DNA from: a candidate division WOR-1 bacterium RIFOXYB2_FULL_36_35
GTDB lineage: Bacteria; Margulisbacteria; WOR-1; XYC2-FULL-46-14; XYC2-FULL-37-10
NCBI GenBank assembly: GCA_001771505.1
Contig: MEUA01000019.1
Location: 1 to 60,057 of the forward strand
Direction of reading: 5' to 3'
DNA length: 60,057 bases
In this document: positions 1-60,057 of the stretch, one piece after another
How positions within the stretch are numbered: the first letter of the stretch is position 1
How the letters are laid out: each line of letters begins with the position of its first letter
Made by a program: the position numbers and the translations under genes
The notes under the pieces: model-generated
Seen by the model: the letters and a program-made list of their open reading frames with translations, nothing else
Told to the model about the DNA's origin: nothing
The model's database searches: none

Positions 1-128
1 AAAATAACTGCAACATCAATAAAAAACCAAAAATGCAATGAAGCAATAAATTTAGAAACAATCATCCCGATTAAAACAAATAAAGCAACTAGAATCAGCA
101 AATATCCCATAAATTTTTCTCTTTTCAT
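1..128 (-). CDS. Partial small membrane protein, function unknown
   Basis: The reading frame starts at an ATG at 128 and runs off the left edge of the window, so only the first 42 codons are visible. After a short basic start (MKREKF) there is a strongly hydrophobic stretch of about 20 residues (YLLILVALFVLIGMIV) and then a second hydrophobic stretch near the edge, so it is a membrane protein with at least one segment. An AGGA ribosome-binding sequence lies just upstream and overlaps the stop of the preceding 36-codon gene, which suggests translational coupling in a three-gene operon. I do not recognise the family. Confidence 0.6.
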   Translation of the reverse strand, partial: MKREKFMGYLLILVALFVLIGMIVSKFIASLHFWFFIDVAVI

Positions 129-142
129 GAAAAATAGCTTCC

Positions 143-253
143 TTAGCCTATATCAGGGTTAAGCTTCCCCAATCCCCAGCCTAAAAAACTGCCCAAGATA
201 AAAGTCATGACAACAATTGGAGGGGTAGAATCGAAAGAAACTATTTTACTCAT
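143..253 (-). CDS. 36-residue single-span membrane miniprotein, function unknown
   Basis: A short frame starting with ATG at 253. Its start overlaps the end of the upstream gene in the arrangement ATGAGTAA, a typical coupling overlap, and its stop TAA merges into the AGGA ribosome-binding site of the next gene. The product begins MSKIVSFDSTPP, continues with a hydrophobic, glycine-containing stretch (IVVMTFILGSFLGWGLG) and ends KLNPDIG, so it looks like a one-span membrane peptide. The tight packing with both neighbours is the main evidence that it is real. No family recognised. Confidence 0.5.
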   Translation of the reverse strand: MSKIVSFDSTPPIVVMTFILGSFLGWGLGKLNPDIG

Positions 254-533
254 GTGAGCCAACTTCAAAAGCTTCACCAAGCTTTTTACTGAAATCCTTC
301 CCAAGCAACCACTCTCCTGCTTTCTGCCAAACTTTACATTCTGCTCTTTTTAAGCCCGTTGGTTCTTGATCACAAGAATATTCAATTTCAGTTGGTTGCA
401 CGCCACTATCTCCAGTGCTTTTATTTTTTTCCGGCTCGCTTTTCTTAGTGTCAGCAGTCGCATTTTCTGCGCATGGCATATAAGGATACCAATTAAATTT
501 GAAGTCAAAAATCGAGTTACTATTTAGTCTCAC
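246..533 (-). CDS. Hypothetical small protein, 95 residues
   Basis: The start is placed at GTG 533 because an AAGGGG sequence (542-547) sits 8 bases upstream of it; a GTG three codons earlier has worse spacing. The protein is polar, with an aromatic N-terminal part (FKFNWYPYMP), a middle rich in Lys, Glu, Ser and Thr, and three cysteines (PCAEN, YSCDQ, ECKVW). It has no hydrophobic segment and no motif I recognise. It lies first in a minus-strand set of three short genes, with an 8-base overlap to the next. The gene could be an accessory or phage-derived cargo gene, but nothing in the sequence proves it. Confidence 0.5.
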   Translation of the reverse strand: MRLNSNSIFDFKFNWYPYMPCAENATADTKKSEPEKNKSTGDSGVQPTEIEYSCDQEPTGLKRAECKVWQKAGEWLLGKDFSKKLGEAFEVGSHE

Positions 534-651
534 AAAAATCACCCCTTATGAATTAGGATTCTATCAATTAATTCTTCGAAATACTAGGATCATAATTGCA
601 TGTTTTAATGAAAGAAGCTACAACATAGAACGTTACCTCTTCTTCCCTATT

Positions 652-1434
652 TCAAAAAGAGACCTTCACCAGACACAATCCCTCCCCCGGCGCACATCTC
701 CCTGCGTATTTCCTGCTCTTTTTAGCGATTATCTTTTTAATATCTGACGGGTCTCTCTTGCCAAGCCCCACTTCAACCAAAGTCCCCACAATATTACGGA
801 TCATTTTGTACAAAAAGCCATCTCCTTTAAATTTCAGGCTGATGACCGGGATAGAACAACCGTCCCATAAATTTATCTTTTTGTTTGAAATTGAAACTTT
901 ATATATAGTCCTTACAAAATCAGCCTCTTTAAGCTTTTTTCCTCGAAGATATAAATTAGACCGTGAAGCGCAAAAAGATTTAAAGTTGTGCCGCCCTTTA
1001 AAAAATCCAGCCCCATTTTTCATTGCTTTTAGGTCAAGTTTCTGGTGGAGATGCCAAATGTAATGCCTGAAAAACGGAGGAAGCACTTTTCCGTTAAAAA
1101 TAAGATATTGATACTCTTTGGATTTAACCAGATGACGAATTTTCCCCTCTTTTTTCATCTCTTTTGAATCTATCGCCCTGATATCAGGAGGGAGAAATGT
1201 GTTTAAAACATGCGCGATTTTTTGTACAGGCATTTTGTGGTCGACAGAAAAAGAGACGATTTGAGAAATCGCGTGAACGCATGCATCGGTGCGAGAAACA
1301 GCTTCAACATCAATTTCTTTACCAAATATCTTTGATAATGCGGTCTTTATTTCTCCACGAACAGAACGTTTGCCAGGCTGAAGTTCATACCCTGAAAAAG
1401 AAGAGCCATCGTATTGGATAGTAAGTTTTATCAT
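652..1434 (-). CDS. truA: tRNA pseudouridine(38-40) synthase TruA
   Basis: TruA converts uridines 38-40 of the tRNA anticodon stem to pseudouridine. The 260-residue length fits the family. The catalytic aspartate is D50 in SRTDACVHA; the usual motif is GRTDAGVHA, so two flanking glycines are replaced here (Ser and Cys), while R-T-D and V-H-A are kept. The C-terminal part contains FLYKMIRNIVGTLVEVGLGK, a hallmark of TruA. The gene follows the PIN toxin gene on the same strand with a 12-base gap and no clear ribosome-binding site. In cyanobacteria truA sits between rplQ and rplM; here it is separate from that cluster. Confidence 0.95.
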   Translation of the reverse strand: MIKLTIQYDGSSFSGYELQPGKRSVRGEIKTALSKIFGKEIDVEAVSRTDACVHAISQIVSFSVDHKMPVQKIAHVLNTFLPPDIRAIDSKEMKKEGKIRHLVKSKEYQYLIFNGKVLPPFFRHYIWHLHQKLDLKAMKNGAGFFKGRHNFKSFCASRSNLYLRGKKLKEADFVRTIYKVSISNKKINLWDGCSIPVISLKFKGDGFLYKMIRNIVGTLVEVGLGKRDPSDIKKIIAKKSRKYAGRCAPGEGLCLVKVSF

Positions 1435-1446
1435 TTTAAAAAAAGC

Positions 1447-1863
1447 TTAAATAAATTTTAGAAATTCCGACAGCGACACAATTTTAATTGTCTTATAATA
1501 TTTAATATCCAACAGATGTGAATCACCTGAAACAAGATATCCTGCCCCACCCTCTACCGCGCATTCTATTATTTTGTTGTCAGATAAATCTTGTTTAACA
1601 ATATCTATTTTAATATTAGGATAAACAATTTTAGAAATCCTTCGTATCTCTGAAACAACATCAAGCGCCATTTTTTTTGAAAACTTAAACTTTGTCTGTA
1701 AAATTCTTGCAAACTCCAAAAGAATATGAGAGGAAACAACTAAGTTTATCCTGCCTTGCCTGCAAAGATCAAAGAGTTCAAATGGGATACCCCCAAAAAT
1801 CAATGCGGAGATAAAAACATTTGTATCAAGAACAACTGTTAGTTTATTTTTTTCTAAAGTCAT
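1447..1863 (-). CDS. PIN-domain toxin (putative RNase), TIGR00305-type
   Basis: A 138-residue PIN-domain nuclease, probably the toxin of a type II toxin-antitoxin pair. Visible acidic residues of the PIN active site are in VVLDTNVFISAL near the N-terminus, an ExxR-like LLEFARIL helix, LSDNKIIECA and SGDSHLL. The start is set at ATG 1863, which has an AGAGA stretch upstream; an alternative TTG lies two codons before. The gene overlaps the end of the RHH antitoxin gene by 20 bases, the standard antitoxin-first order. truA follows 12 bases downstream and may be co-transcribed. Confidence 0.88.
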   Translation of the reverse strand: MTLEKNKLTVVLDTNVFISALIFGGIPFELFDLCRQGRINLVVSSHILLEFARILQTKFKFSKKMALDVVSEIRRISKIVYPNIKIDIVKQDLSDNKIIECAVEGGAGYLVSGDSHLLDIKYYKTIKIVSLSEFLKFI

Positions 1864-2080
1864 GAACAATTTTCTCTATATCTTTTTCACTTATTTTATT
1901 TTGCATAACAATTTTTCTTCCGTATCGAGAAGCTCTTTCCCATTTTATCTTCCCTATAAAATCTGCAACAGCCTGCCTAAAAAGCTCGCTTTTTGAAAGT
2001 TTTTCCTCCTTTGCGATCTCATTAACCTCTTTCAGTGTTTCATAGGGTAATGATAAAGTTAAAATTCTTCGATTAGCCAT
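1844..2080 (-). CDS. Ribbon-helix-helix (CopG/RHH) antitoxin
   Basis: A 78-residue protein whose first 45 residues match a ribbon-helix-helix DNA-binding fold: a strand (RRILTLSLP), then helices containing LKEVNEIAKEE and SKSELFRQAVADFI. The charged C-terminal tail (ISEKDIEKIVHDFRKK) is the likely toxin-binding part. A GGAGG ribosome-binding site lies just ahead of ATG 2080. The promoter overlaps a 19-bp palindrome, consistent with autorepression by the antitoxin or the complex. It is paired with the PIN toxin gene that follows with a 20-base overlap. Confidence 0.88.
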   Translation of the reverse strand: MANRRILTLSLPYETLKEVNEIAKEEKLSKSELFRQAVADFIGKIKWERASRYGRKIVMQNKISEKDIEKIVHDFRKK

Positions 2081-2103
2081 ATAAGCACCTCCAAATACTC
2101 ACC

Positions 2104-2141
2104 TGTATTACATTGTAATACAAAATATCTAAAACTGTCAA
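2104..2141 (-). promoter_or_regulatory. Promoter and palindromic operator of the RHH-PIN operon
   Basis: Read on the minus strand, a perfect -35 TTGACA (2136-2141) and a -10 TACAAT (2112-2117) are separated by 18 bases. The -10 lies inside the inverted repeat TGTATTACAATGTAATACA (2104-2122; 9-bp arms around one central base). An operator placed over the -10 fits autoregulation of a toxin-antitoxin operon. Confidence 0.75.
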
Positions 2142-2180
2142 GACCTTTGTAAGAATCTTAACAGGTATGGGCAATCTACG

Positions 2181-2265
2181 ACCCCGATTATTCATACCGT
2201 AAGTAATGTTTGACAATTTGTTGGTTATTGATTCTAACGTGAACCCCGATTTCCTAATCGGTGTA
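2181..2265. repeat. Dispersed AACCCCGATT hairpin repeat, copy 1 (split)
   Basis: Two parts of a repeat family found several times in this window: ACCCCGATTATTCAT at 2181-2195, and AACCCCGATTTCCTAATCGG beginning at 2242. The second part folds as CCGATT-TCCT-AATCGG. It sits in the 234-base gap between the antitoxin and trxA, where I see no gene. Other copies lie near 7741, 14184, 55034 and 57117. Confidence 0.7.
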
Positions 2266-2314
2266 AAGTACTCTGCAAATTTCATAAAGGAAAAAAGACA
2301 ATAAAACAATCTTT

Positions 2315-2641
2315 TTAAATATTCTTATTTAGCCATTCTTCAAGTGTTGCCTGAGGGATAAAACCAACTTTATTTGACACCATCTTCCCATCTTTAAAAA
2401 TAAAAAGGGATGGAATTCCGCTAACTCCCAACTGAGCCGCCATCTCTTGATTTTCATCTGTATTTATTTTTACAAACTTCACCTTGGCTTCTAATTTTGC
2501 TGCGGCCTTCTCCAAAACAGGCCCTAACATCTGGCAAGGGCCACACCATGGAGCCCAAAAATCGACCAAGACGGGAACCTGAGACTGTGCCACTTCCACA
2601 TTAAATTCGCTATCATTTATATGCTTTATAATGTCACTCAT
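2315..2641 (-). CDS. trxA: Thioredoxin
   Basis: A 108-residue thioredoxin, the usual length. The redox centre is W-C33-G-P-C36 preceded by VDFWAP, and the cis-proline loop is SGIPSLFIF. It reduces disulfides in cytoplasmic proteins, using electrons from thioredoxin reductase, which is not in this window. A strong GGAGG-type ribosome-binding site lies before ATG 2641. It is transcribed divergently from amj, and the AT-rich TATTATATAATTATA segment between them probably carries both promoters. Confidence 0.97.
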   Translation of the reverse strand: MSDIIKHINDSEFNVEVAQSQVPVLVDFWAPWCGPCQMLGPVLEKAAAKLEAKVKFVKINTDENQEMAAQLGVSGIPSLFIFKDGKMVSNKVGFIPQATLEEWLNKNI

Positions 2642-2653
2642 TTTTTCTCCTCC

Positions 2654-2680
2654 TTGTATATATTTTGCCTATGGTATAAT
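2654..2680 (+). promoter_or_regulatory. Promoter of amj, nearly leaderless
   Basis: A -10 TATAAT (2675-2680) with a poor -35 TTGTAT (2654-2659, 15-base spacing). The ATG at 2693 begins only 13 bases after the -10, and there is no ribosome-binding sequence, so the mRNA leader should be at most about 6 bases. Confidence 0.5.
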
Positions 2681-2692
2681 TATATAATATAA

Positions 2693-3511
2693 ATGACGCC
2701 ACTTATAGTAATATGTTTTTTTACGGCAATCATACATTTAGCAGAAACATCTGCCTCTTGTTTGAGGCTTGCAGGAATCAGAACACGACATATTGCAACT
2801 TCTTTATCCTTTGTTAATGCCACGTTGCTAATTGCGCGTCTCTCAAACATGTTCCAGGCCCCTTTTCTCGGCGGAATGGTTGACACGGCAATTTTAAACA
2901 AAAACACTGATGTATTATTTTACAACTTCAGAATGATAATCTTTGCCGCTTTTATAGGCAACCTCATAGGCGCGGTCTTGTCCCCGTTTTTTATTGCCCT
3001 ATATACACGGGCAATCGATAAATTTGAAAAAACAGGTTCTCTCCCAAAGATGATTATTCAAAATTTATGGCCAAGAAAAATCTGGAGTTTTATTAAATTA
3101 TTCAAATTTCCGACAAAAAGATCTTTCAGGGAAATATCTTTAAAAAACATCCCTAAAGCATTTTTAATATTTAACGCTATTATGGTCTCGATTTACGCTA
3201 TAGGCGTTTTAGCGTCAATGCTTGCGGGAGCCATGGTCCCGGAATATCGCGTCACCGCAACACAACTTTCCGCGATTGTAAACGGCATTGCAACAATTCT
3301 TCTGACAATAATGGTTGACCCGACAGCAGCGTTAATTACCGATCAGGCGGCACGAGGCAAACGACCGGAATCAGATGTCAGATCAATGGTCTTTTATATC
3401 ATATTGGGCAGAGTTATTGGAACCCTCATTATTTCCCAACTTCTCCTCTTCCCTTCAGCACATTATATAAAAACTGTAACTTTATTTGTAAAAACAATGT
3501 TCGGCAACTAA
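2693..3511 (+). CDS. amj: Lipid II flippase Amj family (DUF2837)
   Basis: A 272-residue membrane protein with about six hydrophobic segments. The N-terminal half (FFTAIIHLAETSASCLRLAG followed by IRTRHIATSLS and NMFQAPFLG) is characteristic of the DUF2837 family, whose Bacillus subtilis member Amj (YdaH) moves lipid-linked peptidoglycan precursor across the membrane as an alternative to MurJ. The length matches that family. There is no ribosome-binding site and the promoter is very close, so translation is probably leaderless. It stands alone, divergent from trxA. Family assignment is from recall of the motif; the flippase role is known only for the family. Confidence 0.82.
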   Translation: MTPLIVICFFTAIIHLAETSASCLRLAGIRTRHIATSLSFVNATLLIARLSNMFQAPFLGGMVDTAILNKNTDVLFYNFRMIIFAAFIGNLIGAVLSPFFIALYTRAIDKFEKTGSLPKMIIQNLWPRKIWSFIKLFKFPTKRSFREISLKNIPKAFLIFNAIMVSIYAIGVLASMLAGAMVPEYRVTATQLSAIVNGIATILLTIMVDPTAALITDQAARGKRPESDVRSMVFYIILGRVIGTLIISQLLLFPSAHYIKTVTLFVKTMFGN

Positions 3512-3551
3512 AATTTCACCTCATCATAATCACACAAAACAGAAAAAATGA

Positions 3552-3557
3552 TATAAT
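3552..3557 (+). promoter_or_regulatory. -10 element of rimI-metH, leaderless start
   Basis: A consensus TATAAT ends 9 bases before the GTG start at 3566, so transcription should begin at or within a few bases of the start codon. No -35 consensus and no ribosome-binding site are visible. Confidence 0.5.
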
Positions 3558-3565
3558 AAAAATCT

Positions 3566-4003
3566 GTGATTATACGAAAAGCAGAAAAAAAAGACTTTGA
3601 AACAATTTTGGATATTGAAAATAAATCATTTAAAAAGCCATGGTCAAAATCTCAGATAGAATCAGCTCTAAAAAATATCTATGTTTTGACAGATAGTAAT
3701 ACCATAAAAGGATTTATCTGTTTCGAGGCTGTAAAAAATGAAGGCCATATTTTACATATGGCAGTGAGTCCTTCATACAGAGGAAAAGGGTTCGGAGAAA
3801 AAATGATGGAAGAAATCCTCAAATCACCATGCGATCTGTTCTTTTTAGAGGTAAGAGAAGGAAATATAGCAGCCCAAAATTTGTATAAAAAATTCGGGTT
3901 TGAAATAATATCAAAACGTAAGAATTATTATCAAGACAATAATGAAAACGCGTTAGTAATGAAATATACTAAACAGCAAAAATCAGGGGATAGCAATGAG
4001 TAA
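3566..4003 (+). CDS. rimI: Ribosomal-protein-alanine N-acetyltransferase RimI
   Basis: A 145-residue GNAT-fold acetyltransferase. The acetyl-CoA loop is VSPSYRGKGFGEKMM, and the C-terminal half (FLEVREGNIAAQNLYKKFGF, then a KNYYQD segment and ALVMKY) is the RimI signature, so the likely substrate is the N-terminus of ribosomal protein S18. The start is GTG 3566, directly downstream of a TATAAT, apparently leaderless. The stop overlaps the metH start by 8 bases (ATGAGTAA), so the two genes form an operon, although their functions are unrelated. Confidence 0.9.
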   Translation: MIIRKAEKKDFETILDIENKSFKKPWSKSQIESALKNIYVLTDSNTIKGFICFEAVKNEGHILHMAVSPSYRGKGFGEKMMEEILKSPCDLFFLEVREGNIAAQNLYKKFGFEIISKRKNYYQDNNENALVMKYTKQQKSGDSNE

Positions 4004-6437
4004 ATTTACAGAAATAGTAGGGAAAAATGTACTGATAATAGATGGGGCAATGGGATCTCTGCTCATGGAGGGAGGGATAAAACCCGAAGAAGGCTTTGAT
4101 ATCCAAAACATAAAAAATCCGGAATTAATAAAATCCATTCATAAAAAATATGTGGATGCGGGAGCTGACATAATAGAAACAAATACTTTTGGCGCAAACA
4201 GACTAAAACTAAAAGACTACAAATTAGAAGATAAAGTTCTAGAAATAAATAAAGCGGGAGTTATGCTCGCGAAAGAAATAGCCGGCAACGAAGTATTTGT
4301 TTGCGGGTCAATAGGTCCCCTTGGCAAATTATTAGAGCCTTTGGGGGAAATATCTTTTGATTTAGCTTCAGAAGTTTTTTCCGAACAGGCAAAAGCCATG
4401 GAAGACGCCGGAGCTGATTGTCTCTGCATTGAAACAATTTCTGATCTACAAGAGATGCGAGCGGCTATAATCGGAATAAAAGAAAAAACAAAATTGCCAA
4501 TAATAGCCAGCATGACATACGATGAAAACGGAACTACAATATTTGGCACTCCGCCTGAAGCAGCTGTAGTAGTCCTTGAATCCTTAGGAGTAGATGTTAT
4601 TTCAATTAATTGTTCATCAGGACCAGCAGGTATACTCCCCATAGCACAAAAAATCTTAAGCGAAAGCAAGAAGCCTGTAATGGTAATGCCAAACGCGGGA
4701 ATGCCGGTAATAGAAAACGATAAAACCATTTATAAAATGACTCCTGATGAATTTTCAGAATACTCCAAAAAATTTTTCCAAATGGGAATTGCAATCATCG
4801 GCGGATGTTGCGGAACAACTCCCGAACATATCTCATCAATAAGACAAAAAATACCGCGCGCAACAAAATTAAAAAAAGAAAAGATTTTTTTAGTCGCCCC
4901 CTTCCGAACAAGGTTTGCAAGTAGGTCAAAAGTCGTCGAATTAAACCCAAACAAGCTTTTAACGATTGGAGAAAGAATAAACCCAACAGGAAGAAAACCA
5001 TTAAGAGAAGATATAAAATCAAAAGAATTTATTCTTATAAGAGAAGAAGCCGTTTCTCAAACCAAAAATCTCGCAGATCTTCTAGATGTAAATATCAGCA
5101 TTCCAGAAGGAGACGACACTAACAACATGAAAGAGGCGGTGAGTATTGTTCAAAAAGCTGTTCCAACCCCACTTTCAATTGATTCTCCAAGCCCAAGCGG
5201 GATAGAAAGTGGACTTAAAGAATTCTGCGGAAAAGCCATGTTAAATTCGGTTAATGCAAAAACTGAAAGCCTAGAAAAAATGTTGCCCCTAGCGAAAAAA
5301 TATGGAGCTGCAATTATCGGATTAACCTTAGATGAAAAAGGAATTCCTTCAAATCATGAAGAAAGAGTAGAAATTGCGGGAAAGATAGTTAGAAAAGCTC
5401 TAAAAATTGGAATACCAAAAGAAGATATTTTTATTGATAATTTAGTGATAACAGCAGGCGTAGGATTAAATGCTTCACTTGAAACATTAAAAGCAATCCC
5501 TATTATCAAAGAAAAATATGGAGTTAAAACATCTTTAGGAATAAGCAATATATCTCACGGGCTTCCAAACCGCAGCAAAATAAATGCCATATTCCTCCAA
5601 TTGGCAATTTTATACGGGTTAGATGCGGCAATTATAGACTTAAATGACCCTGAAATAAGAAAAACAGCAGAGCGGAAACTTGCCTTTATAGGAGACAAAG
5701 AAAAAAAGAAAAAAAATCTTATCATAAAACTAAAATCAGAAATAGAAAATTCCCATAAACACAAAAACCATCAAAATATCATAAAAAAAACAAAAGATAT
5801 AAAATTTAAGAACTTAAAAAATATTAAAGATGCTGTTTTGGATGGCGATTTAAAGCTCATGAAAATTCTAGTTCAGGATGCTTTAGCAAAGAAAGTTGAC
5901 CCACAAAAAATAATAGATGAAGCTTTGACTTCCGCGATGGAAGAAGTGGGAGATCTGTTTAGCCGGAAAATTTATTTTCTTCCTCAGGTGTTATCCTCCG
6001 CAGAGACTATGACCGTCGGATTTAATCTGTGCAAAGAAAAAATTCCAAAAGAAAACAAAAAAAATATAGGAAAAATACTGATTGCAACTGTCCATGGAGA
6101 TATCCATGATATAGGCAAAAATATCGTAAAAATGCTTCTGGAAAACCACGGTTTTATTGTAATAGATATGGGCAAAGATGTCGCAACAGATAAAATAATA
6201 GAGACAGCAAAAAAAGAAAAGCCAAATGCAATAGCTCTTTCTGCCCTGCTTACCACAACAATGCTTGAAATGAAGAATATTACCATGAAATTAAAAGCGG
6301 AAGGGCTTAATATCCCCGTTATAATCGGCGGCGCCGTTGTTACAGACGATTATGCGGAAAGAATAAATGCTTCATATGGAGCAGATGCCGCCCAAGCTGT
6401 TAAACTTGCCAAAAACATTATTGAAAAAGCGCACTAG
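3996..6437 (+). CDS. metH: Cobalamin-dependent methionine synthase, short form without the reactivation domain
   Basis: 813 residues in three modules. Residues 1-300 form the homocysteine methyltransferase barrel with zinc ligands C206 (NCSSGP) and C271/C272 (GGCCGTTPEH). Residues about 315-570 form the methyltetrahydrofolate-binding barrel (LTIGERINPTG). From about 600 there is the B12 module: a helical cap (LKILVQDALAKK, VGDLFSRK) and the Rossmann part with axial ligand H704 in GDIHDIGKN. The protein ends after this domain, so the S-adenosylmethionine-dependent reactivation domain of E. coli MetH is missing, as in Thermotoga-type enzymes. It should make methionine from homocysteine. The stop codon shares bases with the convergent kinase gene. 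Confidence 0.93.
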   Translation: MSKFTEIVGKNVLIIDGAMGSLLMEGGIKPEEGFDIQNIKNPELIKSIHKKYVDAGADIIETNTFGANRLKLKDYKLEDKVLEINKAGVMLAKEIAGNEVFVCGSIGPLGKLLEPLGEISFDLASEVFSEQAKAMEDAGADCLCIETISDLQEMRAAIIGIKEKTKLPIIASMTYDENGTTIFGTPPEAAVVVLESLGVDVISINCSSGPAGILPIAQKILSESKKPVMVMPNAGMPVIENDKTIYKMTPDEFSEYSKKFFQMGIAIIGGCCGTTPEHISSIRQKIPRATKLKKEKIFLVAPFRTRFASRSKVVELNPNKLLTIGERINPTGRKPLREDIKSKEFILIREEAVSQTKNLADLLDVNISIPEGDDTNNMKEAVSIVQKAVPTPLSIDSPSPSGIESGLKEFCGKAMLNSVNAKTESLEKMLPLAKKYGAAIIGLTLDEKGIPSNHEERVEIAGKIVRKALKIGIPKEDIFIDNLVITAGVGLNASLETLKAIPIIKEKYGVKTSLGISNISHGLPNRSKINAIFLQLAILYGLDAAIIDLNDPEIRKTAERKLAFIGDKEKKKKNLIIKLKSEIENSHKHKNHQNIIKKTKDIKFKNLKNIKDAVLDGDLKLMKILVQDALAKKVDPQKIIDEALTSAMEEVGDLFSRKIYFLPQVLSSAETMTVGFNLCKEKIPKENKKNIGKILIATVHGDIHDIGKNIVKMLLENHGFIVIDMGKDVATDKIIETAKKEKPNAIALSALLTTTMLEMKNITMKLKAEGLNIPVIIGGAVVTDDYAERINASYGADAAQAVKLAKNIIEKAH

Positions 6438-7573
6438 GCAGCTTCTCTTTCCATGATCATTCTTTTCCTGACATAATATCCGTTATCTATATGCTTTTTT
6501 CTAAGCCAAACTTCTATATTATTACAAAAAGTCGCCAATCCCATCCGTTTATCAGGATCTCTTTTTAATAAACCCTGCAAAACACTCAACACAAAATCAT
6601 TTTGCGCTTCAGAATAGACCCCGTTCCTATAAGAAAGGGCCTCTTTTTCTCTGCCGAACATTTCAGCGACAATCATTCCCAAGCCAAAAACATCCATGCT
6701 TTTTTTAATAACAACATTCCCTTTTCCGTCAGACATCATAAGTTCAGGGGCTGCGTAATTGGGAGAAAACTGAAAATCCTCGGAGAATCGCTCTTCCCGA
6801 GTAATAAGCGATCCCTCCTTGCGGGCTTCGCCAAAGTCAATAATTCTTACATATCCTTCCGGCGTTACCATTATGTTTTCAACCTTTATATCCGCGTGTA
6901 CAATTCCTGCGGAATGAATTTTTTCCAATTCCTCAGCCACCCTCGCAACAACAAACCATTTTTGCATCTCTGTTAAATGCCCGTTTTCTAAAAGAGTAGA
7001 AAGATTAACTCCCTCAACAAAACGGGTAGTAATACTGTTTTCGCTTGATGAAACAAACAAATCACTTATCCCCAGGGACATGAGTTTTCTTAATGCCCAC
7101 GATTCTCGGGCAATCTGCTTAATATTAGACAGATTCTCGCAATCAACCTCTTTTACAAAACAATCAGTCTTTCTTACTTTAACCCGCTTAAGAATAACCG
7201 ATTTCGAGGAAACAGTCATATGCCCTCTTGATGATAAAAAAGCAACTTCAAATCCGACTCCCGCCTGAAGATTCTCCTCTATCAAAGTAGGATTCTTAAT
7301 AAAATTTCTTTTGAAAATCTTTGTCTGCTCAAGAGGACTTGCAACTACTGCTTCAAATTTTATATTAGCTTTGGCAATGTCGGCAAAAAAACAAAAAGCC
7401 CTGCCAAGCCACGAAAAAAGGACATTAAAAACGGAAACTTCTGTTCTTTTGTACGTCTGCACTGGTAGATTTAAAATTACATTTGCATTAACTCGAAGAT
7501 TCTGCTTTCCCATTTTTCCCTTTGCAACAAAACACCCTGAACTACTTGCAAAAGATGTTATAGGTATTGTCAT
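6434..7573 (-). CDS. Hanks-type serine/threonine protein kinase
   Basis: 379 residues. The first ~105 are unlike known domains and include an aromatic hydrophobic stretch (VFNVLFSWLGRAFCFFADIA, 48-67) that could touch a membrane. The kinase domain follows: ATP-binding K141 in CFVKEV, helix-C E157 in ARES, catalytic loop HADIKVEN with D228 and N233 (HAD instead of HRD), metal-binding DFG at 246-248, and AAPE at 274-277. No clear glycine-rich loop can be seen. All main catalytic residues are present, so it is probably active. The lack of Arg in HRD suggests it does not need activation-loop phosphorylation. Its neighbour upstream on the same strand is the helical 422-residue protein, a possible partner. 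Confidence 0.88.
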   Translation of the reverse strand: MTIPITSFASSSGCFVAKGKMGKQNLRVNANVILNLPVQTYKRTEVSVFNVLFSWLGRAFCFFADIAKANIKFEAVVASPLEQTKIFKRNFIKNPTLIEENLQAGVGFEVAFLSSRGHMTVSSKSVILKRVKVRKTDCFVKEVDCENLSNIKQIARESWALRKLMSLGISDLFVSSSENSITTRFVEGVNLSTLLENGHLTEMQKWFVVARVAEELEKIHSAGIVHADIKVENIMVTPEGYVRIIDFGEARKEGSLITREERFSEDFQFSPNYAAPELMMSDGKGNVVIKKSMDVFGLGMIVAEMFGREKEALSYRNGVYSEAQNDFVLSVLQGLLKRDPDKRMGLATFCNNIEVWLRKKHIDNGYYVRKRMIMEREAA

Positions 7574-7740
7574 CTCTTATTTCCGCCTTTCATAAAAGCC
7601 TATCATTATAAGGTGTTCTCTATATTATTTTCGTAAATTTTAAAAATAAATTTCAATAGCATATTTGTCTAATTTTTTTATAAAGCTCTTTCACTTTGTA
7701 AGAAATTTGACTCATTTATCAGACTTGCAATAGAATCTAT

Positions 7741-7841
7741 ATTCACCCCGATTATTCACGGTGATATCAGGAATCAACCCCGATTATCATTATCGAGGCT
7801 TAAAATTCCTCCTAATAATTGGGGTGAATAATCTGGGTTCA
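7741..7841. repeat. Dispersed AACCCCGATT repeat, copy 2 (degenerate, overlaps a gene end)
   Basis: Contains CACCCCGATTATTCAC (7745-7759), AACCCCGATTATCATTATCG (7776-7795) and, in inverse orientation, GGGGTGAATAATCTGGGTT (7821-7839). These match the parts of the copies near 2.2 kb and 14.2 kb. The last ~22 codons of the 422-residue protein gene, including its stop, lie inside this repeat. The rest of the 200-base gap up to the kinase gene shows no other feature. Confidence 0.65.
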
Positions 7842-9042
7842 ATCTATTTCTCTTGGCCAAATCTATTGCATAATCTAATAGGCTGGGGAAAAGACCTAAA
7901 GAAGAAACGCTTTGAAGAATTCCGGCAATCTCCTTTTTCAGATCGTCTCTATCATCAAAAATCAAACAGCTCAATATTTTCTTACCTGTCAGCTCTAATT
8001 TTCTATACTTTTCAGAAATATCAAACCCATAAACAACCATATTTTTAGCAATAAGCACCATACAAGCAAATCGATCATCCAGATTAGGAATGTTTTCGGC
8101 AAACTTCCAGTTCTTATCAAACAAATTCTTTGTATTTTCGATATTTAACTTCATATCAGATACTGTTAATGTAAGTAAATTGACCGCAGCTCCCCTATTT
8201 ATCTCTTTATCCTTCATTGCTAAATTTAAAGCTTCATCCAAAACAACAACAATATCTTCCTGCCTAGCTCTGATACTATCCATAAATTTAGCAAAATCAC
8301 AAAATCTAAGAATTCTACTAGCGCTTTTTTTGAGATCTCTTGCTAAGTTTAAACCATTATTAACAAAATCAGTCATATCTATCCCTTTGTTAACCATGCT
8401 TTCACCAAAAGACAACATGTAAACTAAAATCTTTTCTTTAAATCCCTCATTTATATTCCCCAGAGAAGAACATGTAGCAGCCTCTTTCGCAAAACCTGCT
8501 AATGCATCAAATTTGCTCTCATCATCAATCTCTTTATTACTTAAAAAATCCATGAAAGAGTCTAATAAGTTAGAATCTAATAATGCAAAAAGCCCTTTAT
8601 CCTTCAAAAAATACATGGCAGACTCAAAAAGATCCGCAGAAAACATCTTCTTTAAAACTAACAATATAGACTTTCTAGCAATATCCTTATTTTCAATCCT
8701 TCCTGTTTCTTCCAACGCCCTTTCAAAAACAGCCAAGACGATTCTTTTGTTAACTCCTTTTTCTAACATTTTCGCAGCAACATCTGAAAGCATAAAGACT
8801 CGATCTTCAACTCGTGAAAAACAAACAATATCGTTTATTTCTTCTATAAAACAAGCAATTATAGGGGTAAGTTCCTGCAAAGAACCAAATTCAAAGTGAA
8901 AACGATCAGTATTGTTTTTCCTTTTTAAACTCTCGCCTGCAACAATGCTTTTATCGTCCTTCTTAGAAGAAACCCCATCTCTTTTCACACTTTTTAAAAC
9001 AAGAAACTCATTATCCGAAGCTTTTGATATAGGTCCTAACAT
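7774..9042 (-). CDS. Large all-helical protein of unknown function
   Basis: 422 residues predicted almost entirely helical, with repeated short amphipathic helices about 35-40 residues apart (for example AAKMLEKGVNKRIVLAVFER, SILLVLKKMFSADLFESAM, NLLTLTVSDMKLNIENTKNL). This spacing recalls HEAT/ARM-type scaffold repeats, but I cannot assign a family. There is no signal peptide or membrane segment, and the first 45 residues look disordered. AAGGAG precedes ATG 9042. The last ~22 residues (NPDYSPQLLGG to DNDNRG) come from a dispersed repeat. It precedes the Ser/Thr kinase gene on the same strand, so it could be a scaffold or substrate of that kinase (inference only). Confidence 0.7.
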   Translation of the reverse strand: MLGPISKASDNEFLVLKSVKRDGVSSKKDDKSIVAGESLKRKNNTDRFHFEFGSLQELTPIIACFIEEINDIVCFSRVEDRVFMLSDVAAKMLEKGVNKRIVLAVFERALEETGRIENKDIARKSILLVLKKMFSADLFESAMYFLKDKGLFALLDSNLLDSFMDFLSNKEIDDESKFDALAGFAKEAATCSSLGNINEGFKEKILVYMLSFGESMVNKGIDMTDFVNNGLNLARDLKKSASRILRFCDFAKFMDSIRARQEDIVVVLDEALNLAMKDKEINRGAAVNLLTLTVSDMKLNIENTKNLFDKNWKFAENIPNLDDRFACMVLIAKNMVVYGFDISEKYRKLELTGKKILSCLIFDDRDDLKKEIAGILQSVSSLGLFPSLLDYAIDLAKRNRLNPDYSPQLLGGILSLDNDNRG

Positions 9043-9074
9043 CTAATTAACTCCTTATCCATAAACATTTCAAG

Positions 9075-9126
9075 CAAAAATAAAAGCCCTCAAAGACTTC
9101 AACAGAAATGCCTCTGAGGGCTTTTA
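9075..9126 (-). terminator. Terminator-like hairpin in the leader of the 422-residue protein gene
   Basis: Perfect 12-bp stem TAAAAGCCCTCA (9081-9092) paired with TGAGGGCTTTTA (9115-9126), with a 22-base loop, followed on the minus strand by TTTTTGC. It lies about 40 bases upstream of the gene's start codon, inside a divergent intergenic region. It therefore does not end a visible gene and may act as an attenuator or end a short RNA. Confidence 0.55.
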
Positions 9127-9296
9127 GCCTGCCATTCAAATTTAGAACAACAAGAAATACTTATATCATAAATAAAAAAAAATACAAGGGGGATTTTAAT
9201 CCCATTTCATCAAGAATAAAATCAAGAAAAAAAGCTTTTTAAATGTTATAATATCATATTCAAAAAGATTATAATTAAAAGTTTGGAGAACTAATT

Positions 9297-10613
9297 ATGA
9301 AAAAACTTATAGGTTTTATATTAATTTTATTTTTTTCATCCTCCGCGTTTGCTTTAAATTTAAAAGAAAGTATAAAAATTGCAACGGATAAAAATCCATC
9401 TGTTATAACTGCAAGAAAAGTTTTAGAAGCTGCTTCAGGCCAAGCATTTCAAGCTATGGGAGCCTTTTTCCCAAATATAAAAATTGAAGCGTCAACAGGT
9501 CAAATTTATTCAAAACCATATCAGATGGTTTTTACAACCAACGTAGGGGGAATTCCTGCAACTCAATCTTTTATCGCAGGAGTCGACGAACAAATACCTG
9601 TAAGAAAATTAGGTTTTTCGCTTGTACAACCTTTTTTTACAGGAGGGAAACTCACCTCACAGCTAAGATTAGCGCAAAACAACTACGAAATTACTCTTGA
9701 AGAACTTAACAAAACAATTCTTTCTGTAAGTTTTGATACAACAGTTGCATATTATGGATTAATAAGGGCGGTAAAGCTAGTCCAACTATCAGAGCAAGCA
9801 TACAATATGGCAAAAAATCATCTAGAAAAAGCCAAAACCATGTTTTCTACAGGGATTTCCACGAAATCAGATGTCCTGCGTGCGGAAGTTCAAAACATTA
9901 ATGCTGAAATAACATTATCAAAAGCTAAAAACAGCCTGATAATTGCCCAGAATTCGTTAAACAGCGCTTTAGGCTATCCGTTTGATCATAGACTGGAAGT
10001 AGAATATGCAGACCTTTCAAACGAAATTTCCCTTATCCCGCCTTATGAAAATATATTGGAAGCTGCTTATGAAAACAGACCAGAATGGAAAGAATTCCTA
10101 TTAACCAAAAAGACTGCGCACGACAACCTTGAAATTGCAAAGTCAGATTTATTCCCATCAGTTTTTGCCATAGGGACATATAACTCGGATTACACACAAT
10201 ATCCAAGTTATTTCACAGATGTGAACTCATGGTCAGCGCTTATTTCTGCGTCCTGGAATATCCTTGATATGACACTTCCTGGCAAAATACAAAAAGCATC
10301 GGCAGATTTAGACGCGCAAAGAGCAAATGAAAATTCCGTAAAAAATAGTATAGCATTAGAAACACGAAATGCCTTTTCAGAGCTTAAATCCACAAAAGAA
10401 ACAATTCAAAGCACTGAAAAAGCATTAAAAATAGCAGAAGAAAACTATAAAGTAGCAAATATTAGGTACTCGGCAGGAGTAGGAATAAACCTTCAGGTTA
10501 TTGACGCAGAAGTAGCTCTTACTCAGGCACGCATTGACAACTTAGATGCACAAGTTAATTTACAAATAGCAAAAGCCAAGTTAAACAAACTTGTTGGAAA
10601 AGAAATTATTTGA
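9297..10613 (+). CDS. TolC-family outer-membrane efflux channel
   Basis: 438 residues. A signal peptide (KKLIGFILILFFSSSAFA) is followed by NLKESIKIATDKNPSV, the usual opening of TolC/OEP proteins. Two similar halves carry the long helices that build the periplasmic tunnel (LRAEVQNINAEITLSKAKNS and, in the second half, VIDAEVALTQARIDNLDAQV), ending in NLQIAKAKLNKLVG. It forms the outer-membrane exit duct of a tripartite pump whose other parts are the next three genes. TTTGGAG lies 9 bases before ATG 9297, and two TATAAT boxes (9247-9252, 9270-9275) lie upstream. Its presence is direct evidence for an outer membrane. Confidence 0.93.
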   Translation: MKKLIGFILILFFSSSAFALNLKESIKIATDKNPSVITARKVLEAASGQAFQAMGAFFPNIKIEASTGQIYSKPYQMVFTTNVGGIPATQSFIAGVDEQIPVRKLGFSLVQPFFTGGKLTSQLRLAQNNYEITLEELNKTILSVSFDTTVAYYGLIRAVKLVQLSEQAYNMAKNHLEKAKTMFSTGISTKSDVLRAEVQNINAEITLSKAKNSLIIAQNSLNSALGYPFDHRLEVEYADLSNEISLIPPYENILEAAYENRPEWKEFLLTKKTAHDNLEIAKSDLFPSVFAIGTYNSDYTQYPSYFTDVNSWSALISASWNILDMTLPGKIQKASADLDAQRANENSVKNSIALETRNAFSELKSTKETIQSTEKALKIAEENYKVANIRYSAGVGINLQVIDAEVALTQARIDNLDAQVNLQIAKAKLNKLVGKEII

Positions 10614-10685
10614 TCTTTAATCTGAAATATTAAAATAAACAGTAATCTTGAAATTATAAATTTAATAACAAAATAGGGGGTAAAA

Positions 10686-11669
10686 ATGTTTAAGAATAAA
10701 AAGCTTCTCATAATTCTCGGTCTTTTAATAATATTGGGCTTATTTTTCTTTTTATTTTCACAACAAGGAAAAAAAATAAAAATTCAAACAGACTTTGCAA
10801 AAATAGGAAAGATTGCTTCTTATATATCAACTCCAGGCGTAATCACAGCTAATATGGCTGAATTAGGATCAAGCCTTGGGGGAAGAGTAATAAGAATATA
10901 TGTAAAAGAGGGTGACCAGGTAAAATCAGGGAAAATTCTGGCAACACTTGATGCTTATGAACAAGCACATCTTGACTATGAAAGCACAAAAGAACTTTTT
11001 GAACAAGGTTTTGCGTCAGAACAACAATTACAAAATGCAAAAACAATGATGGAAAACAAAAGAATAGTCACTCCAATTGATGGAGTGGTAACATACGTTA
11101 AAATAAATGAAGGTGAAATAGTCCCTCCAGGCATACCCGTAATATCGGTAATAGATTTATCAAAACAATGGATAGAAATCCAGATAGATGAAGCAGATAT
11201 AGCCAACGCAAGGGTCGCTCAAGAAGTTAAAATATTTTCTGAAGCCTATCCAAATGATGAGTTTATAGGAAAGATAACCTGGATAAATTACAAGGCTGAA
11301 TTAAAAAAAACGTCCGGAATTATCAAGCCGGATGAAGAAAATAAAATTTTTCGGGCAAAAGTTGCGCTTCCCGAAAATGCGACAGGCAAATTCCGTCCAG
11401 GAATGTCTGTTAATGTAGATATGCTTATAGAAGAAAAACCTAACGCTTTAATTATTCCCCGCTCTGCCGTCGCTCAAAATAAAAGGCGTGAAATAGTAGC
11501 TTACATAATAAGAGGCAACAAAGCTTTTCAAATACCAATTGAAATAGGAGTCAAAGATTCTTCAAATGTAGAAATTTCAAAAGGGCTCAAAGAAGGAGAC
11601 GAAATTGCAATATCCAATGTACTTGAATTAGAAAACGGAATAAATGTAAAAATCATAAATAATGAATAA
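10686..11669 (+). CDS. Periplasmic adaptor (membrane-fusion) subunit, HlyD/MacA family
   Basis: 327 residues with an N-terminal membrane anchor (LLIILGLLIILGLFFFLFS). The two halves of the lipoyl domain are visible (GRVIRIYVKEGDQVKSG and VTYVKINEGEIVPPG), followed by a beta-barrel and a membrane-proximal domain. The helical hairpin between the lipoyl halves is only about 38 residues (about 90-127), far shorter than in MacA. A GGGG-containing ribosome-binding site lies before ATG 10686. It should link the ABC permease in the inner membrane to the TolC-like channel, and it overlaps the ATPase gene by 8 bases. Confidence 0.9.
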   Translation: MFKNKKLLIILGLLIILGLFFFLFSQQGKKIKIQTDFAKIGKIASYISTPGVITANMAELGSSLGGRVIRIYVKEGDQVKSGKILATLDAYEQAHLDYESTKELFEQGFASEQQLQNAKTMMENKRIVTPIDGVVTYVKINEGEIVPPGIPVISVIDLSKQWIEIQIDEADIANARVAQEVKIFSEAYPNDEFIGKITWINYKAELKKTSGIIKPDEENKIFRAKVALPENATGKFRPGMSVNVDMLIEEKPNALIIPRSAVAQNKRREIVAYIIRGNKAFQIPIEIGVKDSSNVEISKGLKEGDEIAISNVLELENGINVKIINNE

Positions 11670-12369
11670 AGGTCATACCCTTCAAATAGAAAATATAAAA
11701 AAAATTTATACACTGGGGGAAGTAGACGTTCCTGCACTCAATGGAGTATCTATCAACATAGACAAGGGTGAATTTGTTTCAATTATGGGCCCATCAGGCT
11801 GTGGAAAATCAACCCTTATGAATATGATAGGCTGCCTGGACAAACCGACATCAGGCAAAATCATCTTAGACAATATAAACACAGAAAATCTTAATGATGA
11901 TGAATTGGCAAAAGTCAGAAACGAAAAAATAGGATTTGTCTTTCAAATGTTTAATTTACTTCCGAGGCTTACCGCAATAGAAAACATAGAATTGCCAATG
12001 ATCTATGCCGGAAAGAACAACGAAGAAAGAATAAAACATTCAAAAAAAATTCTAGAAGATGTCGGACTAAAAGACAGAGCAAATCATTATCCTAAAGAAA
12101 TGTCTGGAGGTCAAATGCAAAGAGTCGCCATCGCAAGAGCACTTATTAACAACCCTGCCATAATATTGGCAGATGAACCAACTGGAAATCTAGACAGCAA
12201 AAGCAGTGTGGAAATAATAAAAATACTTCAAAACTTAAATAATCAGGGGACAACAATCATCCTTGTAACACATGAACCGGATATAGCCTCCTATACAAAA
12301 AGAAAAATTGTACTAAAAGATGGTTTGCTTTTAGAAGATCAAAAACTCAACCAAATAAACATCTTATGA
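11662..12369 (+). CDS. ABC transporter ATPase, MacB/LolD type
   Basis: 235 residues with Walker A GPSGCGKST, Q-loop (VFQMFNLLPRLTA), signature MSGGQMQRVAIARA and Walker B IILADEPTGNLDS followed by the H-loop in VTHEPD. The LNGVSINIDKGEF and NLLPRL motifs are typical of the MacB/LolD/FtsE branch, which drives mechanical efflux or extraction rather than uptake. In E. coli MacB the ATPase and permease are one chain; here they are two genes with a 4-base overlap (ATGA). Confidence 0.95.
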   Translation: MNKGHTLQIENIKKIYTLGEVDVPALNGVSINIDKGEFVSIMGPSGCGKSTLMNMIGCLDKPTSGKIILDNINTENLNDDELAKVRNEKIGFVFQMFNLLPRLTAIENIELPMIYAGKNNEERIKHSKKILEDVGLKDRANHYPKEMSGGQMQRVAIARALINNPAIILADEPTGNLDSKSSVEIIKILQNLNNQGTTIILVTHEPDIASYTKRKIVLKDGLLLEDQKLNQINIL

Positions 12370-13571
12370 AAATTATAGAAAACATAAAAATGGCTTTGAA
12401 AGCTTTGGGATCAAACAAAGTAAGAACCTTTCTTACCATGCTCGGGGTCATTATTGGAGTTTTTGCGGTTATCGTGCTTGTGAGCATGGGAGAAGGAGCA
12501 AAAGCCTATGTACATGCAAGTATTGCAAGTTTTGGAGAAGGAACCAATTATCTTGAAGTTAGAGCATGGCAGGAAGGTGAAGGGCCTTTTGGAACTTTGA
12601 GTATGCTTGATTCAACCCTCACCTATAAGGACGCTGTTACAATTAAAGAAAAATCAAAATACTTAAAATACATAGATCCAAGAATCATAAGAAAGGGAGA
12701 AGTAAGTTACGGAAGACTAACAAGAAAAATCCCTTTTGTTTTTGGCGTCTCTCCGGATTATATATATGTTTTCACCCATCCTGTAAAGGAAGGCAGATTT
12801 CTTGCAATCGCAGATGTAGTTGATGAAAGAAAAGTAATGGTAATAGGTCCCACTGTTGCACAAAAATTGTTTGGCGGATTATCTCCTATAGGAGAAAGAA
12901 TAAAGCTTAAAGGCTATTTTTTTACTATAATTGGAGTTTTTACAAACAAAGGAACACTGGTGGGTTTTGACTATGATGACATAGTTGCCATTCCAATAAC
13001 AACAGCACAAGACATATATAATTCCAATAACTTGATAGAAATTGGGATGGCAGCAAAAAGCGAAAAAGACATAGAAAAATTAAAGCAAGAAGTAGAAGAT
13101 ATATTGCTTCTTCGCCATGGAAAAAAAGATTTCCGTGTTGATACACAGGAAGAATCAATGGATCTTTTAAGTAACATCCTAGGCATTTTAACAGGTGTAG
13201 TCGGAGGAATTGCAGCTATATCACTTATTGTCGGCGGTATCGGCATTATGAACATAATGCTCGTATCCGTAACAGAAAGGACAAGAGAAATTGGGATTCG
13301 CAAAGCAATCGGAGCAAAAAAGAATGATATCTTTATACAGTTTGTGGTTGAAGCCACAGTTATAAGTTTTATAGGCGGTTTAATAGGAATAATACTGGGA
13401 ATTGTTGTCTCTTTATTAATTATGTATTTTCTAAGTCTTCCCCTTGCAGTTTCAATGTGGTCTATAGTGCTTGCGTGTACAGTCTCTATAATAATAGGTG
13501 TCTTTTCAGGTGTCTATCCTGCGATAAGAGCCGGCAATCTGAATCCTGTTGAAGCATTAAGATATGAATAA
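12366..13571 (+). CDS. ABC transporter permease, MacB-type (MacB_PCD + FtsX domains)
   Basis: 401 residues: a first membrane segment (FLTMLGVIIGVFAVIVLVSM), a large periplasmic domain (about residues 45-270), then three membrane segments of the FtsX type. The conserved VGGIGIMNIMLVSVTERTRE loop after the second segment is a hallmark of MacB-type permeases. Together with the ATPase, adaptor and TolC-like genes it completes a tripartite efflux system that could export a toxin, lipopeptide, siderophore or antibiotic; the substrate cannot be told from sequence. It ends 9 bases from the convergent thioredoxin-fold gene. Confidence 0.94.
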   Translation: MKIIENIKMALKALGSNKVRTFLTMLGVIIGVFAVIVLVSMGEGAKAYVHASIASFGEGTNYLEVRAWQEGEGPFGTLSMLDSTLTYKDAVTIKEKSKYLKYIDPRIIRKGEVSYGRLTRKIPFVFGVSPDYIYVFTHPVKEGRFLAIADVVDERKVMVIGPTVAQKLFGGLSPIGERIKLKGYFFTIIGVFTNKGTLVGFDYDDIVAIPITTAQDIYNSNNLIEIGMAAKSEKDIEKLKQEVEDILLLRHGKKDFRVDTQEESMDLLSNILGILTGVVGGIAAISLIVGGIGIMNIMLVSVTERTREIGIRKAIGAKKNDIFIQFVVEATVISFIGGLIGIILGIVVSLLIMYFLSLPLAVSMWSIVLACTVSIIIGVFSGVYPAIRAGNLNPVEALRYE

Positions 13572-13580
13572 AGCCTCATG

Positions 13581-14075
13581 CTATTTATCAAGCTGAGAAT
13601 CTATAAAGTTTTTAAGTGTTATTTCAAGCTTATCGTCAAAATCTACAAAAATACTTGCAATATTGCCCTCCTTATCAATAACAAACGTAGTAGGCAAAAT
13701 AAGTATTGCATATTTATTTATCGATACTAAGTTTTTATCTATAAGAATTTCAAATTCAATGTTTTCATCTTTCACAAATTTTTCTAGTGTATCAAATTTC
13801 CTGTCAAAAGAGATGGCAAAAATCTTCAATCCACTATTTTTATACTCATGATATATTCTATTTAAAACTTTAATTTCTTCATCACAAGATTTACTCCAAG
13901 AAGCAAAAAAAGTTAAAATTGTAATATTATTTTCAGAATTAGGAAAATTAATAATTTTACCGTTCAAATTAGTTAAAGAAATTTTAGGAGGTGAATTTCC
14001 CACGGAAGGGATAGCCAGCAAACTGGAAGAAAACAAAAAAAACAAAAAAATGACAATAAAAAACAAAACCCGCAT
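13581..14075 (-). CDS. TlpA/ResA-like secreted thioredoxin-fold protein with altered active site
   Basis: 164 residues. The N-terminus is a signal peptide or anchor (LFFIVIFLFFLFSSSLLA). The fold is that of AhpC/TSA-TlpA proteins: ISLTNLNGK, ITILTFFASW, the ISFD strand and the cis-proline loop LPTTFVID. The redox motif reads W60-S-K-S-C64 instead of WCxxC, so the first, nucleophilic cysteine is replaced by serine and only the second remains. It therefore cannot act as a normal dithiol oxidoreductase. Its promoter lies 9 bases from ATG 14075, giving a leaderless message. It is convergent with the efflux permease gene. Confidence 0.85.
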   Translation of the reverse strand: MRVLFFIVIFLFFLFSSSLLAIPSVGNSPPKISLTNLNGKIINFPNSENNITILTFFASWSKSCDEEIKVLNRIYHEYKNSGLKIFAISFDRKFDTLEKFVKDENIEFEILIDKNLVSINKYAILILPTTFVIDKEGNIASIFVDFDDKLEITLKNFIDSQLDK

Positions 14076-14084
14076 AGTATTGTA

Positions 14085-14113
14085 ATCTTAGGGAAATAGC
14101 AACAAAAAGTCAA
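14085..14113 (-). promoter_or_regulatory. Promoter of the TlpA-like gene, leaderless
   Basis: On the minus strand TTGACT (14108-14113) and TAAGAT (14085-14090) are 17 bases apart. The -10 is followed after 9 bases by the ATG at 14075, leaving a leader of only a few bases and no room for a ribosome-binding site. Confidence 0.6.
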
Positions 14114-14183
14114 GGGCCTTGACAGGCCGTGAAACATAACTTAAAACATAAGCCTTAAAAGCTTGATGGTTTGGTTAGTTATT

Positions 14184-14226
14184 AACCCCGATTTCCTAAT
14201 CGGTAGGGGTGAATAATCGGGATTCA
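14184..14226. repeat. Dispersed AACCCCGATT hairpin repeat, copy 3 (best preserved)
   Basis: AACCCCGATTTCCTAATCGG (14184-14203), then TAGGGGTGAATAATCGGGATT. The first part folds as ACCCCGATT-TCCT-AATCGG with GGGGT two bases further on. It directly abuts the tyrA stop codon (TGA, 14224-14226), so it lies in the tyrA 3' end and could act as a transcript end or a decay-blocking hairpin. Confidence 0.75.
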
Positions 14227-15084
14227 TTTCGAATAATTGGCAAGACTACAACTTTTATCCCTAACAATCTTTGCTCTCTCAATTTCTTTTTTTATAAATT
14301 CAATGTCCCCGTTTTTTATAAATTTTTCAAGAAGAAAAAGAGATGCTTTAAAAGCTTTTATCATTTTCAAAACAGCCTTTTTATTGGTTACAAACATATC
14401 AATCCCCAAAACAGGATCCCCCGAAGCTATCCTTGTGGTATCAAAAAATCCCGAAGCTGCACATTTAAACATAAGCTCTTTTTCAACCTCACCCCCTACC
14501 GCATTTACAAGAGCAACAGCAACGGCAAGGGGCATATGACTTATTGCCGCAACTACAAGATCATGCGTTTTGGGACTGAGCCTTGAAATTTGAGCGCCTG
14601 TCACCTTTATTAACTCTTCTATAGCAAGAGTGGCTTTTTTGTCAGACTTTAAAGTCTCAGTCAATATCCACCTTTTATTGTAAAATAAAGAGGCCTCCGC
14701 CTCTTCAAATTTGACCTTCTCTTTTCCTGCCATAGGATGTCCACCAACAAAAAAAATCCCCTTAGGCATCATCTTTTCGGCACAGGAGACTATTTCCTGC
14801 TTTGTAGATCCGACATCAGAAACGACAGCCCCCTCTTTTAAATGCGGAATAGCTTCTGTTAATATTGGAATAATAAGATTTATGGGGGTACATATAAAGA
14901 CAAAATCAGCAGCCGCAACATCTTTTATCTTGCAAGACCCCTGATCGATAGCCCCCCTCTCCTTTGCCTCAAGAAGGGTCTCTTCTCTCCTTGCGATACC
15001 TATAACATAAAAACCAGCTTTTTTAAAAGCTAAAGCCAACGATCCCCCGATTAATCCCAATCCTATTATTGCGATCTTCTTCAT
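14224..15084 (-). CDS. tyrA: Prephenate dehydrogenase
   Basis: 286 residues. The N-terminal Rossmann fold has GLGLIGGSLALAFKK for NAD(P) binding and FICTPI, followed by VSDVGSTKQEIV and GGHPMAGKE, which are typical of TyrA. The helical C-terminal domain carries SPKTHDLVVAAISHMPLAVA with the conserved His residues, and FFDTTRIASGDP. It oxidatively decarboxylates prephenate (or arogenate) towards tyrosine. There is no chorismate mutase or ACT fusion. Promoter spacing indicates a leaderless start at ATG 15084. It stands alone, divergent from efp. Confidence 0.95.
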   Translation of the reverse strand: MKKIAIIGLGLIGGSLALAFKKAGFYVIGIARREETLLEAKERGAIDQGSCKIKDVAAADFVFICTPINLIIPILTEAIPHLKEGAVVSDVGSTKQEIVSCAEKMMPKGIFFVGGHPMAGKEKVKFEEAEASLFYNKRWILTETLKSDKKATLAIEELIKVTGAQISRLSPKTHDLVVAAISHMPLAVAVALVNAVGGEVEKELMFKCAASGFFDTTRIASGDPVLGIDMFVTNKKAVLKMIKAFKASLFLLEKFIKNGDIEFIKKEIERAKIVRDKSCSLANYSK

Positions 15085-15090
15085 TAAGGT

Positions 15091-15120
15091 ATTTTACAAT
15101 AAATCTGAACCAAAAAACAA
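15091..15120 (-). promoter_or_regulatory. Promoter of tyrA, leaderless
   Basis: On the minus strand -35 TTGTTT (15115-15120), 18-base spacer, -10 TAAAAT (15091-15096), then 6 bases to the ATG at 15084. Transcription should start at the A of the start codon. Confidence 0.6.
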
Positions 15121-15145
15121 TGAAATTTAACATTTGAAAAACAAA

Positions 15146-15174
15146 TTGCAAAAACCCTCTATAAATAGTAATAT
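15146..15174 (+). promoter_or_regulatory. Likely promoter of efp-accB-recJ
   Basis: TTGCAA (15146-15151) and TAATAT (15169-15174) are separated by 17 bases. The ATG of efp is about 70 bases downstream, so unlike several neighbours this gene has a leader; the leader contains a small hairpin CTGCC-CATCC-GGCAG. Confidence 0.4.
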
Positions 15175-15245
15175 TATAAAATAATCATGTTTTCATTAGA
15201 CATTGCCTGCCCATCCGGCAGAAGGATGAAATTGGTCATTAAATT

Positions 15246-15803
15246 ATGTCAGTATCTATAACAGAAATAAGGGCCGGTAATACGTTTGAATACAAAGGGG
15301 AACTTTTTAAGTGTGTTGAATATAACCACATAAAATGGGCCCAACAAGCAAGGATTCGCCTTAAGATGAAAAATCTTCGCACGGGAGCCGTAATAGAAGA
15401 TACTTTTAATGTGGGCGAAAAACTGGAAAAGGTTCACATTGAATATCGCCCCATGCAATATCTGTATAACGACGGTGAAAAGTATAATTTTATGGATCAA
15501 GAAAATTTCAACCAAATAGAACTTACAAAAGAACAGATGGGGGGATCAGCGCACTTTATAAAAGAAGGTTTTATTGTAAATATCGCTTTTTACGAAGCAG
15601 AGCCGCTAGAAGTAAACCTTCCAACCTCTGTAGATTTAAAGGTAACAGACACGGCTCCGGAATTTAAAGGCAATACTGTCTCAGGCGGAAAACCCGCAAC
15701 AGTAGAAACAGGGTATACCGTTCCGTCTGTTCCATTCTTTACAAAAGTTGGAGATATCATAAAAGTTGATACAAGAGACGGAAAATATTTAGGAAGAGCA
15801 TAA
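15246..15803 (+). CDS. efp: Translation elongation factor P with an unusual tip loop
   Basis: 185 residues in the usual three beta-barrel domains: KOW-like N-domain ([19 protein letters not shown]), an OB middle domain ([15 protein letters not shown]) and the C-domain ending [15 protein letters not shown] relieves ribosomes stalled at polyproline. The loop that reaches the peptidyl-transferase centre normally reads like HVKPGKGxAF or HVKxGRGxARIR, with a Lys/Arg at the tip. Here it reads [11 protein letters not shown] (residues 28-38), one residue shorter, with no basic residue at the tip. No EF-P-modifying gene is nearby. accB follows 20 bases downstream. Confidence 0.94.
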
Positions 15804-15823
15804 TTCTTTCAGGAGGAAAAACA

Positions 15824-16282
15824 ATGGTAGATTTCGAATTATTAAAAAAGCTCATCGAAATAGTAAAAAACGAAGATATTTCCGGAATTACTATAGAAGA
15901 TAAAGGAACAAAATACGAGATAAGGCGTGAACGAGGAGGTTTAGTCATTCCAACTGCAACAGCATCTGAAACAACAGTAAATGCTAAAAATATTACATCC
16001 GATACCATCAAAAAAGAAGATGAAAAAAATGCAGAAGAAGATTTAATCGCAATAACATCTCCAATGGTCGGTACTTTTTACGCCGCTCCATCACCTGACT
16101 CACCCCCTTTTGTAAAGGTCGGAGATCATGTATCTACGGGAAAAGTTGTCTGTATAATTGAAGCCATGAAACTTTTTAACGAGATAGAATCTGAGATTTC
16201 AGGAACAGTATTCAAAATTCTGACAGAAAACGGAAAACCCGTGGAATACGGTCAAAAATTGATGCTAATCAAAAAAGGATGA
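15824..16282 (+). CDS. accB: Biotin carboxyl carrier protein of acetyl-CoA carboxylase
   Basis: 152 residues. The N-terminal part ([20 protein letters not shown]) is typical of AccB and is followed by a flexible Thr/Ala-rich linker. The C-terminal biotinyl domain ([20 protein letters not shown]) carries the biotinylated lysine K116 in EAMK. It shuttles carboxybiotin between biotin carboxylase and carboxyltransferase for fatty-acid synthesis. AGGAGG lies before ATG 15824. An efp-accB neighbourhood is common in bacteria; accC, which often follows, is replaced here by recJ, joined through a 4-base ATGA overlap. Confidence 0.96.
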
Positions 16283-18015
16283 AAAGGTGGAACTTCTTTC
16301 CCCAAGAAGCTGAAACAAGCTACATCCTGTCAAAAGAGCTGAATGTATCCCCAATTCTTGCTCAAATCTTAATAAACAGAAAAATAACAGATTCACAAAA
16401 CGCCATGGAGTTTTTATCCCCCACCTTAATGAATCTAAAAGATCCTTTTGATATTCCAAACATAAAAAAAGGGGTGGAAAGAGTCGTTTTAGCTAAAACA
16501 AGAGGAGAAAAAGTCGTTGTCTATGGAGACTATGATGTTGATGGCGTAACAGGAACCGCGATATTAATAGAAACTCTAAAGCATATAGGAATAACTCCAT
16601 CATATTATATCCCACATCGTTATGAAGAAGGTTATTCTTTAAATATCAATGCAATAAAAAAATTAAAAGATGAAAAAGCAAACCTTATAATAACTGTAGA
16701 CTGCGGAATTTCAAGTATCACAGAAGTAAAAGAGGCAAATGCCATAGGAATAGAAATTATCATAACAGATCACCATAATGTTCCTCAACAAATACCAAAT
16801 GCTTATGCAGTTATAAATCCCAAAATGATAGAAAAAAACCATCCAAGTCGTGATCTTTCGGGTGCGGGAGTCGCTTTTAAATTTGCCTGGGCGCTCTTAA
16901 GAATTATGGGAGAGACTAAAAGTGATTTTTTAACACAGTTATTGGATTTAGCCGCGCTAGGAACAATAGCTGATGTTGTCCCTCTAACAAACGAAAACAG
17001 AATAATCGCAAAAAAAGGATTATCTATACTAAGAGAAAGAAAAAGAATAGGAACAAAAATTTTAGCTGATGTATCAGGATTGAAGCCGGAAATTTCTATA
17101 AGAGATGTAAATTTTGGTTTGGCCCCAAGGCTAAATGCCGCAGGAAGGCTTAAACACGCTTCTCTTGCAGTAAATTTACTAATATCAAAAACAATAGCAG
17201 AAGCAGAAACTTTAGCAAAAGAGCTAAATAAAGCAAACCTAAAAAGACAAGGGATAGGAGATTTAATGAACAATGAAATTCTTCAAAAAATAAAAAACAA
17301 CAATTTAGAATCAGAAAAAATCATCGTTGTTTCAGGTGAAAGTTGGCATCCAGGAGTTATTGGAATCACCGCATCAAAAATTGTCGACAAATATTATAGA
17401 CCTGTTATATTAATAAGCGTAAACCAAGGGACAGGAAGAGGATCTGCAAGGTCTATCGACAATTTTAATATATTTAAATTATTAGAATCATGTAAAGAGC
17501 TTTTTGTGGATTTTGGTGGACATGAAGCTGCCGCAGGTTTTGTAATTCTTCCAGAAAACATTCCTATATTAAAAGATAAAATTTATAAAGAGGTCTTTAA
17601 CTTAAAAATAGAATATGATCCAAAAATAAATATTGAAACAACAATTCTCCCGGAACAAATAACTTTAAGTTTAATAGAAGAGCTAAAATTGTTGGGTCCC
17701 CATGGTCAGGCAAATCCAATCCCTGTTTTTTCAAGCCACAACCTCAAAATTAGAGAGGGTAAAGTTGTAGGAAGCAATGAAAATCATTTAAAGCTAAAAC
17801 TTTCAAACGGAAAAACAAATCTTGAAGCAATAGGCTTTGGTTTCGGAAAGATGAAAGAGACCATAGACTTTAATTTATCACATGATTTTGCCTACTTACT
17901 GGAATCAAACGAATGGAACGGAATAGAATCTGCTCAGCTTAATCTGGTAGATGTAAAACACTCAAACCAAACATCTTATTCAACTGTAACAGATTTAGCC
18001 AGATTTCTAGGCTGA
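16279..18015 (+). CDS. recJ: Single-stranded-DNA 5'-3' exonuclease RecJ
   Basis: 578 residues. DHH phosphoesterase motifs are visible: [41 protein letters not shown], and in the DHHA1 part [14 protein letters not shown] and [12 protein letters not shown]-terminal OB-type domain follows. RecJ degrades 5' ends in recombination and mismatch or base-excision repair. It starts within the accB stop (ATGA). The last 40 bases are antisense to the end of glmS, so the C-terminus [12 protein letters not shown] is the antisense reading of the conserved GlmS tail and is probably not functionally selected in RecJ. Confidence 0.95.
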
Positions 18016-19814
18016 TCAACATGACAACCCCGTTTAACAGCTATATAATAAGCCAGTAATTGCAAAGGAACAACAGCAAGAATAGAAGATAAAGCTTCAG
18101 TTGTTACAGGAACAGGAATAACCTCATCGGCTTTTTCTGTTGCATCCTGATCTCCCTCTGAAACAACAGAAATTACTTTTCCTCCACGAGCTTTAACCTC
18201 TTCAATATTTCCCAAAACCTTCTCATATCGCCGGCCCTGAAGAGCCAAAACAATAACAGGCATATTTTTATCAATTAAAGCTATAGGGCCATGTTTCATT
18301 TCTGCTGCAGGATATCCTTCCGCATGAACATAGGATATCTCTTTTAATTTCAATGCCCCTTCCAAAGCAACAGGGAAACCTTTGCCACGACCTAAAAACA
18401 AAACGTTATTAGCCTTATAAAACCTGCCAGCAATTTTCTCTATATCTTTTTCTTTGAGGAGAACTCTCTCAAGTTTATCAGGAATCTCAATAAGATCAGA
18501 AATCATTTTTTTAACTTCACTTAAAGGAATAGTCTTCTTTTTTTTTGCAAGAAATAACGTAAATAAATAAATAATTGTTAATTGGGTGGTAAAAGCCTTT
18601 GTAGAAGCAACTCCTATTTCCGGACCCGCATACGTATAGATTACTCCATGAGATTCTCTTGCAATACTTGAACCAACAACATTGCAAATGCTTATAACTT
18701 TTGCCCCTTGAGCCTTTGCTTCCCAAATCGCTCCCAGCGTGTCTGCGGTCTCTCCAGATTGAGAAATTGCTATCACCAGGGTATTTTCATCAACAATAGG
18801 ATGCCTGTATCTAAACTCTGCGGCATATTCAACCTCAGCAGGAATTTTTATAAACTGTTCAATTAAATATTCGCCGATTAATCCGGCATGCCATGAGGTT
18901 CCGCAAGCAGTAAATACAACTCTATTTATTTTTCGCGCCTCTTCTTCTGTGAAGTTTAGTTCATCAAAATGAATAAAAGAAGACTCAATTTTCACACGGC
19001 CACAAACGGTATCTCTAATGGCTTTCGGTTGCTCATGAATTTCTTTAAGCATAAAGTGAGCGTATCCACCCTTTTCCGCGGATTCCGGATCCCAAGAAAC
19101 GAGGGTGATCTCTTTTTTTACTTCATCACCTTTTAAAGATTGAATTTTTATGTCATATCCGGTAAGAGTCGCAATTTCAAGATCATTTAAATATATAATT
19201 TGACCTGTATACTTAAGCATTGCAGGGATATCAGAAGAGACAAAAGCTTCTCCTTCTTTAACCCCTATAATCAAAGGACTTCCTTTTCTTGCAACAACTA
19301 TTTTATTTGGCTCCTTTTGAGATATAACAGCAATAGCATAGGAGCCTGTTATTTCATTAAGAGTTTTTCTAATGGCATCTTCAAGCGATATCCCTTTTTT
19401 GCTTAAGTGTTTTTCAATTAAATGGGCTATAACTTCAGTATCGGTGGTTGAAGTAAAATGATGTCCTTCTTCGGAAAGGGTTCGTCTAATTTGAAGATAA
19501 TTTTCAACTATTCCATTATGAACAACGGCAAGAGTCCCCTTACAATCAGAATGCGGATGGCTATTTTCATCAGAAGGCCTACCATGTGTCGCCCACCGTG
19601 TATGACCTATCCCTATTTTCCCTCCGATAGGTTTCTTTCTGAGCTCTTCTTCAAGTTGGTCGATTTTACCAAGACATTTTGTAGAAAAAAGACGACCATT
19701 ATCAATAGTTGCAATGCCTGCTGAATCATAACCGCGATATTCAAGCTTTTTTAGTCCTGAAACTAAAAAGGGTATCGCTTCTCTAGTCCCTATGTATCCA
19801 AAAATTCCACACAT
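17976..19814 (-). CDS. glmS: Glutamine-fructose-6-phosphate aminotransferase (isomerizing)
   Basis: 612 residues, the usual size. The glutaminase domain starts with the nucleophile C2 (MCGIFGYIG) and contains GHTRWATHG. The two SIS isomerase domains contain ACGTSWHAG, ISQSGETADT, STKAFTTQ and the tail [13 protein letters not shown]. It makes glucosamine-6-phosphate for peptidoglycan and lipopolysaccharide. It lies 13 bases after a solute-binding lipoprotein gene on the same strand, too short a gap for a glmS ribozyme. Its 3' end overlaps recJ by 40 bases tail to tail. Confidence 0.97.
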   Translation of the reverse strand: MCGIFGYIGTREAIPFLVSGLKKLEYRGYDSAGIATIDNGRLFSTKCLGKIDQLEEELRKKPIGGKIGIGHTRWATHGRPSDENSHPHSDCKGTLAVVHNGIVENYLQIRRTLSEEGHHFTSTTDTEVIAHLIEKHLSKKGISLEDAIRKTLNEITGSYAIAVISQKEPNKIVVARKGSPLIIGVKEGEAFVSSDIPAMLKYTGQIIYLNDLEIATLTGYDIKIQSLKGDEVKKEITLVSWDPESAEKGGYAHFMLKEIHEQPKAIRDTVCGRVKIESSFIHFDELNFTEEEARKINRVVFTACGTSWHAGLIGEYLIEQFIKIPAEVEYAAEFRYRHPIVDENTLVIAISQSGETADTLGAIWEAKAQGAKVISICNVVGSSIARESHGVIYTYAGPEIGVASTKAFTTQLTIIYLFTLFLAKKKKTIPLSEVKKMISDLIEIPDKLERVLLKEKDIEKIAGRFYKANNVLFLGRGKGFPVALEGALKLKEISYVHAEGYPAAEMKHGPIALIDKNMPVIVLALQGRRYEKVLGNIEEVKARGGKVISVVSEGDQDATEKADEVIPVPVTTEALSSILAVVPLQLLAYYIAVKRGCHVDQPRNLAKSVTVE

Positions 19815-19827
19815 GAAAACTCCTAGG

Positions 19828-21168
19828 TTACTGACCTTGACTCAAAACAGCTTCCATTTCACTTTTTGCAAGGTCTAGTTGTTTCTGAACTTCTTCTTTA
19901 TTTATTTCTTTTTCGTTACCTGTAACATAATCCCAAAGAATACCAAAACGACGGGTAAGGATCGGTTCAAGCATCCCCCAGGCAGGTATACAAGGATACG
20001 CCCTACCATACAAAATAGACTCTTTAAAGATTTTGCGAGCCGGATCAACAGAAAAATACGGATGATCAAATACTTTTTTATAAGCCGGAAGAAACCCACA
20101 AGCTTTAGTATAGGCAAGTTGAGCATTGGTATCACTTGTTAGATATTTTACAACTTTCCATGCCGCCTCTTTATTTTTAGACGCTTTAAATATTGCAAGA
20201 TTACTCCCTCCAACAAAAGTAAACCTGCCATTTCCTCCTTTAGGATATGGAAGTACTCCAAAATTTCTTGCAGTCACAGAGTCAGAAGCGCCTCCCTGGG
20301 ACGGAGGAGTTGTTAATGTTTTTACTTCATATGGGCCGTCAAAATATACAGCAACAGAACCATTATTAAAATGTGAACTTACTTGTGCAGTATTAAATTC
20401 AAGAAATTCTTTAGGAACCAGTCCTGTTTTAAATAAATTCACATAAAAAGTTACCCCTTCCAATGCTTGAGAAGTATTAATAATCGAAGTTGTTAAATCT
20501 TTAGCCAAGAAATCACCACCTGCACCCCAAATCCAGGGAGAAAGATTATGCACAACATTCCAATCATTTTTTCCTGGCATTCCAAACGGAGCAATTTCAA
20601 GCCCTTCTATAGTAAGGTTTGCATCCTTTATCTTTTGTAATGATTCTTTAAAAGAATTCCATGTGTCAAAATCTTTAGGCGTAAGCCCAACTTTTTTTAA
20701 GACATCGGTACGATAATATAAAGCTCGCGCATCAACAATCCAAGGGATTGCAGTTGTTTTACCGCTTCCAAGAATTCCACTAGTTGCCCATGCTGCAGGG
20801 ACAAAAGCATCTTTGCCCCCAAGCTCAGAAACTTTATCGCTAACTTCCCACAAAGCTCCCATTCCGGAAATAGAACCGACCCAAGTCGAACCCAATTGAA
20901 CTATATCAGGAGTATCGCCAGAAGTTGCTGCAGTTGTTATCTTTGTCCAGGCAGCTCCCCAATCAAGAACTGTAACATTAACCTTTATTTTTGGATTGGC
21001 ATCTTCAAAAGATTTTAAAACTTCTCTTATATCGTTTGCTGGCTCAAGAGAATTAGGCATCATCCACATTTTAACGGTAACAATATCATCCTTCTTGCTA
21101 GAATTATCACAAGAAACCAACGCAAAAGAAAAAAGGCAAAGAAAAAATAAAACTATAAATTTACGCAT
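19828..21168 (-). CDS. Extracellular solute-binding lipoprotein (ABC sugar-type)
   Basis: 446 residues from ATG 21168, chosen because AAGGAG lies just upstream; an ATG eight codons earlier lacks this. A lipoprotein signal ends LVSC with C20 as the lipidated residue. The mature part looks like SBP_bac_1 sugar receptors: VTVKMWMMPNS, FEDANPKIKVNVTVLDW, SGDTPDIVQLGSTWV, and DGPYEV. A TATAAT-like box (21184-21189) lies close upstream. No permease or ATPase genes are near, so the transporter partners must be elsewhere. It directly precedes glmS, hinting at an amino-sugar or hexose ligand (inference). Confidence 0.9.
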   Translation of the reverse strand: MRKFIVLFFLCLFSFALVSCDNSSKKDDIVTVKMWMMPNSLEPANDIREVLKSFEDANPKIKVNVTVLDWGAAWTKITTAATSGDTPDIVQLGSTWVGSISGMGALWEVSDKVSELGGKDAFVPAAWATSGILGSGKTTAIPWIVDARALYYRTDVLKKVGLTPKDFDTWNSFKESLQKIKDANLTIEGLEIAPFGMPGKNDWNVVHNLSPWIWGAGGDFLAKDLTTSIINTSQALEGVTFYVNLFKTGLVPKEFLEFNTAQVSSHFNNGSVAVYFDGPYEVKTLTTPPSQGGASDSVTARNFGVLPYPKGGNGRFTFVGGSNLAIFKASKNKEAAWKVVKYLTSDTNAQLAYTKACGFLPAYKKVFDHPYFSVDPARKIFKESILYGRAYPCIPAWGMLEPILTRRFGILWDYVTGNEKEINKEEVQKQLDLAKSEMEAVLSQGQ

Positions 21169-21311
21169 ACTAATCTCCTTTTCATTATACAAAACACACC
21201 CCTAATAGTATTAACCCCAATATTTTATGATTATATCATTTACTAGAAAGGCATTCAATCAATAGCTTAGCATTTGCCCCTCACACATGGAATGCCCGGC
21301 AGCTCCGCCGC

Positions 21312-21341
21312 TTGACTTTAAAATCTAAAAAGCTATATAAT
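21312..21341 (+). promoter_or_regulatory. Strong promoter with leaderless GTG start
   Basis: -35 TTGACT (21312-21317), 18-base spacer, perfect -10 TATAAT (21336-21341), then 6 bases to the GTG at 21348. This places the transcription start on the G of the start codon and is the clearest leaderless arrangement in the window. Confidence 0.7.
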
Positions 21342-21347
21342 TAACTA

Positions 21348-21698
21348 GTGTTTAAAAACTTAACAGATTTTGCATATAAAAGAACTGCAATTGAAGCCTT
21401 AGGATTTTATTTGGCTTATCTTGTTCTAATCATTGTTGCAAGCATAGTAGGAGGCTCTATAATGGGCTTATTAGGAATAATAGACACAAAAACAGCCTTT
21501 AACTTAGGCACTATATTGGCAATAGTTGCATCTCTTACAATCTCTTTTGCAATTATTAAAAGAAAAAACCACATGGACAACTTTAGCTACATCTTGCTCG
21601 CGCTGCTATCAGGAATATTAGCTTTGATCGGAGAGTCAATCTTAGGTTTAATCCCCGCAGCAATTCTAACAACAAGATCAGAAAAGACTTCACAATAA
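21348..21698 (+). CDS. Small integral membrane protein, function unknown
   Basis: 116 residues with three or four hydrophobic segments: GFYLAYLVLIIVASIVGGSI, a second around FNLGTILAIVASLTISFAII, and a third around YILLALLSGILALIGESILG. Basic residues (KRKNH) lie between the second and third segments. The GTG start is fixed by the promoter, which leaves no leader. It stands alone between two minus-strand genes. I do not recognise the family. Confidence 0.65.
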   Translation: MFKNLTDFAYKRTAIEALGFYLAYLVLIIVASIVGGSIMGLLGIIDTKTAFNLGTILAIVASLTISFAIIKRKNHMDNFSYILLALLSGILALIGESILGLIPAAILTTRSEKTSQ

Positions 21699-21704
21699 AA
21701 ACAA

Positions 21705-22580
21705 TCAAAATTTAAAATTTAAGCAATCTTCAATGTCTTTAAGTACTTGTTCTCTTAATAAATTACTGTTTGGAAATTTAATTTCATTTCTAAGACGCTT
21801 AAATAAATGAATTTCTAAGATTTTACCATACAAATCCCCATGAAATTTTGGGATAAAAACTTCAACAGAGGGAATATTTATTCCAAATGTCGGACAAATA
21901 CCAATATTTACAAGGCAAGGTCTGTGCCATACGATACCGATATAAACCCCATGCACAGGAATCAATTTATCTGTATCAATCAATAAATTTGCAGTCGGGA
22001 ATCCTAATTTTCTTCCTTTTCCGCTCCCTTTTACTACTCTTCCGCTTAAGTTATAAGGATGCCCTAACAAAGTAAGCGCTTTTCTAAAACGACCATTATC
22101 TAAAAGTTCACGGATAAAACTTGATTTTATAACAGCTTCGTCCGTTTTAAAAGGCTTGACCATTTTTACGATAAACCCATACTTTTCTCCAAATCTTCTC
22201 AGCTCTTTTACTCTTCCGCACCTGTTTTTTCCGAAAGAATAATCATATCCTACAAAAACAATAGCGCCTTTCAACTCACAAACAATATGTTTTTCTATAA
22301 ATTCTTCACATTCAAGCTCTCGAAGTCTTTTATTAAATTTAAGAACCTTAACTTCGTCAACACCTAACTTTTTTATCATAGCTATTCGTTCTTCAAGTGT
22401 TGTCAAAAGTTTAATTTTATTTTTACCAAAAATAAATTGTTGTGGATGAGGATCAAAAGTTGTCGCAAAACATCTTAGTTGATTGCGCTTTGCATAAGAG
22501 ACCGCATCTTTTATAATTCTTTGATGCCCAAGGTGTACCCCGTCAAAAGTCCCAAGAATTACTACATTCTTAGAGGACAT
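21705..22580 (-). CDS. ribF: Bifunctional riboflavin kinase / FAD synthetase
   Basis: 291 residues. The N-terminal nucleotidyltransferase domain shows GTFDGVHLGHQ and TTFDPHP, then VGYDYSFGKNR and IKSSFIRELL. The C-terminal kinase domain shows GHPYNLSGRVVKGSGKGRKL followed by GFPTANL, and GVYIGI. It phosphorylates riboflavin to FMN and adenylates FMN to FAD. It starts 12 bases after the aminotransferase gene with no ribosome-binding site, so it probably depends on translational coupling. No FMN riboswitch can be fitted in such a short gap. Confidence 0.95.
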   Translation of the reverse strand: MSSKNVVILGTFDGVHLGHQRIIKDAVSYAKRNQLRCFATTFDPHPQQFIFGKNKIKLLTTLEERIAMIKKLGVDEVKVLKFNKRLRELECEEFIEKHIVCELKGAIVFVGYDYSFGKNRCGRVKELRRFGEKYGFIVKMVKPFKTDEAVIKSSFIRELLDNGRFRKALTLLGHPYNLSGRVVKGSGKGRKLGFPTANLLIDTDKLIPVHGVYIGIVWHRPCLVNIGICPTFGINIPSVEVFIPKFHGDLYGKILEIHLFKRLRNEIKFPNSNLLREQVLKDIEDCLNFKF

Positions 22581-22592
22581 TGTGGTATAAAA

Positions 22593-23744
22593 TTACAACA
22601 GCCCCATAGCTGCTTTAACACCAGCTCCAAAATCAGTCTTTGCGCCAAGACGCTTAAATAAAACCTCAAGCGCCGCAAAAGCTGATATAATATCAAGCGA
22701 ATCAACATACCCTAAATGCCCAAGTCTAAAGATTTTACCTTTAAGTTCCGATTGACCAGGCGCCACTTCAATATTAAAATCTTCTCGCATAAGTTTTCTT
22801 ACCTCTTCACCGTCAATCCCATCCGGTGGATAAATTGCAGTCACGGCGGGAGAAGCGCAGGAATCATCAGCCAAAAGCTTTAATCCAAGCGCTTTGGATG
22901 CTGTACGCACAAGATCACGGTTTTCTCCATGCCTTGCAAATACATTTTCGCGTCCCTCTTCCCTTAGCATTGTAAGGCCTTCTCTCATGCCAAAAATCAA
23001 TGATTCAGGCGGAGTTGTATAAGTATGTCCTTTAGGAGCTTGTTCTTTCATAAGTCCAAAATCAAAATAATGTTTTGAACACTTAGATGTTTCATAAGCT
23101 TTCCATGCCCGCTTAGAAATAGAAACAGCAGCAACCCCAGGTGGCACCATAAAAGCTTTTTGAGACCCGGAAACAACAACATCAAGTTCCCAATTATCGG
23201 TCTGTAAAGGGGCAGCCATCATGCCAGATACAGCATCTACAATTATCAAAGCATCACCTTGTACATTGCGTACTGTTTTTGCTAAAAGCTCTACATCATT
23301 TATAACTCCCGTAGATGTTTCATTTTGTTGCATAAAAACAGCTTTAACCTGCTCTTTTTTAAGCTCGTTTTTTAAAGTTTCGGCGTCTGCAGCCCTTCCT
23401 CTTTCAAACTTTACATCTTTTACATCAACACCATAAGCTCTACAAATTTTAACAAAGCGAGACCCAAAATTCCCAATATTTAAGACAATAACCTTATCTC
23501 CGGGAGACAAAGTATTTACAACTGCAACTTCCATTCCGCCGGTTCCCGAACAAGGATAAACAAAAATATCATTTTTTGTTTCATATGCCCAGCGAAGAAG
23601 TTCCATCACATCTTTCATAACAGCAGAAAAAAGGGGCCCACGATGGCCAATCATACCTCTATTCATGGCAGCAAGGACTCTTTCCGGAATAGGGGTTGGA
23701 CCAGGAATCATAAGGCTATATTTTATCTGCTTTCTTTTTGACAT
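22593..23744 (-). CDS. Class V aminotransferase (alanine-glyoxylate / serine-pyruvate type)
   Basis: 383 residues. It has the fold-type I PLP pattern of the AGXT family: an N-terminal MIPGPTPIPERVLAAM, SGTGGMEVAVVN, the Asp in IIVDAVSGMM and the Schiff-base lysine K196 in SGSQKAFMVPPG. Such enzymes interconvert alanine, serine, glyoxylate and pyruvate, and in many deep-branching bacteria supply serine or glycine. AAAGGAG precedes ATG 23744. It is first in a two-gene unit with ribF. The exact substrate pair cannot be fixed from sequence. Confidence 0.9.
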   Translation of the reverse strand: MSKRKQIKYSLMIPGPTPIPERVLAAMNRGMIGHRGPLFSAVMKDVMELLRWAYETKNDIFVYPCSGTGGMEVAVVNTLSPGDKVIVLNIGNFGSRFVKICRAYGVDVKDVKFERGRAADAETLKNELKKEQVKAVFMQQNETSTGVINDVELLAKTVRNVQGDALIIVDAVSGMMAAPLQTDNWELDVVVSGSQKAFMVPPGVAAVSISKRAWKAYETSKCSKHYFDFGLMKEQAPKGHTYTTPPESLIFGMREGLTMLREEGRENVFARHGENRDLVRTASKALGLKLLADDSCASPAVTAIYPPDGIDGEEVRKLMREDFNIEVAPGQSELKGKIFRLGHLGYVDSLDIISAFAALEVLFKRLGAKTDFGAGVKAAMGLL

Positions 23745-23771
23745 AATATATACTCCTTTACTTATTTAAAG

Positions 23772-23807
23772 AATCAGAGGCGAGCATTTTAATTCTCGCC
23801 TCTGATT
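23772..23807 (-). terminator. Intrinsic terminator of the ribosomal super-operon
   Basis: A perfect 13-bp stem, AATCAGAGGCGAG (23772-23784) against CTCGCCTCTGATT (23795-23807), with a 10-base loop, 30 bases downstream of rpsI. On the minus strand it is followed by a T-rich stretch. It closes the 29-kb transcription unit and separates it from the aminotransferase gene. Confidence 0.85.
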
Positions 23808-23836
23808 TATAACTTAAAGTCGATTATATCAAAAAT

Positions 23837-24385
23837 TTATCGTTTTGTATATTGGAAAGCTTTCCTTGCTTTTTTGAGTCCATATTTTTTACGTTCTTTC
23901 ATGCGCGGATCTCTTTTTAATAAATCAAGAGGTCGAAGAATTTTACGTAAATCAAAGCTAAACTCAACCAAAGCTCTCGCAATACCAAGTCTAACAGCAT
24001 CTGCCTGCGCCGAAACCCCTCCTCCGCTTACTTTAGCAGAAATATCAAAACTCTCAACCAAATTTGTCTCTTTAAGTGGAGAAAGAATATTAGAAAGCAG
24101 CACAGCTCTATTACAAAAATATTTTTCATAAGGGAGTGAATTAACATAAATTTTCCCTGATCCTTTTAATATACTAACAGAAGCAATAGCTGTTTTTCTT
24201 CTACCTGTCCCTATAAATGTCTCCCCTCCAATTTTAGCTTCAACAGGTGATTGAAGCTCTTTAACATAAGAAGATTTCAACTCAGATCCCTTTTGTTCTT
24301 CAGGTTTCTCTTCCTTTTTAACATTGATTGCCTTTTTTTTCTCAATTACCGGGGTCTTCTTTTTTATTTGTTTTTTTTCAGACAT
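23837..24385 (-). CDS. rpsI: Ribosomal protein uS9 with a long charged N-terminal extension
   Basis: 182 residues, about 50 more than usual. The core begins near residue 55 with FIGTGRRKTAIASV and ends in RKAFQYTKR, matching the conserved basic C-terminal tail that contacts P-site tRNA. The extra N-terminal part is rich in Lys and Glu (EKKQIKKKTP, EEKPEEQKG) and probably disordered. It is the last gene of the super-operon, 14 bases after rplM, and is followed by the terminator hairpin. Confidence 0.96.
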   Translation of the reverse strand: MSEKKQIKKKTPVIEKKKAINVKKEEKPEEQKGSELKSSYVKELQSPVEAKIGGETFIGTGRRKTAIASVSILKGSGKIYVNSLPYEKYFCNRAVLLSNILSPLKETNLVESFDISAKVSGGGVSAQADAVRLGIARALVEFSFDLRKILRPLDLLKRDPRMKERKKYGLKKARKAFQYTKR

Positions 24386-24399
24386 ATCTCCTCCCCAAA

Positions 24400-24825
24400 T
24401 TAAATATCTAAAACTTTACCAGAAACTTCTTTGATTTCCGGATAAATTGTAAGCTTTTTTATCATCTTTCTGCCCAGGGGTCCTTTTGGCAACATCCCTT
24501 TTACTGCAAACCACAATAAACGCCTCGGATCACGCTGCCGAACAACACGCAAAGACAACAACTTATCCCCTCTAGGGTATCCAGAATGAGAAAAATACAA
24601 CTTTTCATCCTCTTTTTTCCCTGAAACTTTTATGTATTTTGCATTCAAAATAATGACCTTATCACCAACATCAACGTGGGGGGTATATAAAGGTTTATGT
24701 TTTCCTCTTAAGATATGTGCTATTTTCGCAGCTACTCTTCCTAAGATTTTATTCTTTACATCCACAACATATATCTCTCTTTTTACATCTTTTCCTTTCA
24801 TCGAAAAAGTTTTGCCTTTATTCAT
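24400..24825 (-). CDS. rplM: Ribosomal protein uL13
   Basis: 141 residues from ATG 24825, preceded by GAGAGGA; a GTG/ATG seven codons earlier lacks such a site. Typical uL13 stretches are [27 protein letters not shown] and [16 protein letters not shown]. It is an early-assembling large-subunit protein that can bind its own mRNA in some bacteria. It pairs with rpsI, as in nearly all bacteria, and here the pair is attached directly behind rplQ. Confidence 0.97.
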
Positions 24826-24894
24826 CTTTTTTTCCTCTCTAATCAATTATTTATTAAATCATACTATAACTAATCCAACAGTTGTTTATGAAGT

Positions 24895-25242
24895 TTAGGT
24901 AAATTCAATCAATACCAAAGGAGCTGCATCCCCGCGACGCACTCCAATTTTCGTCAATCGAGTATACCCTCCATTTTTATCTGAAAAACCAGAAGAAATC
25001 TCTTCCAATTTTTTAACTAATGTCCTATTCTTTAATGTTTGATAAATTTTTCTTCGTGCAGCAAGTGTTTTCTTCTTCCCCAGTGTAATCAGCTTCTCTG
25101 TCATTTTACCTATCTCTTTACCACGGGTAACCGTTGTCTTAATTTTTCCATATTGTATAAGAGAAGCAACTCCACCTCTTAACAAAGCTAAACGCTGATC
25201 TGTTGGCCTACTAAGTTTTTTTAACTTATATTTGTGCCTCAT
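24895..25242 (-). CDS. rplQ: Ribosomal protein bL17
   Basis: 115 residues, starting MRHKYKLKKLSRPTDQR, the standard bL17 N-terminus, and ending with GVRRGDAAPLVLIEFT. GGAG precedes the ATG, which lies inside the 3' end of rpoA (17-base overlap). bL17 sits near the exit tunnel of the large subunit. The order rpoA-rplQ-rplM-rpsI resembles cyanobacteria except that truA is not inserted. Confidence 0.97.
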   Translation of the reverse strand: MRHKYKLKKLSRPTDQRLALLRGGVASLIQYGKIKTTVTRGKEIGKMTEKLITLGKKKTLAARRKIYQTLKNRTLVKKLEEISSGFSDKNGGYTRLTKIGVRRGDAAPLVLIEFT

Positions 25243-26182
25243 CGCTCGCTCCCTTAAAACTTAATTTATATTCAGCAAGTTTTTCTTTAACCTCTAGCAA
25301 AGATTTACCTCCAAAATTCTTAAACTTCATAAGCTCCTCTTCGCTAAAAGAAATAAGCTCTCCAACGGTATTAATGTTAGCCCTTTTTAAACAATTAAGC
25401 GATCTGGCAGACAATTCTAAGTCCTCAAGCGACATCTCCAAGATAGAAGTTTCTACTTCTTCTGTTTTTTCTGCGGCCCCAGCAGAAACCTCCATTGGTT
25501 CACCTAAATTAACGAAAAGATCTATGTGCTTACTTAATATCTTTGCACTCTCGCGAACTGCATCGTCCGGTTTAATCGTGCCATCTGTCCAAACGTGAAG
25601 AACAAGACGATCATGATCTATCTCTTGCCCAACTCGTACCTCTTCAATTACCATGTTAACTTTTAAGACTGGAGTAAAAATAGAATCTATCGGAATAGCT
25701 CCAACAGGAAGAGTAGCTTTTTTATTTCTTTCCTGGGGAACATACCCCTTACCTCGCTCGACAATCATCTCCATATCAAAATTCACATTACTGTCAAGAG
25801 TTGCTATAACTTTATCAGGATTTATTATTTCAATTTCCGCATCATGTTCTATCTCTCCTGCAGTTAAAACCCCCTTCTTTTTTGTTTTTAATGTTACTAC
25901 TTTTGGTGTATCAGAATGGGACCTAAAACGAACCTCTTTTAAATTAAGTATTATTTGTAAAACATCCTCCACCACCCCTTCTACAGTAGCAAACTCATGA
26001 GAAATTCCATCTATTCGCATAGAAGTAATAGCCGCGCCAGTAAGAGAAGAGAGCAAAACTCTTCTCATGGCATTCCCTAAAGTTGCACCATACCCCCGAT
26101 CCAGTGGTTCAACAACAAATCTACCATAAGTATCTGATTCCTCTTCATATCTAACCCAAGGTTTGTCACCCAACATTATCAC
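25226..26182 (-). CDS. rpoA: RNA polymerase alpha subunit
   Basis: 318 residues if translation starts at GTG 26182, which has a strong AAAGGAGG at 26190-26197 with 7-base spacing; ATG 26176 two codons later is an alternative, while the ATG at 26221 lies upstream of this ribosome-binding site. The N-terminal assembly domain shows GYGATLGNAMRRVLLSSLTG and DGISHEFATVEGVVEDV. The C-terminal domain (LEDLELSARSLNCLKRANIN, ELMKFKNFGGKSL) binds upstream DNA and activators. It overlaps rplQ by 17 bases. Confidence 0.97.
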   Translation of the reverse strand: MIMLGDKPWVRYEEESDTYGRFVVEPLDRGYGATLGNAMRRVLLSSLTGAAITSMRIDGISHEFATVEGVVEDVLQIILNLKEVRFRSHSDTPKVVTLKTKKKGVLTAGEIEHDAEIEIINPDKVIATLDSNVNFDMEMIVERGKGYVPQERNKKATLPVGAIPIDSIFTPVLKVNMVIEEVRVGQEIDHDRLVLHVWTDGTIKPDDAVRESAKILSKHIDLFVNLGEPMEVSAGAAEKTEEVETSILEMSLEDLELSARSLNCLKRANINTVGELISFSEEELMKFKNFGGKSLLEVKEKLAEYKLSFKGASDEAQI

Positions 26183-26255
26183 AAACTTTCCTCCTTTAAT
26201 TTGATTAAAAACCATCCCCAACCCCTCACATCCTTACCTTTTTTAATCTCTCTTT

Positions 26256-26861
26256 TTACTTAGAATAATGTTCAACTATCAACGAGACCTGAATAAGTTT
26301 TTCTAAATCTTCACCTTCAGGTATTTTAACAATCTTACCAACAAAATTTTCATCAAAACTCAGCCACGACGGTAAAGTATATTCTTTTAATGCTTCACGT
26401 CTGGCATCTAAAAACTTTGATTTAACAACAATCAAATCGTTAACCTTTGCCTGGTAAGAAGGAATATTAACTCTTCTATTATTTACATTCACATGACCAT
26501 GCCTTACAATTTGCCTTGCTGCTTGCCTTGAAGGAGCAAATCCCAATCTAAAAACAACATTATCCAACCTTCCTTCTAAAAGTTGCAACAAAACTTCTCC
26601 CGTAACGCCCGCTTTTTTTGAAGCTAGTTCAAAGTATTTACGAAATTGCCTTTCAACTAATCCATAAATTCTTTTTGCTTTTTGTTTTTCTCTAAGCCTA
26701 ATTGCATATTCTGTCAATCGCACAGTGGCTGCTCCATGCTGTCCTGGTGGATATTTTCTTCTCTCAACAGAACATTTGCCAGTATAACAACGCTCTCCTT
26801 TTAAAAAGAGCTTCTCTCTCTCTCTGCGACAATGCTTACATGTGGAAGGTGTTCTTCCCAC
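26256..26861 (-). CDS. rpsD: Ribosomal protein uS4, zinc-binding form
   Basis: 201 residues. The N-terminus contains C-x2-C (CKHC) and a second Cys pair (RCYTGKC), a probable zinc site, so this is the C+ paralogue type. The S4 RNA-binding domain shows RLDNVVFRLGFAPSRQAARQ and GHVNVNNRRVNIPSY. It is a primary 16S rRNA binder and, in many bacteria, a translational repressor of this region. It follows rpsK with one shared base. Confidence 0.97.
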   Translation of the reverse strand: MGRTPSTCKHCRREREKLFLKGERCYTGKCSVERRKYPPGQHGAATVRLTEYAIRLREKQKAKRIYGLVERQFRKYFELASKKAGVTGEVLLQLLEGRLDNVVFRLGFAPSRQAARQIVRHGHVNVNNRRVNIPSYQAKVNDLIVVKSKFLDARREALKEYTLPSWLSFDENFVGKIVKIPEGEDLEKLIQVSLIVEHYSK

Positions 26862-27247
26862 TAGACTCTCCTCCTTTTTTTAGGCCTACAACCATTATGC
26901 GGAATAGGGGTAACATCTTTAATAGATAAAATAGATAAACCCGATGCCTGCAGTGCCCTAATAGCTGTCTCTCTTCCAGATCCTGGCCCTTTTACTAAAA
27001 CATCAACCTCTTTTACTCCTACTTCCAAAGCTTTACGACCCACATTTTCAGCTGCTAATTGAGCCGCAAATGGAGTCCCCTTTTTAGTCCCTTTAAAGCC
27101 TACAGCTCCAGAAGAAGAAGAGACAATGGCTTCTCCATTTGGACCTGTTATGGTAACAATAGTATTGTTAAAAGTAGCTTTTATATACGCTATCCCCCTG
27201 ATAATCCCTTTTTTAATCTTTACTCTTTTTTTAGTAGCTTCTGCCAT
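26861..27247 (-). CDS. rpsK: Ribosomal protein uS11
   Basis: 128 residues with [36 protein letters not shown] and the tail [18 protein letters not shown], all diagnostic for uS11. It lies on the platform of the small subunit near the E site. It follows rpsM after 6 bases and touches rpsD. Confidence 0.98.
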
Positions 27248-27253
27248 ATATTA

Positions 27254-27634
27254 TTAACCTCTCTTCTCCTCTTGTTTTTTACCGCCAACTGTCTTTCGCA
27301 TTCCTCGTTTAGTACGAGCATTTGTCCGTGTCCTTTGTCCTCGACATGGTAAATTTTTACGATGACGATTTCCACGATAACTATTTATATCTTTTAATCG
27401 CTTAATATTTTGAGAGATCTCCTTTCGTAAATCTCCCTCTGTAAGATATTCCTTTAAAACATCTCTTATCCTTAAAACTTGGTCATCTGTAAGATCTTTC
27501 GCTTTTATTGAAGGGTCTATATCCGCATCTCTAAGAATTTTACCAGATAGCGCTTTTCCTACTCCATAAAGATAGGTAAGCCCTATCTCTATCCGTTTTC
27601 CAGATGGAATATCCACCCCTGATATTCTCGCCAT
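27254..27634 (-). CDS. rpsM: Ribosomal protein uS13
   Basis: 126 residues beginning [20 protein letters not shown], with [18 protein letters not shown] and the C-terminal [20 protein letters not shown] stretch that contacts tRNA and the large subunit. A GGAGG-type site precedes ATG 27634. It follows rpmJ after a 68-base gap with no other content. Confidence 0.98.
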
Positions 27635-27702
27635 TTATTTGCCCTCCTAATTATCTTGTAAACCTTATATTTTACAAATTACAAAATACTATTAATCAAT
27701 CC

Positions 27703-27816
27703 TCATCCCTGTCTTTGTTTGTGTTTTGGATTTTCACAAATAACCCGTACCACGCCTTTGCGACGAATAATTTTACATTTCACACACATTTTTTTTACTG
27801 ATGCCCTAACCTTCAT
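27703..27816 (-). CDS. rpmJ: Ribosomal protein bL36
   Basis: A 37-residue protein found by translating the gap between infA and rps[35 protein letters not shown]. The Cys pattern C-x2-C…C…H is the zinc-binding form. GAGGTAAGAA precedes ATG 27816, 5 bases after infA. The infA-rpmJ-rpsM order is the standard one. Confidence 0.96.
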
Positions 27817-27821
27817 ATTTC

Positions 27822-28040
27822 TTACCTCGCTCTATATGTAATTCTACCTCTTGTTAAATCATAGGGAGAAAGCTCGATTTTAACTTTATCCCCGGGTAAA
27901 ATACGAATAAAATTTTTTCTTATCTTACCAGAAACATGCGCTAATACTATTTGCCCTGTCTCAACTTTTACTCTAAACAAAGCATTGGGTAAAGCTTCAA
28001 CAACTTCACCCTCCAATTCAATAACATCCTTATTTCCCAT
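27822..28040 (-). CDS. infA: Translation initiation factor IF-1
   Basis: 72 residues, exactly the usual length. The OB-fold protein starts [20 protein letters not shown] and continues with [38 protein letters not shown] and a final ITYR. It binds the A site of the small subunit during initiation. It overlaps the end of map by 11 bases. Confidence 0.98.
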
Positions 28041-28791
28041 TATATTTACCTCTAGTTAAAATCTCTGGCTCATTTTCAGTTATTAAGATTGTATCCTCAA
28101 AATGAGCTGATAAAGTTCTATCAGCCGTAACTACAGTCCATCCGTCATCTAACGTCTCCACTTGGCTAGCGCCAATATTTAACATCGGCTCAATAGCCAA
28201 AACCATACCTTTCTTAAGCTTTACTCCAGTCCCCCTCACACCAAAATTAGGTATTAAGGGATCTTCATGTAAACTACGTCCAATCCCATGTCCAAATAAA
28301 TCTTTTACAACAGAAAAACCAGCATCTGTTGCAACCTTTTCTATTGCGTAAGAAATATCCCCTAAATTATTACCGGCCCTAGCCTGGAGAATAGCCTTTT
28401 TTAAGGCCTCTTTCGCAGCAGCTAGAAGCTTTTTCGCATGAGCAGAAATTTTACCGACAGGAAACGTCCTCGCTGCATCCCCATAAAAACCTTTATAAAT
28501 CGCTCCTACATCAAAGCTAACAATATCCCCATCCATTAATTCCACATCTGAAGGCAATCCATGAACAACTTCAGAGTTAATTGATATACAAGTTGCGTGC
28601 CTAAAACCTCTATATCCCTTAAAAGCAGGAGAACCTCCTAAACTAACTATCAGCTCTTCAGCTATAGTATCTAATTTTTTAGTTGTAATTCCTGTTTTTA
28701 TTTCTTTTTCAATGTTCAATAAAATTTTTTCAACTATCTTACAAGCCTCCCGAATTTTCTCTATGTCTTCAGGAGTCTTTATGAATATCAT
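28030..28791 (-). CDS. map: Methionine aminopeptidase, type I
   Basis: 253 residues with the five metal ligands in place: Asp in [11 protein letters not shown], Asp in YGDAART, His in [12 protein letters not shown], Glu in LAIEPML and Glu in HFEDTILI. It removes the initiator methionine from nascent proteins. The start is coupled to adk through ATGA. There is no N-terminal zinc-finger extension, so this is the short bacterial form. Confidence 0.98.
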
Positions 28792-29420
28792 GCACCTAAC
28801 GCCTCAACCAAACCAGAAAAGATATCGTCAATAGCGCCTCTAGCATCGATCTTTATTATTTTTTTCTTATTTTCATAAAGCTCAACCAAAGGTTTTGTAG
28901 ATTCTTCATAAACATTATATCTCTTTTTTATAATCTCAGCTCTATCATCTTCTCTCTGATAAAGCTGAGATCCACATTTGTCACATATCCCATCATTTTT
29001 AGGAGGATTGTACTTTATATGAAAAACAGCTCCACATTTACAGCTTAATCTTCCTGAATTTCTTTCAATAATAGATTCAATTGGAGCAGAAAAATATATA
29101 ACTTTAAAATCCCTTTCTTTTAAAATATCCTCCAAGGCTTCGGCCTGTTTCAAAGATCGAGGAAATCCATCCAATATCAAACCACTCTTCGAGTCATCTT
29201 TTTGCAGCCTCTCTTGAGTAAGCTTTATTGTTATGTTGTCAGGAACAAGTTTTCCTGATTCCATAAAAGATTTTATCTCTTTTCCAATCTCAGTCTCATT
29301 GCGAACAGCTTCTCTTAACATATCCCCAACTGCAACATGAGGAATTCCTAATTTTTCAGCTAATTTTTTAGCTTGAGTCCCTTTACCGCTGCCCGGTGGA
29401 CCTAAAAATATATAAATCAC
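28788..29420 (-). CDS. adk: Adenylate kinase with zinc-type LID
   Basis: 210 residues: P-loop GPPGSGKGTQAKKL, DGFPRSLKQAEAL, and the LID domain with four cysteines (CKCGAVFHI and ICDKCG), the zinc-stabilised long form. RAEIIKKRYNVY follows. It balances ATP, ADP and AMP. The secY-adk-map-infA order is conserved in many phyla, and it overlaps both neighbours by 4 bases. Confidence 0.98.
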   Translation of the reverse strand: MIYIFLGPPGSGKGTQAKKLAEKLGIPHVAVGDMLREAVRNETEIGKEIKSFMESGKLVPDNITIKLTQERLQKDDSKSGLILDGFPRSLKQAEALEDILKERDFKVIYFSAPIESIIERNSGRLSCKCGAVFHIKYNPPKNDGICDKCGSQLYQREDDRAEIIKKRYNVYEESTKPLVELYENKKKIIKIDARGAIDDIFSGLVEALGA

Positions 29421-30679
29421 GCTATCAACCCTTCATATTGCCTAGTTACAAGATGTGTCTCTATCTGGCGAACAAGATCCATGGCAACCCCAACAACTAT
29501 AAGGAGAGCCGTAGAACCTAAACCTTGAAAACTTGTTATACGAGTCAAACTTTCGACTGAATTTGGAATTATTGCAACCAATCCCAAGAATAATGCGCCT
29601 ATAAGGGTTAAGCGAGAAACAACATACTCAAGATACTGAGCGGTAGGCTGCCCAGGTCTAATTCCAGGCACAAACCCGCCATATTTCTTCATGTTCTCAG
29701 CCAAATCCTTAGGATTAAAACTTATTGCAGTATAAAAATAAGTAAAGAAAAAAATCAAAATAAAATAAAGCCAAAGATATAAATTTCCACTTGGAGACAA
29801 CCAACTAGATATTTTCTGCATAAAAGGAAATGGCATAAACTGAGCTAGAGTCGCTGGAAAAAGCAATACCGATGAAGCAAAAATGATTGGAATAACTCCT
29901 CCCTGATTCACCTTCATCGGAATAAAAGTATTTCCCCCTCCATACATTTTTCGTCCTACAACCCTTTTTGCATACTGGACAGGAATTTTACGCTGCCCCT
30001 CTTGAATAAAAACAATAGCCATAACCATAAAAATCAAAAAAGAGATCAAAATAGCAACGCCTATTAAACTGGCGCCACCTTTTACAAGCGTTACTGTCTG
30101 AGCAATATAAGAAGGGATCCTGGCCACAATTCCAACAAAAATAATCATCGACGCCCCGTTCCCAATCCCACGTTCAGTAATAAGTTCTCCAAGCCACATA
30201 ACAATTATAGCTCCGGCAGTTAAAGAGACTACCGTCCCTAAAAGAAATAAAGGGAAATTAACCCCTTCATGCAAAACGCCTCTCAACCAAAAAGCCATCC
30301 CTGTTGATTGAAGTACAGCTAAGATTACTGTCAGATAACGAGTATATTGAGATATCTGCTTTCTGCCTGCTTCTCCTTCTTTTGAAAGCTCTTCCAGTTG
30401 AGGAATAACAATAGTCAGAAGTTGCATTATGATTGAAGCATTAATATAAGGAACAATTCCCATAGCAAAAACAGAAAACCTCATCAAAGCTCCACCAGTA
30501 AAAAGATCCAAAAACCCTAAAAGATTCCCTTGCCCAAAAAGAGCAGTTAATTTTTCAGAATCAACGCCCGCAACAGGAATATGAGACCCTAGCCTAAAAA
30601 CCAATACCATAAAAGCAGTAAATATAAACTTCTTTCTTAAATCAACAATATTAAAAAGTGATTTTAAAGTATCTAACAT
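29417..30679 (-). CDS. secY: Protein translocase subunit SecY
   Basis: 420 residues with about ten membrane segments. The plug and first segments are recognisable ([41 protein letters not shown]), as are [38 protein letters not shown]-type and the ribosome-contact loop. It forms the protein-conducting channel with SecE, which is at the other end of this cluster. It overlaps rplO by 7 bases and adk by 4. Confidence 0.97.
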
Positions 30680-31107
30680 TTAATTGCTTTTCCACCTGCT
30701 TTTTCTATAATCTCTTTAGCTTTTTTACTAAAAGCATGAGCAGTAACATTAAGAGGCTTATCCAAAGTACCAACTCCAAGAATTTTCACTTTATCCCCAT
30801 TTTTAATTAAAGAGGCTGCTTCAAATTGGCTAATACCAACATCGGAATTAAATCTGTTAAGAGCAACAATATTTACAGGCGCATAAACAGTTCGAAAAGG
30901 ATAATTTTTAAATCCTCTCTTCTTAGGCAACCTTCTATAAAAAGGAGTTTGGCCTCCTTCAAAATAGACCCCTTTTGTTCCTCCCGATCTGCTCTTTTGT
31001 CCCTTATGTCCTCGGCCAGAAGTCTTTCCATGCCCAGAACTAGTTCCCCTTCCAACTCTTTTTGCCTTCTTTTTGGGTTTAGGTTTTAACGATTTTAAAT
31101 CAAACAT
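30673..31107 (-). CDS. rplO: Ribosomal protein uL15
   Basis: 144 residues from ATG 31107, which overlaps the rpsE stop (ATGTTTGA). The product shows [30 protein letters not shown] and [18 protein letters not shown], typical of uL15. An upstream in-frame start three codons earlier is less likely. The gene directly follows rpsE, so rpmD (uL30), which normally lies between them, is absent. Confidence 0.97.
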
Positions 31108-31615
31108 TTTGAACATACCTCACATCTATCTTTTTGCCTCTAAGAATCTCAAATTCCGACTGTATTTTTAAATTTGACAAAGCATCAATAGTAGCCCTGG
31201 CAGTATTAACAGCATTACTAGAACCTATAGATTTACCTACAACATCACGCACCCCAGCTAATTCTAAAATAACCCTGACGGATCCACCAGCAATAACTCC
31301 TTTCCCTGAAGGAGCTGGTTTTAAAAGAACAAAACTTGCTCCAAGTTTTCCAGAAATCTCATGAGCAATAGTTCCACCAATCAATTCAATCGTCACTAAA
31401 GATTTTTTTGCCGCTTCCACAGCTTTGCGAATAGCAGAGGAGACTTCAGATGCTTTGCCTAATCCTACGCCAACTCTTCCTTTTTTATCTCCAACTATAG
31501 CCAAAACACGAAAACCCATCCTTTTTCCGCCTTTTACGACCTTAGTAACCCTTCTAACTTGAACAACTCTTTCCTCAAATTCCTTTGGTTCATTAAAATT
31601 TCTTTCTCTAACCAT
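31100..31615 (-). CDS. rpsE: Ribosomal protein uS5
   Basis: 171 residues. The N-terminal domain shows [20 protein letters not shown] and [20 protein letters not shown]; the C-terminal part shows [20 protein letters not shown] and [12 protein letters not shown]. uS5 helps decoding accuracy together with uS4. Its first base is shared with the end of rplR; its stop overlaps rplO. Confidence 0.97.
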
Positions 31616-31929
31616 TAAAAATTCAGCCCCCCCTCACGAGCAGCATCTGCAAAAGCTTTTATACGCCCATGATATTTAAACTTTCCTCTATCAAAAACTA
31701 CTTTTGTCACGCCTTCTTCTTTTGCTCTTTTTGCAATTTCTTTTCCCAATACAACCGATCTTTCCATTTTGTTTCCCTTTTTCACAATTTGTGTTGATAA
31801 ACCAACTATTGTTTTTTGAGAATCATCATCGATTATTTGCGCATGTATATGCTTTAAACTTTTATATACATTCAATCGCGGACGTTCAACATTGCCAAAA
31901 ATTTTTTTTCTCTTATTAATACTTTTCAT
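31615..31929 (-). CDS. rplR: Ribosomal protein uL18, short N-terminus
   Basis: 104 residues, about 12-15 shorter than usual at the N-terminus: it begins [20 protein letters not shown] instead of the longer basic arm. The rest is standard: [35 protein letters not shown] and [18 protein letters not shown]. uL18 binds 5S rRNA with uL5. It lies 2 bases after rplF. Confidence 0.95.
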
Positions 31930-31931
31930 AA

Positions 31932-32483
31932 TTATGCTCCAGCTCCAACTTTTGCAGCTTTACCAACCTTACGCCTAACAATTTCACCTTCATATTTAAT
32001 CCCTTTTGCTTTATAAGGTTCGACTTCTCTCACAGCCCTTATATTTGCAGCAATCTGACCGACAAGATGCTTGTCAAATCCTAAGACTTTTACCTTGTTC
32101 TGCCCTTCCACCTTAAAAGATATTCCATCGGGAGGATCCATCTCAACCGGATGAGAATATCCCATCGAAAGAACAAGTTTCTTTCCTTGCAACGAAGCAC
32201 GATATCCAACGCCGCTTATCTCTAAATCCTTTTCAAACCCTTCTGAAACACCCTTTACCATATTAGCAATATATGCCCTTAAAAATCCATTCAACGATCT
32301 GATTCTTTTAGTCTCTTTTTTCTTAGATACAGTCAAAACATCTCCTTCAATTTTTACTTCAAGAGTATCCGGAATTTGAACCTTCAAAGTCCCTTTAGTT
32401 CCACTAACGATTACTTCATTTTCTTTTATCTCAATATTAACACCTTTAATAATTTTTACAGGCGCTTTTCCTACTCTAGACAT
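31932..32483 (-). CDS. rplF: Ribosomal protein uL6
   Basis: 183 residues: [20 protein letters not shown] at the start, [36 protein letters not shown] and the C-terminal [18 protein letters not shown]. It stands at the base of the L7/L12 stalk near the factor-binding site. A CTCC-complement ribosome-binding site (AGGAG) precedes ATG 32483. Confidence 0.97.
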
Positions 32484-32501
32484 TTCTCCTCCTATAAAAG
32501 A

Positions 32502-32909
32502 CTAATATACAAAAAGCAAAACCTCTCCGCCAAGTCTCTTTTTTCTTGCCTCCTCACCAGCCATAACTCCGTGAGAAGTAGAAACAAGAGAAATACCAAA
32601 TCCCGACTGAACCCTCGGTATTTTACCAACTCCAACATAATACCTTCTTCCCGGCCTACTAACCTGTTTAATCTCAGAAATCACAGACTTAGACATTTTT
32701 CCATATTTATTAGAAGCATATTTCAATGTTACACGAAGTATTTTTTTCCCTCCCCGGCTTAATACTTCACTTCCGCCCAAAAACCCCTCATCAATCAACA
32801 CCTTACAAATCTTATCTTTAAATTTTGAAAAAGGAATATCAATTATATTCTTCTTTCTTAAGATAGCATTCTTTACACTTGTTATAAATTCAGAAACAGG
32901 TTCTCTCAT
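32502..32909 (-). CDS. rpsH: Ribosomal protein uS8
   Basis: 135 residues with REPVSEFITSVKNAILRKK, VLIDEGFLGG, VTLKYASNKYGKM and the C-terminal GFGISLVSTSHGVMAGEEAR and GGEVLLFVY. uS8 is a primary 16S rRNA binder and the translational regulator of the spc genes in E. coli. The position between rpsN and rplF is canonical. Confidence 0.97.
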   Translation of the reverse strand: MREPVSEFITSVKNAILRKKNIIDIPFSKFKDKICKVLIDEGFLGGSEVLSRGGKKILRVTLKYASNKYGKMSKSVISEIKQVSRPGRRYYVGVGKIPRVQSGFGISLVSTSHGVMAGEEARKKRLGGEVLLFVY

Positions 32910-32919
32910 TTTTTTCTCC

Positions 32920-33105
32920 TCACCAACTTGATTTTACTACACCCGGTAACTCACCCTTATGTGCCGCAGCTCTAAAACAAATCCTACAAATTCCAAATTT
33001 ACGTATATAGGCTCTCGCTCTACCGCAAACAGAACATCGGTTGCGAATACGCACAGCAAATTTAGGCCCCCGCTTTGCTCTTTCCAGCCAACATTTTTTC
33101 GCCAT
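32920..33105 (-). CDS. rpsN: Ribosomal protein uS14, zinc-binding type Z
   Basis: 61 residues from ATG 33105 ([19 protein letters not shown]). The short length and the two Cys pairs (CSVC and CRIC) identify the zinc-binding form. The frame continues upstream nine codons, but the MAKK start matches the family and follows AAGGAGAAAT. It sits 1 base after rplE. Confidence 0.97.
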
Positions 33106-33106
33106 A

Positions 33107-33649
33107 TTATTTCTCCTTAAAAGGAATACCAAGCCCTTTTAATAAAGATTTAGCCTCTTTATCGGTCTTGGCAGAAGTTACAATAACTATATTCATTCCT
33201 CGAACTTTATCAACCTTATCATAATCCACTTCCGGAAAAATCAATTGCTCTCTAATACCAAAAGAATAATTCCCTCTCCCGTCAAAAGAATCTTCAGGCA
33301 ATCCTTTAAAATCTCTAACCTTTGGCAAACTTATATTTATGAGTTTATTCAAAAACAGATACATCTTCTCTCCGCGAAGGGTCAACATACATCCTATAGG
33401 ATCACGAGCCTTAAGCTTAAAATTGGCAATGCTTTTTTTTGCTTTTTTAATAACCGCGTGCTGTCCCCCAATTTCCGACATTTCAGCAGCAGCAATGTCA
33501 ACAGACTTTGGATTTTGTGGCCCTTCTTTCACTCCCTCAGACAAAACAACCTTCACCACATGGGGAATTTCTAATATATTTTTATAGCCAAACTCATCTT
33601 TCAATTTCTTTACTACTTCAGTTGAATATTTTTCTTTTAAATTCTTCAT
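33107..33649 (-). CDS. rplE: Ribosomal protein uL5
   Basis: 180 residues. Typical parts are [67 protein letters not shown]-like and [20 protein letters not shown]. It binds 5S rRNA and contacts P-site tRNA. It follows rplX after a 14-base gap. Confidence 0.97.
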
Positions 33650-33663
33650 ATATTTATTATTCC

Positions 33664-33996
33664 TTAACTTTTATCAATTATTGCTTCACATTTTTTACAG
33701 ATTCGTAAGCCCTCTTTGTCTTTTCCAAGACGAGATGGTTCATTACACTTTGAACATACAACCATAAGATTACTCATATCAATCGAACCAGGTTTTTCTA
33801 TAATTCCTCCCTGAAAATTACGTGTAGGCTTTTGGTGTTTCTTAACAATATTTATACCTTCAACAATAGCCCTGTTTGATTTTGTAAGTAGCCTTAAAAC
33901 TTTTCCTTTTTTTCCTTTATCTTTGCCGGCAAGAATCAACACTTTGTCATCTTTCTTGATTTTTAATTTTTTATTTTTAACTTTTACTCGATACAT
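33664..33996 (-). CDS. rplX: Ribosomal protein uL24 with a zinc-ribbon-like tail
   Basis: 110 residues. The KOW motif is LILAGKDKGKKGKVLRLLTK, followed by AIVEGINIVKKHQKPTR and IEKPGSIDMSNLMVV. The C-terminal half has two Cys pairs (CSKCNEPSRLG and ICKKC), a zinc-ribbon form seen in several bacterial phyla. uL24 starts large-subunit assembly. It is 2 bases from rplN. Confidence 0.97.
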   Translation of the reverse strand: MYRVKVKNKKLKIKKDDKVLILAGKDKGKKGKVLRLLTKSNRAIVEGINIVKKHQKPTRNFQGGIIEKPGSIDMSNLMVVCSKCNEPSRLGKDKEGLRICKKCEAIIDKS

Positions 33997-33998
33997 TA

Positions 33999-34370
33999 TT
34001 AAACAACCTCCGGAGCTAAAGAAATTATTTTCATAAAATTCTTTTCTCTTAATTCTCTAGAAACAGGGCCAAAGACACGTGAGCCTATAGGATTACTGTC
34101 CGCCTTGTTAATTATAACAACAGCATTATCATCAAAAGAGATCCAAGAGCCATCCTTACGTCTAACCTTTTTCCTCAGTCTAATAATAACGGCATAAACA
34201 ATCTGCGCATCCTTAACCTGCATATTGGGAGTGGCATCTTTAACAACACCAACAATAATATCTCCCAATCCGGCATATCTGCGTCCACTAGATCCAACAA
34301 CCCTAATACACAAGATTTTACGGGCCCCACTATTGTCAGCAACTTTTAATCTAGTCCCTGATTGAATCAT
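33999..34370 (-). CDS. rplN: Ribosomal protein uL14
   Basis: 123 residues: [20 protein letters not shown] at the start, [40 protein letters not shown] and [20 protein letters not shown]. It lies at the inter-subunit surface. Its start lies inside rpsQ (20-base overlap), which suggests coupled translation. Confidence 0.97.
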
Positions 34371-34683
34371 TTTCTTTCTCTTCCTTTTCCTTCGTTTTTT
34401 CTTTTTTCTTTGGCAATTCTCTAATCTTTAATTTTACTTTTCCCAAAATTCTCACAATTCTATAAAATTTACGTTTTGATATCGGCCTAGTCTCCATAAT
34501 TTCAACCAAATCACCAATAGTCGCCTCTTTTTTATCATCATGAACAAGAAATTTTTTATATGTTTTTACGACTTTCCCATATTTTTTGTGGGAAAAAACA
34601 CTCTCAACCTGCACAACAACAGTCTTCTCTGCCCCCTCTTTTATAACTACTCCCTCTTTTATCTTACGCATTTTTCTATCCAT
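34351..34683 (-). CDS. rpsQ: Ribosomal protein uS17 with a charged C-terminal tail
   Basis: 110 residues, about 25 longer than usual. The OB core shows [60 protein letters not shown] and VRILGK. The extra C-terminus is a Lys/Glu-rich tail ([15 protein letters not shown]) and overlaps rplN by 20 bases, so the extension may simply reflect the overlapping gene arrangement. Confidence 0.96.
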
Positions 34684-34686
34684 ATA

Positions 34687-34878
34687 TTATTTCCAACCTT
34701 TTTCTCTCATAATAGTTAAAACCCTTGCTATATCCCTTCTAACAAATCTGCGCTGAAGAGGATTTTTATCCTCTCCTTTGGCTTTAGCAAAACGAAAGTT
34801 TTTAAATTCAATCGCCAAAGTCTGATACTCTTTTATTAATTCTTCTTTTGTTTTTTCTCTGAGTTCGGCTATATTCAT
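34687..34878 (-). CDS. rpmC: Ribosomal protein uL29
   Basis: 63 residues, two helices: [36 protein letters not shown] and RRFVRRDIARVLTIMREKG. It lies by the tunnel exit and helps bind trigger factor and SRP. It overlaps rplP by 4 bases and is 3 bases from rpsQ, the canonical order. Confidence 0.97.
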   Translation of the reverse strand: MNIAELREKTKEELIKEYQTLAIEFKNFRFAKAKGEDKNPLQRRFVRRDIARVLTIMREKGWK

Positions 34879-35282
34879 CTGACCTTCACCATCCTAACTT
34901 TTAAAGGAAGTTTAAACGCGGCAAGTCTAACTCCCTCCATTGCATCAACCTCTCCAATTCCAGCCATTTCAAATAAAACATGACCTTTCTTTATTCCCGC
35001 AATAAATTTTTCAGGCGCGCCTTTTCCTCCCCCCATACGAGTCTCAGCAGGCCTGGAACAAAAAGGCTTATCAGCCAATACTCTGACCCATATTTTTCCA
35101 TTTCTTTGCAAAAAATGCGATAAAGCTTTTCTTGCAGATTCAATCTGATTAACAGTCAAATACCCTGTCTCTGAAGCCTGTATTCCAAACTCTCCAAATT
35201 TCAAAGTATTTCCTTTTGCAGCCTCTCCCCGCAATCTTCCTCTCTGACTTTTTCTAAATTTAGTTTTCCCTGGCTGTAACAT
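34875..35282 (-). CDS. rplP: Ribosomal protein uL16
   Basis: 135 residues: [57 protein letters not shown] and [20 protein letters not shown]. It shapes the A-site tRNA-binding region of the large subunit. It overlaps rpsC by 23 bases. Confidence 0.98.
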
Positions 35283-35946
35283 CGTTTGCTTTTAACTCCT
35301 CTTTTACTTCTTTCTTTTGAGGTAAAACATCTCCCTTATAAATCCAGACTTTTACCCCTATTTTCCCGTATATTGTCATAGCTTCACAAAACCCATAATC
35401 AATTCTTGCCCTTAAAGTATGTAGAGGAACTCTTCCCACCCTATACCATTCCTTTCTGGCAATTTCAGATCCCCCCAAACGCCCACCCAATTTAACTTTA
35501 ATTCCTTTAGCTTTTGCCCTAAGTACACGAGTCACAGCTTGTTTCATAGCACGTCTATAAGCAACGCGTTTCTCAAGTTGAGCAGCTATATTTTCAGAAA
35601 CAAGTTGAGATGATGTCTCCGGATTTGGATCTTCATGAATATTAAGTTGCACGGGCTTTCCTATCAATTTTACAACTTCATCTCTTATAAGGGAAACACC
35701 TTTTCCCCCTCTTCCAATAATAAGTCCCGGTTTCGCAGAATATACATCAATCCCAACCTGGTTTGCCCTGCGAGATATTTTTATTTTTGATATCCCAGCC
35801 TTATAAAGATGGTTTTTCAAAAACTTTCTTATGACCCTATCTTCTGTAAACAACTTAGCATAGTCTGCCTTGTTTGCATACCAGATAGAATCCCATTCTT
35901 CAATAACACCTAATCTAAAACCTTTTGGATGTGTCTTCTGTCCCAC
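35260..35946 (-). CDS. rpsC: Ribosomal protein uS3
   Basis: 228 residues. KH domain: [20 protein letters not shown]; the start is [20 protein letters not shown]; the C-terminal half shows [20 protein letters not shown] and [14 protein letters not shown]. It sits at the mRNA entry channel. It shares one base with rplV and overlaps rplP by 23 bases. Confidence 0.98.
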
Positions 35947-36287
35947 TATTCTTCCTCCTTATTGGACACATAAACTGTAATATGACTAAGACGCTTCTTA
36001 ATAGGAAACGCCCTGCCTCTCGCACGAGGACGAAATCTTTTTAACATCCCCGCACCATCAGCAACTATTTTTTCTATAATAAGATTATCTTTCTGCATTT
36101 TATAATTATTAACAGCATTTGCAGCTGCAGACTCAATAAGCTTATAAATAATCTTTGCAGACTTATGAGGCATAAATTTCAAGGCGGCAAGAGCTTCAGT
36201 AATATTTTTTCCGCGCAAAAGTTTCATAATACGCCTGAATTTTAAAGGTGAAACCCTAATCCATTTAAATTGTGCTTTAGCCATCAT
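35946..36287 (-). CDS. rplV: Ribosomal protein uL22
   Basis: 113 residues with [40 protein letters not shown] and [20 protein letters not shown]. Its long loop lines the exit tunnel. Two adjacent ATG codons are possible starts; the first overlaps the rpsS stop as ATGA, the second (36284) matches the usual N-terminus MAKA equally well. Confidence 0.97.
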
Positions 36288-36568
36288 GTTAATGCCGCCG
36301 TCTGTTTAGTAGGCGCTGTATGTCCCCTAAACACCCTTGTATGAGCAAATTCGCCTAATTTATGCCCGATCATAGACTCAGTTATATAAACCGGTATGTG
36401 TTTAATTCCATTATGCACGGCAATAGTAAGCCCTATCATTTCAGGAATAACCGTAGAACGCCTGGACCAAGTCTTTATAACTTTTTTATCTCCAGAATCA
36501 ATCGATTTTTGAACCTTTCTCATTAAATGATCATCTACAAAAGGCCCTTTTTTACGTGAACGACTCAT
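36284..36568 (-). CDS. rpsS: Ribosomal protein uS19
   Basis: 94 residues: [60 protein letters not shown] and [10 protein letters not shown]. It contacts the ribosomal A-site finger in the head of the small subunit. It overlaps rplB and rplV by 4 bases each. Confidence 0.98.
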
Positions 36569-37395
36569 CCTTTCCTCCTTCGTAAAATAAACCTATCGGA
36601 AACTCTTTTTCCACGTCTAGTCTTATAACCTAAAGTCTTTTTACCCCATTTACTAAGTGGCCCACTACGTCCGATACCAGCCCGACCCTCTCCTCCTCCG
36701 TGAGGATGGTCACAGGGATTCATGGCTGCGCCTCTAACATAAGGACGGCGACCCATATGTCTGGTTTTCCCTGCTTTACCCCTAGATATATTTTTATGAT
36801 CAATATTACCAAGCTGGCCTATAGTCGCTTTGCAAGTAATATGCACCATCCGTTGTTCCCCAGATGGCAATCTTAAAATTGCATAATCGCCCTCTTTTGC
36901 AAGAAGGTTAATTTGAGCCCCAGCCGAGCGAGCAAATTGCCCACCTCTGCCAGGTTTTAACTCAACATTATGTATAACTGAACCAACAGGAATATTTTTA
37001 AGAGGCAAAGAGTTCCCAACTTTAACCTCAGCTTCACTTCCCGATTCAACATTGTCTCCAACTTTTAAGCCTAAGGGTGCAAGAATATATCTTTTTTCTT
37101 TGTCTTTGTATTCTACCAACGCTATTCTCACATTTCTGTTTGGATCATATTCTATCCCCATAACAACAGCCGAAATATTCTCTTTATTGCGCTTAAAATC
37201 TATTAAACGATAAATCCTCTTTGCTCCACCCCCACGATGGCGAGATGAAATTCGTCCTTTAAAACCCCTTCCTGATTTCTTTGCTAATTTTACACAAAGC
37301 GATTTTTCCGGCGAAAACTTTGTAATATCATCATAGTTATCAACTATTTGAAATCTTGTGCCTGGAGATGTTGGTCTTTTCTGTTGTAATGTCAT
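36565..37395 (-). CDS. rplB: Ribosomal protein uL2
   Basis: 276 residues, normal length. Diagnostic parts: [50 protein letters not shown], and the catalytic-centre region [20 protein letters not shown] with the conserved histidine. It is needed for subunit joining and peptidyl transfer. It overlaps rplW by 4 bases. Confidence 0.98.
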
Positions 37396-37676
37396 GCCAC
37401 TTCAAGCTCCTCTATTTTTTTGCCTTCAGGAAGAAGAACATAAGCCTTTTTATAAGATGCAGTACGGCCCACCTTAGAACCTACAATCCTTCTTTTTCCT
37501 CCAATCTTAACAGTCTTAACAGATAACGGCAACACTCTGAACAACTTACTAATTGCAGATTTCACATCAACCTTGGTTGCTTTAGGATGAATTTTAAAAA
37601 CATAAACATTGTTCGTTCTAGCATTCAAAGCTTTTTCCGTTATAATCGGCTCAAGTATTATTTGATGTGGATTCAT
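37392..37676 (-). CDS. rplW: Ribosomal protein uL23
   Basis: 94 residues: [40 protein letters not shown] and [20 protein letters not shown]. It is the main docking site for trigger factor and SRP at the tunnel exit. It abuts rplD with no gap. Confidence 0.97.
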
Positions 37677-38297
37677 CTAAAACATCTCCCTAAGTTTATT
37701 AACTGCAGATTCTGTCATAAGCAAAATATCCGCATTTAATAAATCAAAAACATTTAAATTTTCACAACTTAAAACTTTAATATTTCTTAAATTCCTCGAT
37801 CCTAAGCTTAATTCTTTTGAAATTTTATCAACAACAACAACAACTTTCTTTTCTGACAAATTAAAACTATCCAAAATATCTTTAACTAATTTTGTCTTTG
37901 GCTGATCTATGTTAAAATCTTTAACAATTTTAAGCTTATCTCCTCTGGCCTTATCAGAAAGAACAACTCTTAAAGCAAGTTTTCTAATCTTTCTAGGAAG
38001 ATGAAAACTATAATCTCTAGGCTTTGGCCCAAAAATTACCCCACCATGCCGCCAAAGAGGAGATCTAATTGATCCTGCCCTTGCTCTACCTGTCCCTTTT
38101 TGTTTCCAAGGTTTAACCCCTCCACCTCGAACTTCAGCCCTTGTTAAAGTAGAATGTGTTCCTGAACGTTTTGAGTTTAGAAGCCATCTTAAAGTAGAAT
38201 GGACAACCTCTACATTTTCTTTAACGCCAAAAAGATTAGAATCAGCTTCCATATCTCCGAGACTTTTTCCTTTTAAATCAAAAATCTTTAATTTCAT
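37677..38297 (-). CDS. rplD: Ribosomal protein uL4
   Basis: 206 residues. The extended loop is visible: GTHSTLTRAEVRGGGVKPWK, QKGTGRARAGSIRSPLWRHG and GVIFGPKPRDYSFHLPRKIR. In E. coli uL4 represses its own operon; whether it does so here cannot be judged, since the usual S10 leader position is occupied by fusA. It overlaps rplC by 4 bases. Confidence 0.97.
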   Translation of the reverse strand: MKLKIFDLKGKSLGDMEADSNLFGVKENVEVVHSTLRWLLNSKRSGTHSTLTRAEVRGGGVKPWKQKGTGRARAGSIRSPLWRHGGVIFGPKPRDYSFHLPRKIRKLALRVVLSDKARGDKLKIVKDFNIDQPKTKLVKDILDSFNLSEKKVVVVVDKISKELSLGSRNLRNIKVLSCENLNVFDLLNADILLMTESAVNKLREMF

Positions 38298-38902
38298 ATT
38301 TTTACAATCTCCACAATATTTCCTTTGGGACCAGGAACAGACCCTTTAACCAATAAAAGATTCTTCTCCGTATCAACGCTAACTATTTTAACTTTTCTGT
38401 TCGTAACTCTTTTTGCTCCCATATGTCCAGGCATATTAAGTCCTTTATACACTCTGCCAGGTGTAGTCCCTGCGCCAATAGACCCTGTCAGCCTGTGAGA
38501 TTTACTGCCATGGGTCATAGGCCCTCGATGATGATGCCATCTTTTTGTCGTTCCAGCAAAACCCTTCCCTATACCAATTCCAGCTATGTTAACCATATCT
38601 CCAATATTAAAAACATCTACTTTTATCTCTTGCCCTATCTTATATTCATCAACATTTTCAATAGAAAATTCCACTATATGTTTAAGCTTATTTTCTTTTA
38701 AAAATCCAGTAAGCGGCTTATTAAGCTTTTTAGCAAGCATAAAACCTAATTGAATTGCATTATACCCATCTTTGACTTTTGTTCTAATACCAACAACACG
38801 ACAATTCGCAGCTTCAAGGACAGTAACACCAACAACATCACCTCTGTCATTAAAAATTTGTGTCATTCCTATTTTTTTAGCCAATAGTCCTTTTGTACTC
38901 AT
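38294..38902 (-). CDS. rplC: Ribosomal protein uL3
   Basis: 202 residues starting [20 protein letters not shown], with [40 protein letters not shown] and [18 protein letters not shown]. It initiates large-subunit assembly. The site of methylated Gln in E. coli uL3 falls in the conserved GSKSHR/GAGTTPG region. It overlaps rpsJ by 4 bases. Confidence 0.98.
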
Positions 38903-39213
38903 TTCAATTTTATCTCCACATCTACCCCCGAAGGAAGATCAAGTTGCATTAAAGCATCAACTGTATCTTTTGGAGGGTCTAAAATATCTATTAATCTTTT
39001 ATGAGTGCGGATTTCAAAATGCTCACGAGATTTTTTATCTACGTGAGGAGACCTTAACACACAATAGATTTCCTTTTTTGTCGGCAAAGGTATAGGGCCT
39101 GATACAGCAGCTTTTGCCCTCTTAGCAGTTTCAACAATCTTTTTGGCCGATTCATCCAGTAGCCTGTGATCATAACTCTTTAATTTTATTCTAATTCTTT
39201 GTCTTTTTGCCAT
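38899..39213 (-). CDS. rpsJ: Ribosomal protein uS10
   Basis: 104 residues from ATG 39213, preceded by GGAAGG; an in-frame start 15 codons upstream lies inside fusA and is not supported. [40 protein letters not shown] and [11 protein letters not shown] are diagnostic. uS10 also pairs with NusB/NusG in transcription antitermination. tuf, often found between fusA and rpsJ, is absent. Confidence 0.98.
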
Positions 39214-39226
39214 AAATTTACCTTCC

Positions 39227-41317
39227 CTATGCCTTTGTTGCTCCAGAAACTTGAGCAATTATCCCCTCTGCTATATTTTTAGGAACTTCCTCGTAATGAG
39301 AGAATTCCATACTATAAGTACCCCTGCCTTGCGTACGACTTCGCAAATCAGTTGCATAACCAAACATGTTTGCCAGAGGAGCTTTTGCCTTAATAATTTG
39401 CAGCCCAGCATTCATTTCCATCCCTTCAACTTTTCCTCTCCTACTACTTAAATCGCCAATAACATCTCCCATATACTGTTCTGGAACAGTCACTTCAATT
39501 TTCATCGTTGGTTCCAAAATAACAGGCTTACTCTTTCTCACCGCATCTTTTAAAGCCATTGATCCTGCTATTTTAAATGCAATTTCCGAAGAATCTACAT
39601 CATGATATGATCCATCAAAAAGAATAGCTCTAAGATCAATTACGGGATATCCCGCAATAACCCCAGTAGTCATGGCCTCTCTTATCCCATTCTCTACCGC
39701 AGGAACATACTCTCTGGGAATAGATCCACCCACAATATCATTAACAAATTCAAACCCTTTTCCAGCCTCCATAGGCTCAACTTTTATCCAAACGTGTCCA
39801 TATTGACCACGTCCACCAGTCTGACGAATAAATTTGCCTTCCACTTCTGCATTACCTCTTATTGTCTCTTTGTAAGCAACTTGAGGTTTTCCAACATTTG
39901 CCTCAACTTTAAATTCCCTAAGAAGTCTGTCAACAATAATTTCTAAATGCAATTCTCCCATACCAGAAATAATAGTTTGTCCAGTCTCCTGGTCTGTTCT
40001 AATCCTAAAAGTTGGATCTTCTTCTGCCAACCTTGCAAGAGAAAGACTAAGTTTTTCTTGATCAGCTTTTGTTTTAGGCTCAATTGCAACAAATATAACC
40101 GGTTCCGGGAATACTATAGATTCTAAAATTATCTGCTTATCCTCATCGCAAAGAGTATCGCCTGTCCCTGTATCTTTTAACCCAACCGCAGCAGCAATAT
40201 CTCCAGCCCCCACTTCCTCTATGTCTTCTCTTTTATTTGAATGCATCTGAAGTATACGTCCAATTCTTTCTCTTCTCCCTTTAGATGCATTTAAAATATA
40301 TGATCCGGACTTTAAAACTCCAGAATAAACACGGAAAAAAGTAAGTCTTCCTACAAAAGGATCAGCCATAATTTTAAAAGCAAGTCCAGCAAACGGCTCT
40401 TCATCATTAGGAGCACGTTCTTCTTCTTCCCCTGTTTTAGGATTTATCCCCTTAACTGGAAGAACATCCGAAGGAGCCGGAAGACAATCAATTATAACAT
40501 CCAATAAAGGTTGAACTCCTCTATTTTTAAAAGCACTTCCACAAGTTATTGGAACGATTGAAGCTGAAATTGTAGCTTTTCTTAAAGCTGACTTAATTTC
40601 CTCTACAGATAATTCAGTTCCATTCAGATATTTTTCAAGAAGAGAATCATCTGTCTCTGCAACACTTTCAAGCATTTTCTCCCTAAATTTCTTTGCCTTA
40701 TCAGCAAGATCTGTAGGGATATCCGTCTCTCTAAATTTAATTCCTATATCATCTTCATAAATAATAGCCTTCATCGTTACTAAGTCTATCACTCCCTGAA
40801 AGTTATCTTCTGCGCCAATAGGAATTTGAATAGGTACTCCTTTAACTAACAAACGATCATTAATTTGTTGATAAACCCTATAAAAATCGGCACCCGTACG
40901 ATCCATCTTGTTTATAAAAGCGATCCTAGGAACTTTATATTTAGTCGCCTGCCTCCAAACTGTCTCAGATTGAGGCTGAACACCTCCAACAGCACAAAAA
41001 ACAACAACAACTCCATCCAAAACTCTCATTGACCGTTCAACCTCAACGGTAAAATCAACGTGACCGGGAGTATCAATAATATTTATTCTATAATCTTTCC
41101 AAAAAGTAGTAATAGCCGCAGATGTAATTGTTATACCACGCTCTTTTTCTTGTTCCATCCAGTCAGTCGTAGTATTCCCCTCATCAACGTTTCCTATTTT
41201 ATGTATTTTACCTGAATAAAATAACACTCTTTCGGTAGTAGTTGTCTTTCCTGCGTCAATATGTGCCGCAAATCCTATGTTTCTATATTTAGATAAGTTT
41301 TTTTCTCTCTCCGCCAT
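39227..41317 (-). CDS. fusA: Translation elongation factor G
   Basis: 696 residues, standard EF-G. G-domain motifs: [20 protein letters not shown] (G1), RGITI (G2), DTPGHVDF (G3), NKMD (G4) and GSA (G5). The C-terminal domains include [15 protein letters not shown] and [20 protein letters not shown]. It drives ribosomal translocation. It lies between rpsG (9 bases) and rpsJ (13 bases). Confidence 0.98.
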
Positions 41318-41326
41318 TTTTCTCTC

Positions 41327-41797
41327 CTACCATCTAAAATGTGCAAAAGCTTTATTAGATTCAGCAGTCTTATGCATATCTTCTTTTTTCTTCATTGCAA
41401 CCCCCACCCCATTAAAAGAATCTAATAATTCTAAAGTCAACTTTTCAACCATCCCTTTTCCTGCCCTCTCACGAGCGGCATCTCTTAACCATTGCATCGC
41501 CAAGGCTTTGCCTCTTTCAGAAGTTACCTCAATCGGGACTTGATATGTTGCCCCTCCTACACGACGAGATTTCACTTCCATCAAAGGAGACAAATTATGT
41601 AAAACAGTTTTAAAAATTTCAATGCCGTCTTTCTTAAGCTTATCTTCCACAGCCTTAAGCGAAGAATAAACTAACTTTTCGGCCAAACTCTTCTTTCCAT
41701 CATACATCACTTTGTTTATAAACCTCTGAATGTCAACGTTTCCATACACTGCATCCCCAACAAATTTTCTTTTTGATATTTTTCCACTTCTTGGCAT
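41327..41797 (-). CDS. rpsG: Ribosomal protein uS7
   Basis: 156 residues from ATG 41797 (MPRSGKISKRKF), 1 base after the rpsL stop; the open frame extends upstream but into rpsL. Typical parts: VQRFINKVMYDGKKSLAE-like helix, VKSRRVGGATYQVPIEVTSE and RGKALAMQWLRDAARERAGK. uS7 nucleates head assembly and regulates the str genes in E. coli. Confidence 0.97.
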   Translation of the reverse strand: MPRSGKISKRKFVGDAVYGNVDIQRFINKVMYDGKKSLAEKLVYSSLKAVEDKLKKDGIEIFKTVLHNLSPLMEVKSRRVGGATYQVPIEVTSERGKALAMQWLRDAARERAGKGMVEKLTLELLDSFNGVGVAMKKKEDMHKTAESNKAFAHFRW

Positions 41798-41798
41798 A

Positions 41799-42185
41799 CT
41801 AAACCTTAGCTCCTCCCTTTGGGCGTTTCGCTCCATATTTTGAGCGACTCTTATGACGATTTTGAACCCCCAAAGTATCTAATGACCCTCTTACTATATG
41901 ATAACGGACTCCTGGCAAATCCTTAACTCTCCCACCTCTAACTAAAACGACTGAGTGTTCCTGTAAATTATGACCCACTCCCGGGATATATGCTATTATC
42001 TCCATCCCACCCGCTAAACGAACTTTTGCAACCTTCCTCAATGCAGAGTTGGGTTTTTTGGGAGTAGTGGTATAAACACGCGTGCATACTCCTCGTTTTA
42101 ATGGATTTCCTTTCAAAGCAGGTGATTTTGTTTTCCATTTTTTATTTTTTCTGTCTCTTCTTAATAACTGATTTATCGTTGGCAT
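41799..42185 (-). CDS. rpsL: Ribosomal protein uS12
   Basis: 128 residues: [60 protein letters not shown] and [20 protein letters not shown]. The lysines equivalent to E. coli K43 (PKKPNSA) and K88 (GRVKDLP) are both present, so the usual streptomycin-resistance substitutions are absent. It shares one base with the end of rpoC. Confidence 0.98.
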
Positions 42186-45100
42186 TAAAGTATATCTCCT
42201 GTTACTGGCGTTAAATCTAAGTCTCTATATTTTTCAAATCCCGTTCCAGCAGGTATTAATCTGCCGATGATTACATTCTCTTTTAAACCATACATTTTAT
42301 CTATTTTTCCACGAATTGCCGCATCGGTCAAAACTCTTGCCGTCTCTTGGAATGAGGCTGCCGAAATAAAACTTTCAGTGGTCAAGGAAGCTTTTGTTAT
42401 TCCTAAAAGAACTTCCTCTCCTTCAGCTTTTTCTTTTGTAATTTCTTTATTAACAGCATCAAGCGTAAGTTTGTCAATAAGTTCTCCAGGCAAAAGAGTC
42501 GAATCTCCAGGTTTCAAAATTCTCATGCGTCTAGTCATTTGCCTTACGATAACCTCAATATGCTTATCATTTATAGTCACGCCCTGAGCTCTATAAATTT
42601 TCTGAACCTCATCCACCAAATGCCTCTGTACAGCTGTAACTCCCAAAATCCTAAGAAGGTCATGAGGATTAACTGTCCCTTCTGTCATTTGAGCACCCTT
42701 ATGGACTCTATCTCCCTGGGTAACTTTCAAGCGAACCTCATAAGGGACAGAGTATTCTTTCCCTTCATCCTTACCAGAAACAGTCAATAAGCGTAAACCT
42801 TCTTTTTCAGAAATTAAAACCGTGCCATCAATTTCAGAAAGCAATGCAGCATCTTTAGGCCTACGAGATTCAAACAACTCTTCGACTTTTGGAAGTCCTT
42901 GAATAATATCTTTAGTTTTAGAAGGATCCCTACGAATAGCTTCAATTTTTGCTAAAACGTCATAAGCTTCGACAGAAGCGCCATCTTCTACCATAAGTTT
43001 TGAAGAAGCAATAAGAATATAACTCTCTCCTGATGCTACAGAAATTGTTTTCGCATCTACTTTAATAACTTTTCCGGAAGTTTTAGAAGTAATAGAGGAT
43101 GCTATTTCATCCCCTGCCATAACATTGTCCCCAACTTTAACCAAGATTTTTGAATCAGAAGGAACACTATAATCTTTTTCAATTTTAGGATTATAAACAA
43201 AAATTTCTCCATCTTTTTTTGAAATTATTTCAGAGATTACTCTGGCGCCAACCCGTTTTTTTCTCGATAAAACATCTATTCCTATATATTTAACTTTGCC
43301 CGGCGCAGAAGAGATAACAAATTCATAAGTAGGATCATATTCAGCCAAGACTTCGCCCGCACTAACATGATCTTTTAGTTTAACTTTTAAATATGCTCCA
43401 CCCGGCAGTAAGTAGGATTCTTTCTTGTCTCCTATTTTAAGGATAATATGACCGCTACGCGTAATCATCTTCACCCTATTCCCCAGATCATCTTCAACTT
43501 CCTTCATTTCAATCCCTTCACCAAAAGTAACAATCCCTCCATGCTTACATTTTATTAAAGTTTTACTGGCTTTATGCAAAGCAACTCCACCAATATGAAA
43601 GGTTCTCATGGTAAGCTGAGTTCCAGGCTCTCCAATACTTTGAGCCGCTATAGTGCCTACAGCTTCCCCAATATTTACAACATTACCGGTTGAAAGATCT
43701 TTACCATAACAGACACGACACAAGCCCCTGCTTGCCTTACATGTCAATGAAGATCTCACCGCAACTTTTTCAATTCCAGCTTCCCGCAAAACGTCAGCCA
43801 GATCTTCACCAATTTCAACGCCAGCCTTAACCAAAACTTTACCACTTATAGGATCAACAACATTTTTGATAGGATAACGCCCAATAAGACGTTGAGATAA
43901 AGGTAGTATTTCCTCAAACCCTTCACGGACAGAAGACAAAACAAGCCCTTCATCAGTGCCACAATCCTCCTCTGTAATCATTACATCTTGGCTTACATCA
44001 ACAAGCCTGCGAGTAAGATAACCAGAATCAGCTGTACGTAGAGCTGTATCCACTATACCTTTTCTTGCACCGTAAGAAGAGATAAAATATTCTGTAACAC
44101 TCAAACCCTCTTCAAAGTTTGTAAGAATAGGTATGGGAATAATATTTCCTGAAGGATCTGCCATAAGACCGCGTATTCCTGCAAGCTGCCTTACCTGTTG
44201 GACGTTTCCACGAGCGCCAGAAAAAGCCATCATATAAACAGAATTCAACTCATCCAAACCTTTTAACATTGCATTTGTCACTTCTTCCGTAACATTGCTC
44301 CATATGTCAAGAGAACGAATAAATTTTTCATTTTGAGATAATGTCTCTTCTTTAACTAAACGCTCAAGCTCCGCCACCTCAGCTTTAGCTTTTTCTATTA
44401 TCTTCTTTTTCTCTTCCGGAACTTTAAGATCCGCAATGGAAATAGAAACTCCGGCAATTGTTGCATATTTAAACCCTAAACGCTTTATTTCATCTGCAAC
44501 ATGAGATGCAACCACAGCTCCAAACCGGGTATAACACTCCAATATAAGTTTTTCCAGCTCTTTTTTATTTACTACAAAATTGAGATATTTTATCTTTTCA
44601 TCAGGAGAAACTCTTTGGGTTATAGCCTTTTTAATTGTGAAATTAAACTTAATACGGCCGACTGTAGTTTCAATAATTTGTCCTTCAAGGCGAACCTTAA
44701 CTTTGCTGTGAAGGTGTAGCTGATCAAGATCATGCGCAATCATAGCTTCCCATTCATTAGAGAAAATACGCCCAGCTCCAAACTTTTGTTTTTCATCCAA
44801 ATAGGTCATATAATAAGTTCCTAGCACCATATCCTGGGTAGGAGTAATTATTGGTCTGCCTGAAGCAGGAGATAAAACATTGTTAGAAGAAAGCATAAGC
44901 AACCTAGACTCAACCTGAGCCTCAGTAAGAAGAGGGACGTGAACAGCCATCTGGTCTCCGTCAAAATCCGCATTAAATGCAGGACATACTAAAGGATGGA
45001 GCTGAATGGCTTTTCCTTCAACCAAAATCGGCTCAAAAGCTTGAATGCCTAAACGGTGAAGAGTTGGGGCGCGATTCAATAAAACAGGATGTCCCTTAAT

Positions 45101-46336
45101 TACCTCTTCAAGAATATCCCACACTATAACATCTTCTTTTTCTATCATTCGTTTCGCAGATTTAACATTTTGAGCAAAACTTCTTTCCACAAGCTTACGA
45201 ATAACAAAAGGTTTAAACAATTCCAAAGCCATTCTTTTTGGAAGACCACATTGATGTATTTTAAGATGCGGCCCAACAACAATAACAGACCGGCCTGAAT
45301 AATCGGCCCTTTTTCCTAAAAGATTTTGACGAAATCTTCCTTGCTTTCCTTCAATAATATCAGTCAAAGAACGAAGCGGTCTGCCAGTAGAACCAACAAC
45401 AGAACGTTTCCTTCTCCCGTTATCAATTAAAACATCGACAGCCTCCTGCAACATTCTTTTTTCATTACGAATGATCATATCCGGAGCGCCCATGTTAATC
45501 ATTTTCTTTAAACGATTATTACGATTTAAAACCCTACGATAAAGATCATTAAGATCAGAAGTTGCAAATCTTCCCCCTTCAAGTTGAACCATCGGCCTTA
45601 AATCAGGAGGAATAACAGGCAAATACTCCATTATCATCCACTCAGGGCGATTTTTTGAATTTAAAAAAGCCTCAACCACCCTCAATCTTTTTATTGCTTT
45701 TAATCTCCTCTGACCTTCTGAATTTTTAAATTCTTTATTTAACCTAGACGCCAATGCGCTAAGATCTATTCTAGATAACAGTTCACGTATTGCTTTTGCT
45801 CCGGTCTCCGCCTTAAAATCATCTTCATGTTTTTCGCATGCTTCGATGTATTCAGCTTCGCGCAAAATTTTTCCAACTTTAAACTTACAACTTCCTGAAA
45901 CTTCTATAACTATATAGGAATCATAATAAATAACTTCTTCCAACTCTCTTCCTGTTATATCCAAAAGAAGCCCCATATACCCTGGAACAGATCTCAAAAA
46001 CCAAATATGGGCAACGGGAACAGCAAGTTTAATATGCCCCATTCGCTCACGACGAACTCGAGACGTTGTAACTTCAACGCCACAACGTTCACAAAATATA
46101 CCACGATAACGAACTCTTTTATATTTTCCGCAATGACATTCCCAGTCTTTAACAGGACCAAAAATCATTTCACAGAACAATCCTTTACGTTCAGGTTTAA
46201 AAGTACGGTAGTTAATTGTCTCTGGTTTTTCTACTTCACCAAAAGACCATTCAAGAATACGTTCAGGCGATGCCAAACCTATTTGAATAGCCTCAAATTC
46301 AACCCCTTCTTTAGTGTTATTTGACAAAAGCGCCAT
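42185..46336 (-). CDS. rpoC: RNA polymerase beta' subunit
   Basis: 1383 residues from ATG 46336, which has AAAGGTGAT upstream and follows the rpoB stop by 4 bases; a longer start would lie within rpoB. One continuous chain, not split as in cyanobacteria. The N-terminal zinc site shows [20 protein letters not shown], the catalytic magnesium loop [12 protein letters not shown], and the second zinc site [13 protein letters not shown]. The trigger-loop region ([17 protein letters not shown]) and the C-terminal [20 protein letters not shown] are normal. An internal stretch around residues 950-1120 contains the barrel-sandwich insertions common in non-enteric bacteria. Confidence 0.98.
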
Positions 46337-46340
46337 TAAA

Positions 46341-49300
46341 TCACCTTTTTTTCCTTCGAGGAACTTGCTTTTTAGCTTTGCTATCCTCTTCAATGTTTAC
46401 CTCTTTTAAATCTTTATCCAAAGTCTTTACATCCAAACCAAGACTTCTTAATTCCTTTATTAAAACTTTAAAAGATTCTGGAGTTCCAGGTTTCCCCATA
46501 GGTTTCCCCTTAATTATAGATTCATAAATTCTGGAACGCCCGACAACATCATCTGATTTAACAGTCAAAAGTTCTTGAAGGGTATGAGCTGCCCCATATG
46601 CTTCTAACGCCCAAACCTCCATCTCTCCAAATCTTTGTCCTCCAAATTGGGCTTTTCCTCCCAATGGCTGTTGTGTAATCAAAGAATAAGGACCCGTAGA
46701 CCTTGCATGCATTTTGTCATCCACAAGATGTATAAGTTTCATAAGATACATCTTTCCAACTGCAACTTTTCTTTCGAAAGGCTCTCCACTCCTGCCATCT
46801 CTTAATTCCACTTTTCCGGTAGTATCATACCAAGGAAGATCATTTTTAACTTCCTGCAAAAGTTCTTCTATCTTCTTTTTTGATGCTGATTCCTCATATA
46901 TTTCATCAAAAGGTGTAACTTCATATTTCTTTTTAAAATGATCAGCAGCAAAGCCCAACAAAAGTTCAAAAATCTGACCAATATTCATACGAGAAGGAAC
47001 CCCTAAAGGATTTAATACTATATCCACAGGAAGCCCATTCGGCAAATATGGCATATCTTCTTCTTTAAGAATCTTTGCCACAACACCTTTATTCCCATGC
47101 CTTCCGGCCAGTTTGTCTCCAATAGAAACCTTTCTTATTTGAGCAACATATACTCTTATTAATTCATGAACCCCTGGGCTTAACTCATCCCCACTTTCTC
47201 TCGAAAACACGCGTACATTAATAACTTTTCCGCCTTCGCCAGGAGGAACTCGAAGAGAAGTATCTCTCATATCACGAGCCTTATCTCCAAAAATAGCCCT
47301 TAATAATTTTTCTTCGGCTGGAAGCTCGGTTTCACCCTTAGGCGTCACTTTTCCTACCAAGATATGACCCGACAAAACTTCTGTGCCAACTTTAATAATC
47401 CCTCTATCGTCAAGATTTTTAAGCGCTTCTTCCCCAACGTTTGGAATTTCTCTGGTTACTTCCTCCATTCCAAGCTTAGTAGAACGAACTTCAACTTCCA
47501 ATCTCTCAATATGAATAGTAGTAAAAACATCCTCACGAACAAGTTTTTCAGAAATCAAAATAGCATCTTCGTAGTTATAGCCTTCCCAAGGCATAAACGC
47601 CACTAAGATATTTTTACCTAAAGCTAATTCCCCTCCCTGGGTTGCTGAACCGTCAGCAAGTAAGTCCCCTACCGATACAATGTCTCCAAGTTTTACAGTC
47701 GGCCTTTGATGAATTAAAGTATTTTGGTTGCTTCTGGCAAATTTAATAAGGTCGTAAACCTCTTTTTTGTCAGTAGTGGTAGTTAATACAATTTTTTCCG
47801 CCGTAACACTTGTTACACGGCCGGCATGCTTGGCCTTAACAACAGAACAAGAGTCATCTGCAACTTTCTTTTCAAGCCCAGTCCCCACAACCGGAGATTC
47901 GGGACAAAGCAAAGGGACTGATTGACGTTGCATGTTAGCACCCATCATAGCTCGGTTTGCATCATCATGCTCAACAAAAGGGATCATTGCGGTTGATACG
48001 CCAACTATTTGCGAAGGAGCAACCCCAACATAATCAACCTCTTTCGAAGCAGCAAAAATAAATTCTCTTTTATATCTTACAGGGACCTGACTCTCTTTTA
48101 TCTTTTTAGAAGAATCAAGTCTAACATCACACGAAGCAATATGATATAAATCTTCGACATCTGCGGTTAAATATTCTATCCTACCGGAAACAACGCCATC
48201 TGTAACTTTAAAGTAAGGTGTTTCTATAAAGCCATATTTGTTCACTTTCGCATGAGTAGAAAGAGAACCAATAAGACCTGCATTTGGTCCTTCAGGTGTT
48301 TCTATAGGACAAACCCTGCCATAATGGCTAGGATGAATATCACGAACTTCAAAACCAGCTCGTTCACGAGTTAATCCTCCTGGACCCAATGCCGACAACC
48401 TTCTTTTATGCGTAAGTTCTGCCAATGGATTTGTTTGATCCATAAATTGTGATAACTGAGAAGAACCAAAAAATTCTTTTATTACTGCAGATAAAGGTCT
48501 TACATTTATCAACGCTTGAGGAGTCGCAGACGGTCCTTTTATAGTCATTTGCTCTTTAATTAAACGCTCTACCCTAGTAAAACCTATCCTAAACTGTCTC
48601 TGCAATAACTCTCCTACGCTACGAACACGACGATTTCCAAGGTGATCGATATCATCAGTCAAACCCTCGCCCATATGAAGCTGAACAAGATATTTTATTA
48701 TTCCAAGAATATCTTTTTTAGTTAATACTGTTATTTCCTCTTCTACGTTAAGATCAAGTTTTATGTTCATCTTATGCCTTCCAACAACACTCAAATCATA
48801 ACGTTTAGGATTAAAGAAAAGATTGTGCAAGTAATTTTTAGCGCCATCAAATGTAACAGGGTCGCCTGGACGAAGTTTTTTATAAATTTCTATGAGCGCT
48901 TCTTCTTCGGAAATAATCGGACTCTCTTTTAAAGTTCGATTTCTAAATTCACCTTCAGCCAAAGCAGTTAAAATTTCTTTTTCAGAAGCGCCGATAGCAC
49001 AAAGAAGCGTAATAACTCCTATTTTTCTCGTTTTATTTATTCTAGCAAAAACAGCAAGGTGTGCATCGGTTTCAATTTCAAGCCAAGATCCTCTATCCGG
49101 AATGATTGTAGCGTAATACAAATGACGACCCACTTTCTCAATCCGTTTGCTTGATTTAAAATAAACTCCTGGAGATCTGGTAAGCTGAGAAATTATAACT
49201 CGCTCAGCGCCATTAATGATAAAAGTAGCTCTTTCGGTCATCAGCGGAAGGTCGCCAATAAAAACTTCTTGAACTTTTACCTCTTTGGTCTGGCGATTTA

Positions 49301-49571
49301 CAAGCTTTACCTCCACCTTTAAAGGAGCACAAAAAGTAACTTCACGGACTAAACATTCCTGCTCAGTATATTTTGGCTTTTCAACAATTACTTTACCCGT
49401 AAAGTATAATTCCAAAGTCCCATCATAACTTTTAATCGGTGATATGGTACGCAATTCATCACTCAATCCTTCATTCATAAACCATGCAAAAGAATTCTTT
49501 TGCACTTCCAAAAGATCTGGAGGCTGTGGAATTTTTACTTTTATATCTTTAAATAAGCTTTCCCTTTTCAC
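46341..49571 (-). CDS. rpoB: RNA polymerase beta subunit
   Basis: 1076 residues, a compact form without the large insertions of E. coli (1342). The rifampicin-binding region is standard: [40 protein letters not shown] and [20 protein letters not shown]. Residues equivalent to D516, H526 and S531 are unchanged, predicting a sensitive enzyme. The C-terminus has [20 protein letters not shown] and the clamp-forming [17 protein letters not shown]. It overlaps rplL by 4 bases. Confidence 0.98.
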
Positions 49572-49942
49572 TTAATCTCTACCTTTGCTCCTTCTGCTTC
49601 GAGCTTTTTCTTAATTTCCTCGGCTTCTTCCTTTTTAAGAGCTTCCTTTACGGGCTTTGGCGCAGAATCAACCAATTCCTTCGCTTCTTTTAATCCAAGT
49701 CCTGTAACCTCACGGACAACCTTTAAAACTTGAATTTTTTTATCTCCAGCTGAAGTTAAAATCACATCGAATTCATCTTTTACCTCAGCTTCGTAAGCTG
49801 CGCCAGCGCCCTGAGCGGCAGCAACAGCAACAGGAGCAGCAGCAGTAACCCCAAATTTATCTTCCATCTGCTTAACTAAATCCGACAATTCCAAAACAGT
49901 CAAACCTTCCACCAGGCTTATAACTTCCTCTACCTTTGACAT
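49568..49942 (-). CDS. rplL: Ribosomal protein bL12 (L7/L12 stalk)
   Basis: 124 residues: an N-terminal dimer domain ([20 protein letters not shown]), an alanine-rich hinge, and the C-terminal domain [20 protein letters not shown] and [20 protein letters not shown] that binds translational GTPases. It lies between rplJ and rpoB with 1- and 4-base overlaps. Confidence 0.98.
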
Positions 49943-50487
49943 TATTTCTCACCTCCTTCAGATTTTTTCTTTCTTAAATCATCCATAGCATAAACTAGTT
50001 TGCGAATCGGGCCTTGCATAACAGAAACAACATTATAAAGCGGGGATTTTAAGCCTCCAACAACTTTTGATAGAAGTTCCTTTTTCCCAGGTAATTTTGA
50101 AAGGGTTTTGATTTTATTGTCATCGCAAATTTCATCCTCAACAACACCAGCAATAATTTTAGGCTTTTCGTTTTCACCTATAAAATCCATTAAGGTCTTT
50201 ACCGGAGAAATAAGATCTTTTGAGCCAAACAAAGTGGCAATAGTCCCTTTAAGTTTCGCCTCCAAAGAACTTAATTTTTCAGGCAAAGCTTTTATAAAAT
50301 AACGGTTCTTTACCACTGTAAATTCTGCGTCGTTCTGATACAATTTTTTTCTGAGTTCTGTAAGCTGTTTAACTGTCATCCCCTGATAGTCAGTCAAGAT
50401 AATTACATTTGAAGACGCTATTCTTTCTTTTATATCACTAACTTTTTCAACTTTTTGTTGTTTTAAATGTTTTGTCCTAACTGTCAT
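49942..50487 (-). CDS. rplJ: Ribosomal protein uL10
   Basis: 181 residues. It shows [40 protein letters not shown] and [15 protein letters not shown], with a C-terminal helix ([17 protein letters not shown]) that anchors bL12 dimers. It abuts rplA with one shared base, so there is no room for a classical L10-binding leader RNA at this place. Confidence 0.97.
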
Positions 50488-51170
50488 TACGTTGTCTCCA
50501 TAGCTCTAATATTAAGCTTTATTCCTGGCCCCATTGTTGAAGAAATAGAAACAGAACCAAAATATTCACCTTTCACTGAAGAAGGCTTGCTTTTTTTTAT
50601 GGCCTCAATAGCAACCAATAAATTATCTTTTATTTTTTCCGCGCTAAAATCAACCTTACCTATAGACAAATGAATTACTCCGGTTTTATCCATTCTAAAC
50701 TCCATATTGCCAGTTTTAAAAGCTTTTATTGCCTTTAGATCTTGACTGACAGTGCCGGATTTTGGATTAGGCATTAAACCCTTTGTCCCAAGAATTTTAC
50801 CCAGTTTTCCAACTGATGGCATCATATCTGGAGTTGCCAATAAAACATCAAAATCAAGAAAACCTTTTTGTATTTGATCTACCAAGTCTTGAGAACCAGC
50901 AACATCTGCTCCGTTGTTTTTAGCTTCTTCCACTCTGTCTGAAGAAGTAATAACAGCAATTCGCTTAGTTTTTCCACTTCCGTGAGGCAAGGAGACCAAC
51001 CCTCTCACTGACTCAGGCTTCTTCGAAGATAGATTTAACTTAACAGCCAAATCAACAGATTCAGGAAATTTAGCCCAAGCTGTCTCTTTGACCAAGCTGA
51101 GCCCTTCATCTATCTCATATTTTTTTAACGGGTCTATTATTTTCTTTTTTTCGTTATACTTTTTACTCAA
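50487..51170 (-). CDS. rplA: Ribosomal protein uL1
   Basis: 227 residues: [59 protein letters not shown] and [20 protein letters not shown]. It forms the L1 stalk that helps tRNA leave the E site, and it can repress its own operon by mRNA binding. It overlaps rplK by 8 bases. Confidence 0.97.
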
Positions 51171-51612
51171 CTGTTACTCCCATGGAACGCGCTGTCCCCT
51201 CAATTATCTTCATAGCAGCATCAAGTTTACTGGCATTTAAGTCTTCCATTTTAATTTCCGCAATTTTCTTAAGATCTTCTTTAGATATTTTCCCGATTTT
51301 ATTTCTATTAGGCTCGGCAGAAGCTTTGTCAATGCCGGCAGCCTTTTTAATAAGAGTTGCTGCTGGTGGAGTCTTTAAAATAAAATCAAAAGAACGATCT
51401 TTATATACTGTTATCTCTACAGGAATAACAGTATCGCCCTTATCAGAGGTCTTGGCATTATAAGCCTTACAAAACTCCATAATGTTAATACCATGTTGTC
51501 CAAGAGCAGGACCAATAGGAGGGGCGGGATTGGCTTTTCCTGCAGGTATCTGTAATTTTATTTTCGTTAATACCTCTTTTTTCTTTTTACCTTTTTTAGA
51601 CTGCTCAGCCAT
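51163..51612 (-). CDS. rplK: Ribosomal protein uL11
   Basis: 149 residues. Typical: [57 protein letters not shown] and the C-terminal [11 protein letters not shown]. It forms the GTPase-associated centre with 23S rRNA. A 63-base gap separates it from nusG; apart from an AT-rich stretch nothing is seen there. Confidence 0.98.
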
Positions 51613-51675
51613 TTACTTTTAAACCCTTCTTTATTATATATATACTTTTTTCTATTCTTTTAATTAATATTTTTG

Positions 51676-52377
51676 TCATACAACCTTTTCCGCATGTTCA
51701 AAATTAACCTCAACAGGTGTGTCTCTACCAAAAATATTAATTAAAACTTTCAATTTTTCACGGTCAACATTTATCTCGTCGATAGATCCGGTATATCCTC
51801 TAAACGGTCCGCTAACAATTCTTATAACCTCACCCTTCTCAAAAGCAACCTCAAGTCTTTCTGCCTTAACCCCAATCTGCTTTAAAACTCTTTGCATCTC
51901 CCTGTCTATAACAGGCGTGGGCTTTATTTTGGTCCCAATGAATCTAGCAACTCCGGGGGTCTGCCTTATCTCATGCCAGGTTTCGTCAGTTAAAATCATC
52001 TCGAGGAAAATATAACCGGGAAACATCTTTTTCTTCTTTTCTATCCTCTTCTTTCCTCTTAACTCGACAATATCTTCTTCCGGAATCAAAATCTGAAAAA
52101 CTCTCTCTCTTAATCCCAAACGATCTATATTTTTTTCAATAGCTTGCTTTACCTTGTCTTCTTGCCCTGAATAAGTTTGAACAACATACCACCTTTTATT
52201 GGCAGCCGCTTCCTCCCCAACAATAACATCCTTAACCCCCTCACCTTCATCAGTCATAGACTCAGCCGTAAGCTCCTCTCCAACAACTTCCTTGTGCTCC
52301 CCACTTATATCATTTTCTGAAGTACTCTCAGCCATCTGATCTTTCATCTCTTTATTCTCTAAGTTATCAAATTCCAT
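51676..52377 (-). CDS. nusG: Transcription termination/antitermination factor NusG with an acidic N-terminal extension
   Basis: 233 residues. The NGN domain begins near residue 62 with RWYVVQTYSGQEDKVKQAIE and includes KKKMFPGYIFLEM; the C-terminal KOW domain contains VRIVSGPFRGYTGSIDEINV. About 60 extra residues at the N-terminus are acidic and presumably disordered (SENDISGEHKEVVGEE). NusG keeps RNA polymerase processive and links it to ribosomes through uS10 or to Rho. It follows secE by 2 bases. Confidence 0.97.
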   Translation of the reverse strand: MEFDNLENKEMKDQMAESTSENDISGEHKEVVGEELTAESMTDEGEGVKDVIVGEEAAANKRWYVVQTYSGQEDKVKQAIEKNIDRLGLRERVFQILIPEEDIVELRGKKRIEKKKKMFPGYIFLEMILTDETWHEIRQTPGVARFIGTKIKPTPVIDREMQRVLKQIGVKAERLEVAFEKGEVIRIVSGPFRGYTGSIDEINVDREKLKVLINIFGRDTPVEVNFEHAEKVV

Positions 52378-52379
52378 CT

Positions 52380-52601
52380 TTATAAACGTATCCTCGTTAA
52401 AAATAAAATAGCATTCGTCAACCCATAATCCAAAAAAGAAAGCACAAAAGACAAAACTAAAACCATTACTATTATTATTAATGTAGCAGTAAACACATAC
52501 TGCCTACTGGGCCAAGAAACCTTTTTTGCCTCCGCCTGAGTCTCTTTTATATAAGACTTAACAACATCAACAACATTCTTTTTTTTATTATTCTCACTCA
52601 T
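52380..52601 (-). CDS. secE: Protein translocase subunit SecE
   Basis: 73 residues from ATG 52601; an upstream frame would start near the tRNA gene and is unlikely. The protein has a charged amphipathic helix with AEAKKVSWPSRQYVF, the SecE signature, then a single membrane segment (TATLIIIVMVLVLSFVLSFL). It clamps SecY. It lies between tRNA-Trp and nusG, the canonical place. Confidence 0.95.
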   Translation of the reverse strand: MSENNKKKNVVDVVKSYIKETQAEAKKVSWPSRQYVFTATLIIIVMVLVLSFVLSFLDYGLTNAILFLTRIRL

Positions 52602-52663
52602 TTTTACAAATCTTTTACCATTACCACCAGCCATAAGCTACAAGCTATCAGCCATCAGCTACA

Positions 52664-52736
52664 CAGGCGAGACAGGACTTGAACCTGCAACCGCCGGTTT
52701 TGGAGACCGGTGCTCTACCAATTGAGCTACTCGCCT
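52664..52736 (-). tRNA. tRNA-Trp (CCA anticodon)
   Basis: A 73-base cloverleaf on the minus strand: acceptor AGGCGAG/CTCGCCT with discriminator G, D-arm containing AGCTCAATTGGTAGAGC, anticodon loop CTCCAAA with CCA, and T-arm GCAGGTTCAAGTCCTG. The 3' CCA is not encoded. It lies between rpmG and secE in the super-operon, as in many bacteria. Confidence 0.96.
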
Positions 52737-52754
52737 CCAAAAAGAGAATAAATA

Positions 52755-52904
52755 TTATTTAGTCTCTTTATGGTCCGTATGTTTACGGCAAAATTTACAA
52801 AACTTCATCATTTCTATACGACCACTATCATTACGCTTATTTTTAGTCGTCGTATAATTTCTATTTTTACACTCTTTGCACTCTAAAGTAATTATTTCTC
52901 TCAT
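52755..52904 (-). CDS. rpmG: Ribosomal protein bL33, zinc-binding form
   Basis: A 49-residue protein: [34 protein letters not shown] and [14 protein letters not shown]. The two Cys pairs (CKEC and CKFC) show the zinc-binding form. It is the first gene of the super-operon, about 135 bases after the predicted transcription start, and has no clear ribosome-binding site. tRNA-Trp follows. Confidence 0.95.
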
Positions 52905-53045
52905 TTTTTAAAAATTTTTCAAGGTCAAAAAGCACGAAAAAACCCCCTCACCAAAATCATCTGCTACAAAAATTTGGCGTAGAGATTTTTAATGTTACAA
53001 ACTACGAATAAGCTTGGACCTTAATCAAACTTAATACGTGTAATA

Positions 53046-53073
53046 ATTTTACAACATCATAAAATTTTGTCAA
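53046..53073 (-). promoter_or_regulatory. Main promoter of the ribosomal super-operon
   Basis: On the minus strand a perfect -35 TTGACA (53068-53073) and a -10 TAAAAT (53046-53051) with 16-base spacing. Transcription would start near 53039, giving a leader of about 135 bases before rpmG that could hold regulatory structure; I see no clear hairpin-plus-T-run in it. The 220-base gap contains no gene. Confidence 0.65.
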
Positions 53074-53086
53074 GGGGTAATTTGAC

Positions 53087-53110
53087 AAAAGGGTAAAAGG
53101 GTAAAAGGGT
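53087..53110. repeat. Three tandem copies of AAAAGGGT
   Basis: AAAAGGGT occurs three times in a row, immediately followed by AAAAAA, between the super-operon promoter and the stop of the lectin-fold protein gene. It is just upstream of the -35 of the ribosomal promoter and on that strand reads ACCCTTTT. Confidence 0.6.
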
Positions 53111-53124
53111 AAAAAATGCAAGGT

Positions 53125-54039
53125 TTAAGTGGGCAAGTCCTTGGCAAAGCGAACGCCGACACTATTGCTCCGACCATCGGCATTATCGAAGCAATGATAA
53201 TTACTCCGCAAGTAACCTTCATTGTCGTCGTGCCATGAACCGCCTCGCTGATAAAATTTAAATAGTTGATATGTTTGGCTATGATAGTCGCTCATCCATT
53301 GCCAAACAGTTCCTATTAACCCTAAGAATCCTTCTCCTGTCTTTCGTAATTTAGTCACATCGCTTGTTCCACCGCCCGAACCTATGACCGCGACAATTCT
53401 GTTGTCGTTATCATCAATGGGCATTATATTATCTGGATATTTTTTCCCATCCGTACCAGCAGCAGCTCTCTCCCACTCTTTCTCTGTTGGAAGTCTTAAT
53501 CCTAACAGGGAAGCTAATGCTGTTGCCTCTGTATGACTAAGAAATACCATAGGAGAATTGGCCTTGCCCTCATCAGTCTTTTCAATAGAAATTGCAAGCG
53601 ATTTGGCCAATCGATCTTGAGGATTATTAATAATTTTTGCTACTTTTTCAGGCTCTAATTCAAGCAATTTTTTAAATTGTCCATTAGTAAACGGCGTTTC
53701 AGCTAACTCGCATCCTGCAAAGTCAGTATCATTTAATCGCTGATAAATAAATTTTCCAGGCGCCAATCTAACCATTTTAATTCCAATTTGTTTTGCTAAA
53801 CTCGATAAATCTTTCAAAAAACAACCAAAAGCGGCAAGCTTACCAGGATCAACCATTGCTCTGTGCAGCATATTCTTTGTAAAAGGAAATCCATAGGCTA
53901 TAACATCTACGATAAATTCCTCTGTTAACGTCGTATCTCCGGAAGATTTTATCTTTTCAAAGCTTAGATATAACTCTTTTATCGGTCTTCTTTCTATTGT
54001 CTTATCCAAATCAAAAGATACTACCTTTTTATATATCAT
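53125..54039 (-). CDS. Two-domain protein: shared N-terminal domain + formylglycine-generating-enzyme-like (C-type-lectin fold) domain
   Basis: 304 residues from ATG 54039. This start is chosen because its N-terminus (MIYKKVVSFDL) aligns with the start of the divergent neighbour (MINSKVISFNL) and because a promoter overlaps the longer frame. Residues 1-85 form a helical domain shared with the neighbour (VxSFxL…RP…AxGFP…M). Residues about 88-304 are an FGE-sulfatase/SUMF1 domain: MVRLAPGKFIY, SHTEATALASLLGLRLPTEK, EWERAAAGTDGKKYP, GTVWQWMSDYH, RGGSWH…GVRF. The catalytic Cys pair of true FGE is missing (only one Cys, in YHCF), so enzyme activity is unlikely. The final segment (265-299) has the codon pattern of a diversity-generating-retroelement variable region. 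No signal peptide. Confidence 0.85.
   Translation of the reverse strand: MIYKKVVSFDLDKTIERRPIKELYLSFEKIKSSGDTTLTEEFIVDVIAYGFPFTKNMLHRAMVDPGKLAAFGCFLKDLSSLAKQIGIKMVRLAPGKFIYQRLNDTDFAGCELAETPFTNGQFKKLLELEPEKVAKIINNPQDRLAKSLAISIEKTDEGKANSPMVFLSHTEATALASLLGLRLPTEKEWERAAAGTDGKKYPDNIMPIDDNDNRIVAVIGSGGGTSDVTKLRKTGEGFLGLIGTVWQWMSDYHSQTYQLFKFYQRGGSWHDDNEGYLRSNYHCFDNADGRSNSVGVRFAKDLPT
53140..53249 (-). other. Candidate hypervariable (VR-like) segment of the lectin-fold domain
   Basis: Codons between the invariant-looking RGGSW and GVRF are almost all of the form NNY (CAC, GAC, GAC, AAT, GGT, TAC, AAT, TAT, CAT, TGC, TTC, GAT, AAT, GAT, GGT, AGC, AAT, AGT, GTC). That is what results when AAC/AAT codons of a template are mutated at their adenines. 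The segment is also richer in G+C than its surroundings. No template repeat or reverse transcriptase is in this window. Confidence 0.45.
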
Positions 54040-54082
54040 TTCATAAGATGTTCGAATAAAGGTTATTGAAATTTCAGGGGAG

Positions 54083-54110
54083 ATGATATCCATCTTTTTC
54101 GATTGGTCAA
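54083..54110 (-). promoter_or_regulatory. Possible promoter of the lectin-fold protein gene
   Basis: On the minus strand TTGACC (54105-54110), 16-base spacer, TATCAT (54083-54088). The start would lie about 37 bases before ATG 54039. It lies in the 118-base divergent gap between the two related genes. Confidence 0.4.
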
Positions 54111-54157
54111 ACAACCTGAAATTATTCAATTTTATCTTCGAAAAATAAATAGTGAGA

Positions 54158-55021
54158 ATGATTAATAGTAAAGTAATATCTTTTAATTTAACAACTGTAG
54201 TTAATAGGCCTTATACCGCCGCTCAATTACTACTTGCTTGCCTAGAAAATCGGGGGGCAAACGATGACGAAACAGCAAAAAAGCTACAGGCATTTGGATT
54301 TCCTGTTCCCCTTACTCGATTAAAGGCGATCATGAAAACAGATCAATTTATGGCCATACTTGTCAGCCTAGCAGATAAAGATGATCGTGCCAAAATAACA
54401 AAGCTTGCAAAAGAACTTATCCCAGCCCCACAAATTGTTCAGCCACCGCCGCAAAGGGAAGAAAATACGAGAACCTCACCAATACCAACAATGGCAAATC
54501 TTTTAGCTAAATATTTATCTCCATCAGATCTTGAATTAATAGCCTCTGATGCCGGTCTATACACACCAGGAATTGCCCAAAGCGGAAATGAAGAACTATA
54601 TGCATTAAACATAATAAAGGCCGCAATAAAAGAAGAAAGACTTGAGGCTCTTTTAGCCAATGCAATAGAAAGAGCCCCTGTCATTGAATCAGAATTAAAC
54701 TCAACAGATAGAAGCTCAAATGATGTTAATAGAAGAAGACCAATTAGCCTTTCTCCTCAACTTCAAAGAGAAACAGTAGCCATTATATCTGGAATGTTTT
54801 CTGTGGAAGATTTAAGACTGGAAGCAGCGGGAGTAGGTATAAATATAGCATCAATAAATGTTTATTCCGGTAGCGGAGAAACTATCACATCAAATATTGT
54901 TAAAGGAGCTATCAAAGAGTGCAAATTAATAGAATTAATTGCCGCATTGAGAGAAAGATATTCACAAAACCAAGAATTATATAATTTAGAACGGAAGATA
55001 TTAGCGCAACAATCAACCTAA
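54158..55021 (+). CDS. Adaptor-like protein: shared N-terminal domain + two effector-associated (death-like) repeats
   Basis: 287 residues from ATG 54158 (a GTG two codons earlier is possible). Residues about 3-88 match the N-terminal domain of the divergent lectin-fold protein (KVISFNL, NRP, AFGFP, then a Met-containing helix). A proline-rich linker follows (PAPQIVQPPP). Two ~65-residue helical repeats come next: LAKYLSPSDLELIASDAGL through IIKAAIKEERLEALLANA, and ISGMFSVEDLRLEAAGVGI through IVKGAIKECKLIELIAALRE. Their L(F/L)S..DL….A…G…..I..G……..I(V/I)K.AI+E.+L..L pattern resembles bacterial effector-associated domains, which are homotypic adaptor modules in conflict systems. Cytoplasmic, with no enzyme domain. 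The assignment is from pattern memory and needs a profile search. Confidence 0.7.
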   Translation: MINSKVISFNLTTVVNRPYTAAQLLLACLENRGANDDETAKKLQAFGFPVPLTRLKAIMKTDQFMAILVSLADKDDRAKITKLAKELIPAPQIVQPPPQREENTRTSPIPTMANLLAKYLSPSDLELIASDAGLYTPGIAQSGNEELYALNIIKAAIKEERLEALLANAIERAPVIESELNSTDRSSNDVNRRRPISLSPQLQRETVAIISGMFSVEDLRLEAAGVGINIASINVYSGSGETITSNIVKGAIKECKLIELIAALRERYSQNQELYNLERKILAQQST

Positions 55022-55033
55022 TCACTAAATTTA

Positions 55034-55167
55034 CCCCGATGGGACTGTTGCGAAATGGTCATTCCCGTGAAAACGGGAATCTATTTTTCAGAAAACAAGA
55101 TGGATCTCCGCTTTCGCGGGGATGACAAATCGCAAAAACTGTCATTACGCAACAGTCCCCCGATTAT
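55034..55167. repeat. Dispersed AACCCCGATT repeat, copy 4, split by an insertion
   Basis: Left part ends TTTACCCCGAT (to 55040), right part begins CCGATTATTC (from 55160). Rejoined they read ACCCCGATTATTC, the same motif as at 2181 and 7746. A 119-bp inverted-repeat element sits between, with CCGAT present on both sides as a likely 5-bp target duplication. Confidence 0.6.
55041..55159. mobile_element. 119-bp MITE-like element with 12-bp terminal inverted repeats
   Basis: Ends are GGGACTGTTGCG and its exact complement CGCAACAGTCCC; similarity continues a few bases inward (AATG). It contains two internal palindromes, ATTCCCGTGAAAACGGGAAT (55061-55080) and CTCCGCTTTCGCGGGGATGA around 55107-55125. 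It has no coding capacity. The ends and the CCGAT flanking duplication suggest a non-autonomous transposable element moved by an unseen transposase. Confidence 0.7.
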
Positions 55168-55194
55168 TCTTCTGACAAAAAAGAATTGTTAGAA

Positions 55195-55222
55195 TTGTCT
55201 CTTCAAAACCAACAAATATTAT
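55195..55222 (+). promoter_or_regulatory. Likely promoter of purD-rdgB
   Basis: TTGTCT (55195-55200), 16-base spacer, TATTAT (55217-55222). The purD ATG is 18 bases after the -10, so the leader is about 11 bases and no ribosome-binding site is seen. The -35 lies 36 bases from the MITE-like element. Confidence 0.45.
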
Positions 55223-55240
55223 AGTAATATTCATATAACC

Positions 55241-56536
55241 ATGAAAATTTTAATAATAGGTTCGGGTGGGAGAGAGCATGCGCTGGCATGGAAAATCGCC
55301 CAAAGTTCAAAAGTCACAGAAATTTTCTGCGCGCCGGGAAACGCAGGCACAGCTCAAATAGCAACAAACATAGATATAAGCGCAAATAATATAGAAGGAC
55401 TAAAAAACTTCGCACTAAAAAATAAAATAGACTTTACAATAGTAGGCCCTGAAGTCCCGCTGGTACTTGGAATAACTGATGAATTTAAAAAATCAGGATT
55501 AAAAATATTTGGACCCTCCAAATCCGCAGCCCAGCTAGAAGGGAGTAAAGTCTTTTCTAAAAACCTTATGAAAAAATACAAAATCCCTACCGCCGACTTC
55601 CTAGCATTTACAAACCCCATAGAAGCAAAGAAGTTTTTTAATAAAATTGAACTCCCTTGTGTTATTAAGGCAGACGGGCTGGCCGCGGGAAAAGGGGTAA
55701 TAATCTGTAAAACAAAAGAAGAAGCGGAAATTGTCATTGAAAATATAATGTGCAAAAAAGAATTCGGAGAAGCAGGCAAAGAGATACTTATTGAAGAATT
55801 TCTTACGGGTGAAGAGGCATCTATTTTATGTTTTACGGACGGAGAGACAATCATTCCTATGGCATCATCTCAAGATCATAAGCGTATTTTTGATAATGAT
55901 GAAGGATTAAACACCGGGGGCATGGGAGCATACTCCCCCGCCCCCGTTGTAACAGATGAGCTATTAAAACAAATTGATTCAAAAATCTTAAAACCTACAA
56001 TCCACGCAATGAAAACAGAAGGATGTAAATACAGTGGCATACTCTATGTGGGAGTTATGGTCACAAAAGACGGTCCGAAAGTTTTAGAATATAATTGCCG
56101 TTTCGGAGATCCTGAAGCACAATGTATTATACCGCGGATGAAAAATGACCTGATAGACATAATAGGAAAAATTCTCGATGAAGATTTGGCCTCCATCTCT
56201 TTGCAGTGGGATCCACGACCGGTTGTCTGTGTAGTCCTAGCATCAGGAGGGTACCCCAGCTCTTACAAAAAGGGATTAAAGATTAATGGATTGGACAAAG
56301 CAAGAGAATTAGATGATATTATAATTTTTCATGCCGGAACAAAATTAGATGATTGCGACACAAAATCTTGTGCCTCTTATCTAACAAACGGGGGTAGAGT
56401 TTTAAATGTTGTAGGACTTGGAAAAGATATTAAAGAGGCTATTGATCACACATATAAAGCGGTCAAACTGATAAGTTTTGACAAGATGCACTATCGAACA
56501 GATATAGGGCAAAAAGCGCTCAAATGGATATCATAG
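55241..56536 (+). CDS. purD: Phosphoribosylamine-glycine ligase
   Basis: 431 residues, full length. The N-domain starts KILIIGSGGREHALAWKIAQ; the ATP-grasp part has IKADGLAAGKGVIICKTKEE, EEFLTGEEASILCFTDG, SSQDHKRIFDNDEGLNTGGM and the metal-binding YNCRFGDPEAQCI. It makes glycinamide ribonucleotide in purine synthesis. No other pur gene is nearby. The short leader without ribosome-binding site resembles other near-leaderless genes here. It overlaps rdgB by 13 bases. Confidence 0.97.
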   Translation: MKILIIGSGGREHALAWKIAQSSKVTEIFCAPGNAGTAQIATNIDISANNIEGLKNFALKNKIDFTIVGPEVPLVLGITDEFKKSGLKIFGPSKSAAQLEGSKVFSKNLMKKYKIPTADFLAFTNPIEAKKFFNKIELPCVIKADGLAAGKGVIICKTKEEAEIVIENIMCKKEFGEAGKEILIEEFLTGEEASILCFTDGETIIPMASSQDHKRIFDNDEGLNTGGMGAYSPAPVVTDELLKQIDSKILKPTIHAMKTEGCKYSGILYVGVMVTKDGPKVLEYNCRFGDPEAQCIIPRMKNDLIDIIGKILDEDLASISLQWDPRPVVCVVLASGGYPSSYKKGLKINGLDKARELDDIIIFHAGTKLDDCDTKSCASYLTNGGRVLNVVGLGKDIKEAIDHTYKAVKLISFDKMHYRTDIGQKALKWIS

Positions 56537-57117
56537 TCGCTACGACTAATAAGCATAAATTGGAAGAGATTAAAAAGATATTTGACTTACTACAGACTGC
56601 TGACGGGCAGACAAAACTTAATATTATTGGTAAGAATATAAAAGTTTTAGAAGATGGAAAAATATTCGAAGAAAACGCGTTAAAAAAAGCCCGTGCAGCT
56701 GCCAGAAAATTTAAAAAGATCGGAATTGCAGATGATTCAGGGCTTGTGGTAAATGCCTTAAATGGCAACCCAGGGATTATGTCCGCAAGATACGCATCCC
56801 CTCCAACAACAAAAAATCTCTGCGGCAAACTACTAAAAGCCATGAAACAACATAAAAACCGTCATGCCCATTTTGTGTGCGCTATGGCGATTGCCTACCC
56901 TAACGGAGAAGAAAAAGTTGTCGTCGGAAAAGTCTTTGGAAGGATCAGCTATGAAATGAAAGGAGAACACGGGTTTGGATATGACCCTGTTTTTATCCCA
57001 AGAGGTTACAAAAAAACCTTTTCGGAAATCTCTCCGCATTCTAAAAATATTATAAGCCATAGATCTGACGCCTTAAAAAAACTCAGAAAAATATTAAAAT
57101 TCGGTGGCAATAAATGA
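56524..57117 (+). CDS. rdgB: XTP/dITP pyrophosphatase (RdgB/HAM1)
   Basis: 197 residues: IIVATTNKHKLEEIKKIF at the start, FEENALKKARAAARKF, IADDSGLVVNALNGNPGIMS, and GEHGFGYDPVFIPRGYKKTF with SHRSDALKKL at the end. It removes non-canonical purine nucleotides (ITP, XTP) before they enter DNA or RNA, a natural companion of purD. It overlaps purD by 13 bases; its stop forms ATGA with the next gene. Confidence 0.96.
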   Translation: MDIIVATTNKHKLEEIKKIFDLLQTADGQTKLNIIGKNIKVLEDGKIFEENALKKARAAARKFKKIGIADDSGLVVNALNGNPGIMSARYASPPTTKNLCGKLLKAMKQHKNRHAHFVCAMAIAYPNGEEKVVVGKVFGRISYEMKGEHGFGYDPVFIPRGYKKTFSEISPHSKNIISHRSDALKKLRKILKFGGNK

Positions 57118-57704
57118 ACCCCGACTTCCTAATCGGGGTGAATATCTCCCCCGCGTTAGTATCGCTCTTTTTTGTCTTTCTTGCGGAACTTGGAGACAAA
57201 ACACAATTTTTAACAATAGGCCTTTCAACAAAATATAAAAAAACTTATATTTTTGCGGGAATTTTATCGGCAACAATTATACTTATGGGTATAGCTGTTT
57301 TTTTTGGAAGTCTAATTGGCAATGTCATCCCTATGGTATATATAAATTTTTTTTCTGGGATAATATTTATCTTTTTTGGAATAAATTCTTTTTTTGAAAA
57401 AGAAAAAGAAGAAAAAATCCACAGCAACGATGCTAAGAAAATTTTTTTGATTGTTTTTACGACCTTTTTTCTGGCAGAGCTGGGAGACAAAACAGAGGTT
57501 ATGGCTTTTACGTTAGCCGCAAAATACGACTCTCCCCTGCAAGTATGGTTAGGCTCAACATTGGCAATGATTTCAGTAAACACAATCTCAATATTTTTGG
57601 GATATTATCTAAAGAATTTATTGCCACAAAAAACAATAAAAATAATAAGTAGCGCGGTTTTTCTAATTTTCGGATTTGTTCTTCTACTCAGAATTGCAAT
57701 ATAA
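57114..57704 (+). CDS. TMEM165/GDT1 (UPF0016) family cation exporter
   Basis: 196 residues with six hydrophobic segments and the two family motifs E-L-G-D-K-T, at residues 25-30 and 122-127, arranged as two inverted repeat halves. Characterised relatives export Mn2+ or Ca2+. The ATG start overlaps the rdgB stop, but the first eight codons (MNPDFLIG) are a copy of the dispersed AACCCCGACTTCC repeat; GTG at 57138 would give a more typical N-terminus. Which start is used is unclear. It is third in the purD-rdgB unit. Confidence 0.88.
   Translation: MNPDFLIGVNISPALVSLFFVFLAELGDKTQFLTIGLSTKYKKTYIFAGILSATIILMGIAVFFGSLIGNVIPMVYINFFSGIIFIFFGINSFFEKEKEEKIHSNDAKKIFLIVFTTFFLAELGDKTEVMAFTLAAKYDSPLQVWLGSTLAMISVNTISIFLGYYLKNLLPQKTIKIISSAVFLIFGFVLLLRIAI
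57117..57144. repeat. Dispersed AACCCCGATT hairpin repeat, copy 5 (inside coding sequence)
   Basis: AACCCCGACTTCCTAATCGG followed by GGTGAATA: ACCCCGA.T and A.TCGGGGT pair around TCCT. One substitution (T to C) distinguishes it from copies 1 and 3. It overlaps the rdgB stop and encodes the N-terminus of the TMEM165-type protein. Confidence 0.75.
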
Positions 57705-57716
57705 GATCTTTTCCTT

Positions 57717-58361
57717 TTAAAACTTAAGAAATTTAACCTCGCCATACCCTTTTTTCTTTGGCTTATTAATAACAGGTGGGGTTTGCGCGAGTTGATTTTG
57801 CGAAGAATCCCTTTGAGAGACTGAATTATTATCTTTTTTCAAATCCTTAACTATAAATGGACTCTTAGGCCTGGACTCTAATGCTTTGGAAGCTATTGGA
57901 TTTTCAATGGAAATACGACGTTTAATTATCATAACAGGCTCGCGGCTCTTATCAGAAAAACAGACCAAAGGTTCAATCTCTTTTTTAGGGGGCTCTTCCT
58001 TTTTGGGAATTTCAAGTAAAGTCGGCTGGTGTAATTTACGCATCTCCCAGCCTTCTTTAACCTCTTTTATCACTTTTAATCCAACTTCTGATTTTACACG
58101 CGCAGCAAGAATGTTTTTGTGGTCAACTTGCATAGATTCTATAATCTGATTAAAATGCTCCTCGCCTTTTCTAAATTCGACATAATCTCCTACTTTCAAT
58201 GGCGCAAAAAGCTTTACAACAGCAACATTTATCTTGTCAAAATAATGGGTCACGGACCCCAAAGGAGAATTTTTTTCTCTTTTTCTGGATAATTTAGTAG
58301 ATTTCCTAACAGTCCTTCTTCTATTTTTAATTAAAGTTTTTTTAATCTTTTTTCTTGGCAT
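57717..58361 (-). CDS. Protein with EF-Tu domain II-like barrel and long basic tails
   Basis: 214 residues. The first 30 are extremely basic (RKKIKKTLIKNRRRTVRK), suggesting nucleic-acid or ribosome binding. Residues about 35-110 (GSVTHYFDKINVAVVKLFAP, LKVGDYVEFRKG, ESMQVDHKNILAARVKSEVG) match the small beta-barrel found in translation-factor domain II and at the C-terminus of U32 peptidases; free-standing ~85-residue versions are known as translation-elongation-factor-like proteins. The rest is polar and probably disordered. AGGTGG precedes ATG 58361. Role unknown. Confidence 0.8.
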   Translation of the reverse strand: MPRKKIKKTLIKNRRRTVRKSTKLSRKREKNSPLGSVTHYFDKINVAVVKLFAPLKVGDYVEFRKGEEHFNQIIESMQVDHKNILAARVKSEVGLKVIKEVKEGWEMRKLHQPTLLEIPKKEEPPKKEIEPLVCFSDKSREPVMIIKRRISIENPIASKALESRPKSPFIVKDLKKDNNSVSQRDSSQNQLAQTPPVINKPKKKGYGEVKFLKF

Positions 58362-58539
58362 ATAAAACCACCTGAGTTAATAATTCTACAAAAAATATGG
58401 CAATATTGCAAATTGACATCTTACTTTGGAGATTATTGGGATTTTATAAATCTTATGGTATCATTAAATAAGTGATTTTGAGTTCCTTTAGGTTTTTTGC
58501 TAAATACTAATTACTCACACTCACACACATTACTTAGCT

Positions 58540-58613
58540 GTCCCCGTAGCTCAACCGGATAGAGCAACAGATTTCTAATCTGTAGGCTGGAGGTTCGATT
58601 CCTCTCGGGGACG
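58540..58613 (+). tRNA. tRNA-Arg (TCT anticodon)
   Basis: A 74-base cloverleaf: acceptor GTCCCCG/CGGGGAC with discriminator G, D-arm TAGCTCAACCGGATAGAGCA, anticodon stem-loop CAGATTTCTAATCTG with TCT, and T-arm GGAGGTTCGATTCCTC. CCA is not encoded. A T-rich run follows directly and leads into the stop of the convergent permease gene 3 bases later. It reads AGA codons, which are frequent in this genome. Confidence 0.96.
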
Positions 58614-58615
58614 TT

Positions 58616-59881
58616 TTATCTCCAAATAATCCATACAAACAAAGCAGAAACAGTAGTTGCTATTAAAGTAAACGGCAAACCAATTTTAACAAACTCAAGA
58701 AAAGAGACCTGTCTCCCCTCTTTTTTTAGCAATCCACAGGCCGCTATATTAGCAGATGCTCCTATAGGCGTAACGTTCCCTCCAATACTTGCCCCCAATA
58801 ATAGCCCAAAAAAGAAAAGGTAAGGATTTACTGTCATATTTTCAGACAAAGAAGTAACAACAGGCAACATTGCAAGAAAATAGGGAACATTCTCAACAAA
58901 AGCCGATAAAAAAACAGAGCTTATAACTATCGTTAAATAGCCCAAAAGCGCGTTATCCCCTATTACACTTGACAAAAAAACAGCTAAAGATGTTATCCAA
59001 CCAGCCGAGGTAAGCCCTCCGACCAAAATAAAAACCCCTATTAAGAAAAAAGTCGTTTCCCAATCAAGTTTTTTTATTCCTTCAAAAACAGGAGAATTAT
59101 CAACAATTTTTGCCCAAAAAAGAGAGAGCAAGCCAAATATCAAGCACAAAGTACCAGCTTGTGGAATAAACAACAAAAAAGAAGAAAGGGATAAAAGAAC
59201 TATCAATAAACACAACATAATTGTCGGCATCCACGATTTTACTTTTTCTTCACATAAAAAAATGACATTCTCTTTGTGTTTCCTGAAAATAAAATATAAA
59301 AAGACAAATGAGGCCAAAGCGCTTGCTTGAACTGCCCAAAATATGCCGGGACGTCCCATAAAAAAGAAAAAATCATTAAATGTCATTCCGGTAAAACCAC
59401 CCAAAAGCATACTCGTAGGATCGCCAATCAATGTAGCTATCCCATGAAGATTGCTTGTAATTGCAATAGCTATCATCATCTTAATGGGATTAAAATTAAG
59501 TTTTTTGGAAAGAGAAATGGCTATCGGCGCAACGATAAGAATAGTTGCAACGTTTTCAATAAAAACTGATATAAAACCAGTCAAAACACATAGAAAAATC
59601 ATTGCCCAACTTACGCTCTTGGCTTTGTTTGCTATAATCTCCGCAAGATATGACGGCGCCTTGCTCTGCATAAAAACATCTGAAACCATGAGCATTCCCA
59701 CAAACATCCCCATAACATTCCAATTTATTGAATAAAACGCCTCAATCGGCAAAATGGTCCCTGTAATAATAAGAAGGAATGCTCCTGTTAGCACGGTGTG
59801 CATACGAAAATTAGGCAAAAAAACAAACAATAAATACGAAATTATAAATACGATTAATGAAAAAAACTTAGGGTCAAACAA
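58616..59881 (-). CDS. Ion permease of the ArsB/NhaD/CitMHS (ion transporter) superfamily
   Basis: 421 residues with about 11 membrane segments in two similar halves. Each half has a re-entrant-type signature: ENVATILIVAPIAISLSKKL with TSNLHGIATLIGDPTSMLLG, and ENVPYFLAMLPVV with GASIGGNVTPIGASANIAAC. These are typical of the family that includes arsenite, sodium/proton and citrate transporters. Substrate unknown. The start is TTG 59881, supported by AAAGGAG seven bases upstream. It ends 3 bases from the convergent tRNA-Arg. Confidence 0.9.
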   Translation of the reverse strand: MFDPKFFSLIVFIISYLLFVFLPNFRMHTVLTGAFLLIITGTILPIEAFYSINWNVMGMFVGMLMVSDVFMQSKAPSYLAEIIANKAKSVSWAMIFLCVLTGFISVFIENVATILIVAPIAISLSKKLNFNPIKMMIAIAITSNLHGIATLIGDPTSMLLGGFTGMTFNDFFFFMGRPGIFWAVQASALASFVFLYFIFRKHKENVIFLCEEKVKSWMPTIMLCLLIVLLSLSSFLLFIPQAGTLCLIFGLLSLFWAKIVDNSPVFEGIKKLDWETTFFLIGVFILVGGLTSAGWITSLAVFLSSVIGDNALLGYLTIVISSVFLSAFVENVPYFLAMLPVVTSLSENMTVNPYLFFFGLLLGASIGGNVTPIGASANIAACGLLKKEGRQVSFLEFVKIGLPFTLIATTVSALFVWIIWR

Positions 59882-59920
59882 AACTGTTCTCCTTTATTTT
59901 TGAAAATGTGATGTATATAT

Positions 59921-59949
59921 ATAATATCATATAGAAAAAAATGTTCCAA
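59921..59949 (-). promoter_or_regulatory. Promoter of the ion permease gene
   Basis: On the minus strand TTGGAA (59944-59949), 17-base spacer, TATTAT (59921-59926), giving a leader of about 35 bases with an AAAGGAG ribosome-binding site. Beyond it, up to the right edge, I see no gene. Confidence 0.55.
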
Positions 59950-60057
59950 TATTTCACATTGTATGTTGGTGTATAAATAGTTGTGTAAATTGAAGTAAGG
60001 GGGTGAAATAAACAAAAAAAGGGTATATTCTCTCCATATATTGTCGCAAAACAAAAA

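Follow-up and report, generated by a model that had tools for sequence, protein, structure and literature searches.

The usual account of elongation factor P (EF-P) centres on a long side chain, positively charged and made by enzymes, which brings order to the CCA end of tRNA-Pro. The lysine-type EF-Ps, typified by those of E. coli and B. subtilis, share with the protein discussed here a three-domain fold and a role as an E-site polyproline factor, and they carry a PGK tip, a seven-residue tip loop and a canonical domain III loop. The tip loop of the E. coli protein is bounded by K31 and A37. The described range is 31-37, with P32, G33, K34, G35 and Q36 (PMC6544042), and loop I of domain III in this protein (G144-G148, perhaps to G151) touches bases 1 and 2 of the E-site codon (PMC11611912). 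Two further forms depart from the lysine type in length or tip. In EfpL the tip is unmodified and the loop is two residues longer than in EF-P (PMC11611912), and EF-Ps with a Gln tip make up 0.6% of the 1166 sequences in one survey (PMC6544042). The arginine-type EF-Ps that function with EarP, known from P. putida and also found in phylum relatives of the organism discussed here, bear a non-proline residue at the -2 position.

The EF-P considered here is encoded in the window, the whole stretch of 60,057 nucleotides that was analysed, where the following features are found.

14224-15084, minus strand: prephenate dehydrogenase-like gene, upstream of efp and divergent; its best NCBIfam matches are prephenate and arogenate dehydrogenases, below cut-off.
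15246-15803, plus strand: efp (elongation factor P), 185 aa; an open reading frame with NCBIfam and Pfam matches above cut-off, and the sole copy found in the genome.
15327-15365, plus strand: beta3-loop-beta4 segment, residues 28-40, one residue shorter than canonical.
15336-15347, plus strand: WAQQ turn, residues 31-34; A32, Q33 and Q34 are invariant in 26/26 clade members.
15669-15692, plus strand: loop I of domain III (residues 142-149, GNTVSGGK), short of the canonical length by one residue; its E. coli equivalent contacts the E-site codon (PMC11611912).
15824-16282, plus strand: accB (biotin carboxyl carrier protein), TIGR00531 above cut-off; a conserved neighbour of efp.
16279-18015, plus strand: recJ, TIGR00644 above cut-off; the next gene downstream.

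The gene at 15246-15803 is a true and complete EF-P. Its product scores 213.3 bits against TIGR00038, the NCBIfam EF-P equivalog (cut-off 185.8), a family model that does not require the usual seven-residue loop with a Lys or Arg tip; all three Pfam EF-P domains are above cut-off, and the frame contains no stop and no break. Promoter, terminator and repeat scans around efp returned nothing above chance. In the source genome (1.95 Mb in 67 contigs, 96% complete), EFP_N, protein and alignment searches gave a single match; the second canonical EF-P that would have spoken against an unmodified or differently acting EF-P was not found. An AlphaFold2 model of the protein displays an EF-P fold with a mean pLDDT of 84.8, and its top PDB matches are EF-Ps, with TM-scores up to 0.90. 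Membership of the EfpL/YeiP group was rejected, as the protein reaches only 115.3 bits against a cut-off of 216 and 111.8 bits against a cut-off of 264, and its loop is shorter rather than longer. The window protein may resemble EfpL/YeiP in being a loop-length variant with an unmodified tip, but the loop of EfpL is two residues longer, bears an Arg and mostly belongs to a protein that accompanies a normal EF-P, whereas that of the window EF-P is one residue shorter, bears a Gln and belongs to the only EF-P of its genome.

The tip loop of the window EF-P comprises the six residues K30-W31-A32-Q33-Q34-A35, with Gln33 occupying the position of Lys34 or Arg where the usual form is a seven-residue loop tipped by either. 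Alignment with normal EF-Ps, all of which have a loop one residue longer, bears out the sequence-only reading that the loop is short and has lost its Pro/Gly turn. The lack of a basic residue applies to the tip only, as K30 precedes it and R36 or a later basic residue follows it. With W31 and Q33 at the positions of P32 and K34, the loop lacks the tip of the lysine type, from which the protein also differs in its short domain III loop and in a genome with no EpmA or EpmB above cut-off. At the -2 position the window EF-P resembles the arginine type, but its loop is one residue shorter and it has neither the Arg tip nor EarP. Among the closest known forms are the surveyed Gln-tip proteins, which likewise present Gln at the protruding position and have no Pro at -2, although the survey describes a loop of seven residues (PMC6544042) and that of the window EF-P has six. 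A full-length Gln-tip loop is also present in a Chloroflexi EF-P (L089:3282-3833; FRYAQRAA, with the loop YAQRAA). In the AlphaFold2 model the strands 19-30 and 35-43 are joined by the four residues W31-Q34, whereas in a model of an Arg-loop control from the same class (G010), which differs in alignment as well as in sequence, strands 17-28 and 34-42 are joined by five; the hairpin of the window EF-P is thus predicted to be tighter by one residue.

The remainder of the protein had been taken as normal, wrongly, since it bears a second one-residue deletion in domain III. Loop I of this domain is one residue short in 26/26 EF-Ps with the A-Q-Q tip and in 0/61 other aligned EF-Ps, a count in which the automatic flag identified 25 A-Q-Q sequences and the truncated row L017, which it missed, was added as the 26th from its aligned loop. 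The C-terminal EF-P fragment of another class genome (G026) has the short loop I as well. Only one other aligned EF-P, from Dehalococcoidales (L078:10001-10549), also has a tip loop one residue short (KMKRTA), but in this protein the domain III loop is normal and an Arg is retained. As the two deletions coincide in the same 26 EF-Ps, with the Dehalococcoidales protein having only that of the tip loop, two RNA-contacting loops were shortened together on one branch: the loop facing the CCA end in the P site and the loop facing the E-site codon have each lost one residue, and both losses are fixed in a lineage-wide subtype.

This lineage is the class Candidatus Saganbacteria/WOR-1 of the phylum Margulisiibacteriota, of which 31 genomes were searched. 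An EF-P match is present in 29 of these and a readable loop in 28, G026 being left out of the loop count as it retains the C-terminal part only. The short A-Q-Q loop occurs in 26 of the 28, the window included, so conservation among related genomes, proposed as a check on the WAQQ loop, extends to A-Q-Q, while the position of the W is held by W, A or S. The other two members have Arg loops of normal length (KMARGGA in G010 and KMGRGGA in G012). No EF-P was found in the class genomes G017 and G030, perhaps as a result of assembly gaps, although one of the two is listed as 95% complete. In one further genome (G024; L013, and L058:3261 onward) efp and accB read as a single open frame with an ambiguous residue at the junction, which points to a gap in the assembly more than to a fused gene. 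The named genome-wide scan covers the best 80 of 498 EF-P matches, 62 of the listed loci lying outside the class, and so cannot show that A-Q-Q loops are absent from other lineages; named class loci largely duplicate the class genomes and were not counted twice. Alignment rows were drawn from 37 of these 62 out-of-class loci among the matches listed and from 22 of the 24 EF-Ps found in the phylum outside the class.

Within the clade, A-Q-Q replaces an (A/G)-(R/K)-G-G tip and belongs to the best-conserved stretches of the EF-P. The triplet is unchanged in 26/26 members, down to 51% identity, while its Ala is encoded by GCC in 19, GCT in 3, GCA in 3 and GCG in 1, and its Gln residues by CAA or CAG in ratios of 5/21 and 4/22 at the two positions. 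The flanks vary, with K or R before the triplet (the position of K30 is Arg in 10/26), W, A or S at -2, and A, S or T after it. Invariant residues alongside synonymous codon variation and variable flanks show purifying selection on A-Q-Q. A one-residue deletion in a contig of a metagenome-assembled genome is in principle a common artefact, and an assembly or base-calling error or a pseudogene was accordingly considered; with 26 class genomes sharing the deletion exactly, amid synonymous variation and in a gene free of stops and frame breaks, such an explanation is vanishingly improbable and was rejected. The standard loop, which in relatives would have exposed such an error, is absent from all but two of the 28 class genomes with a readable loop, and A-Q-Q stands as a genuine feature. 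When 87 EF-Ps are placed in a maximum-likelihood tree, those with A-Q-Q (26 proteins) group as one clade with support of 97/98; the two Arg-loop class members lie close to the base of this clade, and a Meiothermus row on a long branch intervenes. The simplest reading of this topology is a single origin of the A-Q-Q loop from an Arg-tipped loop, and since phylum relatives carry AARxNA loops, the step from a basic residue to Gln is short.

Among the known tip-modifying enzymes, the Lys modifiers EpmA and EpmB and the Arg modifier EarP were searched for, and none passes its cut-off in the class: EarP is found in 0/31 class genomes, and EpmA and EpmB in 0/57 of all genomes searched. The best EpmB match of the source genome reaches 20.8 bits, and its best EpmA match lies within a 503-aa frame that, judged by its length, is presumably a lysyl-tRNA synthetase. 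The search proposed at the outset for EpmA, EpmB and EarP therefore supports an EF-P that is unmodified or acts differently, as does the lack of a second EF-P, but the difference is wider than had been envisaged, as it includes the E-site-codon loop of domain III. On this genome content the A-Q-Q EF-P may carry no modification. Elsewhere in the phylum, EarP is present in 8/26 members and directly beside efp in six (G032, G034, G039, G042, G045 and G050, each with an AARxNA loop). These outgroups (L031, L033-L039; EarP in L139 and L140) encode EF-Ps of the AARxNA or AARKEA type with EarP in 8/26 genomes, and Margulisiibacteriota outside the class may represent a non-proteobacterial branch with rhamnosylated EF-P. 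Two of the genomes, G034 (L030/L039) and G045 (L032/L038), encode two EF-Ps each: an Arg-type protein next to EarP, and a second whose loop is of the NHNK(Q/T)(A/G)RG type.

The reach that the tip has lost could instead be restored by a modification that would be new in kind for EF-P, such as one on a Gln amide. Both Gln residues are strictly invariant, the known bacterial systems do modify the tip, and over half of bacteria have no known EF-P modifier gene (PMC6544042). The neighbourhood of efp argues otherwise, as no unexplained enzyme gene recurs there at the 18 named class loci compared: accB relatives adjoin efp at 18/18 of these and recJ relatives lie nearby at 12/18, and with only these and housekeeping-like genes recurring, a modifier encoded next to efp was rejected. 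So was the upstream gene at 14224-15084, given its likeness to prephenate dehydrogenase. PrmC methylates the Gln of the GGQ motif in release factors. Of the 57 genomes, 52 contain a PrmC/HemK gene above cut-off, always as a single copy, which speaks against an undescribed modification and led to the rejection of a duplicated PrmC-type methylase. An undescribed modification of the tip is thus rather unlikely.

Far less probable is a role for a deoxyhypusine synthase (DHS)-like enzyme in modifying the protein at an unusual lysine position, such as K30. DHS-like genes are enriched in the class, with above-cut-off matches in 26/31 genomes, the source genome included, as against 2/26 in the rest of the phylum. 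However, the tip Lys is gone and K30 is replaced by Arg in 10/26 members; four A-Q-Q genomes (G013, G016, G022 and G028) have no DHS-like match above cut-off, while both Arg-loop class members do carry the gene, so that it does not track loop type; and the copy in the source genome falls below every NCBIfam deoxyhypusine synthase cut-off. The copy in G021, which passes these cut-offs, adjoins an agmatinase gene and one resembling adenosylmethionine decarboxylase, the latter below cut-off. Given these neighbours, the scores of the source copy and the lack of fit to loop type, the DHS-like genes are read as belonging to polyamine metabolism, and DHS was rejected as the tip modifier. The DHS-like gene of the source genome lies on contig 37 (L183:4575-5681) beside an ADP-heptose epimerase gene.

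The class seems to have kept its need for EF-P, as ValS retains its PPP and polyproline is not depleted. The ValS motif PPPN(V/I)TG is kept in 30/30 loci read, 19 of them from A-Q-Q genomes, out of 57 genomes with a match. By within-protein shuffling of sampled stretches with crude ORF calling, the observed/expected ratios of PP dipeptides are 1.06, 1.18 and 0.89 in three A-Q-Q genomes, as against 0.97 (G010, Arg loop), 0.93 (G032, EarP) and 0.81 (Firmicutes loci) in the controls, and 0.78 in the pooled named class loci. PPP counts in the three genomes are small and scattered (9, 30 and 4). The sampled stretches show no sign of lineage-specific polyproline avoidance, and a proteome-wide loss of polyproline was rejected as PP is not depleted in them. 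In E. coli, the 9-nt D-loop of tRNA-Pro is a determinant for EF-P, and weaker 13/22 pairs lower the EF-P effect (PMC4890201). A 9-nt D-loop is retained in 4/4 class tRNA-Pro genes found; three of them, two being identical, have the wobble pair U13-G22 at the end of the D-stem, weaker than its E. coli counterpart (L053:16017-16090, L054:17302-17375 and L108:19061-19136), and the gene in L062 has C13-G22. The tRNA-Pro of the EarP-bearing genome G032 (L243:8090-8167) has a D-loop that appears to be 10 nt, where the rule for E. coli EF-P calls for 9. Co-adaptation of ribosomal protein L27 was rejected: among 29 class sequences a pattern could read 24, leaving five unread, and the N-terminus looks ordinary in those 24.

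Beyond these sequence-level facts, we infer that the window EF-P would stimulate Pro-Pro synthesis. An A-Q-Q EF-P would enter the vacant E site beside peptidyl-tRNA-Pro and relieve polyproline stalls without a long modified Lys or Arg and without any known tip modification. Its tightened hairpin would present the amides of Q33 and Q34 for short hydrogen-bonding contacts to the CCA-end backbone, or the tip might act simply by occupying space, while the shortened codon loop of domain III would re-seat the protein or adjust its pose. With no known modifier and no long charged side chain, short-range Gln contacts or the filling of space would have to account for the action of the tip. The proposal of an EF-P that is unmodified, has both RNA-contacting loops shortened and relieves proline stalls by short-range Gln contact or by binding alone has an even chance of being correct. 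Counted in favour of an active unmodified tip are the invariance of A-Q-Q, the paired deletions, the supported clade, the sole EF-P, the lack of EarP, EpmA and EpmB above cut-off, the ValS PPP, the PP levels, the 9-nt D-loop and the predicted fold, and counted against this explanation are the weak U13-G22 pair, the crude PP statistics with their pooled 0.78, and YebC and ABCF, which could possibly carry the polyproline load. The main counter-evidence is that the K34Q variant of E. coli EF-P is inactive, as is G33A, each in a full-length loop (PMC6544042); because the seven-residue loop and normal domain III loop are kept there, the K34Q result does not test the A-Q-Q combination.

The same K34Q variant (PMC6544042) would suit an EF-P that has given up stimulation at the CCA end and persists as an E-site binder only, which would stabilize the vacant E site or the P-site tRNA and leave most polyproline rescue to YebC and ABCF. 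The lost basic tip, the shorter hairpin, the weak D-stem pair in three of the four class tRNA-Pro genes, and the presence of YebC and one ABCF match in the source genome are all compatible with such a retreat. A disused tip should drift, however, and few parts of this EF-P are as conserved as A-Q-Q; YebC is not special to the class, occurring in 26/31 of its genomes and in most control bacteria, and ABCF is found in only 18/31. An EF-P reduced to E-site binding consequently has a minor, though real, share of the probability.

Returning to the active, unmodified Gln tip, a broader reading, somewhat short of an even prospect, would be that these proteins constitute a third EF-P length class, with a tip loop of six residues where EF-P has seven and EfpL nine. 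As the sole EF-P of its lineage, it would support polyproline translation with a neutral, unmodified Gln-Gln tip coupled to a compensating shortening of the codon loop and perhaps to a weaker tRNA-Pro D-stem, amounting to a rewired three-point contact with the P-site tRNA and mRNA. A Gln tip is already known; a limited search of open-access literature turned up no earlier description of the short A-Q-Q loop, of the domain III deletion paired with it or, hence, of the doubly shortened EF-P. In Saganbacteria/WOR-1, EF-P probably assists ribosomes at runs of proline without relying on the chemistry of other bacteria. A shorter, neutral tip in the only EF-P of a lineage that keeps the ValS PPP and ordinary polyproline is a natural experiment on the need for the side chain, and the paired deletion in the codon loop suggests a mechanical linkage of the two RNA contacts.

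Follow-up and report, generated by a model that had tools for sequence, protein, structure and literature searches.

A lectin-fold gene joined to a repeated N-terminal domain is a candidate remote or former target of a diversity-generating retroelement in a WOR-1 bacterium

The product of the gene that we call T1 is probably a sensor-type protein with a C-type-lectin-fold tip that a diversity-generating retroelement (DGR) diversifies in trans, or did so until recently, which would make the gene a remote or former target. T1 sits on contig C19, the whole of which (60,057 nt) is the window analyzed here. The source genome is a draft MAG (1.95 Mb, 67 contigs, 96% complete) and falls in an order that includes Candidatus Saganbacteria, since the reverse transcriptase (RT) of a genome of the same order, G008, is identical to that of the Candidatus Saganbacteria record JACRPM010000007.1. 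An RT and its accessory protein Avd would copy a template repeat, misreading template adenines, and the resulting cDNA would take the place of the T1 3′ terminus between roughly the RGGSW motif and the constant block that precedes the stop codon. T1 would be one of at least three targets (T1, T2, and T3), and three further genes, U1, U2, and U3, would make up a second family with a related but weaker case. T1 would be served by an unassembled cassette elsewhere or would be a relic.

The features of T1 and of related genes are given in Table 1. The T1 stop codon occupies 53125-53127. The ORF can be extended upstream to a TTG at 54129, but the ATG at 54039 appears to be better placed, since that methionine is the first residue of other N-domain family members. 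The FGE-sulfatase match (PF03781, E 1.8e-21) covers residues 135-330 of the 334 in the longest ORF, and the lectin-fold domain extends to the C-terminus, with the hypervariable tail as its C-terminal end. An earlier sequence-only reading had proposed just this arrangement, an FGE/C-type-lectin-fold C-terminus with RGGSW...GVRF right before the stop, and it was borne out. The PDB relatives of the domain are formylglycine-generating enzymes (6muj, 2q17), to whose domain family T1 adds the N-domain and the hypervariable tail. Treponema denticola TvpA (2y3c), like T1 a C-type-lectin-fold protein and itself DGR-variable, is a weak match (E 0.0012) that spans T1 residues 178-257 only and leaves the N-domain unmatched. 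A structure predicted from the one sequence had a mean pLDDT of 36.8 and was not used. A full-length homolog with the N-domain is encoded in a genome of the same class, G025 (BLASTP, 2e-31).

Table 1. Coordinates of T1, its parts, and related N-domain genes (window positions unless a locus is named).
Feature	Position	Strand	Basis or remark
T1, candidate DGR target gene, 304 aa	53125..54039	-	ORF; PF03781 match; start from family alignment
N-domain of T1, first ~75 residues	53809..54039	-	Profile match, E 3.2e-40
FGE-sulfatase (C-type-lectin fold) domain of T1	53140..53727	-	PF03781; PDB relatives
T1 variable region core, 25 codons between RGGSW and GVRF	53158..53232	-	T1/T2 pN; T1/T2/T3 alignments; spectrum tests
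T1 3′ constant block GGCGTTCGCTTTGCCAAGGACTTG, 24 nt, candidate initiation-of-mutagenic-homing (IMH) side	53134..53157	-	T1/T2/T3 alignments
Second hypervariable block, just before RGGSW	53248..53286	-	YHSQTYQLFKFYQ in T1, SCHEEYSNEVQVMI in T2
Inverted repeat TTTTGTCAA-N8-TTGACAAAA, 3′ of T1 stop	53065..53090	.	Absent from T2 and T3
W2, divergent neighbor of T1	54158..55021	+	N-domain 54158-54376; C-terminal EAD1-like 54749-54994, weaker 54503-54679
U1, second N-domain family	L095:1894-2583	-	Hypervariable tail ending ALRLVEDK
U2, second N-domain family	L013:14062-14739	+	Hypervariable tail ending ALRLVEDK
U3, second N-domain family	L110:1484-1912	+	Hypervariable tail ending ALRLVEDK

Searched at the DNA level with the T1 tail, the genome gave only T2 (contig C14, which begins within the gene) and T3 (L009, C41:1-87) as clear matches. 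All three tails are open frames; T1 is complete, and T2 and T3 are cut by contig ends. T1 and T2 share 95.5% nucleotide identity over 289 nt of the body. Identity drops to 51% over the 39 aligned positions before RGGSW and is 62% over the next 93 positions, from RGGSW onward. The pN between T1 and T2 is 0.46 in the tail versus 0.03 in the 109 codons of body next to it (0.07 when a longer part of the body is taken), and it reaches 0.57 in the second hypervariable block. In T1, T2, and T3 alike, the tail ends before the stop with an identical 18 nt, CGCTTTGCCAAGGACTTG, the last 18 nt of the constant block and an IMH-like constant 3′ sequence. No conserved 3′ hairpin common to T1-T3 was found downstream of their stops. 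The hexamer ACCTTG lies 3′ of the stop codon in T1, T3, U1, and U2, variable-tail genes that belong to two families. The second hypervariable block in T1 and T2 is not accounted for by copying of the canonical tail from a template. The contig that bears T3 starts inside the variable region, as is expected if the population is heterogeneous, and other causes are possible.

Genuine DGRs with FGE-like targets, comprising RT, Avd, template, and variable repeats, are present in the same order and class. RT matches were obtained in 16 of 57 relatives. A T-type query, with A written at the variable columns of the T family, found templates adjoining RTs in G037, G028, and G018, and a U-type query did so in G008, G009, G013, G020, and G028. 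Mismatches between template and variable repeat fall on template adenines at 18/18 positions in G028, 15/15 in G008, and 11/12 in pair a of G018. The relatives' RTs bear an IGNL(A/T)SQ motif, two of them matched the phage RT family phrog_1423, and the accessory protein of G009 matches Avd (NF033474, 120.5 bits against a cut-off of 80). RT fragments in G001 were rejected as a DGR RT, as by eye their sequence resembles a group II intron RT. The DGRs of Saganbacteria (JACRPM010000007.1, JACRKQ010000065.1, and JAGVQF010000002.1) resemble the T1 case in that their targets are FGE/C-type-lectin-like and have their variable region at the extreme C-terminal end. They differ in that RT and template adjoin the target and the N-domain is absent, whereas the T1 genome has targets and no assembled cassette. 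None of the four genomes with N-domains has an RT match, and the RT-bearing relatives examined have no N-domain.

The sequence-only reading had placed neither template nor RT in the window, which is correct, and the same holds for the whole draft genome. No RT was found with PF00078 or with a profile of five relatives' RTs, and no Avd was found; DNA searches of the draft assembly with T1, with the inferred T-type template, and with the U-type query found no template. The genome-wide search for a template repeat beside an RT, which that reading had put forward as its check, thus came back empty, but in a 96% complete draft that is broken at these genes. Three T-type N-domain fragments lie at contig ends (both ends of C12, and C44), and the assembly is interrupted within or at these genes on C12, C44, C14, and C41, so that a missing cassette contig is plausible. 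Neither the target protein nor either 3′ block matched anything in viral contigs, and the target protein also had no match in GTDB contigs or phages. Loss of the cassette is just as plausible as its having escaped assembly. One form of the reading favored here is that the lineage lost the DGR that once diversified T1, and that the tail is now frozen. Open-frame targets in a 96% complete genome that lacks a cassette would fit such a loss, as would the body pS of 0.12-0.15 between T1 and T2, which indicates that the copies are not very young, and the clean signature no longer visible in T2. That every tail is still an open frame, and that the breaks just described may hide the cassette, count on the other side, and we regard a relic as possible but somewhat doubtful.

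The best evidence for adenine templating at T1 comes from the spectrum of differences. The DGR spectrum derived from the relatives was set against three null spectra in a log-likelihood test. The T1/T3 pair (25 differences at 54 positions) favors the DGR spectrum by +3.2 to +6.5 nats, and so appears to fit it no worse than a genuine retroelement pair: the G018 pair, used as the positive control, gave +3.2 to +5.7 nats, with the qualification that the pairs are non-independent and that the G018 pair also fed into the DGR spectrum. The pairs with T2 (T1/T2 and T2/T3) are ambiguous, at about -2.2 to +0.4 nats, and U1/U3 gave -0.8 to -3.1 nats. Pairs involving three other FGE paralogs, at -5.6 to -13.8 nats, do not fit a DGR. 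The counts of A/G to C/T differences are 16:4 for T1/T2 and 10:2 for T1/T3, versus 7:7, 7:6, and 9:6 in the FGE paralogs. Of the 45 variable columns of the T family, 15 contain no A. An adenine mask taken from the relatives' templates predicts the variable T columns (p down to 2.5e-5) and those of the U family (p 8e-6); as proof this was rejected, for other FGE paralogs give equal p-values and the test is non-specific. Codon-position bias showed no contrast between T1 and its closest paralogs.

A rival reading is ordinary diversifying selection without any retroelement: in an expanded family of FGE-domain proteins, the surface that binds the ligand would change, rapidly in every copy, along with a partner that the tail contacts. 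Such selection would account for the fast C-terminal tails of the FGE paralogs on C31 (L002), C44 (L003), and C20 (L001), where pN is 0.45-0.51 versus 0.14-0.18 in the bodies. It would also sit well with the failure to find RT, Avd, or template in the genome, with the indels in the region (a one-codon length difference between T1 and T2 in the second hypervariable block, and an internal length change in U2), and with the ambiguous T2 and U spectra. We nevertheless consider it unlikely, because the T1/T3 spectrum favors a DGR by several nats where the FGE paralogs are strongly against one, and because the T1/T2 identity switches abruptly and is followed by the identical 18-nt block. A swap of tails by gene conversion or recombination among FGE paralogs would draw on a genome rich in such paralogs and in repeated N-domains, but the search with the T1 tail clearly matched T2 and T3 only and no donor was found for any of the three tails, which makes it very improbable.

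Diversification of T1 by a DGR had been suggested in the sequence-only reading in part from the composition of the tail. From RGGSW to GVRF, the share of NNY codons is 77%, compared with an average of 47% over the gene, but other 30-codon windows of T1 reach 80-87%. The G+C content of the tail is indeed high (0.50 vs. 0.36), but the top sliding window of the gene has 0.52 (sliding-window mean 0.376, sd 0.060). NNY codons number 21/25 in T1 and 15-20/25 in other FGE paralogs of the genome. NNY and G+C bias were therefore rejected as proof of a DGR, as other stretches of T1 equal both and the counts of the paralogs are similar. The codons taken as an immutable framework hold up in part: GCC and most of TTG are constant, but both CGG codons differ among the copies (CGG/CAT/GAG and CGG/CAG/CAG). 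What speaks for a DGR-type variable region is instead the sister copies, the T1/T3 spectrum, and the DGRs of the order and class, set against T2 and U comparisons that have no clear adenine signature. The guess of a DGR was probably right, mainly for reasons other than those given for it.

The N-terminus of T1 belongs to a highly repeated family. A census with a profile built on 19 members counted 29 copies of the ~75-residue N-domain in the source genome, 43 in G007, 35 in G025, and 3 in G005; 70 further genomes of the phylum had none. The domain is found at the extreme N-terminus, joined to FGE domains, to EAD1-like regions, to HEAT-like repeats (recognized by eye in G025), or to stretches that match no known family. 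It gave no significant match in Pfam or PDB, so no described EAD or death-like family was matched. The whole W2 protein scores 29.2 bits against PF19955 (cut-off 24.2), with its single stretches under the cut-off, and an N-domain protein on C23 has an EAD1-like region at 37.9 bits; in the source genome EAD1 occurs only at N-domain proteins. Pfam detected no effector domain (peptidase, TIR, or nuclease) among the ten N-domain proteins scanned. The lectin-like tail of U1-U3 differs from the T type, and U1 shows homology to the protein that the DGR of G008 targets (E 1e-9). Effector-associated domains likewise recur in many copies within one genome, joined to varied partners (PMC7159879; PMC8195603). 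By analogy, we view the N-domains as a candidate adaptor repertoire. Through its N-domain, the variable sensor may be linked to further proteins with that domain, some of them with EAD1-like regions.

Published work already describes conflict-system sensors of the FGE/CLec type that DGRs diversify, and also remote targets (Kaur 2020, PMC7159879; Kaur 2021, PMC8195603; Dore 2024, PMC10907252). Those sensors and T1 have in common a C-terminal FGE/CLec variable domain, an N-terminal adaptor-like region, and several targets per genome. T1 is unlike them in having no STAND, vWA, or MoxR component, an N-domain that is not a Pfam EAD, and no effector recognized among the scanned N-domain proteins. 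In the open-access literature searched, we did not find a paper that connects DGRs to Margulisbacteria, WOR-1, or Saganbacteria. If the preferred reading, trans diversification of T1 by a DGR, is true, retroelement-diversified sensors extend to the Margulisbacteria side of the tree and are there joined to an undescribed, massively repeated N-terminal domain. The N-domain would offer a direct handle on which partners and what output such sensors have, a question that published work on conflict systems leaves open. More speculatively, and with little confidence, in a few Saganbacteria dozens of adaptor-domain copies might link DGR-diversified lectin-fold sensors to partners, a lineage-specific network of anticipatory recognition with one trans-acting cassette and several targets. 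N-domain genes are also clustered, with up to about ten on one contig (C27 and C152 of G025, and C117 of G007).
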